From Oscillatoriales cyanobacterium Centralia_MAG_596 (GTDB taxonomy: Bacteria; Cyanobacteriota; Cyanobacteriia; Leptolyngbyales; Leptolyngbyaceae), in the NCBI GenBank assembly GCA_021323955.1, contig JAJPKC010000479.1, forward strand, positions 1-43,041: a DNA stretch of 43,041 nucleotides, read 5' to 3'. The notes under the pieces are model-generated. The model was not told where the DNA came from. It ran no database searches and worked only from the letters and a program-made list of their open reading frames with translations. Of this stretch, positions 1 to 43,041 are shown in pieces (position 1 is the stretch's first letter; each line of letters starts with the position of its first letter). The translations under genes and the position numbers were made by a program.

Positions 1-1131
1 GCTGCGATCGCCGCCAGTAGCCAGTAAACCGATACCCAGCAGCAGCCCCGGAAGTGGCCCTGCCAGCAGTACACCGATCTTTTCACTCAGAGAGGCGTCA
101 TCTTTGTGCCCTGTGACGGCGGCACCAAAGAACGGCAGGAAGAACATAGACAGATCGCGGTAGCGAAACAGCCGCATGGCTAGAAAGTGCCCAAGCTCAT
201 GCAAAAACAACACCCCGATGAGAATGACCAGTGTTCGAGGGTCAAACCGGATGGTGAACGAGGCGATCGACAGCAGCAGACTGCCCAGGAGCAGCCAGAT
301 CCCCCATTTACGATTGGTGCGTCCCCGTTCGATCTGTTGCTGGCGGTGAAAGCCATCAACTTCCAGCGCAATTGGAATATCGACCTGGATCGCAGGGTTG
401 GCCTTGGCGACCTGACGATGTTGCTTGGCGATCGCGGTGGCTTTGCCGTTATTTCGCCCGAGTTGGATTGTTGTTTGCAGGGCTTGTTGCCAGCTTAAAT
501 GAAATTGCTCCGTACCACGTGTAGGCAGCAGTTTTCGATCCGTCACCAGACTATCGACATACAGCGTGTAGTGAAATTGCAGCGCTTTCACAAAGGCTTC
601 CGGTGACAGACTACAGCTTGTTTTGTGGCGGGATAGCTGCTGTAGTTTGTCCTGGTGTGCCTGCCAGTGGGCATCTGTTTGGGCGGCATACGGGTCGTGA
701 ACAATCGTGTTGGGAAACTGGCCGACGATCGCGTGTGCTAAACCGTTTAGCGTCAGCAGTAATGTTCGGTCTTGAAAGAACGTATGAAACGTAATGCTGA
801 ATGGGTTGACCGTTTCGATCGGACGCCGAACACCCAACGTGGCGTAGGTCTTTGTGGTGCTGCTGTACAGCAATACTTCCCAGGTGGGTGAGGCGTCGAG
901 TTTCATGAATGGCTCTACCTGAAGATAGCCACAGCGCTGAAAGCCCAGTGATTCAAGCTCAGCGAGCGGTGCCTGGAAGAGTGCGTGCAGATAATCGGGC
1001 ACGGTTTCGATCGGCTGCACCATGTACCGCAGATACTGGAAGGTGAGTCGTAAAAGCCGCTGAAAGACCAGGAGGTATGTCGTGCCAATCAGAAGCAGGT
1101 AAATGGCGATCGGGTAAATCAGGTAGAGCAT
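1..1131 (-). CDS. M50 / site-2-protease family membrane metallopeptidase, C-terminus cut by window edge
   Basis: The minus-strand frame is open from an ATG at 1131 to the window edge, giving 377 residues without a stop. The N-terminus is a hydrophobic segment (starts MLYLIYPIAIYLLLIG). A long soluble stretch of about 240 residues follows, then a second hydrophobic segment. The metalloprotease motif HELGHFLAM comes next, with the zinc-binding HExxH at residues 311-315. After it come FFLPFFGAAVTG and LAGPLPGLLLG, matching the post-motif glycine/proline-rich membrane helix of the M50 family. The second conserved motif that would supply the third zinc ligand should lie outside the window. The family cleaves substrates within the membrane. 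The substrate here is unknown. The long N-terminal soluble region is typical of the larger cyanobacterial and plant EGY-like members (inference). Confidence 0.8.
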   Translation of the reverse strand, partial: MLYLIYPIAIYLLLIGTTYLLVFQRLLRLTFQYLRYMVQPIETVPDYLHALFQAPLAELESLGFQRCGYLQVEPFMKLDASPTWEVLLYSSTTKTYATLGVRRPIETVNPFSITFHTFFQDRTLLLTLNGLAHAIVGQFPNTIVHDPYAAQTDAHWQAHQDKLQQLSRHKTSCSLSPEAFVKALQFHYTLYVDSLVTDRKLLPTRGTEQFHLSWQQALQTTIQLGRNNGKATAIAKQHRQVAKANPAIQVDIPIALEVDGFHRQQQIERGRTNRKWGIWLLLGSLLLSIASFTIRFDPRTLVILIGVLFLHELGHFLAMRLFRYRDLSMFFLPFFGAAVTGHKDDASLSEKIGVLLAGPLPGLLLGIGLLATGGDRS

Positions 1132-1305
1132 CGCAAACTAAACTCTGGTTTAGATTTCGGTGAACGATGTATTGAGTGTGCCCATGTGTGTGAACCAATG
1201 CGTAATTTTAGTGGGATATGGTGCAGGGAAAGGAGTGAATTACTGATAACTTCGACGTGCATCAGTCTCGGAGTAGAACAGAGAGCACAGGTGGAAAAAC
1301 GACGG

Positions 1306-2505
1306 ATGGGTGACGATTTTGATTTTGTGAATGCTCACTTGCCCGGCTACACGGGGCTACAGCGGGTTTCGGTACGGCAGAATGTGATTCAGGCGATCGT
1401 GCCACAGACTGCCTCCAGTGGGTCGAACTGGCCAGTGATCGATCTGGCTGGCGACTGGCTTTCGCGGGGCGGCGTTGATCTGCAAATTAATGGCGCGCTT
1501 GGGCTGGCCTTCCCCAATTTGCAGGCCGACAGCCACGACAAACTGGATGCCATTAGTCAGTTTCTCTGGCAGCAAGGCGTGGATGGCTTTCTCCCCACGA
1601 TCGTCACTACCTCAATCGAAAACATGCAGCGATCGATCGCCACGCTTTCTCACTACACCCAACGCCCGACAGCCGATACCGTTCGGCTGAGCACTCCCGT
1701 CGAAGCCCATGTCTCTGCACGACACCCGCGCGCCCAAATCCTTGGTGTTCACCTCGAAGGCCCCTGTCTCAACCCCGCCAAACGCGGTGCTCACCCGGCT
1801 GAGTATTTGCTGCCGCTGACGATCGACACGATGCAGCGTATTCTTGGCGACGACGCTGGTGTGGTCAAAATCATCACGCTGGCTCCCGAACTGGATCCAA
1901 CCGGAACGGTGATTCCCTATCTGCGATCGCGTGGCATTACCGTCAGCCTGGGACATTCTCAAGCAACAGCGCTACAGGCTCAGCAGTCATTTGACCAGGG
2001 TGCAACGATGGTGACCCATGCTTTTAACGCGATGCCGGGACTGCACCACCGCGAACCGGGGTTACTGGGTGCCGCGATCGTGCATCCCGACGTGCGCTGC
2101 GGTCTGATTGCCGATGGTCGGCACGTTTCCCCCATCATGATGGATATTTTGCTGCGGGCAAGCCACTACGATCGCGGTGTCTTTCTCGTCAGCGATGCGC
2201 TCGCACCACTGGGACTGCCTGACGGCATTTATCCCTGGGACAGCCGCCAGATAGAGGTCATTGATGGGACAGCCCGCCTGCCGGATGGCACCCTGTCTGG
2301 AACCACGTTGCCGCTCCTGGTTGGGGCCCAAAATCTCGTGAGATGGGGCATTTGTACTGTGGAGCAGGCGATCGCGCTGGCAACGATCGCCCCGCGTCAG
2401 GCGATTGGCTTACCCACTGGGTTGATTGGTCAACCGGCCAACTTCCTTCGCTGGCATTGCTCAGAACTGGGGGAACTGACCTGGCATCGGTTGGATGGGA
2501 CGTGA
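1306..2505 (+). CDS. nagA: N-acetylglucosamine-6-phosphate deacetylase
   Basis: This is an amidohydrolase-fold enzyme that removes acetate from GlcNAc-6-phosphate in amino-sugar and cell-wall recycling in the cytoplasm. Visible family landmarks, in order, are GGVDLQINGALG, HLEGPCLNPAKRGAH (metal ligand Glu), SLGHSQA and VTHAFNAM (metal-binding His), GLIADGRHV, and VSDALAPLG (catalytic Asp). The frame is open from 1186, but the family normally begins just before the NAHLPGY-type strand. The ATG at 1306 (399 residues) is therefore preferred, with GTG 1291 as an alternative. The extra upstream 40 residues look non-coding. It converges with the GH100 gene across 85 bp. No nagB neighbour is visible. 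Confidence 0.9.
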   Translation: MGDDFDFVNAHLPGYTGLQRVSVRQNVIQAIVPQTASSGSNWPVIDLAGDWLSRGGVDLQINGALGLAFPNLQADSHDKLDAISQFLWQQGVDGFLPTIVTTSIENMQRSIATLSHYTQRPTADTVRLSTPVEAHVSARHPRAQILGVHLEGPCLNPAKRGAHPAEYLLPLTIDTMQRILGDDAGVVKIITLAPELDPTGTVIPYLRSRGITVSLGHSQATALQAQQSFDQGATMVTHAFNAMPGLHHREPGLLGAAIVHPDVRCGLIADGRHVSPIMMDILLRASHYDRGVFLVSDALAPLGLPDGIYPWDSRQIEVIDGTARLPDGTLSGTTLPLLVGAQNLVRWGICTVEQAIALATIAPRQAIGLPTGLIGQPANFLRWHCSELGELTWHRLDGT

Positions 2506-2590
2506 TGCGGTAGGGGTTTGGCCGTCATTCGCAGGCTGTAGCCCCGTCGATTAACCTACTGGTACAAATCTGTTTGTCCCACCCGATCCA

Positions 2591-3973
2591 TCAGGCTTCT
2601 GCTCGCTCTCCCAGATCAAACGTCACCAGCTTGAGATACTCAGGATTCGCAATGAGTTCTTTGGCCAACAGATAGCCTGCGATCGTCCAGGTCTGGTACT
2701 TGCGCGATTCTTTGCCAATGAGACGACCATCCGGCCCATCGTAATATTCTGGCCACTGATCCTGCACCAGTCGTCGTTCGGCCACCGCGATCGCGTGATG
2801 CGCTAGCTCGCCACGGTTCATCGCTTTAGCGGCGGCCACCAGCATCCATAGCAACACCGGCCAACTGCCACCGTTATGGTACGACCAGGGGCGATTTTTG
2901 GGGTCGGCTCCTGTGACTGTGCGCCAGTCGTTGTCCTCTAATGCTGGATAGCAGAGTTTCATCGGCATAGAGCTGATCAAATCGCTCCAGCGCAGCTCAA
3001 TTAAGTTCAAGATTTTGTGGGATTGCTGCTCGGTGGTGAGTGACGTAATCACTGACATCAAGTTACCGAGTGAAAAGAAGCGACAATCGAGCTGTGACGG
3101 CCCTAGATTGCCGGCCAGGTAGCCGCCAGCTTCGGGCAACCATTTGGCCAATCGATAAAATGGAATCGAATCGGAATAGATGTTGAACTGGTTCAGCGCT
3201 TCTTCACCGTACTCTTCAACCTGGTAGCGGTAGATGACGTTCAGGCGATCGGGGTCGAGCCAATAGTTTTCGCGCAGCTGTTTGAGCAGCAGCGGTAAAC
3301 GATGGCATACCGCCTGAATCATGGTTTGGTTGACTGGATTGGGCAACAGCAGTTCAAGACTGGCCCGGAGCGCCGCATAAAACAACACCTGAATATCGAG
3401 TGGATGACCATAAAGCCCCATCCGGCGATCGATCATTCCTGCGCCATCCGGTACCAGCACCATTGGGTACATGTCAAACCGTGTGACCAGACAAAGCTCC
3501 AGACTCACGCGGATGCCCTCCTGGAAATCGGCGCGGTGTACCAGTTCCATATCCTGCGTTGCGATCGCATACGCACGCAAGAGAATAATCCACCATAAAC
3601 AGGCATCCGCCGGAGCCACACGCCCAATAGCGTGATTCCCAAAGTCAGCGATGATGGACTCTTTGCCGTCCACCATCACAATTTTGAAGCTGGCAGGCAT
3701 CAGACCGCGGCTGGGTTTAGAACAATCAAGCTGCCCCGTTTTAGGCTGCAGTTTCAGGGTGGCTTCCAAAAAATGACGCACAATCTCAGGCTTGCCTTTG
3801 ATTAAAAACAGTAGCCCTGAGGAAATAAAATCACGAATAAAACACTGGTCGTAATTTAAAGCAGCAATGTCGGGGTCACATGCAGCGATTGTGCCGACTG
3901 GTTGCCCTTTATAGTAGATGATGGATTTTTCGAGGGCACTCCACGCTTGTTCAACCGTTGACGATTCACTCAA
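2591..3973 (-). CDS. Alkaline/neutral invertase, glycoside hydrolase family 100
   Basis: The 460-residue protein matches the cyanobacterial GH100 invertases that hydrolyse sucrose to glucose and fructose in the cytoplasm. Family-like segments are NYDQCFIRDFISSGLLFL near residue 40, SIIADFGNHAIGRVAPADAC, YGHPLDIQVLFYAALRAS, FFSLGNLMSVI and WSYHNGGSWPVLLWML, with a C-terminal TWTIAGYLLAK. There is no signal peptide, which fits the cytoplasmic alkaline/neutral class. Length is normal. The start is a TTG at 3971-3973 with a GAGG-type element upstream, and no better methionine exists near the N-terminus. It is transcribed away from the SH3 lipoprotein gene. A sucrose-splitting role is family knowledge, not shown here. 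Confidence 0.88.
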   Translation of the reverse strand: MSESSTVEQAWSALEKSIIYYKGQPVGTIAACDPDIAALNYDQCFIRDFISSGLLFLIKGKPEIVRHFLEATLKLQPKTGQLDCSKPSRGLMPASFKIVMVDGKESIIADFGNHAIGRVAPADACLWWIILLRAYAIATQDMELVHRADFQEGIRVSLELCLVTRFDMYPMVLVPDGAGMIDRRMGLYGHPLDIQVLFYAALRASLELLLPNPVNQTMIQAVCHRLPLLLKQLRENYWLDPDRLNVIYRYQVEEYGEEALNQFNIYSDSIPFYRLAKWLPEAGGYLAGNLGPSQLDCRFFSLGNLMSVITSLTTEQQSHKILNLIELRWSDLISSMPMKLCYPALEDNDWRTVTGADPKNRPWSYHNGGSWPVLLWMLVAAAKAMNRGELAHHAIAVAERRLVQDQWPEYYDGPDGRLIGKESRKYQTWTIAGYLLAKELIANPEYLKLVTFDLGERAEA

Positions 3974-4420
3974 TCCTCAGGTCCTCTTACACAAACTGTG
4001 ACGACTATAACGCTCATAGTCGCGCGATCGTTGCTAAACAGGTAGCAATCTCAGGCAGAATCATTACAGGCATGCCTTTGTTCGCAGTATGGCAGCATGG
4101 CCCATCGCAACGATTCGACCGCATGATGCCATCGTGGGTTGATCCAACCAGAGAGTGAACGCTGGCCCGTTCCACTAGCGCAAGTGTCACATCCCATCCC
4201 ATCTCGCCGCGATCGACCCGAAGTGCAGCAGACCCCGCAACGGCTGATTGGTCGGGCAACCGACGAAGGTTGCGGTGCTTTTAGGCCAATCAACCGCAGA
4301 CTGTCAATCGTCATACTGTTGCACTTAGAAAAGCTGCACACGCTTGCTTGGCGATTTCCGTTGCCGTTCTTAAGCCCCGTGTAGCCATCCTTAAGATCCC
4401 CTTCCAGGAACTCTACTCCC
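3974..4420. other. Divergent intergenic region between GH100 gene and SH3 lipoprotein gene
   Basis: These 447 bases lie between two divergently transcribed genes and should hold both promoters. Open frames that cross it are compositionally ordinary shadows, without family motifs or ribosome sites. No convincing hairpin or repeat was seen. Confidence 0.5.
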
Positions 4421-5203
4421 ATGAAACCTAACGCTTCTGTACTGACTCTGGTTGGTGCCGTCACACTGGCAGCACTCACCGGAATCACATTCGCCTGTTC
4501 GCAATCTTCACCGCCATCGCCCTCGGGCGTATCGTCGAGCAATGCGTCACCCCCGGTGAGCCAGTCTCCCATCAGCGCGCCACTGGCTACGGCAACCCCC
4601 ACCCCCACCAACCCGGTCGCGCAGCCGCAGGTTACCGAGCGATCGCCCGACCAGGTTCCCGCTACAGTCAATCGCACCGTTGAATCGTGCGTGCTTCGGA
4701 TGGCGCGTGTAAACGATCCCAATCCACCGCTCAATGTGCGATCGTCACCCACAACCGAGGGGGATAATGTGGTCGGCCAGTTGAAAAACGGCACGTTCGT
4801 GACGGTGGCCACCGAGCAAAACGGTTGGCTCCAAATCAAGACACCCATGAAAGGATGGGTATCCAAACCGCAGACGGATACGGGCTGTAACGACAAAGTG
4901 GAACGGATTAACCTGAAAGATAGCAGCGCCACGGTGCAGGTGTCCGATCGCTTCATCGGCACGGGGAGCCATCGCTATCTTGTCTCTGGTAGTAAAGGTC
5001 AAACATTTACGATCACGCGCGATCGGGGGCCGTTCCCGCTCATCGTTTCGCCCGATGGCAAAATTTTGCTCGGTCACGAATCAGACGAAGCGCGGCAGAG
5101 CTGGAGCACCCAACTGGATCAAACGGGTGATTACACGCTGGAGCTAGAGTCTAACTTTAAAGGCTATAAATACTCCTTCTCGATCGAAGCGAAGGGAGAG
5201 TAA
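4421..5203 (+). CDS. SH3b-domain lipoprotein
   Basis: The 260-residue protein has a lipoprotein signal: a short basic start, a hydrophobic stretch, then ITFAC with the lipidation Cys at residue 26. A Pro/Ser/Thr-rich linker runs to about residue 85. A bacterial SH3 domain follows (about 90-155), with the typical PLNVRSSPT strand, GQLKNGTFVTV and GWLQIKTPMKGWV. The C-terminal 100 residues form a beta-rich domain (YLVSGSKGQTFTI, LDQTGDYTLEL) resembling extracellular beta-sandwich modules in other cyanobacterial SH3 lipoproteins. It is likely tethered to a membrane facing the periplasm and may bind peptidoglycan or another envelope component (inference). An AGGA sequence lies 11 bases upstream of the ATG. 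It converges on the sugar dehydrogenase gene. Confidence 0.78.
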   Translation: MKPNASVLTLVGAVTLAALTGITFACSQSSPPSPSGVSSSNASPPVSQSPISAPLATATPTPTNPVAQPQVTERSPDQVPATVNRTVESCVLRMARVNDPNPPLNVRSSPTTEGDNVVGQLKNGTFVTVATEQNGWLQIKTPMKGWVSKPQTDTGCNDKVERINLKDSSATVQVSDRFIGTGSHRYLVSGSKGQTFTITRDRGPFPLIVSPDGKILLGHESDEARQSWSTQLDQTGDYTLELESNFKGYKYSFSIEAKGE

Positions 5204-5272
5204 AGGGGAAGGATGGGGATGCGGCAGGATGGCATGGAAGCGTGACCTCCTTCTAGGCTTACCACGGGGACT

Positions 5273-6628
5273 TCAGCCCTTGTACTGGATGCGATAAATC
5301 CGACCATTGCCTTCTTCTGTCACCAGCAAGCTGCCATCACGCAGGACGAGTAACCCGACGGGACGCCCCCATGTATCTGGCCCGGTTGGATATACCAAAA
5401 ATCCGGTCAGGAAATCTTCGTAGTACCCCTGCGGTCGGCCACTGGCGTTAAACGGCACGAAGACCACTTTGTAACCAGTGCCCTGATCGCGATTCCAGGA
5501 ACCCCGAAAAGCGACAAACGCGCCATTCCGGTACGTTTCGGGGAACGTTTTGCCATCGTAAAACTGCAGCCCCAACGCCGCCGAGTGCGCCTGAAACAAG
5601 ACGTCGGGAGTCTGGGTTTGGGCGGCCAGGTCAGGGCGTACACTGTGGCCGTTGCGGACATGATGGGGATCCAGGCGATCGCGCGTCAGGTAAGCATAGG
5701 GCCAACCGTAGAATTGTCCGGCCTGAAGCCGCGTCAGGTAATCCGGCACCAGATCGTCGCCCAGGGTATCGCGCTCATTGACTGTGGTGTAGAGTGCGTG
5801 CGTTGTGGGGTGAAATGCCAGCCCGACCGGATTTCGCAGCCCTGATGCAAAGGTCTGACGATTGGAGCCATCCAGGTTCATGACCTGCACAGACGCACGG
5901 GGTAAGGGTTCTTCGTCCAGGTTGGATCGGGACCCGATCGTCACATACAGCTTTGTGCGATCGGGCGAAACAATCACATTTCTCGTCCAGTGCTGGTTGT
6001 AGCCGCCGCCCGGCAGGTCGGTAATTTTTTGGCCTGTGCCCGTGAGCTGCTGTTGTCCCGGCTGGTAAGGAAATCGCAGGACAGCGGCGGTATTGCCCAG
6101 AAAAAAAGCATCCTTGCTAAACGCCATCCCAAACGGGATATCGATCCCATTCTGCGCCTGGGCAAAGGTTTTTTGGACGTCGGCCACACCGTCGCCATTG
6201 GTGTCGCGGAGCAATTGAATGCGATTTCGGCGCGTTTCGGTCACCAGAACGTCTCCGGTGGGAGTCAACGCCAGCCAGCGCGGGCGATCGAGACCCTCTG
6301 CAAAGACATTCACGACAAACCCTGCCGGAACGTTTAGCGTTGGATGTGGCGGAATAGGAATGACGTTGGGAGATTTGGACGCACTATTGCTGGCGTAGGG
6401 CGGCGGCAGTTGGGTGGGCGTAATGTGGATCGGCTGGGGGTTGAATGGTTTTGTCTGGATGGCGTTAGCCGCAGCTATCGGGATCGCCTTTGCCTGATTT
6501 GTTTCATCTGCTTGGGGCGAACCTGCGAAAGAGGATGGCTGAGACTCTGGCGTAGCGCGGGACGCCTCGATCGCATGACAGGAACCCAGGCCCAACCCGA
6601 GCAATAGCAGAAACGACAATCGGTACAT
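5273..6628 (-). CDS. PQQ-dependent sugar dehydrogenase-like beta-propeller lipoprotein
   Basis: The 451-residue protein starts with a lipoprotein signal (LLLLGLGLGSC, Cys at 17) and a low-complexity linker to about residue 95. The rest is a glucose/sorbosone dehydrogenase-type six-bladed propeller: LDRPRWLALTPTGDVLVTE, IPFGMAFSKDAFFLGN, WTRNVIVSPDRTKLYVTIGS, FASGLRNPVGLAFHP, GQFYGWPYAYL and GAFVAFRGSWNR, ending with LLVTEEGNGRIYRI. These enzymes oxidise sugars or aldoses in the periplasm when PQQ is available. Many cyanobacteria lack PQQ synthesis, so the true cofactor and substrate are uncertain. The next gene upstream is the pil cluster, separated by a terminator, so this is a separate transcription unit. 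Confidence 0.82.
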   Translation of the reverse strand: MYRLSFLLLLGLGLGSCHAIEASRATPESQPSSFAGSPQADETNQAKAIPIAAANAIQTKPFNPQPIHITPTQLPPPYASNSASKSPNVIPIPPHPTLNVPAGFVVNVFAEGLDRPRWLALTPTGDVLVTETRRNRIQLLRDTNGDGVADVQKTFAQAQNGIDIPFGMAFSKDAFFLGNTAAVLRFPYQPGQQQLTGTGQKITDLPGGGYNQHWTRNVIVSPDRTKLYVTIGSRSNLDEEPLPRASVQVMNLDGSNRQTFASGLRNPVGLAFHPTTHALYTTVNERDTLGDDLVPDYLTRLQAGQFYGWPYAYLTRDRLDPHHVRNGHSVRPDLAAQTQTPDVLFQAHSAALGLQFYDGKTFPETYRNGAFVAFRGSWNRDQGTGYKVVFVPFNASGRPQGYYEDFLTGFLVYPTGPDTWGRPVGLLVLRDGSLLVTEEGNGRIYRIQYKG

Positions 6629-6713
6629 GGGGCGGTTTGAGGGGACAACTGCTGATTACGTTAGCGGATGTCATTGGGCGTCGGCATAGTGCTCAGGGAG
6701 GATCCTTGCAGTC

Positions 6714-6752
6714 ATAAAAAACCAGAAGCTTCATCATGAAGCCTCTGGTTTT
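6714..6752 (-). terminator. Intrinsic terminator of the pilMNOQ operon
   Basis: A near-perfect inverted repeat (6718-6733 against 6737-6752, one mismatch, loop TCA) lies 28 bases past the pilQ stop. Read on the minus strand it is followed by a run of T residues. This is a textbook Rho-independent terminator. Confidence 0.85.
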
Positions 6753-6779
6753 GCTTGCAGTCTTGCTACCGGTCTGCCG

Positions 6780-9221
6780 CTAGCGCTTATTGCTGTCGTC
6801 TAACATCTGACGCACGGCGGGACTGGGGGAATAGCCATAGCCGAAGGCGGCTTGCTGCGTGTCATCCAGAATGCGTGGTGTGACAATGACCACAACTTCC
6901 TGACGCTGATTGGTGCGGTTGGTACTGCGGAACAGCGCCCCTAGAAGCGGAATGTCGCCCAGGATGGGCACTTTCGTTACGGTTGCCCGATCCTGATCCT
7001 GGATAATCCCGGTTAGCAGCAAGGTTTGCCCGTCGCGCAGTCGCACCTGACCCGACTCCAGACGGCGTTCCGTCAGCAGATTGATGACGTTGGTACTGCC
7101 CTGAACGTTCACGGACTGTTGCCCACCAATGCGAGATACAGAAGGCGCGATCGACAGCGAAATAAAGCCGTTATCATCAATGCGATCGACCTTAATCGGC
7201 AAGATTAAGCCTGCCCGTCCCTTTTCAACCGTAATGGTGGTTTGGGTGGAATTCGTCGAGGCTGTGGTTTGTTGCGTAATGTTTGTGACCACTTCCTGGG
7301 TGACGTTAACGGTGGCCGTTTGACCTTCCTGCACCAGCAGCGTCGGATCCGTCAGGATCTTTGCATTGCCGCTCGTGATCGCGGCCTGAAGCTGGACGAG
7401 GAAGTTTTTCGCAAAATTAAAGGCCCCACCGGTGGTTGCGCCCAACGCTGCACCGATCGTGTTGACGCCGCTGCCCAGTCCTGTGCTGGACGGTGCTCTG
7501 TTGCCAAAGTTGATCACCGCGTTGCCCGCATCCAGAACGGCCCGTGTATTGTCAACAATACCGAACGACGAACTGAGCGAAAACTGATCGATACTCTGCA
7601 GGTCAACGTCAACAACACGGACGTTCACGGTAACCTGACGACGACGAATATCCAGTTGAGCGAGTTGCGCCACTGCGATCCCAACTTTCTTGGGATCACC
7701 TACCAGGGTGACCTGGTTGGTTCGCTCATCGCCAGACACTTGAAGCCCTCGCAAAATTGGCGTGGAATACTTGTAGTCCACACTCTGGTTTTCAATGCGA
7801 GACTCGGTCGCGGTTTGCGTTTGGGTAATCGCAGAGCCACCACCCCCTGCAAGCTGTCCAACGGGGACGGCTGTAGCGTTCGTGACCAGGCGATCGCGGC
7901 TGATGGCGCTTTCCGCCCCTAACGTGACCAAAAAGTTAACCGCGCTGGTCACCGATGCCTGGTTAAGGCGAATACTGCGCACGACAAGATTGCGTGCCGA
8001 GTTAGGCAATTTGGGACCAACAAAAACCGTACGTCCAACGCGGTTGGCTTCCAGGCCGGTAATTTGCAGCACGTAGTTAAACACGTTCTGCACTGGCTCA
8101 TTTTCAACATCGAGCGTTACTTTAGGACCGTCACTACCTGCCGTTTGTCCCGGCTGCCCTGCTTGTTGTCCTGCTTGTTGCCCAGCCTGGGAAATATCGC
8201 CTACAAAGGCAAGGTTGAGTCCAGCCGCCCGTGCCAGCAGTGAGAGCACTTCACGCGCGGGCGCGTCCCGAAGGACTAAGCGAGGCACCCGTTCAGCCGA
8301 ACCCAAATCGATCGTGGTGCCGGAGGCGTCTACCTGCGCCGTGGCCTGATCCCCAACCGGGGGAGCGACTGCCCGTGGCAGCACTGCAGGCACACCTGGA
8401 GGGGTCACGCCTGGCCCTTGAATTTGAACGTCAGGGTTCGGTAGGAGTGGTGCTACCCGATTGGTCGGGACAGAGGTTGGACTGGTAGGCGTTGCGCTTG
8501 GGCTGGTGGGCGTCGGACTGGTGGGTGCTGGGCTGACGGGTGCTGGGTTGACGGGTGTGGGCGTCGAAGTGACCTGCGCCAACAGTTCAGGCGTCACTTT
8601 CCCAGCGGGTGGCACCACAATTTTGGTGACGCTGGATGGCCTCACAGGGGAAATTGCCGGGGTCGATGGCCCGGTCATTGATGCGGACGGCACCGGCAGG
8701 GTGGGTAGCGATTGCGCGATGCTCACATCCTCAACGGGTTGAGCGGAGTCTGCACGGGCGATCGCAGCAGCGGGCAATGGCGCTGTGGGAGCCGCACTGA
8801 CGGCGGGCTTTTTCCCAGCGGGGCTGACGCTCAGCAAAACGCCACCTTGATTGGGGCGAACGACCTGTCCAACCGGTGCTCCGCCTTTACCGACCACCGT
8901 GACCCGTACGCTGTTGGCATCTAAAGCGGCCACTGTCACTGACGCGATGCCCGGTGCGGGATTGTCTTTGCGGAAACTCTTCCCACCTGGCAGACGGAGC
9001 TGACTACTGGGTAAATCCGCCGTCCAGCTATTGCTGCGGTTGACGGCAAAGACCTGAGGCCGGCCACCCGACTGGGTTTCTAGCCTGACGTCAACTCCCG
9101 TATCTGTCGGGTTGAGCTGTACCCCAATCACCTGCACGGGGGCTGAGAGGGCAGGTTGAATCGCCATCAGTGCGGCTGCCCCACCCAGCATGATGCCATT
9201 GAATCCTAGAGACTGTTTCAC
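6780..9221 (-). CDS. pilQ: Type IV pilus secretin PilQ with N-terminal AMIN domain
   Basis: This is the outer-membrane secretin through which the type IV pilus passes. From a GTG at 9219-9221 the product is 813 residues. This start has a GAGGAAGGA ribosome site just upstream and gives a clean signal peptide (GIMLGGAAALMAIQPALSA), so it is preferred to the TTG at 9239. Order of parts: an AMIN-type beta domain (about 30-135), a long Pro/Ala/Thr linker (about 140-310), an STN/secretin N0-type domain (VPRLVLRDAPAREVLSLLA), N-domains, and a C-terminal secretin domain. The last includes KILTDPTLLVQEGQTATV, SGQVRLRDGQTLLLTGII and VPILGDIPLLGALF. It is the last gene of pilM-N-O-Q. It supports motility, DNA uptake or adhesion (family knowledge). 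Confidence 0.95.
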   Translation of the reverse strand: MKQSLGFNGIMLGGAAALMAIQPALSAPVQVIGVQLNPTDTGVDVRLETQSGGRPQVFAVNRSNSWTADLPSSQLRLPGGKSFRKDNPAPGIASVTVAALDANSVRVTVVGKGGAPVGQVVRPNQGGVLLSVSPAGKKPAVSAAPTAPLPAAAIARADSAQPVEDVSIAQSLPTLPVPSASMTGPSTPAISPVRPSSVTKIVVPPAGKVTPELLAQVTSTPTPVNPAPVSPAPTSPTPTSPSATPTSPTSVPTNRVAPLLPNPDVQIQGPGVTPPGVPAVLPRAVAPPVGDQATAQVDASGTTIDLGSAERVPRLVLRDAPAREVLSLLARAAGLNLAFVGDISQAGQQAGQQAGQPGQTAGSDGPKVTLDVENEPVQNVFNYVLQITGLEANRVGRTVFVGPKLPNSARNLVVRSIRLNQASVTSAVNFLVTLGAESAISRDRLVTNATAVPVGQLAGGGGSAITQTQTATESRIENQSVDYKYSTPILRGLQVSGDERTNQVTLVGDPKKVGIAVAQLAQLDIRRRQVTVNVRVVDVDLQSIDQFSLSSSFGIVDNTRAVLDAGNAVINFGNRAPSSTGLGSGVNTIGAALGATTGGAFNFAKNFLVQLQAAITSGNAKILTDPTLLVQEGQTATVNVTQEVVTNITQQTTASTNSTQTTITVEKGRAGLILPIKVDRIDDNGFISLSIAPSVSRIGGQQSVNVQGSTNVINLLTERRLESGQVRLRDGQTLLLTGIIQDQDRATVTKVPILGDIPLLGALFRSTNRTNQRQEVVVIVTPRILDDTQQAAFGYGYSPSPAVRQMLDDSNKR

Positions 9222-9321
9222 GGTTCCTTCCTCACTCAAATCGTTAGATTGCTTGCATAGTTGCTGGGATCGGGTGCGTTACAAAGATGACACTTCGGGG
9301 GGCGAGCCCATCCGGGTGAAT

Positions 9322-10188
9322 TTATTTCGCTGGGGCGGGGGTAGCTTTGGCGGCGTCCGCGGGGGCTAAGGGCGACAACGCCTCCAGCTTGAACGTTGTG
9401 GTTAACTTGGGTTCGGGTTGGCAGTTCGGCAAGAAGCGCACGGTGTTGCCCCGAATTTCAAACAGTCGATTGACGTTGGTATTGGCTGCCGTACCATCGC
9501 CCACGGTGATTTTCACATCCTTGAAAACGAGAAACGGTTGCAATCGCTCGATGTTGCGAAAAATCGCCTGCGTTTGGTTGATATTGCCCTCAAAAACGAC
9601 GTTGGCGACCTCACGCTTCAGCTTGCTATTCACCAGCGAACCGTAGGAGTTGTCTGTAATGATGCCCGATGCTTTCGGATCTGGCGTAAATTCTCTCAGT
9701 TGCGCTTTGCGCGCCAGCTCAACACCATCCTTGCGCAGTGAATCCACATTCGCGCGTACCCAATTTGGGCAAGCGGCCAGGCGGTCTTGCTCCAGTTTGG
9801 CGACGCCAGCGTTGCGGGTTTCAATCTGACGATTGAGGTCTAGCAACAGCGTGTTGAGGGTGGACTCATTGGCAAAGAGCGATAGCACTTCAGTCCGCTG
9901 CTTTTTGGCCGCTTCGAGGTCGTTGTTGGCCGTTGCAATTTGTTTGGCGATCGCCGCTGCCTGCTGCACTTGATTTTCTTTGCTTTCGACTTCTTGCTTC
10001 AGTGAGTTGTATTTTTCCAACGCTGGCTGCACCAGGTTCAAAAACAAAAAGACCGAGAGCGCAATCCCACCGACCGCGAGCAAAATGCCCAAAACCGTTG
10101 GTGTTAAGGCGATGCCAAAAACCACCGGGTACGTTGGGCCGGTATCAAAATTGGGATCATTGGGAATAAAGTCGCCGCCAGCAGTCAT
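9322..10188 (-). CDS. pilO: Type IV pilus inner-membrane alignment protein PilO
   Basis: The 288-residue protein has one membrane helix (TPTVLGILLAVGGIALSVFLFLNL, roughly residues 29-52). A coiled-coil segment follows (YNSLKQEVESKENQVQQA to about residue 100), then a ferredoxin-like C-terminal domain. This is the PilO layout. PilO pairs with PilN and links PilM to the PilQ secretin across the periplasm. Its ATGA start overlaps the pilN stop by 4 bases, showing translational coupling. The N-terminal NDPNFDTGPTYP extension and the Ala/Pro-rich C-terminus are typical of cyanobacterial forms. An 81-base stretch with no hairpin separates it from pilQ. Confidence 0.9.
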   Translation of the reverse strand: MTAGGDFIPNDPNFDTGPTYPVVFGIALTPTVLGILLAVGGIALSVFLFLNLVQPALEKYNSLKQEVESKENQVQQAAAIAKQIATANNDLEAAKKQRTEVLSLFANESTLNTLLLDLNRQIETRNAGVAKLEQDRLAACPNWVRANVDSLRKDGVELARKAQLREFTPDPKASGIITDNSYGSLVNSKLKREVANVVFEGNINQTQAIFRNIERLQPFLVFKDVKITVGDGTAANTNVNRLFEIRGNTVRFLPNCQPEPKLTTTFKLEALSPLAPADAAKATPAPAK

Positions 10189-11012
10189 GGTTGGATTACT
10201 CCCTTACGTTGCAGATCTTCAATCCGGGTGACCAACCCGACAGCACCCTTACGGTCAAGCTCTTGCAGCAGTTCAGAAGCGGGCACATCGCTCAGCGCCG
10301 TGTCGATTTGAAATTCCACCTGCTTCGGCAGTTGGGGCAACTGTTCGGGAGTCGCTACATTCTGCTGCTGTGAGTCTGGTAGCTTCACTGGCTCTACCTT
10401 CGCGGCTTCTTTCTGTAGCGTGGCTTTCACCAATTTGGTGTTTTCGGCTTTGAGAAAGTTCGATTTTTGCAGCACGAGCAAGAAATCATTCACGTCGTTA
10501 AATGAATTTGCCAGTCCTGAAATCTGGATGCTTGACGTGGGCGGCGGCACAGCAGCGGCGTTAGCCCCTGGTGATGGACTGGGACTGGGCTGTGGTTGGC
10601 CGGATGGCGTTGACTGGGTGACGGACAAGATCTGCACGCCCGGTGGAATGCGATCGCGCATTTCCTGCATCATGGCAGACCAGGGTTTCACCAGGTTAAA
10701 CACACTGGCCAGCGCGCCGGTTTCGTCCTTGATTTGCTTGGTCTGGTTGTTAATATCGGCGATTTGTTTTTGCTTGGTCGTTAAATCACCAAGCTGGCTG
10801 TCCAGCTCCGATCGCCGTTGTTCCAACCCGTTGTTCTGTGCCTGCAAAAATAAGAGCGAACCAATTGTGGCAGCCAGCAGACCCAGCCCAACCGCTGCGC
10901 CGAGGAAGAGGGGTCGCCGACTATCCGTTGCGACGGCTCTGGTTTTTTGCCGCGCCGAATCAGGCCGATACTCCGGTCGATCGTTCAGAAAGTTGATGTC
11001 TAAGCTATACAT
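10185..11012 (-). CDS. pilN: Type IV pilus assembly protein PilN
   Basis: The 275-residue protein begins with the family's short cytoplasmic PilM-binding motif (YSLDINFLNDRP; consensus xxINLLPxR). One transmembrane helix follows at about residues 36-56 (LFLGAAVGLGLLAATIGSLLFL), then a coiled coil (LEQRRSELDSQLGDLTTKQKQIADI). A periplasmic domain contains the characteristic MQEMRDRIPPGVQILSVT and IQISGLANSFNDVNDFLLVL. Within it lies a Pro/Ser linker near residue 140. A GGGAGG ribosome site about 10 bases upstream overlaps the end of pilM. It is the second gene of the cluster, with 2 bases separating it from the pilM stop. Confidence 0.9.
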   Translation of the reverse strand: MYSLDINFLNDRPEYRPDSARQKTRAVATDSRRPLFLGAAVGLGLLAATIGSLLFLQAQNNGLEQRRSELDSQLGDLTTKQKQIADINNQTKQIKDETGALASVFNLVKPWSAMMQEMRDRIPPGVQILSVTQSTPSGQPQPSPSPSPGANAAAVPPPTSSIQISGLANSFNDVNDFLLVLQKSNFLKAENTKLVKATLQKEAAKVEPVKLPDSQQQNVATPEQLPQLPKQVEFQIDTALSDVPASELLQELDRKGAVGLVTRIEDLQRKGVIQP

Positions 11013-11014
11013 GT

Positions 11015-12130
11015 CTATCTAGCCTCCCGTAGTCCTAAACCCAGCACGACCCCTAATCCTGGCCGCTGGGCTTGAGGCACGTCTTGCGTGACCTCCAATC
11101 CTAAGGCCGTAATGGGATCGATCTGACTGCTCGGCAAACTCAATCGATGCGTAAAAAATTCATCGAGCTGCCCAATCGATCCACCTGGCCCTGCAAGCAG
11201 CAGTTGGGCTACTTCCAGGTTGTCGCCCTGGTTCAGGTAGAAGTCGATCGAGCGGCGCAGCTCGTCGGCCAGTTCGCCAATGATTCGCAGCATCGCTGCG
11301 GCACCGGGATTGGTACCGCCCATTTTCCCTGGCCCACCCACGGTGTCTCCCGTGTTGACAGGGATGGTCATACTCTGAAGCAACTCAGTGCTGCGGGACG
11401 GCGGCAAGTTCATGGCCCGCGACAGCGCACTCTGGATTTGATAGGTGCCGATCGGCACGGTACGTGAGAACTGCGGTACACCATCAACCGCGATCGAAAT
11501 CTCAGTACTTTCAAACTCAATATCGACGATCGCCACTGCCTCTTGCGGTGAAAACTGCCGTAGCTGTTCTCGAATTGTCCGAATTAACGAGAAGCTGCTG
11601 ATTTCCAGCACATCAATCTGCAAACCTGCTTGTTGAAACGTCCGCACATAGGAATCAGTAATTTCTTTGCGCGTTGCTACTAGCAAGACTTGAAACTTTT
11701 CAATGCCATCTTCGTCAACAAACAGCCCTAATTTTTGATAGTCAACGTCTGCCTCTTCGCGAGGAAACGGCAAATAAAGACCAGCCTCTTGATTCAGAAC
11801 CATCTCTCGCAGTTCTTGATCGTTGAGCTCTGCCGGAATGGGAATAATGCGGGTGACTGTATCACGCCCACCAGCAACCGCCGTCGCGACGCGTTTGACC
11901 TTGAGCTTGTGCTCGGCCAGTAGCGACTGGAGCAGCTCTGCCATGCCTGCGGCATCAGTAATTTGACCTTCGTGAAATAACCCCTCTGGAACGGGTGTTG
12001 TCGCCAACGTAACGAGCTTGAATCCCTGACCTTGTTTACGCAGTTGCGCCACACTGATGTGATCGGGAGCCAACTCGATGCCGATCCCCTTAGATTTTCC
12101 AGAAAATAGATTTTTCAGAGAGTTAACCAC
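11015..12130 (-). CDS. pilM: Type IV pilus actin-like ATPase PilM
   Basis: The 371-residue protein has the actin-like fold of PilM, the cytoplasmic ring component that binds the PilN tail. Landmarks are the phosphate-1 strand GIGIELAPDHISVAQL, a conserved AVAGGRDTVTRIIPIP region, LNQEAGLYLPF, IVDIEFESTEISI (phosphate-2) and LLAGPGGSIGQLDEFF. Start is GTG at 12128-12130; no strong ribosome site was seen. It is first in pilMNOQ, so the operon promoter should lie in the 700 bases upstream. Confidence 0.92.
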   Translation of the reverse strand: MVNSLKNLFSGKSKGIGIELAPDHISVAQLRKQGQGFKLVTLATTPVPEGLFHEGQITDAAGMAELLQSLLAEHKLKVKRVATAVAGGRDTVTRIIPIPAELNDQELREMVLNQEAGLYLPFPREEADVDYQKLGLFVDEDGIEKFQVLLVATRKEITDSYVRTFQQAGLQIDVLEISSFSLIRTIREQLRQFSPQEAVAIVDIEFESTEISIAVDGVPQFSRTVPIGTYQIQSALSRAMNLPPSRSTELLQSMTIPVNTGDTVGGPGKMGGTNPGAAAMLRIIGELADELRRSIDFYLNQGDNLEVAQLLLAGPGGSIGQLDEFFTHRLSLPSSQIDPITALGLEVTQDVPQAQRPGLGVVLGLGLREAR

Positions 12131-12835
12131 AATTCTGTCTACTCACTTCAACAGTTAAGAAGAGGACTTGTCATCGCAAAGTCAAATGTTTGTGCGCTAG
12201 TGCATGGTACCCAATTTAATTGAGATTCCCCATTCTACGACTAAAGATACAAACCTTAAACCCTGCCATGAATCGAGCAACTTTTTGACAAAGAAAAATT
12301 ATAGAAGGTTTGTCTTGCATTGAATCACTTTCAAGCGAATCAATTTTGGTGATAAGCGATGATTTTAATCGCGATCGATCGCACGTTTGCACCTGCCCTG
12401 ACGTTAACAATTCAGCTTGACTAAACTGTTATGTCAGGAAACGATCGTGGCTAAAAAGACTCTCCCTTTTCAACGTTTCTTCTGATACACCAGCGATGTT
12501 ACACACAATTTGGAGAGTTGATCAAAAAATTTTGGAAAATCGTTGACATGCAGAGCGCAAACGATGAGGGTGATGTCACGGGCAGGGAGGGAAACGGCGT
12601 CTGGACAGGCAACAGAGGGCTGGCACTACGGGTTTGCATACGAAGGGGCGCGACCATCCCTGCTGTAGCGCATGCGCGACTCAGCCAGGAACTGTCTCAC
12701 GCGATCGCGCCTGGTGCCCACACTCTACCGCCAAACAACTGTAGAGCCGCTACAGGTAACGGCTCTACAGGCAGGATTTTTCAATTAGGCTGGTGTTCTG
12801 ATCAGGGAACAGCCCAGCCGTCACTAATGAGCCTC
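12131..12835. other. 705-base intergenic region upstream of pilM and downstream of pnp
   Basis: Both flanking genes are on the minus strand, so this stretch carries the 3' end region of pnp and the promoter and leader of pilMNOQ. The half next to pilM is AT-rich, as expected of a promoter. A hairpin near the pnp end is listed separately. Open frames on both strands lack recognisable domains and are not called. Confidence 0.5.
12739..12770 (-). terminator. Candidate pnp terminator hairpin
   Basis: A perfect 11-bp inverted repeat (12739-12749 with 12760-12770, arm CTGTAGAGCCG, 10-base loop) lies about 65 bases beyond the pnp stop. The T-tract after it on the minus strand is weak, so this could also be a processing or stability hairpin. 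Confidence 0.5.
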
Positions 12836-14986
12836 CTAGCTCACAGCCGCGGCTTCGCGTGCCGCAGCGGCTTCATCAGGGTGGATACCGAGACGGGTGA
12901 GGTTAATGCGTCCCCGGCTGTCAATCTCGCGGACTTTGACGATGACCTCATCCCCAATGGACACTTCATCCTCCACCTTACCAACGCGATAGTCGGCAAG
13001 CTGGGAAATGTGGATCATCCCTTCTTTACCGGGTAGGAACTCGACAAAGGCCCCGATCGGGATAATGCGAGTGATCTTACCGGCATACACATCGCCCTGG
13101 TTGAGCTTGCGGGTCATGCCCTGGATGATGCTGCGGGCCTTTTTGGCTGCTTCGCCATCCACGGATGAGATCGTGACGATGCCACTGTCCTCGATGTCGA
13201 TCTTGGCTCCCGTTTCCTCGGTAATGCCCTTGATGGTCTTTCCACCAGGGCCGATGATCATCCCGATCAAATCGGGATCAATCTTGATCGTCAGTAACCG
13301 TGGGGCGAATAGCGACAGTTCGGGACGGGGTTTGTCGATCGTCTCCAGCATCTTCGAGAGGATATGAAGGCGGGCTGGTTTGGCCTCATTAATGGCTTGA
13401 GCAATCACCGCTAGCGGCAGGCCATTGATCTTCATGTCGAGCTGGAGCGCCGTGATGCCTGTATCGGTTCCCGCCACTTTAAAGTCCATATCGCCCAGGA
13501 AATCCTCGATACCCTGGATGTCAGTCAAGATGCGAATTTCGTCGCCTTCCTTAATCAGCCCCATAGCGGCCCCGCTCACGGGTTTGGTGATGGGAACGCC
13601 GGCATCCATCAAGGCCAGCGTCGAGCCGGAAACCGAACCCATCGAGGTTGACCCGTTCGATGACAGCACTTCCGAGACGACTCGCAGCACGTAGGGAAAC
13701 TCTTCTTTCTGCGGCAGTACCGGGATCAGTGCCCGTTCTGCCAGTGCCCCGTGACCGACTTCCCGCCGACCGGGCGATCGCATGGGGCGTGTTTCGCCCA
13801 CCGAGTAGGGTGGAAAATTGTAGTGATGCAGGTAACGCTTTTGCTCATCGGGGTGCAGGTCGTCGAGTTCTTGCGCGTCACCCGGCGTACCCAGCGTGAC
13901 CACCGATAGCACCTGCGTCAGTCCCCGATTGAACAGGCCGCTACCGTGGACGCGTGGTGGCAAGACACCCACCCGGCACGAAATCGGGCGCACTTCATCC
14001 AGCTTCCGACCGTCAACGCGAATGTTGTCTTCAATCACCTGACGCCGCATGAGGGTCTTGGTGACCTCTTTGAAGGTGTTACTCAGCGCTTTGGGGGCTG
14101 CTGCTGCCGCTACTTTGACGGGATCTTCGTCGGGCAGTCCGGCGATCGCTTCGACTACAGACGCCTTAATTTCATCCAGTGCGGCATCGCGCACATTTTT
14201 ATCCTTCTCAAAGCGACCGAGCACTTCTTTTACTGGCAGCGTCACACGCTCTTTAATAAAGTTCTCCAGGGTTTGATCGACCACAGGGGGTTCCTCTTTA
14301 ACCTGCTCGATGCCCAGTTCTTGCAGCAGATCGAGTTGCGCCTGGATCAGGTCGCGAACCGCTTCGTAGCCAAAATCGATCGCCTCAATCACGTCCTGTT
14401 CGGGGAGCTGATTGGCACCCGCTTCAACCATGATGACGCCATCGGGCGTTCCTGCTACCACCAGGTCTAAATCACCCGCTTCGATCTCGCTGAAGGTGGG
14501 GTTAATGATGAAATCATCGCCAACCAGACCAACCCGCACGGCGGCCATCGGGCCATTGAAGGGCATTTTGGCCAGGAGTACGGCGATCGATGCACCCGTG
14601 ACGGCCAGGACATCGGGGGGGACGCGATCGTCCATCGACATTGTTGTGGCAACAACCTGAATGTCATCCCGCAGCCAACCGGGAAACAGGGGCCGCAGAG
14701 GGCGATCAATCAGCCGACTGGTCAGGGTTGCCCGTTCGGGTGGCCGTCCTTCCCGTCGCAAAAAGCCACCTGGAATCCGGCCTGCAGCGTATAGCCGTTC
14801 TTCATAATCGACCAGCAGCGGTAAGAAATCAATGCCTTCTCTGGCCGCGGCGCGCGTTGCCGTCACTAAAACCGCCGTATCCCCCGATTGAATCAGGACG
14901 GTTCCGCCTGCTTGTGGTGCAAGTAAACCAACCTTTAGCCGAATATCCCTACCATCGAAGGATATCGACTTTTCAAACTCTTCCAT
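12836..14986 (-). CDS. pnp: Polyribonucleotide nucleotidyltransferase (PNPase)
   Basis: The 716-residue protein is a full-length PNPase, the phosphorolytic 3'-to-5' exoribonuclease that can also add tails in cyanobacteria. The first RNase PH domain carries [21 protein letters not shown]. The second carries [11 protein letters not shown]-like [27 protein letters not shown] and [13 protein letters not shown], with the catalytic Asp region. A KH domain ([16 protein letters not shown], about 555-615) and an S1 domain ([31 protein letters not shown], about 625-695) follow. The ATG has a GGATAA element upstream. It stands alone, with no rpsO next to it. Confidence 0.97.
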
Positions 14987-15807
14987 GTAGTGTGTTATCC
15001 TTTTCTGTCTCTCTTTTTGTTCTCTCTCGCAATCGTAGCACTGATATTCCGATACGGCTTTTTATGGTTACGATCATGAAAAGTGATCGATTTAAAACGT
15101 TAAAAAACTCTAAGAAAGCACCCGGATAGAGGCTTGAAAAAAGTGGACAAAAGCCTTGACTCGTAGGGATTGGCGTTCACTGGTTTAACGGTTGATGGCG
15201 GCGTTAGCCCGATGACTTTAGCGCCCTCTACATCACCGCACTTGCAGTTTCAGGTTGTACAATGGCACTGATGATACAGTTGCGATCGTGGTGGCTGAAC
15301 CTGAAGTCGTGCGCTTGCGGGGGCTTTTTTTATGGTCGGCGGCCAAAGGGGCGGCACTAAGAGTGGCAAGCCTCTATCGTTGATGAGCCGTGTGATGAAT
15401 TGTGTAGAAATTGTACGTTTTGAACGGGGATGTCAGTCAGCGTTGTTGTGATTTCAGTCAGTCGCGATCGCGACTCTATTGACTGTCTAGCCATTAGCCT
15501 GCCTTGAAGAAATTGCTGACACAATGCGACCGCAAGAGTTTACCTGCCGTCGTTTGGTATTGCGAGGGCGTAGACATGGCAACCTGTAGCAAGCGCGATC
15601 GGTTGGTGGCACAGTCAGCAACGACATCGATTATGGGCCTGACAAGCACCCCGTTGCCGATCGCTTCAGAGAAGCGTTTTTGCTACTTTTGATCCAAATG
15701 TTTCCATTCTTAGCAGACTTTTGCAGCCTCCATAGATTTTAATTTCTTGATTTTAATTCCCTGACTGTAATCTTTTGTTCCGCGCACTTTGAAACGCTCT
15801 AACCCGC
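14987..15807. other. 821-base gene-free region between pnp and SNF2 helicase, rich in inverted repeats
   Basis: The flanking genes diverge, so both promoters lie here. The middle part contains a 12-bp perfect inverted repeat (15125-15136 with 15367-15378). Inside it are a 6-bp hairpin (AGGCTT/AAGCCT), an 8-bp pair (TTCAGGTT near 15248 with AACCTGAA near 15298) and a T-run at about 15325-15331. No tRNA, tmRNA, RNase P or SRP signature was recognised. A 62-codon frame from TTG 15504 has no domain or ribosome site and is not called. The 16-bp palindrome at 15460-15475 is an extended HIP1. Confidence 0.45.
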
Positions 15808-18800
15808 ATGGCAATTCTACACGGTAGCTGGTTTATTTGCTCTCAACCGGATGCAGCCGCTGGTCTGAGCGATCAGCGTTCTGGACTCACCGCTACCGCG
15901 CTGTCGGGTGGGTATCTCTTTATCTGGGGCGAGCTATGGCGGCGCATCACGCCGGAATCGTTACCGTTGAGCGGTCTGGATATGGCCCCCGATGGGATCG
16001 GTCAGCATCCCTTTGCCATGACATCGACGGCACTGCTGGACTTTTTGCGATCGCGGCAGCAGGCTGGCAAACTGCGGCTCTCGGAGTCAATGTTGAACCC
16101 AGCGCAATCAACGCCTCCCGCAGCGAAAGCAACACGTGGAGCATCACGGTCGGGGGCCGCCATTGCGGACGCCACGCCGTCAGCGGCAGCGACAGGCCGT
16201 TGGCAAACTCAGATCTTAGCGGTGCCGTCCTATGCTGCGGCTGGTGAGCTTGATTTGCCTGTGGGCACCATTGTGCCGCAGCATTCAGCCGCTGCGGCAG
16301 GCGATCGTGACCTGTTCCTGCATCCGTGGCAGGTGGAGGGCCTCTGTTTGGATCCAGTCGCGGCGATGGCGTTCTTAAACTCGTTGCCGCTTGGAGCCGT
16401 CACGGCGGATGATTCCTTTCTCGGCAGTGACCTGCGGTTCTGGTCTCATGTGGCGCGCTGGAGCCTTGACCTGTTGGCGCGATCGAAATTTCTACCAGGG
16501 CTGGAAAGTGTTGATTCGATGACGGTCGCTCGCTGGCAGCCGTTGCTGGACAGTGCGGTGGATCAGGTGCGGCTCAAGCATTTTGCGGATCGGATGCCCA
16601 TTGTCTGTCGGCTGTATCAGCAGGAAGCAGATACCCTGCCGACGGCTTTACCCGCCGACACGCCCCATCCGTCCGCTGGCACTCCCCTCGCGATCGCGCT
16701 CCCAACCTCACCCCAAGGGCTGCTTCACGCCTTTCTCCGCGGCACGCTCGATGCCCAAATTCGCCTGCTGGCGTCTCAGCTATCCTGGGCGACAACTACC
16801 GAAAAACCGGCTTCCGGTGCGGCCAAAGCGGTCGCGGTTACATCCCCGGTTCGGGAGTGGTTACACGCGCTCGCGCAACCGATCGCGGGCATCAATGCTG
16901 GTGGGCTAGAGTCGCTGACAGCGGCACTCGCCACCTGGACGGCCCCGCTACAATACCAGGGCATACAGCATCTCTTTCGCACCTGTCTTTACCTGCATCC
17001 TCCCCAACCGGGGCAAAGCCAGTGGCAGCTGGAGTATTTTTTGCAGGCGGCTGATGACAGCGAGTTTCTGGTCAGTGCGCCAACCATTTGGGGGAATCCG
17101 GTGGAGCGGTTGCAGTATCGGGGACGCACCATCGATCGCCCGCAAGAAACGCTATTGATGGGGTTAGGGCTGGCTTCGCGTCTGTATGCGCCGATCGAAC
17201 CCAGCTTGCAGGAACCGCGACCCCAATTTTGCCCGCTGACGGCCCAGCAAGCCTATGACTTTTTGAAGACTGTGACCTGGCGCTTACAGGACAGCGGGTT
17301 GGGCGTTGTGCTGCCGCCGAGTCTGTCCAATCAGGGTGGTTGGGCCAGCCGACTGGGGCTAAAAATTCAGGCGCAGTCGGCCAAACTCAACAAAGGTCAG
17401 GTACGACTGGGACTGCAAAGCCTGCTCAACTTTCGGTGGGAACTGTCTATTGGTGGACAGAGCCTATCGAAAGCGGAGTTCGATCGCCTGGTAGCTCTCA
17501 ACGCGCCGTTGGTTGAGATCAATGGCGAGTGGGTAGAACTGCGCCCTCAAGACATCCGTGCAGCCCAAACGTTCTTTGCCAGCCGCAAAGACCAAACGGC
17601 TCTATCGCTTGAAGATGCCCTACGCATCAGCACAGGCGACACGCAGACGATCGAAAAGCTGCCGGTCGTCAGTTTTGAAGCCTCTGGCCCTCTGCAAGAA
17701 CTGATTACCACGCTCAGCGGCAATCGCCAAATTGAAGCACTGCCCACACCCAGGCGTTTTCGTGGCGAACTGCGTCCTTACCAGTCGCGTGGGGTGGGGT
17801 GGCTGGCGTTCCTGGAGCAGTGGGGACTGGGGGCTTGTCTGGCAGACGATATGGGGCTGGGAAAGACCATTCAGCTCATCGCGTTTTTGCTGTACTTGAA
17901 AGAGCAAAAGACGCTGGAACATCCGACGCTGCTGGTCTGTCCGACCTCGGTGTTGGGTAACTGGGAGCGCGAAGTCAAGAAGTTTGGGCCAGACCTGGTC
18001 ACCTTTCTCTATCACGGAGACAAACGGCCGCAAGGGAAAGCCTTTGTCAAAGCGGCTCAGGGTAAAGACCTCATCATTACGAGCTATGCCCTGATCTATC
18101 GTGACCTCAAAGACCTGCAAAGCATTTCCTGGCAGGGGATCGTACTGGATGAAGCACAGAACATTAAAAACCCGGATGCCAAACAGTCACAGGCCGTACG
18201 CCAGTTAGATGCCCAGTTTCGCATTGCGCTAACGGGAACTCCGGTAGAAAATCGACTCTCGGAACTCTGGTCGATTCTGGATTTTCTCAACCCTGGCTAT
18301 CTGGGGCCCAAGAACTTTTTCCAGCGACGATTTGCCACCCCGATCGAGCGCTATGGAGATACGGCATCGCTGCAAACCCTGCGATCGCTGGTGCAACCCT
18401 TTCTGCTGCGCCGTCTCAAGACCGATCGCGATATCATCCAGGATTTGCCCGACAAGCAAGAGATGACGGTGTTCTGTGGACTGTCTTCCGAGCAGGCGTC
18501 CCTTTACCAGCACACGGTCGATCAATCGCTGAAGGAGATCGAAGCGGCAGAGGGCATCCAGCGTAAGGGCATCATTCTCGCGCTGCTCGTTAAGCTAAAG
18601 CAAATCTGCAATCATCCGGCCTTGTATCTGAAGGAGTCAGACGGGGGGGCGGGAACAAGGGGACGAGCGGGCAGGGAGACAACCTTGTTAACCGCTCAAA
18701 GCGCCTTCCAATCCCGATCGGGTAAACTGCAACGGCTGGAGGAAATGCTAGAAGAAGCGGTGGCAGAAGGCGATCGCGCCCTCATCTTCACCCAGTTTGC

Positions 18801-19266
18801 CGAGTGGGGCAAATTGCTCAAGGCCCATTTAGAGCAACAGTTGGGACGCGAGACCCTGTTCCTCTATGGCAGTACGCCGAAAAAGCAGCGCGAGGAGATG
18901 GTCGATCGCTTTCAGCACGACCCGCAAGGCCCCCGCATCTTCATCCTGTCGCTCAAAGCGGGTGGTGTCGGGCTAAACCTGACCCGCGCGAACCACGTGT
19001 TTCACTTCGATCGCTGGTGGAACCCGGCAGTGGAAAATCAGGCCACCGATCGCGTTTTCCGTATCGGGCAGACGCGCAATGTCCAGGTGCATAAATTTGT
19101 CTGCAATGGCACCCTCGAAGAAAAGGTCCACGAACTCATCGAGAGCAAGAAAGCGCTGGCAGAAAACGTCATTGGTGCTGGTGAAAACTGGCTCACCGAG
19201 CTGGATACGGATGCCTTGCGCGACCTGCTTCTGCTCGATCGCAGCGCCATTATTGGTGAAGAGTAG
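15808..19266 (+). CDS. SNF2-family DEAD/DEAH helicase with N-terminal SNF2-associated domain
   Basis: The 1152-residue protein is a SWI2/SNF2 (HepA/RapA-like) ATPase. It starts with MAILHGSWF, the opening seen in cyanobacterial members, and has about 500 residues of SNF2-associated (DUF3670-like) sequence. Motif I DDMGLGKT is at 680-687 and the DEAQ box at 781-784. The C-terminal helicase half has ALIFTQFAEW, ILSLKAGGVGLNLTRA and the motif VI region QATDRVFRIGQ near 1078-1088. Such proteins translocate on duplex DNA and remodel nucleoprotein. The bacterial target is unknown. A short charged Gly/Arg-rich insert near 950 (GGAGTRGRAGRE) looks like lineage-specific low complexity. Confidence 0.93.
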   Translation: MAILHGSWFICSQPDAAAGLSDQRSGLTATALSGGYLFIWGELWRRITPESLPLSGLDMAPDGIGQHPFAMTSTALLDFLRSRQQAGKLRLSESMLNPAQSTPPAAKATRGASRSGAAIADATPSAAATGRWQTQILAVPSYAAAGELDLPVGTIVPQHSAAAAGDRDLFLHPWQVEGLCLDPVAAMAFLNSLPLGAVTADDSFLGSDLRFWSHVARWSLDLLARSKFLPGLESVDSMTVARWQPLLDSAVDQVRLKHFADRMPIVCRLYQQEADTLPTALPADTPHPSAGTPLAIALPTSPQGLLHAFLRGTLDAQIRLLASQLSWATTTEKPASGAAKAVAVTSPVREWLHALAQPIAGINAGGLESLTAALATWTAPLQYQGIQHLFRTCLYLHPPQPGQSQWQLEYFLQAADDSEFLVSAPTIWGNPVERLQYRGRTIDRPQETLLMGLGLASRLYAPIEPSLQEPRPQFCPLTAQQAYDFLKTVTWRLQDSGLGVVLPPSLSNQGGWASRLGLKIQAQSAKLNKGQVRLGLQSLLNFRWELSIGGQSLSKAEFDRLVALNAPLVEINGEWVELRPQDIRAAQTFFASRKDQTALSLEDALRISTGDTQTIEKLPVVSFEASGPLQELITTLSGNRQIEALPTPRRFRGELRPYQSRGVGWLAFLEQWGLGACLADDMGLGKTIQLIAFLLYLKEQKTLEHPTLLVCPTSVLGNWEREVKKFGPDLVTFLYHGDKRPQGKAFVKAAQGKDLIITSYALIYRDLKDLQSISWQGIVLDEAQNIKNPDAKQSQAVRQLDAQFRIALTGTPVENRLSELWSILDFLNPGYLGPKNFFQRRFATPIERYGDTASLQTLRSLVQPFLLRRLKTDRDIIQDLPDKQEMTVFCGLSSEQASLYQHTVDQSLKEIEAAEGIQRKGIILALLVKLKQICNHPALYLKESDGGAGTRGRAGRETTLLTAQSAFQSRSGKLQRLEEMLEEAVAEGDRALIFTQFAEWGKLLKAHLEQQLGRETLFLYGSTPKKQREEMVDRFQHDPQGPRIFILSLKAGGVGLNLTRANHVFHFDRWWNPAVENQATDRVFRIGQTRNVQVHKFVCNGTLEEKVHELIESKKALAENVIGAGENWLTELDTDALRDLLLLDRSAIIGEE

Positions 19267-19331
19267 TTATCGCTGTGGCCGGCAAGCTCAGGACATAGCC
19301 AGTCGCAGGATAGTCGATTCTGGATTAGGCT

Positions 19332-19353
19332 GGCTGACTCGCCGCCGTCAGCC
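19332..19353. terminator. Hairpin between convergent SNF2 helicase and ferredoxin genes
   Basis: A 7-bp perfect inverted repeat (GGCTGAC, 8-base loop, GTCAGCC) sits in the 123-base convergent gap. It has no clear T-run on either side, so a terminator role is tentative. Confidence 0.35.
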
Positions 19354-19389
19354 TGAAATGGCCACGGCTATATTTAGTGAAGAGTGCCG

Positions 19390-20171
<782 letters not shown>

Positions 20172-21392
20172 TTAGGCATCGTCTAACGCTGCAATACCAG
20201 GCAATTCCTTCCCTTCCAGCAGTTCCAGACTGGCACCGCCGCCCGTTGAAATGTGGCTCATCTGGTCGGCCACCCCAACTTTTTCCACTGCCGCCACAGA
20301 ATCACCGCCGCCAATAATGGTGATGGTGCCAGTTTTAGTCAGGTCTGCCAGGGAACGCGCGATCGCCTCGGTGCCCACCGCAAACTTGTCAAACTCAAAT
20401 ACACCCATGGGGCCATTCCAGATGACCGACTTACAGGTAGACAGCGCGTCCTGAAACACCTTCACCGAGTCGGGGCCAATGTCTAGACCCATCCAGCCGT
20501 CGGGAATATTTTCAACGCTGACGGTCTGAGCATTTGCATCAGCAGCAAAGTTATCCGCCACTACGACATCCGTTGGCAACAATAGATCGACGCCTTTTTC
20601 TTTCGCTTTGGCTTCCAGTGCTTTCGCCAGTTCGAGTTTGTCTTCTTCCACCAGCGACTTACCGACATTCAAGCCCCGCGCTTTGTAGAAGGTGAAGATC
20701 ATCCCACCGCCGATGAGGAGCTTATCGACCTTATCCAGCAGGGTTTCAATGACCGTGATTTTGCTCGAAACTTTGGATCCCCCGACGATCGCCGCGAGTG
20801 GACGCTGCGGGTTTTCGATCGCATCCTGCAAAAATTGCAGCTCTTTCTCGATCAGGAAGCCAGCCACAGAGGGCTTGAGGTAGTGGGTGACGCCTTCGGT
20901 CGATGCATGGGCGCGGTGCGCGGTGCCGAACGCATCGTTAACATACAGGTCAGCCACGGCTGCCAGTTGTTTCGCAAATTCAGGGTCGTTTTTCTCTTCG
21001 CCGGGATGAAAGCGGACATTCTCTAGCAACAGCACATCACCACTGTTCAGCGCTGCAACCTTTGCGGCAACGTCATCGCCGATCGAGTCGTCAGTTTTCA
21101 CGACGGGCTTGCCCAGTAGCTCGGACAACCGCTTTGCCACTGGAGTGAGGCGAAACTTGTCGGCCACCCGAGAGGCATAATCGTCGCCCTTCGGACGCCC
21201 AAAGTGACTCGCCAAAATTACCTTCGCGCCTTTTGATGTTAAATCTTGAATCGTCGGCAAAGCGGCACGAATGCGAGTATCGTCTGTAATATTGCCCTGT
21301 TCATCTAACGGAACGTTAAAATCTACTCGAACGAGGACGCGTTTACCGGACAAATCAGAGGATGATAAATTTGCTAGAGTCTTCTTGGGCAC
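20172..21392 (-). CDS. pgk: Phosphoglycerate kinase
   Basis: The 406-residue enzyme interconverts 1,3-bisphosphoglycerate and 3-phosphoglycerate with ADP/ATP. In a cyanobacterium it serves both the Calvin cycle and glycolysis. Signature segments are [78 protein letters not shown] and the nucleotide-binding [11 protein letters not shown] near the C-terminus. The start is GTG at 21390-21392 with a perfect AGGAGG eight bases upstream. It diverges from the universal stress gene, with a small operator-like inverted repeat in the shared 68-base gap. Confidence 0.97.
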
Positions 21393-21428
21393 CGCAACAA
21401 CCTCCTAAATGAGTCTTTTTACCTATTG

Positions 21429-21451
21429 TACCGAAGTGTGTGTCTTCGGTA
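21429..21451. promoter_or_regulatory. Operator-like inverted repeat between pgk and universal stress gene
   Basis: TACCGAAG, a 7-base spacer of alternating T and G, then CTTCGGTA: an 8-bp perfect dyad in a 68-base divergent gap. It lies 9 bases before the stress-protein ATG. It could be a repressor site or a leader hairpin. No family assignment is possible. Confidence 0.4.
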
Positions 21452-21460
21452 ATGCTGACT

Positions 21461-21865
21461 ATGTTTAAGACCGTACTTTTTCCGATCGACCGTAGCCGTG
21501 AGTCCCAACAGGCGGCTGAAACCGTTGCTGGCGTGGTTAAACTGCATCAAAGTCGCCTGATTTTGCTGTCCGTCGTTGAACCACCGACCGAAGACGCCGC
21601 GAACGATCCCATGACCTCCCCTGAAGCGATCGCCGAGCTGTTAACCACAGCAAAAGCGCTTTTTTCGCAGCAGGGCATCGAGGCAGACGCGATCGAGCGC
21701 GAAGGTAAACCCGCTTTCACGATCTGCGATGTGGCTGACGAAGTGGACGCTGACCTGATTGTGATGGGCTGTCGCGGCCTGGGGCTCACGGACGAAGGCG
21801 TGTCCGATAGTGTCACCAACCGCGTCATCAACCTGTCGCCTTGCCCTGTACTGATTGTGCCGTAG
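21461..21865 (+). CDS. Universal stress protein (UspA family)
   Basis: From ATG 21461 the product is 134 residues and opens with the classic FKTVLFPIDRS strand. A frame-extending GTG exists at 21440 but would overlap the dyad, so the ATG is preferred. The C-terminal half has DADLIVMGCRGLG and SPCPVLIVP, as in ATP-binding Usp proteins. The G-x2-G-x9-G(S/T) motif is only partly kept: after GCRG the expected Gly-Ser is Asp-Ser. ATP binding is therefore uncertain. It is a cytoplasmic stress-associated protein of unknown partner. It converges on the MtfA-like gene with 17 bases between stops. Confidence 0.88.
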   Translation: MFKTVLFPIDRSRESQQAAETVAGVVKLHQSRLILLSVVEPPTEDAANDPMTSPEAIAELLTTAKALFSQQGIEADAIEREGKPAFTICDVADEVDADLIVMGCRGLGLTDEGVSDSVTNRVINLSPCPVLIVP

Positions 21866-21882
21866 ACCCGTCGCTCACGATT

Positions 21883-22707
21883 TCAACCCCATCGAGCGGG
21901 ATCTAATCGGTAGTAGCGTTGCAGCACCGCGTAGAGGTGTGGATCGGTACGCTCCATTGCGGCGGGCTTTTCAAAAAAGGTCTCGGTGGCAACGGCGAAA
22001 AATTCGGCGGGATTGGTCGCACCATAGGCATCGATCGTGGTGTTTTTGCCGTGCTCAATCTCCCGTTGCAAGGTTTGGTATGACTGGGTCAATACCTGTG
22101 CCCAGGTTGCGCGATCGACCCGGTGGTCTAAAATGGGTACGCCATCGGTCAGTCCATCCTCCTGGTCAAGCTGGTGGGCAAACTCATGCAGGATCACGTT
22201 GTTGCCATCGTGCGGGTGCGTGATGTCGTATTGAATATCACCCCAGGACACCACCACAATGCCCTGATCCCACGATTCGCCGCGTCGTGCCACCTTTTTC
22301 TCCTCCACGAATAAACCGCTGATCGACTCGGTGGTGTTGACAAAAAATGCCGTGGGATAGACAAAAATGGTATTCAGCTTGGGATAAAACTGCTCTTTCT
22401 GCCCCAACAACAGCAAACACGCCTGCGCCGCGATCGTGACTTTGATTTCGTCCGTGATGCTCAATCCGCCGCAGCCCGTAAATGATTTCTCCGCCAGGAA
22501 TACTTGAATGTACCCACACAGTTGACGCTGCAACGATTCTGGCAAACGCGGGTACAGGGGCACATTGTGATCGAGGATCGATCGCCAGGGTTTAGGAAAG
22601 GCGCGATCGCGCAGACGCTGGCGACGCCACTGCGTCAATCGTGGTGCAGCCAAGATCAACCCGACGACGATGATGAGAATGCTTAAAAACAGAATCGTCT
22701 GCACCAT
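21883..22707 (-). CDS. MtfA-like zinc peptidase (M90 family)
   Basis: The 274-residue protein has one N-terminal membrane helix (TILFLSILIIVVGLILAAP). An MtfA/M90 domain follows, with the zinc motif HEFAHQLD (His174, Glu175, His178) and the downstream INPAEFFAVATETFFEKP-like segment NPAEFFAVATETFFEKP. This segment supplies the third ligand Glu in this family. In E. coli MtfA is linked to the Mlc glucose regulator. Cyanobacterial homologues have no established target. The membrane helix is an addition relative to soluble E. coli MtfA. Its 5' end is next to the cassette island, but its HIP1-containing composition marks it as native chromosome. Confidence 0.88.
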   Translation of the reverse strand: MVQTILFLSILIIVVGLILAAPRLTQWRRQRLRDRAFPKPWRSILDHNVPLYPRLPESLQRQLCGYIQVFLAEKSFTGCGGLSITDEIKVTIAAQACLLLLGQKEQFYPKLNTIFVYPTAFFVNTTESISGLFVEEKKVARRGESWDQGIVVVSWGDIQYDITHPHDGNNVILHEFAHQLDQEDGLTDGVPILDHRVDRATWAQVLTQSYQTLQREIEHGKNTTIDAYGATNPAEFFAVATETFFEKPAAMERTDPHLYAVLQRYYRLDPARWG

Positions 22708-22935
22708 ACCAAGGCTTGATAGCGCGTGAAGCGATCGAGCGTCTCTCCCTACATTTACTGTATCTCAGGCAACAGCACCCTATTGACAGTCAACAGGAAT
22801 CGCCCTGGACACCGAACAGGTGATTTCAGACCTCGACTGCGTCATTCCTACGCGTGTTATGCCGAACGTTTCACCTGAGTAGCGAACTTAAAGTGTGATA
22901 CCGACTCCTTCTGTCTATCCACTCATTACGGGATC

Positions 22936-22970
22936 TTAGGTGGAAACTTTCCGCCTAATAATTGTTAGAC
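22936..22970 (+). other. Left boundary of cassette array: hairpin followed by integron-type core GTTAGAC
   Basis: An 11-bp stem (arms 22936-22946 and 22948-22958, one G:T pair) is followed five bases later by GTTAGAC (22964-22970), which fits the integron core GTTRRRY. The next base pattern CCGCT also follows the core of the next site. It could be the attachment (attI-equivalent) side of the array or a short degenerate attC whose outer R'' core has decayed. Confidence 0.5.
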
Positions 22971-23105
22971 CGCTTAAATTATCTGTGGGAACATCTCCCT
23001 GAGCTTGTTTGCCTGTGTTCAGGGTTAAGTTACTGCTAGATTATCGGTGGAGTAGGCAACGCTAAGTTCTTGTCGAATAGATCTTCCCTTACAATTCTCA
23101 GTTTA

Positions 23106-23133
23106 TTGATGGCTTGTTAAGCTGTCCTATAGT
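23106..23133 (+). promoter_or_regulatory. Sigma-70-like promoter inside cassette A
   Basis: TTGATG and TATAGT are separated by 16 bases, 40 bases before the cassette A start codon. Cassettes often lack promoters, so an internal one would let this gene be expressed wherever it is inserted. Confidence 0.45.
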
Positions 23134-23172
23134 AGAGCAAGCACTGAATTGTTGCCTTAGCAGAAGCATCGA

Positions 23173-23628
23173 ATGAACAAACTTGATCGATCAAAAAGTC
23201 AGACATCAGCTACGAGTTTGGGTGCTGAGGAACTCTACTTCAAGCTTTGGGAAAGAGAGCAAGAGCACACAAAGACTCGCTGGAACGTGACCACTTTCTT
23301 TGTAAGCATCAGTTTTGCCATCTTTGGCTTTTCGCTCCAAACTCAGAATCCACCCGTGCCACCGATTATTTCCCATGGCGTAGCTTTAGCAATTTATTGG
23401 TTCGCCTTCGTATTGTTCTGGCGATTCAACAGTTTTACTACCTGTCTACGAGAGTATCTTCGAGAGATGGAGATTGCAGAACGTGTAGAGATGACTGTTC
23501 AAACCAGAGTTAACCAGGCGCTGAAAGGACAGTATAGTAAATGGCTTTCCACGCTTAATCTCATGCTATACTTCGGCATCCTTTACTCCGTAGCGGTTGG
23601 TCTGCTGTGGTGGCAAAGAGCAGTCTAA
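23173..23628 (+). CDS. Cassette A protein: small multi-spanning membrane protein, function unknown
   Basis: The 151-residue protein is not recognised. It has a polar, Ser/Lys/Thr-rich N-terminus of about 20 residues and an amphipathic charged stretch (YFKLWEREQEHTKTRW). Three hydrophobic segments follow, at about residues 39-55, 68-84 and 128-147. Between the second and third lies a charged, probably coiled helix (REYLREMEIAERVEMTVQTRV). A membrane location is likely. The TAA stop lies inside the R'' core of attC A, the usual tight packing of integron cassettes. Only a weak AGAAG precedes the ATG. Function could be anything from stress to defence or toxin-type activity, and sequence alone does not decide. 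Confidence 0.75.
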   Translation: MNKLDRSKSQTSATSLGAEELYFKLWEREQEHTKTRWNVTTFFVSISFAIFGFSLQTQNPPVPPIISHGVALAIYWFAFVLFWRFNSFTTCLREYLREMEIAERVEMTVQTRVNQALKGQYSKWLSTLNLMLYFGILYSVAVGLLWWQRAV

Positions 23629-23708
23629 CACTGCGTTGGAGCGGATGGACAGGAGATTCTGGTAATGTTGCAAAGGTAATCTGCTACCGCTCAACTTCAC
23701 CGTTATAC
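23623..23708 (+). other. attC-like recombination site A
   Basis: The 86-bp site runs from R'' GTCTAAC (23623-23629) to R' GTTATAC (23702-23708). Near R'' is CTGCGTTGGAGCGGA; near R' is CCGCTCAACTTCACC. The inner arms GTTGGAGCGG and CCGCTCAAC pair along their length with one unpaired G, the extrahelical base that directs integron recombination. The central part shares TGCAAAGGTA and ACCGCT with site B. Overall pattern TAACA-n-T-n-CGTT-nn-AGC matches classical attC sites. Confidence 0.83.
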
Positions 23709-24858
23709 CGCTGTACGATCTGTTTGGACGCTTCGAAAAATCACTGGTTACTGCCTAATGCTTTAGTTATGCAGTCATGATAGAAACTTATAGAATAAGT
23801 TGAGTTGCACAATTCCAAATCTCTAAAGAATGAAAGTTCCATTTACCCAACCTTATTCAGACATTGGTGTTGCCATTGTCAACAAGATTTTTTCTAGGGC
23901 ATCATGGATCTTCAGAGAACAACCTAAACACGATCTTGGCATAGATGCTCATATTGAGATAGTTGAATTTGGGGTATCAACAGGACAACTGTTTGGAGTT
24001 CAGATTAAGACAGGGCACTTCAACAGAAGTAAGAATGGTGATTTAGTGCTGTACATTGACCGGGAGCATCGCTCTTACTGGTTGAACTATTCCATACCAG
24101 TATTACTGACTCTCTGTGAGGTGGAAACCGAGAAGGTTTATTGGCAAATCATCAATCTTGCCACCATTAAGTCAACTGGTAGAGGAGGCTATAAGATCAA
24201 TGTGCCATGTTCTAATGAACTTACTCATATCAAAGTTAAAGAAATACAAGAAAACCTATTTGATAAAGATTTAGTTCTAGCAATAACGGCTTTACGTAAA
24301 TGGTCAAGTCATCGAATTCTTCCAGAACCGGGAGAAATACACTATTTTGTGCAAAGGCTTCAGCTTGGCAGAGTTCCTAACGAGCTTTTAGCCTTTATTT
24401 TGTGCTCAGCATATATTAAAAGAGAAGAAATTGAAGATTGGAGTAATTACTCAAAAAAAAGTTTTTCAATGCGTCATTTCTTTCGACATTTGTGTGGACA
24501 TTCATCACAGTTACTTGATGAAGACCAGGAATCTGTCGGAATAAGCGATTTAGGTAGTGGTATTTATCCTGATACGCTAGAAAATTTTATTGCTTGTCAG
24601 TTGGTCAATATAAATAAAGATGGTTTGCAGATTTATGTTGTAGGTATTGATGAACTGGAAGTTATTTATAAACCAGTCTTGCCTGAGAATTTAGGTGCAT
24701 CATGGAAAGTGTTTGATTCTTGTATTAAATTCCTTAGTCAACGAAGGCTAGCAGATTTTTATGATGCAGTTGACGCAGTATAACAATTCTGGCGCAGCGG
24801 ATTGACCTATAACGCTTGTGTTGAATGCAAAGGTATTGGCAACCGCTGACCAGACCCG
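23703..24858 (+). mobile_element. Integron cassette B (DUF4365 cargo)
   Basis: The 1156-bp unit opens with TTATAC. Its own R'' core (24778-24784, GTATAAC) is the exact reverse complement of G+TTATAC, although in the array these bases lie at opposite ends. The final core reads GTTCCGC, so the bases after G are presumably the original chromosomal or attI side. Confidence 0.83.
23830..24783 (+). CDS. DUF4365 domain protein (putative PD-(D/E)XK-type nuclease fold)
   Basis: The 317-residue protein has an N-terminal DUF4365-type domain (about 5-145). Its motif chain is HDLGIDAHIE then GQLFGVQIKTG, i.e. Asp35-x-Gly-x-Asp39, Glu43 and Gln58-x-Lys60. That order resembles the active site of PD-(D/E)XK nucleases (family knowledge; activity not shown). 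The C-terminal 170 residues are a helical region with no recognised domain, including FSMRHFFRHLCGHSS. Codon use is clearly more AT-rich than in neighbouring genes, and there are no HIP1 sites, so it is recently acquired. The TAA stop lies in the R'' core of attC B. DUF4365 proteins are often found near defence genes, so a defence role is plausible but inferred. Confidence 0.82.
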   Translation: MKVPFTQPYSDIGVAIVNKIFSRASWIFREQPKHDLGIDAHIEIVEFGVSTGQLFGVQIKTGHFNRSKNGDLVLYIDREHRSYWLNYSIPVLLTLCEVETEKVYWQIINLATIKSTGRGGYKINVPCSNELTHIKVKEIQENLFDKDLVLAITALRKWSSHRILPEPGEIHYFVQRLQLGRVPNELLAFILCSAYIKREEIEDWSNYSKKSFSMRHFFRHLCGHSSQLLDEDQESVGISDLGSGIYPDTLENFIACQLVNINKDGLQIYVVGIDELEVIYKPVLPENLGASWKVFDSCIKFLSQRRLADFYDAVDAV

Positions 24859-24864
24859 TTCCGC
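24778..24864 (+). other. attC-like recombination site B
   Basis: The 87-bp site has R'' GTATAAC (24778-24784) and R' GTTCCGC (24858-24864). After R'' comes AATTCTGGCGCAGCGGATTG; before R' comes CAACCGCTGACCAG. The arms pair as CTGG/CCAG, CAGCGG/CCGCTG and TTG/CAA, with an unpaired A and two further unpaired bases on one strand only, as in attC. R' departs from the GTTRRRY consensus after GTT, as expected if those bases belong to the insertion target. Confidence 0.78.
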
Positions 24865-24998
24865 AAGTGGCAGGATCAGCCCATCGCGTCAGCCTGACAA
24901 CTCTGGCTTAGAGACCAGGTGAGGATAAAACCAAACTAGCCCTTCCCAGCCTCCCGTGAGCCGTGCCATAATGATGCGACTGTTGCCTGAGTACGCTA

Positions 24999-26078
24999 AT
25001 GGTACAAGCACCTCCACGTTTAGACGCTATCCATAGCGTTGAAAGAGCTTTTGAGCCGAGTGTCGATTTACATTTTCGGTTGCCTGATCCAGAGGATGAG
25101 CAAATTCCTGAAATGGAGTTTCAGCAGCAGGTGGAGCAGGCGTGGCAGGTCTGCGATCGCTTTGACCTGCAAACCGATATCTGGCGTGGACGGATCTTGC
25201 GAGCTGTGCGCGATCGCGAAAAGCGTCATGGCGATGGACGCGGTACGGGCTTTCTCAACTGGCTGAAAGACCGGGAGATCAGCAAAAGTCAGGCGTATTC
25301 GATGATTGAACTGGCGAACAGCGCCGATACCCTGCTCGAAGGCGGCTACCTGGAACCCGAAGACGTCAACCAGTTTAGCAAACGCGCCTTTGTGGAAACG
25401 GCACATGCGGCACCAGAAGTGCAGCAAATGGTCAGCGATGCCGCGCATCGGGGCGATCGCATCACCCGTCGCGAAGTGCGTCAGCTTTCGGATGATTGGA
25501 CAGCGATGACGTCCGACCTGTTGCCCACTGAGGTCAAGCAAAAGGCGGCTGACCACACCATTCCGGCAAAATACCTCGCGCCACTGGTGAAGGAGATGCA
25601 GAAGCTACCGGAGAGCCACCAGGTCTCCATTCGCGAGGCCGTTGCCGAAACGCCGGATGTCGATACGCTGAAACAGGCGACCTCAGAGGCCCGCTACCTG
25701 TGGCGCTATCTGGAAGCTGCTGCCAACGTCCAGGCACTCAACAACGAATCGCTGGATCTAGAGCAGGCGCTCGAAGAAGCGCTCCGCATCGGCTGTCTTA
25801 GCTCCACAGCCGACCTGGTCAATCAAGCGGCCCAACTGGAACAGACCGTCACGAAACTCTACCTCACGTGGAAGCGGCTGAATGCGCTGTCGGAACGCCT
25901 TTATCTGGATAGTGGGGCCAGTACCCCTCACCTGCGATCGCTCCTCAGCTGCATTGCACCTCTGTCCGGTGACATTATTGAGACGTCGTTAACGGGGCGG
26001 GGCGATCGCACGGTGCGGCTTCAGGTCCTCTCGAATGAGACGATCGACCTGGCCACGGTTGATCCTTCGGTGGCTTAG
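24999..26078 (+). CDS. Conserved hypothetical protein, possibly DNA-binding (DUF3102-like N-terminal region)
   Basis: The 359-residue protein has no secure family. Residues 45-110 (QVCDRFDLQTDIWRGRILRA, GFLNWLKDREISKSQAYSMI) resemble the helical DUF3102/phage-type module, in which GxFxxWL is followed by a helix-turn-helix-like SKSQAY segment. DNA binding is therefore possible. The remainder is almost all helical and acidic, with no signal peptide or membrane segment. GC content and HIP1 sites are like the host chromosome, which places it outside the cassette array. A CATAAT element lies about 25 bases upstream of the ATG. I infer a cytoplasmic, vertically inherited cyanobacterial protein of unknown role. 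Confidence 0.65.
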   Translation: MVQAPPRLDAIHSVERAFEPSVDLHFRLPDPEDEQIPEMEFQQQVEQAWQVCDRFDLQTDIWRGRILRAVRDREKRHGDGRGTGFLNWLKDREISKSQAYSMIELANSADTLLEGGYLEPEDVNQFSKRAFVETAHAAPEVQQMVSDAAHRGDRITRREVRQLSDDWTAMTSDLLPTEVKQKAADHTIPAKYLAPLVKEMQKLPESHQVSIREAVAETPDVDTLKQATSEARYLWRYLEAAANVQALNNESLDLEQALEEALRIGCLSSTADLVNQAAQLEQTVTKLYLTWKRLNALSERLYLDSGASTPHLRSLLSCIAPLSGDIIETSLTGRGDRTVRLQVLSNETIDLATVDPSVA

Positions 26079-26122
26079 GTCGCGGATCTGGGCCATTCAG
26101 TTGCTTCAATTTCTCGCTTTTG

Positions 26123-26365
26123 CTACCGTTGTCGCCGATGGTATCGTTGCCATAAATAACGTGGGTTAAGCCATTGCTTGTAGCGTGCGGCGACCTCTTT
26201 GCCAACGAGCAACGCACCGCACCAGAAAAGTAGTTCACCCGAGACGGCCAGCCCAGGAGCGATGGTTGCTTTCTGAGCCAGTGTCAAAGGCAGGAACGGC
26301 ACGGCAAAAACGGCTAACCAGACGAGAAAGGACACAATAATTAGGAACACACCCAGTTTCTTCAC
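26123..26365 (-). CDS. Small two-helix membrane protein (transporter-suffix-like domain)
   Basis: From the GTG at 26363-26365 the product is 80 residues. The start is chosen because GAGGAG sits six bases upstream. The longer ATG-started frame (26440) would overlap the divergent LOG gene. There are two hydrophobic helices (LGVFLIIVSFLVWLAVFAVPFLPL and ISGEL-type GELLFWCGALLVG). A basic tail follows (KEVAARYKQWLNPRYLWQRYHRRQR). The FAVPFLPL to GKEVAARYK layout is that of the stand-alone transporter-suffix domain proteins in cyanobacteria. These have no known function. It converges with the preceding gene and diverges from the LOG gene, 36 bases apart. Confidence 0.72.
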   Translation of the reverse strand: MKKLGVFLIIVSFLVWLAVFAVPFLPLTLAQKATIAPGLAVSGELLFWCGALLVGKEVAARYKQWLNPRYLWQRYHRRQR

Positions 26366-26401
26366 TCCCTTCTCCTCGCGCTTGATTCCTTTCTCCCTCT
26401 C

Positions 26402-26986
26402 ATGATGAAGCATCTCTGTGTTTTTTGTGGTTCTAATCACGGCAGACGATCGACCTACAAGGCCGCTGCACAGTCACTTGGCAAGGCCATGGTCGATCGT
26501 GGCCTGGGTCTGGTATATGGCGGTGGCAATGTGGGACTGATGGGGACGATCGCCGATGCTGTGCTGGCGGCTGGCGGGGAGGCGATCGGCGTCATTCCCC
26601 AGGCGCTTGTAGCAAAGGAACTGGCGCACAATGGACTGACCCAACTGCACGTGGTTGGTTCCATGCACGAACGGAAAGCCATGATGGCCGATCTGGCGGA
26701 TGGGTTTATTGCGCTTCCGGGTGGTTTCGGCACCTTTGAAGAATTCTGTGAGGTGCTGACCTGGGCGCAGCTTGGCTTCCATCAAAAACCCTGTGGGTTG
26801 CTGAATGTGGATGGTTATTACAACACACTGATCGCGATGTTTGATCACGCTACTGCGGAACAGTTTGTCCATCCCCGCCATCGATCGCTCGTCCTGGAAT
26901 CGGACAACCCCGATCAACTGTTAGACAAACTGGCGACCTTTGCGCCAATCACGTATCAAAAGTGGCTCGATCGCGAAGAACTTTAG
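26402..26986 (+). CDS. LOG family protein (cytokinin riboside 5'-monophosphate phosphoribohydrolase-like)
   Basis: The 194-residue protein is a Rossmann-fold LOG-family member (TIGR00730). It has LCVFCGSNHG, YGGGNVGLMG and the diagnostic PGGFGTFEE at 106-114. The Glu in this motif and the nearby ERKAMM Arg are the catalytic set. The family releases the base from nucleoside 5'-monophosphates, including cytokinin precursors. In bacteria the usual substrate is AMP-like and the physiological role is often unclear. Start at 26402 or 26405 (two adjacent ATGs). It diverges from the small membrane protein gene. Confidence 0.9.
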   Translation: MMKHLCVFCGSNHGRRSTYKAAAQSLGKAMVDRGLGLVYGGGNVGLMGTIADAVLAAGGEAIGVIPQALVAKELAHNGLTQLHVVGSMHERKAMMADLADGFIALPGGFGTFEEFCEVLTWAQLGFHQKPCGLLNVDGYYNTLIAMFDHATAEQFVHPRHRSLVLESDNPDQLLDKLATFAPITYQKWLDREEL

Positions 26987-27212
26987 AGCCGCGAAAACTA
27001 CGCCTACTCACGTCCGCCACGAAATTTTTCCGGCACTGCAATGGCTCACTGATGCCCTCCGATGGATGTCTGAGGGTAGGTACGACCCGCAAGCAACTTA
27101 TCTCTTCTGACTGAGGAAAAGGCGGGGAGCAAGCAAGAGAATTAGTAGTGCAAATAACAAATGTAATTCCATCTTTATGCGTGTTCGCATTCATCGGGTG
27201 GAAGGAGGAAAA

Positions 27213-27851
27213 ATGGCTTTAGGACATCACAAGCGCGCTGTTGGCACTTTTTCTAGTTATCAATCTGCTGAGACGGCAGTGCGGGAATTGAGAGACAGTG
27301 GATTCCCAATGGATCGTGTTTCAGTCATTGGTAAAGATTCCGATCGTGCGGCTGACATTGCTGGAGCAGACGCCAGTAGTCGGATTAGCGATACAGGCAA
27401 GCATGTGGCTCGCGATACCCAGGCGGATGAAGGTGCAAGAACGGGCGCGGCTACAGGCGGTGCGCTGGGTGGACTTACGGGACTATTGGTTGGATTGGGC
27501 GCGATCGCCATCCCCGGCATTGGCCCTGTGATGCTGGGTGGTGCGGTGGCTACCGCACTGGCAACGGCTATCTCCGGTGGCGCGATCGGTGCTGTAGCCG
27601 GTGGTTTGGTAGGCGCATTGGCTGGCCTGGGCATTCCTGAAGATCGTGCTCGCGTTTATAGCGATCGGGTGTCTAGAGGCGACTATCTGGTAATTGTTGA
27701 CGGCTCGGAAGATGAAATCCGACGCGCCGAGGCCATCCTCAACCAGCGCGGAATCCAGGAATGGGGTGTCTACGACTCGACTGCCAATGATGTCGATTAC
27801 ACGACGGCTCGGACTGGCGACGTTACCACTCGTCGCGACCCATTGCTTTAG
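27213..27851 (+). CDS. General stress protein 17M-like, glycine-rich
   Basis: The 212-residue product starts at ATG 27213, which has AAGGAGG four bases upstream; the longer frame from 27177 lacks this. The N-terminus (HKRAVGTFSSYQSAETAVREL, GFPMDRVSVIGKD) is the 17M/YflT-like domain. The centre (about 85-155) is a Gly/Ala/Ile-rich hydrophobic region (GGALGGLTGLLVGLGAIAIPGIGP and similar) that probably inserts in or associates with membranes. The C-terminus has GDYLVIVDGSEDEIRRAEAIL, a second small fold. It is followed after 79 bases by the BON lipoprotein, and the two may be co-regulated in stress. Function unknown beyond family association. Confidence 0.82.
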   Translation: MALGHHKRAVGTFSSYQSAETAVRELRDSGFPMDRVSVIGKDSDRAADIAGADASSRISDTGKHVARDTQADEGARTGAATGGALGGLTGLLVGLGAIAIPGIGPVMLGGAVATALATAISGGAIGAVAGGLVGALAGLGIPEDRARVYSDRVSRGDYLVIVDGSEDEIRRAEAILNQRGIQEWGVYDSTANDVDYTTARTGDVTTRRDPLL

Positions 27852-27930
27852 TACCTGTCCTTTTACTGGCTTGCAGCGATGGTATGCACGATCTCTGCAA
27901 GCCACTGATTTTTAGATGAGGAATCACACA

Positions 27931-28389
27931 ATGAAAAAGATTATGCCCCTGCTCTTAGGTGGCGTTTTGATGGTTAGCGTGGCTGCTTGCAACAACGCTA
28001 AGACCACCTCCGATGCCCCCAACTCTACTGACAATAATGGTCAGGTGCCGAAGGCTCAGGACGCTCAAAATGCTCAGAAAGATGCTTCGAACGATGTTCG
28101 TAAGAATCAAATGGAGTCTGACATCCGGGCACGTGAGCAGCGTAACGACGTCGGTGGAAGTAAAGACAAACGGGCGGATGGCGACCTGGAAAGCGAAGTG
28201 CGGGATAAGCTGGAAGCTAACATTCCCAACGGTAAACTGACGGTAGACTCCAAGAATGGTGCAGTCACGGTTGCTGGAACAGTGCCGAATCAAGCCCAAC
28301 TGGCCAAAGTAGAACCACTGGCGAAGCAGATCAAAGGCGTCAAGAGTGTTGCGGTGAAGGCAACTGTTGCCGCTCCAAAAGCGCAGTAG
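27931..28389 (+). CDS. BON-domain lipoprotein
   Basis: From ATG 27931 (GAGG eight bases upstream) the product is 152 residues. The lipoprotein signal is MKKIMPLLLGGVLMVSVAAC, Cys at 20. A charged, Asn/Asp/Lys-rich linker follows to about residue 85. A BON domain then runs from DGDLESEVRDKLEANI to GVKSVAVKATV. BON domains bind phospholipid or other hydrophobic ligands and are common in periplasmic stress proteins such as OsmY. It lies downstream of the 17M-like gene, and a good terminator closes the unit. Confidence 0.87.
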   Translation: MKKIMPLLLGGVLMVSVAACNNAKTTSDAPNSTDNNGQVPKAQDAQNAQKDASNDVRKNQMESDIRAREQRNDVGGSKDKRADGDLESEVRDKLEANIPNGKLTVDSKNGAVTVAGTVPNQAQLAKVEPLAKQIKGVKSVAVKATVAAPKAQ

Positions 28390-28437
28390 TAGGCCGATCG
28401 CACTCAATCATCAGTAGATCGACATCGACTGCAATAG

Positions 28438-28473
28438 AGTGTGGCAGGAGTGTTCCTGGCCACACTTTTGTTT
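28438..28473 (+). terminator. Terminator after BON lipoprotein
   Basis: AGTGTGG (28438-28444) pairs with CCACACT (28460-28466). The inner CAGGA/TCCTG stem leaves one unpaired base, and a TTTGTTT tract follows. It lies about 50 bases after the stop and could also serve the convergent gene. Confidence 0.75.
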
Positions 28474-28486
28474 GAGATACGGCGAA

Positions 28487-28795
28487 TCATCGATCGCCCT
28501 GACCCAGGGCTTCGGGAACCCTAACGCCTGGTTCCGAGCCCTGTCCCGTAAGCTGCTGCCAAATGTGGTGTAGGGCGTGATTGACGAGTAGCTTTTCAGC
28601 AATGGAACAGTCGAGTTTTTCCATCAATGGAGCGATGTGGGCGGCCGTTACCATTGGAATGCCGTAGCTTGTGAGAACGGTCTGGTACGACTGATTGCGG
28701 TACGCCTTCACGGGGTCGTGTCCCTGAGCAAGCTGGTTCAGGTATTCGGTATCGGACATGCCGAGATCGACAATAAGCGGCTGATGATTTGGCAT
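28487..28795 (-). CDS. Small conserved-looking protein, function unknown
   Basis: Starting at ATG 28795 gives 102 residues beginning MPNHQPLIVDLGMSDTEYL. The frame stays open further upstream but would then overlap the helicase stop, and the upstream part looks non-coding (Cys/Arg-rich). The middle is predicted helical (YLNQLAQGHDPVKAYRNQSY, MEKLDCSIAEKLLVNHALHHIWQQL). No signal or membrane segment. It sits directly downstream of the Lhr-like helicase gene on the same strand, 150 bases away, so co-transcription is possible. No family recognised. Confidence 0.55.
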   Translation of the reverse strand: MPNHQPLIVDLGMSDTEYLNQLAQGHDPVKAYRNQSYQTVLTSYGIPMVTAAHIAPLMEKLDCSIAEKLLVNHALHHIWQQLTGQGSEPGVRVPEALGQGDR

Positions 28796-28947
28796 AGCGG
28801 TAGGTGTAGTAGCAGCGCGATCGCACAGCGCATTGGATTTCCAGGTCAGAATGCCCCGGAATGCGATCCAACGCTCGAAATCAGACGTGATCGCACACTC
28901 TCTACATCTATCCAAGGATAGAACGCTCCGTAAATCTGCTGCGCTGA

Positions 28948-31137
28948 TTACCAATCTTTCACAATGTCACCGAGTGCTGCAAGATCGAGATAGTCTACCG
29001 TAAAGGCGCGTCGCAGCAGATCGGGCGGTATAAATTCATCGTACTTTTGCAGCTTAGGGACTTCATCGTCGCCCAGCAACGCCTCTGCCTCGATCGCGCG
29101 GTTGGTGATCGACTTGATCTCGTGGTATAAACTCGTCGTTTTACATTTCCCCATATTGACGACCAGGAAATAGGGCGATCGTCCCGACACCCCCTTGATC
29201 TTGAGCGCTTCCCGGCAGTGGAGGCGAAGCAATCGCTCTAACGTCCGTACCGCGATCGTGCCAGCCCAGGGGAGAATGCAGCAGGCGTTTCCTTCCAGGG
29301 GTAAGAGGTGACTACTCGCAATGCCTTCTTTCTGCGCGAGTTTGCGGGCGGCGGCCAGTCGTGCCTTGGCACCGGGTTGCAGGTAGGCATAGTCCATGTC
29401 TTCCAGAAGCGCCTGCCGCATCCGTTGCAATATACGCGTGTGAATGTTGCCGCTGCTGCCCCGCCAGGAGACAGTGGATGCCCCAATCGCGGACTTTACC
29501 TGAATCACCTTGCGCGAGTGGTTAACTTCGACCACCTCCCAGGTGCGTCCGGCTAGCGACAGGCGATCGCCCACGGCAGGTTGAACCACCACGCTGCCCA
29601 ACTCCACCCCATCGCTCCAGACAGCGTAATCTTCGGTGTCGGGAAAGATCGCGTAGAACTTAAAGCTTTTGACAATGCGCTCTGCTGTCATGCCGATTAT
29701 GAGGCCGTTTTCGGGCGTGCGCTGGATGTGGTCAAGCTCGATAAGGTGACGCAGCACTTGGCGAAAGTCGTCCTGGGAAATGGCTCGAAATGGCGGCAGC
29801 GGCAGCACGTGCTGTGCCAGCGCTGCCGGAGACAGTTCGCCCAGGGCCACCAGCGTGCTCAAGGTCTGCTGATAGAGCAGGCTAAAGGGATACTGCAGTG
29901 GGGCAATCGGCTCGATCCACTTTTCCTCCAGGTAAAGCTGGATGACCGCAATGCACTGGAGCAACTGCCACGGAATGAGTTCGGGTAGAGATTCGCCGCC
30001 TGTGGGTTTGTCTTCGGCACACACGAACCGCATATCGGCGGGACTGCCGCGCCGCCCCGATCGCCCCAACCGCTGCAAGAAACTGGACACTGATGGGGGA
30101 GCCTCAAGCTGGATCACGCGATCGAGCTGTCCCAGGTCAATCCCCATTTCAAACGTAACCGTGGCAGCGGTGACAGTCGGACTGGTGCGATCGCGCATGG
30201 CCGTTTCAGCGGCTTCGCGGAGGGGAGCCGCAATGCTGCCGTGGTGGACATGATAGACATCGGGAAAGCCCTTTGCTTCAGCAATTTGTCGCAGAGAGGC
30301 AATGACCGTCTCCGTTTCACTGCGCCCGTTGGCAAAGATCAGACATTTACGGGACTGGCTCTGGTCAAACAAGTAGCGTTGATACGCGCTGAACGTGGAG
30401 TCGCGGGTGTCTCCTTTTGCCCGCACGATCAAGCTTGGCGTGTAGAAATGCTCCAGCGCCAGTTGAATGGTGCGTGGTTTGGCGGGGATCTGGGGCGTAA
30501 TGACGGGTCGATTTGTCCCCGATCGCAGCCAGTCTTCGGCCATAGTGTAATCCCCCAGCGTGGCAGACAGTCCAATCCGACGGGGATGGTTGTCTGTCAG
30601 GCGGGCCAACCGCGAGAGTTGGCAGAGAATTTGGGCACCGCGATCGGAGCCAATAAAGGCATGAATCTCATCAATGATGACAAAACGCAAATCCCCAAAC
30701 AGACGCTTCAGCTCTGTACTCTGGTTAATCAGCAAGCTTTCCAATGATTCGGGTGTAATTTGCAGAATGCCCTTGGGCCGCTTGAGCAAATTCTTTTTGC
30801 GGCTCTGCACCACGTCGCCATGCCATGCCCAGACTGGGATCTCTGCTTGTTTGAGGAGGTCTGTGAGGCGATCGAACTGGTCATTGATCAAGGCTTTGAT
30901 CGGGCCAATGTAGATCGCTCCCACGGTGGTCGGTGGATCGTCGTGCAGCCGCGTCAGTACGGGGAGAAATGCCGCTTCGGTCTTGCCCGATGCCGTTCCG
31001 GCGGCAATCAGCAGGTGAGCATCCGTGTCAAACAAGACCCGACAGGCTTCAACTTGTACCGGGCGCAGGTCTGTCCAACCCTGGCTGTAGATAAATTCTT
31101 GAATGAATGGCGCAAGCCGATAGTAAGGAGAAGTCAT
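28948..31137 (-). CDS. Lhr-like superfamily 2 DEAD/DEAH helicase (BrxHI-like)
   Basis: The 729-residue protein has the Lhr-type helicase core. Seen are the Q-motif region RPVQVEACRVLF, Walker A GTASGKTEAAF, IGPIKALINDQFDRL, TPESLESLL, a DEIH box in VIIDEIHAFIGSDRG, SATLGD, and the helicase C motif FLQRLGRSGRRG. The C-terminal 250 residues contain a winged-helix/Lhr-core-like part. At about 730 residues it is much shorter than full Lhr and resembles the helicases paired with DUF2791-type ATPases in BREX type 2 (brxHI) and TerB-linked clusters (recalled knowledge). Its likely partner is the ATPase gene 750 bases upstream, with only a small plus-strand gene between. Confidence 0.85.
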   Translation of the reverse strand: MTSPYYRLAPFIQEFIYSQGWTDLRPVQVEACRVLFDTDAHLLIAAGTASGKTEAAFLPVLTRLHDDPPTTVGAIYIGPIKALINDQFDRLTDLLKQAEIPVWAWHGDVVQSRKKNLLKRPKGILQITPESLESLLINQSTELKRLFGDLRFVIIDEIHAFIGSDRGAQILCQLSRLARLTDNHPRRIGLSATLGDYTMAEDWLRSGTNRPVITPQIPAKPRTIQLALEHFYTPSLIVRAKGDTRDSTFSAYQRYLFDQSQSRKCLIFANGRSETETVIASLRQIAEAKGFPDVYHVHHGSIAAPLREAAETAMRDRTSPTVTAATVTFEMGIDLGQLDRVIQLEAPPSVSSFLQRLGRSGRRGSPADMRFVCAEDKPTGGESLPELIPWQLLQCIAVIQLYLEEKWIEPIAPLQYPFSLLYQQTLSTLVALGELSPAALAQHVLPLPPFRAISQDDFRQVLRHLIELDHIQRTPENGLIIGMTAERIVKSFKFYAIFPDTEDYAVWSDGVELGSVVVQPAVGDRLSLAGRTWEVVEVNHSRKVIQVKSAIGASTVSWRGSSGNIHTRILQRMRQALLEDMDYAYLQPGAKARLAAARKLAQKEGIASSHLLPLEGNACCILPWAGTIAVRTLERLLRLHCREALKIKGVSGRSPYFLVVNMGKCKTTSLYHEIKSITNRAIEAEALLGDDEVPKLQKYDEFIPPDLLRRAFTVDYLDLAALGDIVKDW

Positions 31138-31528
31138 AGTCCATCCAATCGATCGCGGGACATTACCGCTGGAAATGCACGCTGGTTGAAGGGTTGAGTC
31201 TGGCGAAAACGATCGTTTGGGTCAGAAGGCCGAGAACACAGCCCATCGAGAACACAGCCCATCAACCCAATAAATAGCTACAGCATATAGTCTCGGTTGG
31301 CGTTCTGGCTTGCCGCTGTACACAGTAGATGACGATGGCGATCGCAGCCGTTCTGAGAATCAATTGAAGTCGCTGTATCCAGCTTTACAAGCAATATTAA
31401 ATCTTTCAGTTGTTATAAAGATTGAGTTTAATGGGCGATATACTCTTTGGCAAAAGTGAATTCCGCTCAAACATTGCATGTTTGTCTGTTGAGCAATCGC
31501 TAATAGAGTCTTAGGAGAATTGCAGATT
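31138..31528. other. 391-base intergenic region upstream of GlsB-like gene and Lhr-like helicase
   Basis: The two flanking genes diverge, so both promoters lie here. It contains a perfect 16-bp tandem repeat, listed separately, and an AT-rich stretch (31370-31440) with a TATAAA element around 31418, close to the plus-strand gene. No coding frame is called. Confidence 0.45.
31231..31262. repeat. Perfect 16-bp tandem direct repeat
   Basis: CGAGAACACAGCCCAT occurs twice without a gap (31231-31246 and 31247-31262), about 95 bases upstream of the helicase start. It may be a slippage duplication or a doubled protein site. Confidence 0.8.
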
Positions 31529-31798
31529 ATGAATCTTATTGCGTGGATTATTTTAGGATTGGTGGCTGGCGCGATCGCAAAAGCAATCTATCCCGGCACT
31601 CAGGGTGGTGGGATCCTGGCAACGCTGGTGTTGGGTGTTGTCGGCGCATTTATTGGCGGTACGCTGTTTACGTTGCTGACAACCGGGACACTGGCGTTAG
31701 CGGCTCCTGGCTTCAGTATTGGCGGCATACTTGTGGCGATTGTTGGCGCAATTATTGCGATCTATCTGTGGAGTTTAATTAGCCGTCGGGCTGCTTAA
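31529..31798 (+). CDS. GlsB/YeaQ/YmgE-type small stress-response membrane protein
   Basis: The 89-residue protein, from ATG 31529 with AGGAG 11 bases upstream, is almost entirely hydrophobic. It has the transglycosylase-associated-protein pattern: MNLIAWIILGLVAGAIAKAIYPG, GGILATLVLGVVGAFIGG, IGGILVAIVGAIIAIYLW. Three membrane helices are expected. The family is induced by stress in many bacteria, and its molecular function is not established. It lies on the opposite strand between the BrxD-like ATPase and the Lhr-like helicase, interrupting what would otherwise be a two-gene unit. Confidence 0.88.
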   Translation: MNLIAWIILGLVAGAIAKAIYPGTQGGGILATLVLGVVGAFIGGTLFTLLTTGTLALAAPGFSIGGILVAIVGAIIAIYLWSLISRRAA

Positions 31799-31890
31799 AA
31801 CCCTGAACGGTTGTTAATCGAAGCGCAACATTTGATCATCGGTCTTGAACACGTTTCAGAGATTGAGGGTAGGTGTTGCGCGTTTGCATT

Positions 31891-33219
31891 TTATACCGTA
31901 AATTCGGCGAATTCATTGCTCTCGTCGATCGCGTTTTGCGATTGCGATCGTGACGGTTGGAACGTCGAGCTGTGAATAATTTGGCTAAGCGTCATCTTCG
32001 GATGCTGCTGGAGGATGCTGAGCACGCTCATGAAATCACGCACCACTTCACCAGGCGTGAGTAAGGTTTCGGCACCAACGCGGCTGGCGATCGCGCTCAA
32101 AAAATCTTGCAGCTCGCGCTCTGTTAAGCGTGGCTTGGTGTCGTGGTGGGTGGCATGGATCTCCGATAACCGCTGCAGCAGTCGCAGAATGTCTTCCTGC
32201 GTCAGGGGTTCCAGCCGGATCGCCGGCCCCGAGACATCTTCCACCCCTCCTTTCACAAACCGACTTTTGGCCGTGCGGCGCTGCCAGGCCGGGTCACTGT
32301 ACAGCCCTCGACGGGGGTCTTCCAGCAGTTGCGGGGTGCCGCCGATAATGGTGCCCAGATGCCCAACGCGGCCCTGCATCGAGTCATTAAACATCGCCAG
32401 CAGCTTATCGTAGTTGTTCTGACGCGACACAGCTGTAGTGATTTTATACAGATGAATGGCCTCATCTAAAAAAATCAGCAGCCCCTTGTAGCCAATGTCC
32501 GCGACGAACCGGGCAAAGAGCTTGATGTAGTCGTACCAGGTCTCATCATCGATAATGACCCGCACTCCCAGTGCCGCCCTTGCCTCTGTCTTCGTGGCAA
32601 ACTCACCCCGCAGCCAGCGGAGAGCCGCCGCTTTCTTGCTGTCGTCATCCGTGCGGTAGCCAGACCAGTAAGCGATGATCACGTTGGCAAACTCAAAGCC
32701 ATTCACCAGATCGGCCACGTCCTTGACCACTTCGCGGATCTTCGCTTCAACCTGGCCATCGAAGCCATCGTCGTTTGGTTTTTTTCCGGTTTCCTGAGCG
32801 ACCTGCGTTTGAATGCCAGCAATCCAGCGTTCCAGGATGATGGTCAGTGCGCCGCCATCGGGACGACTCTTGGTTGCCAGGTTATGCATTAGCTCCCGGT
32901 AGGTGGCAAGACTGGCCCCGTTGCTGCCAGCCAACCGCCGCTCTGGGGTGAGGTCTGCGTCCGCAACGACAAAGCCCTGCTCCATTGCATGGTTGCGGAG
33001 CAGTTGCAGCGTGAAGCTTTTGCCCGCGCCGTACCGTCCAACGACAAAGCGAAAGCTGGCTCCACCCCCAGCAATGGCCTCCAGGTCTTGCAGCAGTGCC
33101 TGCACTTCCCGTTCGCGCCCCACGGCGATATGTTCCAGCCCCACACGGGGCACTACGCCAGCGCTGAGCGCATTGATCAGCGCGGTCGAGACTCGTTTGG
33201 AAAGTTTTTGAGAAGACAT
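31891..33219 (-). CDS. BrxD-like (DUF2791) P-loop ATPase
   Basis: The 442-residue protein matches the BREX-system ATP-binding (DUF2791) family. It opens with ALINALSAGVVPRVGLEHIAVGRERE, has Walker A GRYGAGKSFTLQLL and a Walker B-type LLIFLDEAIHLYKI. Also visible are the sensor-like GTIIGGTPQLLEDPRRGLYSD and the arginine-rich WQRRTAKSRF. The C-terminal part contains a regulated helical lid (LLTPGEVVRDFMSVLSILQQ). This ATPase family is known from BREX type 2 and TerB-linked DNA-processing clusters, usually with an Lhr-like helicase. Here the helicase lies downstream on the same strand. No PglZ, PglX methylase or other BREX core gene is in the window. Confidence 0.85.
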   Translation of the reverse strand: MSSQKLSKRVSTALINALSAGVVPRVGLEHIAVGREREVQALLQDLEAIAGGGASFRFVVGRYGAGKSFTLQLLRNHAMEQGFVVADADLTPERRLAGSNGASLATYRELMHNLATKSRPDGGALTIILERWIAGIQTQVAQETGKKPNDDGFDGQVEAKIREVVKDVADLVNGFEFANVIIAYWSGYRTDDDSKKAAALRWLRGEFATKTEARAALGVRVIIDDETWYDYIKLFARFVADIGYKGLLIFLDEAIHLYKITTAVSRQNNYDKLLAMFNDSMQGRVGHLGTIIGGTPQLLEDPRRGLYSDPAWQRRTAKSRFVKGGVEDVSGPAIRLEPLTQEDILRLLQRLSEIHATHHDTKPRLTERELQDFLSAIASRVGAETLLTPGEVVRDFMSVLSILQQHPKMTLSQIIHSSTFQPSRSQSQNAIDESNEFAEFTV

Positions 33220-33677
33220 GGGCGTTGAAATGCTAGGTTCATTTGTACCAGGGCGATCGCCTATTCACCATAGTAAGACCTGAAACGCCATAACCTTGCA
33301 TTCCCGTGCAGGATTCATCATGATGGCGATACCGAAAGATTTAAACAATGCAGTCGATCAACACGGTAATTTCACGGAATAGTGTGCTCGATCATACGAA
33401 AAGCTTGCTAGGATTTGATCACGTTGGATAGCGCCGTGCCCCCTCTTAATTCGGTGCAAGGTTTCGATTACGTCTTTGTTGCTTATGCTCTCGGCAACGA
33501 CGTAAAGGCCCTCGGCGATGACGTAAAGATGGCAAAGGATTGATTGCCAACTGGACGCTTAGAGTGCAAACGGCTCCGTTCCCTGTATCGTTCACCCGTT
33601 GAAATTTCTACTCATTGTGTAGATAATGTGCGACTGTCGATCGCTACAGGTCGGCCCGAATTCGTTTTTGAATACCT
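33220..33677. other. 458-base intergenic region between BrxD-like and histidine kinase genes
   Basis: The flanking genes diverge. An imperfect 18-bp direct repeat (33490-33507 and 33511-33528, two mismatches, period 21) is present. In one frame it encodes the doubled peptide LGxDVK within a 35-45 codon open frame ending at TGA 33541-33543. A pseudogene remnant or tiny peptide is possible but unsupported. No terminator seen. Confidence 0.4.
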
Positions 33678-35651
33678 ATGCTTCAGCACTCAGACTGGTC
33701 TACCCGGACGTGTACCGCCTCACCCTTCGATCAAAAGGTGGATGCAGCCTGCTGGACAGCGCCGATGGTTTCAGACGGGTTCAGACTGCGGCAGCTTGAA
33801 GCCGATCTGGACAGCGAACGCTGCCTGAATCAGTTGGGGCAGCGCTTGAATGCCTGTGTGTCGGCGGCTCTGACGGCAGAGCAGACCGTCACCGTACCCT
33901 ATACTGCGCTGCTTTCGCAAATTTTAGTGGATGTGCTGAGTGCAGCGCAAGGTGTTGCATGGGCTGCTGTGCTGTTGGCAGATGATCGGCATGCTCCGAT
34001 GGATGCCGATCGATCGGCGACGGTTGTGGTGCGTGCGGTTGCGTCTGCGCCTGCTGAGGCCGAACTGCCAGACGCCTTATTGGGTACGATCAGCCCCACT
34101 CCTCTCACGGTTGGGCAGCCGTTTACAGCCCGACAAATTGGTGACTGGCAGGCGCAATGCCCCAATTGCCTCTGGCCGATTGAGGTGGGTGCGGCGCTGG
34201 TTGGCTGGCTGTGGCTGGCTCCGGCAGTCGATCCATCCGAGCGACTGGACGCCGAATTAGCGGCCTACAGCGATTGTTTGCGATCGCGGTTGGTCGCACA
34301 GAGCCTCGATCGATACATCACAGCGCTGCATCAGATCGAACTCATCCAGCAGCAGATGCAGCAGCAGATGGCGTTAACCAACCGCAATCGGGAACTGGCG
34401 CAAACCAATCAGCTAAAAAGCGAATTTTTAGCCAACACCAGTCATGAGATCCGCACACCGCTGAGTTCGATTTTGGGCTTCACCCATTTAATGCGAGAGC
34501 AGGGCTTCAGCCCAAATAATTTGCGGCATCAGGAATACCTCAACATTATTCTGTCCAGTGGTCAGCATTTACTCGCGCTGATCAACGACATTTTGGATTT
34601 GTCTAAAATCGAGGCAAACCAACTCGACCTGCACTGGGAACCCGTGGCGGTCAAAGCGGTGTGTCAGACAGCAATGACGCTGGTACGTGAGAAGGCCAAT
34701 GACAAGGGCCTCGCCCTCAAACTTGAGATTGCTCCCGATGTGGAGTCGTTTGTGGCCGATGCGCTCAGACTCAAGCAAATGCTGTTCAATCTGCTGTCCA
34801 ATGCACTGAAGTTTACGCCAAAGGTCAGCGTGGGGCTTCAGGTTACAGCGATCGAAAATCATCTGCACTTTAGCGTCTGGGACACGGGAACCGGGATTTC
34901 GGATGAGCAACAGCAGTTGCTGTTCCGCCCGTATTCTCAGATCGCAAATGCGGCGGCGGGTCGTGATGAGGGGACGGGGTTGGGACTGGCGCTCACACAA
35001 AAACTTGCAGAGCTGCACGGTGGTTGGGTGGAAGTGAGTTCCAGCCTGGGTTGGGGGTCACGCTTTACGGTGGTATTGCCGCTGGTGCCGATCGCGCCGA
35101 CCGATAGCAATAGTATCGCCGATCACCCAATGCAGACGCACCCCGCTCAATTGCCGCCGCGATCGTCAGCCGATTGCTCAGACGCAGTGGCCCCAGACGC
35201 GATCGCGCTCATCCACCCAGAGTCCACACCCCGCGGTGATCGTTACCCGTCGAACGCCAGCAAGGTGGTGGCTCGGTCAAACCATCTTTTGCTGGTTGAG
35301 GATAATATCTACAACGCAAAACTGATGCTGACGTACCTGGGTAAGCTGGGCTACGAGCTGACCTGGGTAAAAGATGGCGTCGCGATGCGACAGGCGTTGG
35401 CGCGATCGCTGCCCGCACTCATTCTCATGGATATCCACCTGCCTGGAGAAGATGGGTTAGCCTTAACGCAGCAGTTGAAGGCCGATAAGCGCTATCAATC
35501 CATCCCCATCATTGCGCAAACGGCAATGGCCATGACGGGCGATCGTGCCCTCTGTATCGAAGCGGGAACGGTGGAATACATCTCGAAACCCATTGATCTC
35601 AAAACTCTGGCCCAACTAATCGGTCGATATGTCGAGGGTTTGAAGGATTAA
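33678..35651 (+). CDS. Hybrid histidine kinase with GAF-like input and receiver domain
   Basis: The 657-residue protein has a GAF-like N-terminal region (about 40-215), a helical linker (QIELIQQQMQQQMALTNRNREL) and a HisKA domain with SHEIRTPLSSILGF, phospho-acceptor His256. The HATPase domain has N-box LLSNALKFTP, G1 DTGTGI and G2 GTGLGLALTQKL. The C-terminal receiver has LLLVEDN and LILMDIHLPG with phospho-acceptor Asp585. There is no membrane segment, so it senses a cytoplasmic signal. No tetrapyrrole-binding Cys was clearly identified. Start at ATG 33678 is uncertain; ATG 33765 is an alternative. No output DNA-binding domain is fused and none is adjacent, so its target is unknown. Confidence 0.9.
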   Translation: MLQHSDWSTRTCTASPFDQKVDAACWTAPMVSDGFRLRQLEADLDSERCLNQLGQRLNACVSAALTAEQTVTVPYTALLSQILVDVLSAAQGVAWAAVLLADDRHAPMDADRSATVVVRAVASAPAEAELPDALLGTISPTPLTVGQPFTARQIGDWQAQCPNCLWPIEVGAALVGWLWLAPAVDPSERLDAELAAYSDCLRSRLVAQSLDRYITALHQIELIQQQMQQQMALTNRNRELAQTNQLKSEFLANTSHEIRTPLSSILGFTHLMREQGFSPNNLRHQEYLNIILSSGQHLLALINDILDLSKIEANQLDLHWEPVAVKAVCQTAMTLVREKANDKGLALKLEIAPDVESFVADALRLKQMLFNLLSNALKFTPKVSVGLQVTAIENHLHFSVWDTGTGISDEQQQLLFRPYSQIANAAAGRDEGTGLGLALTQKLAELHGGWVEVSSSLGWGSRFTVVLPLVPIAPTDSNSIADHPMQTHPAQLPPRSSADCSDAVAPDAIALIHPESTPRGDRYPSNASKVVARSNHLLLVEDNIYNAKLMLTYLGKLGYELTWVKDGVAMRQALARSLPALILMDIHLPGEDGLALTQQLKADKRYQSIPIIAQTAMAMTGDRALCIEAGTVEYISKPIDLKTLAQLIGRYVEGLKD

Positions 35652-36006
35652 ACGTTGCGCGATGTTTGGATGACTGAGCCGCACCTGCGAGTTGGGGGGT
35701 GGGGTGTAAGGATGCTGACGACGCTATTCGCAAAAGAATCGATCTAATCCCTGGGTTTTGCGTGGAGATGGGTGGCGCAATACCATACGTGTTACTGCAG
35801 GCGGGTTGCTGGTCAAGGTGCAAGATGGCATTATGGGGCAAAAGGTGATGCATTTGTATCACTTGAGCGATGATTGAAATCGCTGTTGCCATCCAACGTG
35901 TGGCAGCGGCGAGTCAAAACGTTGACCTGGCTCACCTGATGTTGCGGTTTGCGGTGTCCTCAGCGTTCTGGCCAAAGCTTATATTCTGTCCTCGTGTTTC
36001 TTTTCT
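35652..36006. other. 355-base intergenic region between histidine kinase and NurA-domain gene
   Basis: Both neighbours are on the plus strand. No coding frame, repeat or clear terminator was seen. It presumably holds the promoter of the NurA gene. Confidence 0.4.
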
Positions 36007-37260
36007 ATGCTTGATCTCATAAAGCTGGCTCAACAAATGCAGGGTATCAGCCAACAGCTTACGCTGGAAGCAACGGCGACTAGGCAGCGGCTCGATCGCG
36101 CGCAAACGCTCCTGGAGCAAGCCTATCAGCATCAGGAAACCCTGGTAGATCAGCAGCAGACCTGGCGCGATCGCCTCAGCTTTACAGCAGCCGAACCCGT
36201 TGAGCCGCTCAATCGTCGGATCGCGATTCCTGTCCCGCCCTTGGCGCACACAGTGATTGCTACCGATGGTTCCCAGATTGCGCCCAGCCACCACGAAATT
36301 GCCTACTGTTATTTAATTAACGTCGGGCGCATTGTGCTCCACTACGGGCAGAACCGCCTGCCATTGCTCGACAGCCTTCCCGAAGTGTTCTACCGTCCTG
36401 AAGATCTCTATGTCTCGCGCCAGTGGGGCATCCGCACGGAGGAATGGATGGGCTATCGGCGGACGGTGTCGGAGGCGATCGTGCTGGCGGAGTTAGGGGG
36501 GCAGGTAAAGGATCAAGGCGAAAGGATTAAGGCGAAATCAGAGTCTTCTGTTGATCCTGCATCCTTCATTCCTCATCCTGCGCTGGCGATGGTCGATGGC
36601 TCTCTCATCTACTGGTTCCTCGATTCGTTGCCGGGGGATGCGCGCGATCGCATTCTGCCCCCGATTCTCGAAGCCTGGGAACGTCTCCGTCTGGCGGGAA
36701 TCCCTCTGGTTGGCTACGTCAGTGCGTCGCGGAGTGGGGAAGCGCTCAACTTCCTGCGGCTGCAAGCCTGCCCGTACGATACGCCGGACTGTGCCACGCA
36801 TTGTGCTGGCCTGGGCGATCGCGAGGGGTTCCCGCTGGCCCATGCACCCTGTCAGGTGTTGGAGCCTCTCAAAGATGCGGCGCTCTGGTCGATCGCGCTA
36901 CAGCCGGGACAGCGTAGCCCCCTCTGGCGCAGTTCGGCGCGGATTCTGGATCTCTACGGTGATCACCACATCTACTTCTGCTATGTCCATGTGGGCACCG
37001 AAATTGCCCGCGTTGAGTTTCCTGCCTGGGTTGCAGAGGACGTGAACTGGTTGGATACGGCCCTCAGCCTGACCCTGGCGCAGGTGCAGAAGGGCTACGG
37101 TTATCCGGTGGCGCTGGCAGAGGCGCATAACCAGGCCGTTGTGCGGGGGGGCGATCGCAGCCGCTTTTTTGCCCTGTTGGAGCAGCAAATGATCCGGGCG
37201 GGGCTCCGCAATGTCGGCACCTCTTACAAAGAGGCCAGGAAGCGGGGCAGCATCGCGTAG
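36007..37260 (+). CDS. NurA-domain nuclease
   Basis: The 417-residue protein has a NurA nuclease fold. A coiled-coil N-terminus (residues 1-65) precedes VIATDGSQIAPSHH, with the metal-binding Asp87. LAMVDGSLIYWFLD provides the second catalytic Asp197. A C-terminal region contains YVHVGTEIARVEFPAWV and LAEAHNQAVVRGGDR. NurA proteins are single- and double-strand DNA exonucleases that act with the HerA helicase in archaea. Cyanobacterial homologues are uncharacterised. Between residues 168 and 192 lies a low-complexity stretch (VKDQGERIKAKSES, SFIPHP) encoded by a heptanucleotide-repeat element inserted in frame. No herA is adjacent. Confidence 0.85.
   Translation: MLDLIKLAQQMQGISQQLTLEATATRQRLDRAQTLLEQAYQHQETLVDQQQTWRDRLSFTAAEPVEPLNRRIAIPVPPLAHTVIATDGSQIAPSHHEIAYCYLINVGRIVLHYGQNRLPLLDSLPEVFYRPEDLYVSRQWGIRTEEWMGYRRTVSEAIVLAELGGQVKDQGERIKAKSESSVDPASFIPHPALAMVDGSLIYWFLDSLPGDARDRILPPILEAWERLRLAGIPLVGYVSASRSGEALNFLRLQACPYDTPDCATHCAGLGDREGFPLAHAPCQVLEPLKDAALWSIALQPGQRSPLWRSSARILDLYGDHHIYFCYVHVGTEIARVEFPAWVAEDVNWLDTALSLTLAQVQKGYGYPVALAEAHNQAVVRGGDRSRFFALLEQQMIRAGLRNVGTSYKEARKRGSIA
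36507..36580 (+). repeat. Heptanucleotide-repeat element inserted in frame in nurA-like gene
   Basis: A purine-rich half (repeated AAAGGAT/AAGGCGA-like units, 36507-36538) is followed by a pyrimidine-rich half (CATCCTT, CATTCCT, CATCCTG, 36552-36580). The two halves are roughly inverted. It resembles the short tandem heptamers of cyanobacterial genomes and adds about 25 codons to the gene. Confidence 0.7.
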
Positions 37261-37263
37261 GGG

Positions 37264-37317
37264 AAAGGCTAAAGGCTGAAGGCTAAATGACCTTTTTTTA
37301 TCCTTTATCCTTTAGCG
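37264..37317. repeat. Heptanucleotide-repeat inverted element between convergent genes
   Basis: AAAGGCT twice, GAAGGCT, then TTTATCC twice and TTTAGCG, in tandem 7-bp units. The purine and pyrimidine halves can pair (GCTAAAGG with CCTTTAGC), so it may act as a bidirectional terminator for the NurA and hydrolase genes. The architecture matches the element inside the NurA gene. Confidence 0.72.
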
Positions 37318-37318
37318 C

Positions 37319-38230
37319 TTATACTTTCCACGTCCCAAGCCAGTCCAAAATCACTCGATTTACCTGCTCTGGGCACTCATCGTGCGGGCAGTGGCCAGCG
37401 TTTTCCAGCTCAACCAGCTGCAATTTGGGATTGTACTCTCCGTACTGGCTGGGGCGGGCAAACTGTTTGGGAATCATACGGTCTTGTTGGCCCCAGATGA
37501 GGAGCATCGGCACCGTGAGCGTGGGCAAGACTGTTTTGATGTGAGGGCTATGGCGTGGGTCAGTCACAGCGCTGAAAATTCTGGCGAACGCCTGCGCCGA
37601 ACCGCGGTCTTGAGGCGGCTCGGCCAGAATGTCGATGAGTTCGTCGGTAATCGCGGTTGGTTGGGCATAGGCGATCGCGGCCCATGCCTTGACGAAGCCT
37701 GGTCGTCGCACCAGGGGGAACAGCACCCGCAGCAGGAGCGGTGAGAGCACCCAGCGTTTGATGGCAGCAACCACTGGGTAGAGCGCTTTGGGCATCATTT
37801 CGGCTTCCATTGCCAGGTCGGGGAGGCTGATCATGACAACGCCGGCCACCATTTCGGGATGGGCGGCGGCGATCGCCAGGCAGACCAGCGACCCGATTGA
37901 GTTGCCTACCAGCACGACAGGTGTTTGGATAAACGTTCGCCAAAAATCGTAAACTTGCTCTACCCACAGGTCGGTACGGTAGGACGCGATCGCTTTCTCA
38001 GAGGCCCCAAAGCCCAGCAGGTCGATGGCATAAACTGTGTGGTGCTCTGCCAGTGCATCCAGATTGTGACGCCAGTGCCCGATCGATGCGCCAAACCCAT
38101 GCAGCAAAATCAACGGCGTTGTACTGCCCGGTTGCGCTGCCCGGAGATAGGTGTAGCGAGTCTGCCAACCGCGCCAGACCCAGTCGCGCTGATTACCGAC
38201 GCGTTGCCGCCAATGCAAAGATGTGGTCAC
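37319..38230 (-). CDS. Alpha/beta hydrolase
   Basis: The 303-residue protein has the alpha/beta-hydrolase fold. LILLHGFGASIGHW carries the oxyanion-hole HGFG. YAIDLLGFGASEK follows, then the nucleophile elbow GNSIGS with Ser111. The catalytic acid is Asp250 in WGQQD and the base is His280 in NAGHCPHDE. The cap region (about 140-225) is rich in hydrophobics, including LLLRVLFPLV, so a lipophilic substrate is plausible. Similar proteins are widespread in cyanobacteria and plastids; I cannot assign the substrate. It converges with the NurA gene across the heptamer repeats. Confidence 0.87.
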   Translation of the reverse strand: MTTSLHWRQRVGNQRDWVWRGWQTRYTYLRAAQPGSTTPLILLHGFGASIGHWRHNLDALAEHHTVYAIDLLGFGASEKAIASYRTDLWVEQVYDFWRTFIQTPVVLVGNSIGSLVCLAIAAAHPEMVAGVVMISLPDLAMEAEMMPKALYPVVAAIKRWVLSPLLLRVLFPLVRRPGFVKAWAAIAYAQPTAITDELIDILAEPPQDRGSAQAFARIFSAVTDPRHSPHIKTVLPTLTVPMLLIWGQQDRMIPKQFARPSQYGEYNPKLQLVELENAGHCPHDECPEQVNRVILDWLGTWKV

Positions 38231-38433
38231 GATCGCTCACGCCCTAAACGGTTTCATCAACTTCATCCACTACTCCAATTCTAATGGCCGATTCGGGTTG
38301 AATGGCGTTCAGACCCGCGTTCTCTATGCGCCTCTGGTAGGAATCGGTGGCATCGTCGATCGCGCTACCCTTTGAGGCATTGTTTCTCTGTCTGGCGTGT
38401 GGGTACTCCTCGCGCTGGGGCGCTAGCGATGGC

Positions 38434-39309
38434 ATGAATGAACTGATTCAAACAATTAACCGTAGCCTGCTGGTCTGGGTAAGTCGCGCGATCGACCTTT
38501 TGCCCGCGCTCCTGCTGGCGATACTCGTCCTGGTCATTACCCGATACGGCGTCAAATTTGTCAGGCGACTGATCAAAGCCAGCTCAGAGCGCCTGATTCA
38601 TAACGTGTCCTTACAGTTGCTTCTGGTGCAGGTGAGTGCCGTGGCCGTTTGGGTAGTGGGCATTCTCTTTGCCTGCACGCTGGTCTTTCCCAGTCTGCGC
38701 TTAGGCGACCTGATCGGGCTATTGGGTCTGAGTTCTGTGGCGGTTGGGTTTGCTTTCCAGGACATTTTTAAGAACTTTCTGGCGGGCATTCTCCTGTTGC
38801 TCAATGAACCCTTCCGCGTGCGGGATCAAATCATCATTAACGGGTATGAAGGCACGGTGGAGTCCATTACCCTGCGATCGACCCAGATTCGTACCTACAA
38901 AGACGAACGCATTGTGATTCCCAACGCGATCGTGTTCACCAGTCCTGTGCACGTGCTGACGCACTACCCATCTCGTCGCACGGACATAGCGATTGGGCTG
39001 GATTACAACACGCCCTTCCCCAAAGCCCGACAGGTGCTGACCGACGCCTTGACGAATGTAGACGGTGTCCTTGCCAGTCCCGCGATCGAAGTTGATCTGG
39101 TTGAGTTTGGCGACAGTGCGATCAACCTGGTGGTGCGCTACTGGACGCTGCCCCAAAAAGCGCAGGTGCGCCGCGTTCAGAGTGAGGCGATCGTGGCGCT
39201 CAAGCACGCCTGTGATGCGGCTGGGTTGAATATTCCCTACCCTATCCGCACGATCTATTTACCCCAACCGCAGCCCACAGACAACCACCAGCCGGCTTCA
39301 ACCCGCTAA
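38434..39309 (+). CDS. Small-conductance mechanosensitive channel family protein (MscS)
   Basis: From ATG 38434 the product is 291 residues. An upstream ATG at 38347 would add a non-typical, Cys-rich extension and is not preferred. Membrane helices lie at about 20-40 and 65-85. The pore-lining region GLLGLSSVAVGFAFQDIFKNFLAGILLLLNEPFRVRDQI is the MscS signature. The beta domain has GTVESITLRSTQIRTYKDERIVIPNAIVF. The channel releases solutes on hypo-osmotic shock. The short form with two or three helices is the core MscS layout. It converges with the SDR gene. Confidence 0.9.
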   Translation: MNELIQTINRSLLVWVSRAIDLLPALLLAILVLVITRYGVKFVRRLIKASSERLIHNVSLQLLLVQVSAVAVWVVGILFACTLVFPSLRLGDLIGLLGLSSVAVGFAFQDIFKNFLAGILLLLNEPFRVRDQIIINGYEGTVESITLRSTQIRTYKDERIVIPNAIVFTSPVHVLTHYPSRRTDIAIGLDYNTPFPKARQVLTDALTNVDGVLASPAIEVDLVEFGDSAINLVVRYWTLPQKAQVRRVQSEAIVALKHACDAAGLNIPYPIRTIYLPQPQPTDNHQPASTR

Positions 39310-39354
39310 TTTGGGGCGTCGATGCTGGATGGGGATGGCGCGTCTCTCCTCCCC

Positions 39355-40314
39355 CTACCGTCGTCGCTTAACTCCGCTGAGTTTGAGGACATCGGTAAAC
39401 GTCGCGCAGTAGGTCGGCAATCCAAAGCTTTCGGGGCTGACGACCTGGCGATGCGTGAAGTGTCGGTAGTTCATCGAAAAGCGATCCCAGGGAGCCATTT
39501 TGATGCGAAATATTGCAATCAGCAGATTCGCCAGACCAAGCGTCAGCGGAATCCGAAAGTAAATGCGCTGCTTGAAGTAAATACAGGCATCCTCGATCGC
39601 CTGGTTGACCGTCACCATCTGATTACCCAACACAAGCTGGCGCGATTCATTCTTCGCAGGTGGGTGGTCAACTAGATGGCGCACAATTTGGGCAATGTCC
39701 TTACCGTGGATAAAGTGAAAGCTGCCATCGGCCTTGAGAAACCGCAAAAGCCCAATCCAATTAACCACCTGAGCAATACCGGACGAGACATGTGATTGCG
39801 GCTTGCAGGCGTCGCCCCCCAATAGCAGCGTAGGAAAGAGGGTCGTGATTTTGGGTGCGATCTTGAGCCCCGCCAATTGCTGAAAGCAGAGGTACTTCGA
39901 TCGAATATAGTCCGTACCGAGTATTTCTGCTTCTTTAAGCGGTTGGTTGTTGCGATTGAGAATGCTGGCTGTTGAAAAGTAAATTGCCTGCTCACAAACC
40001 TCGGGGTCGAGCAGGTTCAGCAGCCGCAACGTTTTAGTCACATTCGTGTCGTAGACTTCCTGCGCGCCGCCCCAGGCCGTTGCAATCAAAATGGCACAGT
40101 CGATCGTTTTGAGCAGATCACTAAACTGGTCAATTGAACGCAAGTCTGCCTGCAAAATTGTAATGCCGGGACGCGCACGATAGTCAAAATTCAGCTTGTC
40201 TGGATTCCGGACTAGCAGAAAAAGCTCGTGCTTAGTTTCTTGAATCAGAGCTTCGACTAAGTAGTGACCAATACAGCCACTCGCGCCAGTCACAAAAATC
40301 CGCTTGGACGTCAT
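39355..40314 (-). CDS. NAD(P)-dependent SDR / epimerase-type oxidoreductase
   Basis: The 319-residue protein has an N-terminal Rossmann motif VTGASGCIGHYL (GxxGxxG). Further landmarks are DLRSIDQFSDLL, a Ser of YFSTAS near residue 117, and YIRSKYL, the Tyr-x3-Lys pair of extended SDRs. The C-terminal half is substrate-binding (FIHGKDIAQIVRHLVDHPP). Substrate unknown; relatives act on nucleotide sugars, lipids or isoprenoids. It starts 5 bases after the hemE stop, so it is probably translated from the same transcript. Similar atypical SDRs are found in cyanobacterial tetrapyrrole and carotenoid contexts, but a link to heme is only suggested by position. Confidence 0.85.
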   Translation of the reverse strand: MTSKRIFVTGASGCIGHYLVEALIQETKHELFLLVRNPDKLNFDYRARPGITILQADLRSIDQFSDLLKTIDCAILIATAWGGAQEVYDTNVTKTLRLLNLLDPEVCEQAIYFSTASILNRNNQPLKEAEILGTDYIRSKYLCFQQLAGLKIAPKITTLFPTLLLGGDACKPQSHVSSGIAQVVNWIGLLRFLKADGSFHFIHGKDIAQIVRHLVDHPPAKNESRQLVLGNQMVTVNQAIEDACIYFKQRIYFRIPLTLGLANLLIAIFRIKMAPWDRFSMNYRHFTHRQVVSPESFGLPTYCATFTDVLKLSGVKRRR

Positions 40315-40319
40315 CGAGG

Positions 40320-41384
40320 TTAAGCATGAACGGCTAACAACTGATCAGCCTGTTTGCCGATCTCAAAGAAAAAGGCGGCATTTTCTTCAGGCGTGTTCGG
40401 TAGGATACCATGCCCTAAATTGAGAATGTGCTTTTTATTTCCGGCTTTACGAATGGTGTCCAGGATGCGATCGCGAATAAACTCCTTGGAGCCAAACAGC
40501 ACACCGGGATCAAGGTTGCCCTGGACAATCATTTCCTTGCCCAACCGCGTGCGTGCATCCGCCATATCCACCGTCCAGTCAATGGTGAGAATGTCGGCTC
40601 CAGACTTCGCCATACGCTCCAACAGCCCGGCACTATCGCTCACCAATAAAATTAACGGTGTGTCTGGGTGCGTCTCTTTGATTTGGCGAAAGACACGCTG
40701 CTGGTATGGCAACGCAAAGGTTTCGTAGTCTTGGGGACTGAGCTGACCGGCCCAGGAGTCAAACATCTGCACCACCTGCGCACCCGAATCGATCTGATAG
40801 CGCGCATAAACCGCGATCGCGTCTGCAAGCTTCGTCAGGAGCTGATGCAGCAGCGAGGGGTTGGAGAAAGCCATGTGCTTGATGATGGAGTAAGTCTTAG
40901 ACCCCTTGCCTTCAACCGCATAGGCGGCCAATGTCCACGGTGCACCGACAAAGCCCAGCACGGTCGATTGGTTGCCCACTTCGGCGCGCAGTGCCTGCAG
41001 GATGGTCTTGATAAAGGGCAGCGCCACTTCTGGCTCAAGCGGACGCAGCTGCTCAACCTGGGCTTCGGTGCGTATGGGATCAGCGATGATTGGGCCTTTG
41101 CCCTCCGCAATGTCCATCTCGATCCCCAGTCCGGGGAGCGGCGTCACAATATCTGAAAATAAAATTACTCCGTCTGGCTGAAAGGCTCGCCAGGGCTGCA
41201 GCGAGATCTCGATCGCCACTTCGGGAATTTCGGAGCGATCGCGAAAGGACGGATACTTTTCCCGGAGATCCCGATAGGCTTTCATGTAGCGACCGGCCTG
41301 TCGCATCATCCATACGGGCGGACGGTCTAACACTTCACCACGTGCCGCCCGCAACAGGTAGGGAGCCTGGGTTGTCCCGGTCAT
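40320..41384 (-). CDS. hemE: Uroporphyrinogen decarboxylase
   Basis: The 354-residue cytoplasmic enzyme removes the four acetate carboxyls of uroporphyrinogen III to give coproporphyrinogen III, needed for heme, chlorophyll and bilins. Signature segments are [19 protein letters not shown] (family signature 1 with the invariant Arg), [32 protein letters not shown] (signature 2), [19 protein letters not shown]-like [15 protein letters not shown]. Length is normal. A GGACG element precedes the ATG. It is first in a probable two-gene unit with the SDR. Confidence 0.96.
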
Positions 41385-41546
41385 GTACGCTTCGTCCTAG
41401 TATCTTGCATTGCATTTGTTAGCTTATCACCCTGAGAACACCGTTTAGACAATCGTTCTGAGTTTTGCTATCGGCAATGGGCTGCAACCGTAAATTCTCC
41501 ACTGCTACATGCGACAGAATTTGTTACTATTACTTACTGATGTCGT

Positions 41547-41619
41547 GCTGGTGTAGCTCAGTTGGTAGAGCAGCTGATTTGTAATCAGCCGGTCGCAAGT
41601 TCGAGTCTTGTCACCAGCT
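41547..41619 (+). tRNA. tRNA-Thr (anticodon UGU)
   Basis: A 73-base cloverleaf: acceptor arms GCTGGTG and CACCAGC (discriminator T), D arm with AGCTCAGTTGGTAGAGC, anticodon stem GCTGA/TCAGC with loop TTTGTAA (anticodon TGT), and T arm with TTCGAGTC. CCA is not encoded. A terminator follows. Confidence 0.96.
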
Positions 41620-41629
41620 TGCACAGCAG

Positions 41630-41660
41630 AACCCTCGGAACGATTTTGTTCTGAGGGTTT
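41630..41660 (+). terminator. Terminator after tRNA-Thr
   Basis: A 12-bp stem with one G:T pair (41630-41641 with 41648-41659, loop GATTTT) begins 10 bases after the tRNA and is followed by T-rich sequence. Confidence 0.75.
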
Positions 41661-41709
41661 CAAGTTTTTAGACCACCAGCAGAATTTGTCTGGCTTCCGA
41701 TCCACTGGG

Positions 41710-41820
41710 CTACTTACTCCTGGCTGACCATGCGCCTGATATCAGCATCAAAAGCCCACCCGCCAGGATCGCGATCGCCACGCCGCCCAAGATCATGTCC
41801 ATTCCATTCAACGTTTCCAT
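41710..41820 (-). CDS. Small single-helix membrane peptide, function unknown (36 residues)
   Basis: ATG at 41818-41820 with an excellent GGAG seven bases upstream, stop TAG at 41710-41712. The peptide opens METLNGMDMI and has one hydrophobic helix (ILGGVAIAILAGGLLMLISG), ending in a basic WSARSK tail. This is the size and layout of small cyanobacterial membrane subunits and regulators. It did not match any PSII, PSI, cytochrome b6f or NDH small subunit I remember. It lies between tRNA-Thr and the transaldolase gene on the opposite strand. The ribosome site plus the one-helix design make it probably real. Confidence 0.6.
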   Translation of the reverse strand: METLNGMDMILGGVAIAILAGGLLMLISGAWSARSK

Positions 41821-42232
41821 CGGTTTGCTCCAGTTTGAGTTACGTGAACGGCCCGGATGGGCTGGGCGATCACCAGGTTTGTTGTTCACTGAGTGGGGTT
41901 AATCATAACAGAGTGGTCTAACGCCGGGTGCAACCGTTAAGACGGTCACTGCTCGTCATGACCGCACGACCTCCCCCTAAGCCGTGATCGCCGATCTTGC
42001 GGCTTGAGAAACCTTAAGGAAACTGTTAGCTTTCAGCGTTCGGTCAGTAGCCAGCGAAACAGTAGATTAAAGCTTTTGGATGATAGTCTCCCTTCGTAAA
42101 ATCCCCGGCTACGATGACGTTGGAGTATTAGACGATCGCGGCATTCCGTTTTATGCCGATCGCTCTCTAGTTTGTTCGCTTCACCGCGATCGCTTCAACC
42201 TGACACCCTACATATTTGATTGGGAGACACCC
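41821..42232. other. 412-base intergenic region upstream of transaldolase
   Basis: This holds the divergent promoters of the small membrane peptide and of tal. The last 153 bases before tal are open in the same frame, from an ATG at 42080, but lack a ribosome site there and contain two HIP1 cores. No RNA or repeat was recognised. Confidence 0.45.
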
Positions 42233-43041
42233 ATGGCGAAGAACCTGCTTGAGCAACTGCGTGAGATCACTGTTGTCGTCGCCGATACGGGAGACATTCA
42301 GGCGATCGAAACCTTCAAGCCGCGGGATGCGACCACCAATCCCTCACTGATTACGGCCGCAGCCCAAATGCCGCAGTATCAGGAGATTGTGGATGAAACC
42401 TTGAAGCAGGCGAAGATTGACGCGGGTGCGGGCGCACCCAAAGAAAAGATTTTGACCTTAGCCTTTGATCGCCTCGCCGTTGCATTTGGTCGCCGCATTC
42501 TCAAAATCATTCCTGGCCGTGTGTCAACGGAAGTGGATGCGCGGCTGTCTTACGACACGGAGGCGACGATCGCTAAAGGGCGTGACCTCATTGCCCAATA
42601 TGAAGCGGCGGGTGTGACCCGCGATCGCGTTCTGATTAAGATTGCCTCGACCTGGGAAGGCATCAAAGCGGCTGAAATTCTGGAGCAGGAAGGGATTCAC
42701 TGTAACTTGACGCTGCTGTTCGGTATCCATCAGGCGATCGCCTGTGCCGAAGCTGGCGTGACGCTCATCTCGCCTTTTGTTGGTCGCATCCTCGACTGGT
42801 ACAAGACCAGCACCGGCAAAGAGTATGCACCGACTGAAGATCCGGGCGTCTTGTCCGTTACCCAGATCTATAACTACTACAAAAAATTTGGCTACAAGAC
42901 CGAAGTGATGGGTGCCAGCTTCCGTAACATCGGTGAAATTGTTGAGCTGGCGGGCTGTGACCTGCTGACCATCTCACCTGTACTGCTGAAAGAGCTGCAA
43001 ACCACTGAAGCTGACTTGCCCCGCAAGCTTGACCCGGCTAA
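42233..43041 (+). CDS. tal: Transaldolase, 3' end cut by window edge
   Basis: The start is ATG 42233 with GGGAG six bases upstream. The 269 residues seen are a class I (TalB-type) transaldolase of the pentose phosphate pathway, transferring dihydroxyacetone units. Signatures are [30 protein letters not shown] (family signature 1) and [12 protein letters not shown] with the Schiff-base Lys136. Also present are [31 protein letters not shown] and [11 protein letters not shown]. The stop lies outside. Some cyanobacterial forms carry a C-terminal EF-hand extension, which cannot be checked here. Confidence 0.95.

What the first reader, a model, noticed from the sequence alone, without database searches (positions are those of the whole stretch)
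28948..33219. Stand-alone BrxD-like ATPase and Lhr-like helicase pair
A DUF2791-type ATPase and a short Lhr-like DEIH helicase lie on the same strand, separated only by a small opposite-strand gene. In known clusters these two belong to BREX type 2 or TerB-linked DNA-processing systems, with methylase, phosphatase-like PglZ or TerB partners. None of those is present here. The pair may be a minimal DNA-processing or defence module, or may work with partners elsewhere, such as the NurA-like nuclease 3 kb away.
Basis: partly seen in the sequence, partly recalled or inferred. Interest (0 to 1): 0.58.

Follow-up and report, generated by a model that had tools for sequence, protein, structure and literature searches.

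The report
Septum-linked ATPase and helicase pair
Two DNA-motor genes that looked orphaned are relatives of a known anti-phage system; in filamentous cyanobacteria they go with SepT, a protein of the wall between neighbouring cells, which suggests that a defence-type DNA machine sits at those walls.

Summary
In detail: a BrxC/D-family ATPase (31891-33219, -) and a DEIH Lhr-like helicase (28948-31137, -), with an unrelated opposite-strand gene between. They are not BREX parts: they match SngB and SngC of the anti-phage system Shango far better. Nor are they stand-alone. The third subunit is encoded on another contig of this genome: a membrane-anchored coiled-coil protein ending in a TerB-C domain. 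In 61 of 80 named loci its homologue lies directly upstream of the ATPase. Its anatomy, length and gene neighbours match SepT (All2460) of Anabaena PCC 7120, a published septal protein that co-precipitates All2459, which by gene order should be this ATPase. In 388 cyanobacterial genomes 79 have ATPase and helicase together, and 81 of 82 helicase genomes have a TerB-C protein. ATPase and helicase form their own clades and follow rpoB. I read this as a vertically inherited Shango relative whose TerB arm became SepT, tethering the motors at membrane and septum. The tether is well supported; the DNA work is inferred. SepT can persist without the pair (15 genomes), and I know of no phage or DNA phenotype.

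The parts
31891..33219 (-). SngB-like ATPase (BrxC/BrxD family, PF10923), 442 aa; by gene order the orthologue of Anabaena All2459
   Evidence: PADLOC SngB 593.4 bits vs BrxD 188; PF10923 551.8 bits; member of the cyanobacterial clade, split support 0.964
33013..33039 (-). Walker A of the ATPase (GRYGAGKSF, residues 61-69)
   Evidence: G61, Y63, G64, G66, K67 invariant in 24 aligned sequences
32461..32481 (-). Walker B of the ATPase (D252 and E253 and the preceding hydrophobic strand)
   Evidence: D252 and E253 invariant in 24 aligned sequences
31894..31908 (-). C-terminal tail AEFTV of the ATPase, a likely docking peptide
   Evidence: a tail with F third from the end and an aliphatic last residue in 110 of 110 distinct cyanobacterial-type sequences and in 12 of 12 canonical ones; the docking role is inferred
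28948..31137 (-). SngC-like helicase (Lhr-like, DEIH box), 729 aa
   Evidence: PADLOC SngC 815.8 bits vs BrxHI/II 438.4; motifs intact
30661..30672 (-). DEIH motif II of the helicase (residues 156-159)
   Evidence: D156, E157 and H159 invariant in 15 aligned sequences
31520..31798 (+). Transgly_assoc small membrane protein gene lying between the two motor genes; judged not part of the system
   Evidence: PF04226; present between the pair in 5 of the 6 closest loci that hold both motors (L059-L062, L066), absent in L058, where the pair is 121 bp apart

Best explanation
The pair is the motor half of a three-part, vertically inherited relative of the Shango anti-phage system. Its third part, the SngA counterpart, is the septal protein SepT, encoded on another contig of this genome. 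Shown here: family identity, intact motifs, linkage and co-occurrence of the three genes, the special SngA form (N-terminal membrane segments, a rod of about 250 residues, a linker, a TerB-C domain; no TerB_N found in this genome), and congruence with rpoB. Shown in print, for Anabaena: SepT sits at the cell periphery, midcell and intercellular septa, needs its membrane segments for that, binds divisome and elongasome proteins, and co-precipitates All2459. Inferred: All2459 is this ATPase; the ATPase tail docks on SepT (perhaps on TerB-C); the ATPase loads or drives the helicase on DNA at the membrane and septum, to clear, guard or repair DNA there. Invading phage DNA may be one substrate.
For: SngB/SngC HMM scores far above BREX models. 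Of 388 class genomes: all three 78, TerB-C + SngB 7, TerB-C + SngC 3, SngB + SngC 1, SngB alone 1 (a fragment), TerB-C alone 15, none 283; no genome has the helicase alone. A homologue of this genome's TerB-C protein lies directly upstream of the ATPase in 61 of 80 named loci, gap -17 to 462 nt; three loci are abutting or overlapping A-B-C operons. A DUF815 P-loop ATPase lies upstream of it in 54 of 80. This is the published order P-loop NTPase (all2461), SepT (all2460), P-loop NTPase (all2459) (PMC10653889). SepT is 426 aa (PMC12421839), has two membrane segments, coiled coils and TerB-C, and co-precipitates All2459. hhalign of SepT-type TerB-C against canonical SngA: probability 97.4, E 1.1e-11. 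Cyanobacterial ATPases and helicases split cleanly from canonical ones, support 0.964 and 0.942. Distances correlate with rpoB, r 0.89-0.91 for all three over 43 genomes.
Against: TerB-C alone persists in 15 of 103 TerB-C genomes; among 69 genomes placed on an rpoB tree, 14 lack both motors, needing 7 losses, so SepT has work that does not need them. After removing rpoB, SepT and ATPase distances do not correlate (r 0.06, p 0.27), though SepT-helicase (0.56) and ATPase-helicase (0.40) do. The published sepT phenotype concerns peptidoglycan, cell size and nanopores, not DNA. The helicase is not among the co-precipitated proteins named in the main text; Data Set S2 was not seen. The sequence of All2459 was not in hand. 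TerB-C looks winged-helix-like (Z 8.2), but is strongly acidic (median net charge -10, 30 of 30 negative), which speaks against DNA binding. Two membrane segments pass my threshold in only 41 of 52 proteins.
Confidence: 0.6

Rival explanations
1. It is an ordinary Shango anti-phage system with split genes: SepT-type SngA, SngB and SngC act only against phage, and the septal location is incidental.
For: Homologous parts: SngB, SngC and the TerB-C domain. Canonical Shango blocks phages in P. aeruginosa (PMC10250203, passages).
Against: No TerB_N in this genome. Trees follow rpoB, unlike what a mobile defence cassette would give. Three genomes of the same family (G010, G013, G015) carry a canonical-type cassette in addition. 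The window ORFs scanned are mostly housekeeping genes (pilus, PNPase, invertase), not a defence island. The 6 SngB relatives on viral contigs are 39-43% identical, the canonical range; none in 50,697 phage records. sepT mutants have cell-wall phenotypes without phage (PMC10653889).
Confidence: 0.2
2. The motor pair does DNA repair or recombination in the cytoplasm, and its link with SepT is only shared ancestry or regulation.
For: SepT-type proteins persist without the pair in 15 of 103 TerB-C genomes; in the window's genus the gene lies on another contig in 7 of 7 genomes; SepT-ATPase distances show no residual correlation.
Against: 81 of 82 helicase genomes have a TerB-C protein; adjacency in 61 of 80 loci; co-precipitation of All2459 with SepT-GFP.
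Confidence: 0.15
3. A minimal two-gene BREX-derived module, perhaps with the nearby NurA nuclease.
For: Same superfamilies as BrxD and BrxHI; NurA 2.8 kb from the ATPase.
Against: SngB/SngC models win by 405 and 377 bits; BrxD/BrxHI-like genes in relatives score only 105-154 bits on SngB and 450-461 on SngC; NurA near the ATPase in 0 of 80 loci; TerB-C partner found.
Confidence: 0.03

Closest known systems
Shango (SngA-SngB-SngC), anti-phage system of E. coli and P. aeruginosa (PMC10250203, passages read)
   Same: Homologous ATPase and helicase; third protein with a homologous TerB-C domain; gene order A-B-C in many relatives.
   Different: The SngA counterpart has N-terminal membrane segments and a long rod; no TerB_N was found in this genome; separate clades of ATPase and helicase; genes dispersed and vertically inherited here; no phage test.
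SepT (All2460) locus of Anabaena PCC 7120 (PMC10653889; abstract and sections 5, 7, 12 read whole, other passages)
   Same: Two N-terminal membrane segments, coiled coils, TerB-C, about 426 aa; flanked by two P-loop NTPases, as in most of the named loci here.
   Different: In the window's genus SepT is on another contig and about 27% identical; the paper does not relate the neighbours to Shango or BREX in what I read (the word helicase is absent from its main text).
BREX BrxD and BrxHI/BrxHII
   Same: Superfamily and domain layout of the two motors.
   Different: Much weaker HMM scores; only one PF10923 gene in the held genome; PglZ itself was not searched genome-wide.

Membership tests
Shango (canonical) | SngB-type ATPase | tested here: met
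   593.4 bits to PDLC03959
Shango (canonical) | SngC-type helicase | tested here: met
   815.8 bits to PDLC03960
Shango (canonical) | SngA with TerB_N followed by TerB-C | tested here: not met
   TerB_N absent from the held genome (draft, 91.7% complete); the SngA model matches only its last 118 positions (409-526 of 528) on G000:C237
Shango (canonical) | three genes side by side in one cassette | tested here: not met
   ATPase and helicase on C491, TerB-C protein on C237; adjacency is met in many relatives
Shango (canonical) | anti-phage activity | not testable with these tools
   needs plating assays
BREX | BrxD equivalog model | tested here: not met
   189.2 bits against a cut-off of 350 for NF033438
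BREX | BrxC/PglY and PglZ present | tested here: inconclusive
   only one PF10923 match in the held genome; PglZ not searched genome-wide
SepT system (my grouping) | membrane segments + coiled coil + TerB-C protein in the genome | tested here: met
   L002 1471-2874 (-), 467 aa, segments 6-24 and 30-48, TerB_C 41 bits; 27.5% identical over 472 alignment columns to a Nostoc homologue, E 7e-49
SepT system (my grouping) | physical contact of the SepT-type protein with the ATPase | not testable with these tools
   published co-precipitation of All2459 with SepT-GFP; that All2459 is SngB is inferred from gene order

The most novel reading that the evidence does not exclude
A Shango-type DNA defence engine was domesticated in filamentous cyanobacteria: its TerB sensor arm was rebuilt into the septal protein SepT, so that the ATPase and helicase patrol the division site and the intercellular septa, where they stop DNA from being trapped, cut or passed between cells during division and cell-cell communication. 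A defence system would then be one root of a multicellularity trait.
Probability: 0.3. Interest if true: 0.87.

Novelty: new variant of a known kind. Interest (0 to 1): 0.72.

Why it matters
It joins two bodies of work that I found joined in none of my paper searches: anti-phage Shango and the SepT septal protein of multicellular cyanobacteria. It gives SepT a likely enzymatic partner set, names All2459 as a probable Shango-type ATPase, extends SepT-like TerB-C proteins to all 42 sampled genomes of a family near Leptolyngbya (4 of them below the Pfam cut-off), and makes one question testable: do relatives of defence systems work in bacterial cell division and cell-cell contact? System-calling rules that ask for neighbouring genes would miss such split systems.

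Tried and rejected
BREX remnant: rejected on HMM scores and the single PF10923 gene. NurA partner: 0 of 80 loci. Transgly_assoc gene as a part: it comes and goes between the pair among the closest relatives. Full SngA hidden elsewhere in the genome: no TerB_N. SepT-type system on phages or viral contigs: no ATPase relative in phage records, only canonical-range relatives in viral contigs. PDB by sequence: no match for the ATPase; the helicase matches Lhr and other helicases. The first monophyly check was faulty (rooting) and was redone. TerB-C as a DNA-binding domain: the fold suggests a winged helix (Foldseek E 0.013 at best, none below 0.001; VIA Z 8.2, a level that can mean little more than a common arrangement), but its charge argues against DNA. 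The full SepT-type model gave weak winged-helix matches too. The aroB-like gene beside the own SepT gene is not a shared neighbour (1 of 40 loci given, its own; flanks are short).

Rows dropped: G015c (fragment) from the trees, G010c from the helicase tree; of the 50 rpoB genomes, only 43 had rpoB plus SepT-type TerB-C, ATPase and helicase. The ATPase alignments A2 and A3 and the SepT alignments A1 and A4 used 24, 15, 31 and 30 sequences chosen by me from the loci. Limits of the counts: the 388-genome tallies mix canonical and SepT-type systems; Fisher p-values ignore phylogeny; TerB_N was searched in 144, not 388, genomes; 6 of 8 ATPase-without-helicase genomes are at most 83% complete. Of 80 named loci 48 have no helicase in the stretch held, some because the contig ends. 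The 80 loci are the best 80 of 123 found.
Full report
What is there. The window holds two intact minus-strand genes: an ATPase of the BrxC/BrxD family (31891-33219, 442 aa) and, 753 bases downstream, a DEIH helicase with an Lhr-type winged helix (28948-31137, 729 aa); a small opposite-strand Transgly_assoc gene lies between them. Against PADLOC models the ATPase scores 593 bits as SngB and 188 as BrxD, and the helicase 816 as SngC and 438 as BrxHI/II. The curated BREX BrxD model is not met (189 bits, cut-off 350). So the pair is of Shango type, not BREX. Shango was described as a three-gene system of a TerB-like protein, an ATPase and a helicase that protects P. aeruginosa against several phages (PMC10250203, passages seen).

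The missing partner. The SngA model finds one place in the held genome, on contig C237, and only its last 118 positions match. The gene (L002 1471-2874, minus, 467 aa) encodes two N-terminal hydrophobic segments, coiled coil and a TerB-C domain. TerB_N is absent from this genome and present in only 8 of 144 relatives, all of them genomes with larger SngA-like proteins, some fragmented. In all seven genomes of the window's genus the TerB-C gene is on a different contig from the pair. In four genomes with very long contigs (G011, G030, G033, G036) all three genes lie far apart on one contig.

Elsewhere the three are neighbours. A scan of named genomes with the ATPase returned 80 loci (the best of 123), 62-88% identical; the names are cyanobacterial (Leptolyngbya, Stenomitos, Nostoc, Anabaena, Fischerella and others), except L086, a bin named Tatlockia. 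In 61 of 80 the TerB-C protein lies directly upstream on the same strand, gap -17 to 462 nt; the helicase lies downstream within the stretch in 32 of 80, and 25 have all three. Three loci (L081, L086, L097) are abutting or overlapping operons. The 19 loci without it upstream are listed; some end within 1-3 kb of the ATPase, others (the window's genus among them) really lack it there.

Co-occurrence. In 388 genomes of the class the helicase (E up to 1e-150) is in 82, the ATPase (E up to 1e-70) in 87, TerB-C (E up to 0.01) in 103. All three: 78; TerB-C and ATPase: 7; TerB-C and helicase: 3; ATPase and helicase: 1; ATPase fragment alone: 1; TerB-C alone: 15; none: 283. Of the 8 genomes with ATPase but no helicase, 6 are at most 83% complete. 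This tally mixes canonical and SepT-type systems and is not corrected for phylogeny. On an rpoB tree of 69 genomes with the SepT-type protein, 14 lack both motors, which needs 7 losses (or 5 changes under Fitch), and one (G022) has the helicase without the ATPase. So the motors tend to be lost together and the TerB-C protein can stay.

A clade of its own, inherited vertically. ATPases and helicases of the SepT-type genomes split cleanly from canonical ones of other cyanobacteria and of Paenibacillus, Azospirillum, Sulfitobacter and a haloarchaeon (support 0.964 and 0.942; 45 and 44 against 12 and 10 sequences; records). Median identity across the split is 41% and 33%. Over 43 genomes, distances of TerB-C protein, ATPase and helicase correlate with rpoB at 0.91, 0.89 and 0.91, and 17, 14 and 15 well-supported splits are shared with the 22 of rpoB. 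After removing rpoB, TerB-C with helicase (r 0.56) and ATPase with helicase (0.40) still correlate, TerB-C with ATPase does not (0.06, p 0.27). Purifying selection is strong (dN/dS 0.02-0.06 in five computable of six pairs, with synonymous sites near saturation). Three genomes of the family also hold a canonical-type cassette (G010, G013, G015).

The partner is SepT. A literature search for the TerB-C domain returned one paper: SepT, All2460 of Anabaena PCC 7120 (PMC10653889; abstract and sections 5, 7 and 12 read whole, other passages). SepT has two N-terminal membrane segments (residues 12-50), coiled coils and TerB-C. Its conserved neighbours all2459 and all2461 both encode P-loop NTPases. 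It sits at the cell periphery, midcell and septa and loses this place without its membrane segments. It interacts with ZipN, SepF, FtsW, RodA, MreB and SepJ, and All2459 co-precipitates with it. Its loss alters cell size, peptidoglycan growth and septal nanopores. Its length, 426 aa, is from PMC12421839 (passage). In the loci here a DUF815 P-loop ATPase lies upstream of the TerB-C protein in 54 of 80, and SngB lies downstream of it in 61 of 80. The order P-loop, SepT, P-loop is thus reproduced, and All2459 should be SngB. The PCC 7120 sequence itself was not in hand, so this step is inferred.

Anatomy of the partner. AlphaFold2 on 31 homologues (first sequence a Nostoc protein, L094) gives helices 3-28 and 31-284, a disordered linker 286-323 and a compact helical C-terminal domain (mean pLDDT 82.5, pTM 0.28). 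That domain alone is modelled well (pLDDT 89.3, pTM 0.81) and its best PDB matches are winged-helix domains (Z 8.2; Foldseek E 0.013), a level that may reflect little more than a common arrangement. It is homologous to the end of canonical SngA (hhalign probability 97.4, E 1.1e-11). It is acidic in 30 of 30 sequences, so protein docking is likelier than DNA binding. The ATPase carries a candidate docking peptide: 110 of 110 distinct cyanobacterial-type sequences and 12 of 12 canonical ones end with phenylalanine third from last and an aliphatic last residue.

Mechanism. Most likely SepT's membrane segments and rod hold the ATPase, through TerB-C and the ATPase tail, at the membrane and septum; the ATPase loads or drives the helicase on DNA there. 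Tether: well supported. DNA action: inferred from the families. Purpose: open, with DNA clearance or guarding at septa, repair, and phage or plasmid exclusion all possible. The published wall phenotype and the persistence of SepT-type proteins without the motors say that SepT also works without them.

Novelty. Searches for Shango with cyanobacteria, for Sng names, for Shango with phage, and for all2459/all2460/all2461 listed no paper that joins SepT to Shango; one search listed 30 of 39 hits, and one search listed only 5 of 1,119 and is no test. The library holds only openly licensed PubMed Central papers. I file it as a new variant of a known kind: related to Shango, not a canonical member, since two defining features were tested and not met.

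Noticed in passing
window 28487-28954 (-): Small ORF that overlaps the end of the helicase gene by 7 bases; no Pfam, PADLOC or NCBIfam match; similar stretches (67-72% identity) downstream of the helicase in L059 and L061.
   Followed up: partly
window 23830-24783 (+): DUF4365 protein that resembles the N-terminal part of an Argonaute-associated PADLOC nuclease model (62.7 bits), near an ORF without Pfam match at 24999-26078.
   Followed up: no
window 15808-19266 (+): Large SNF2 helicase with DUF3670; scores up to 452 bits on DpdE and ZorD models of PADLOC, which may be only superfamily resemblance.
   Followed up: no
L004, L016, L033, L034, L036 (G010, G013, G015): Genomes of the same family that carry a second, canonical-type Shango cassette besides the SepT-type genes, some with split or truncated frames.
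   Followed up: partly
G002:C30, G112, G119, G137, G141: Adjacent BrxD-like and BrxHI-like pairs (126-154 and 450-461 bits on the Sng models), perhaps true BREX-type loci in relatives.
   Followed up: no
L132 5132-6487 (+) and 54 of 80 related loci: DUF815 AAA ATPase directly upstream of the SepT-type gene; a possible fourth member of the block, all2461 by gene order.
   Followed up: partly
G065, G079, G092: A second TerB-C protein in an open frame of 918-938 aa near the ATPase, besides the short SepT-type protein elsewhere.
   Followed up: no
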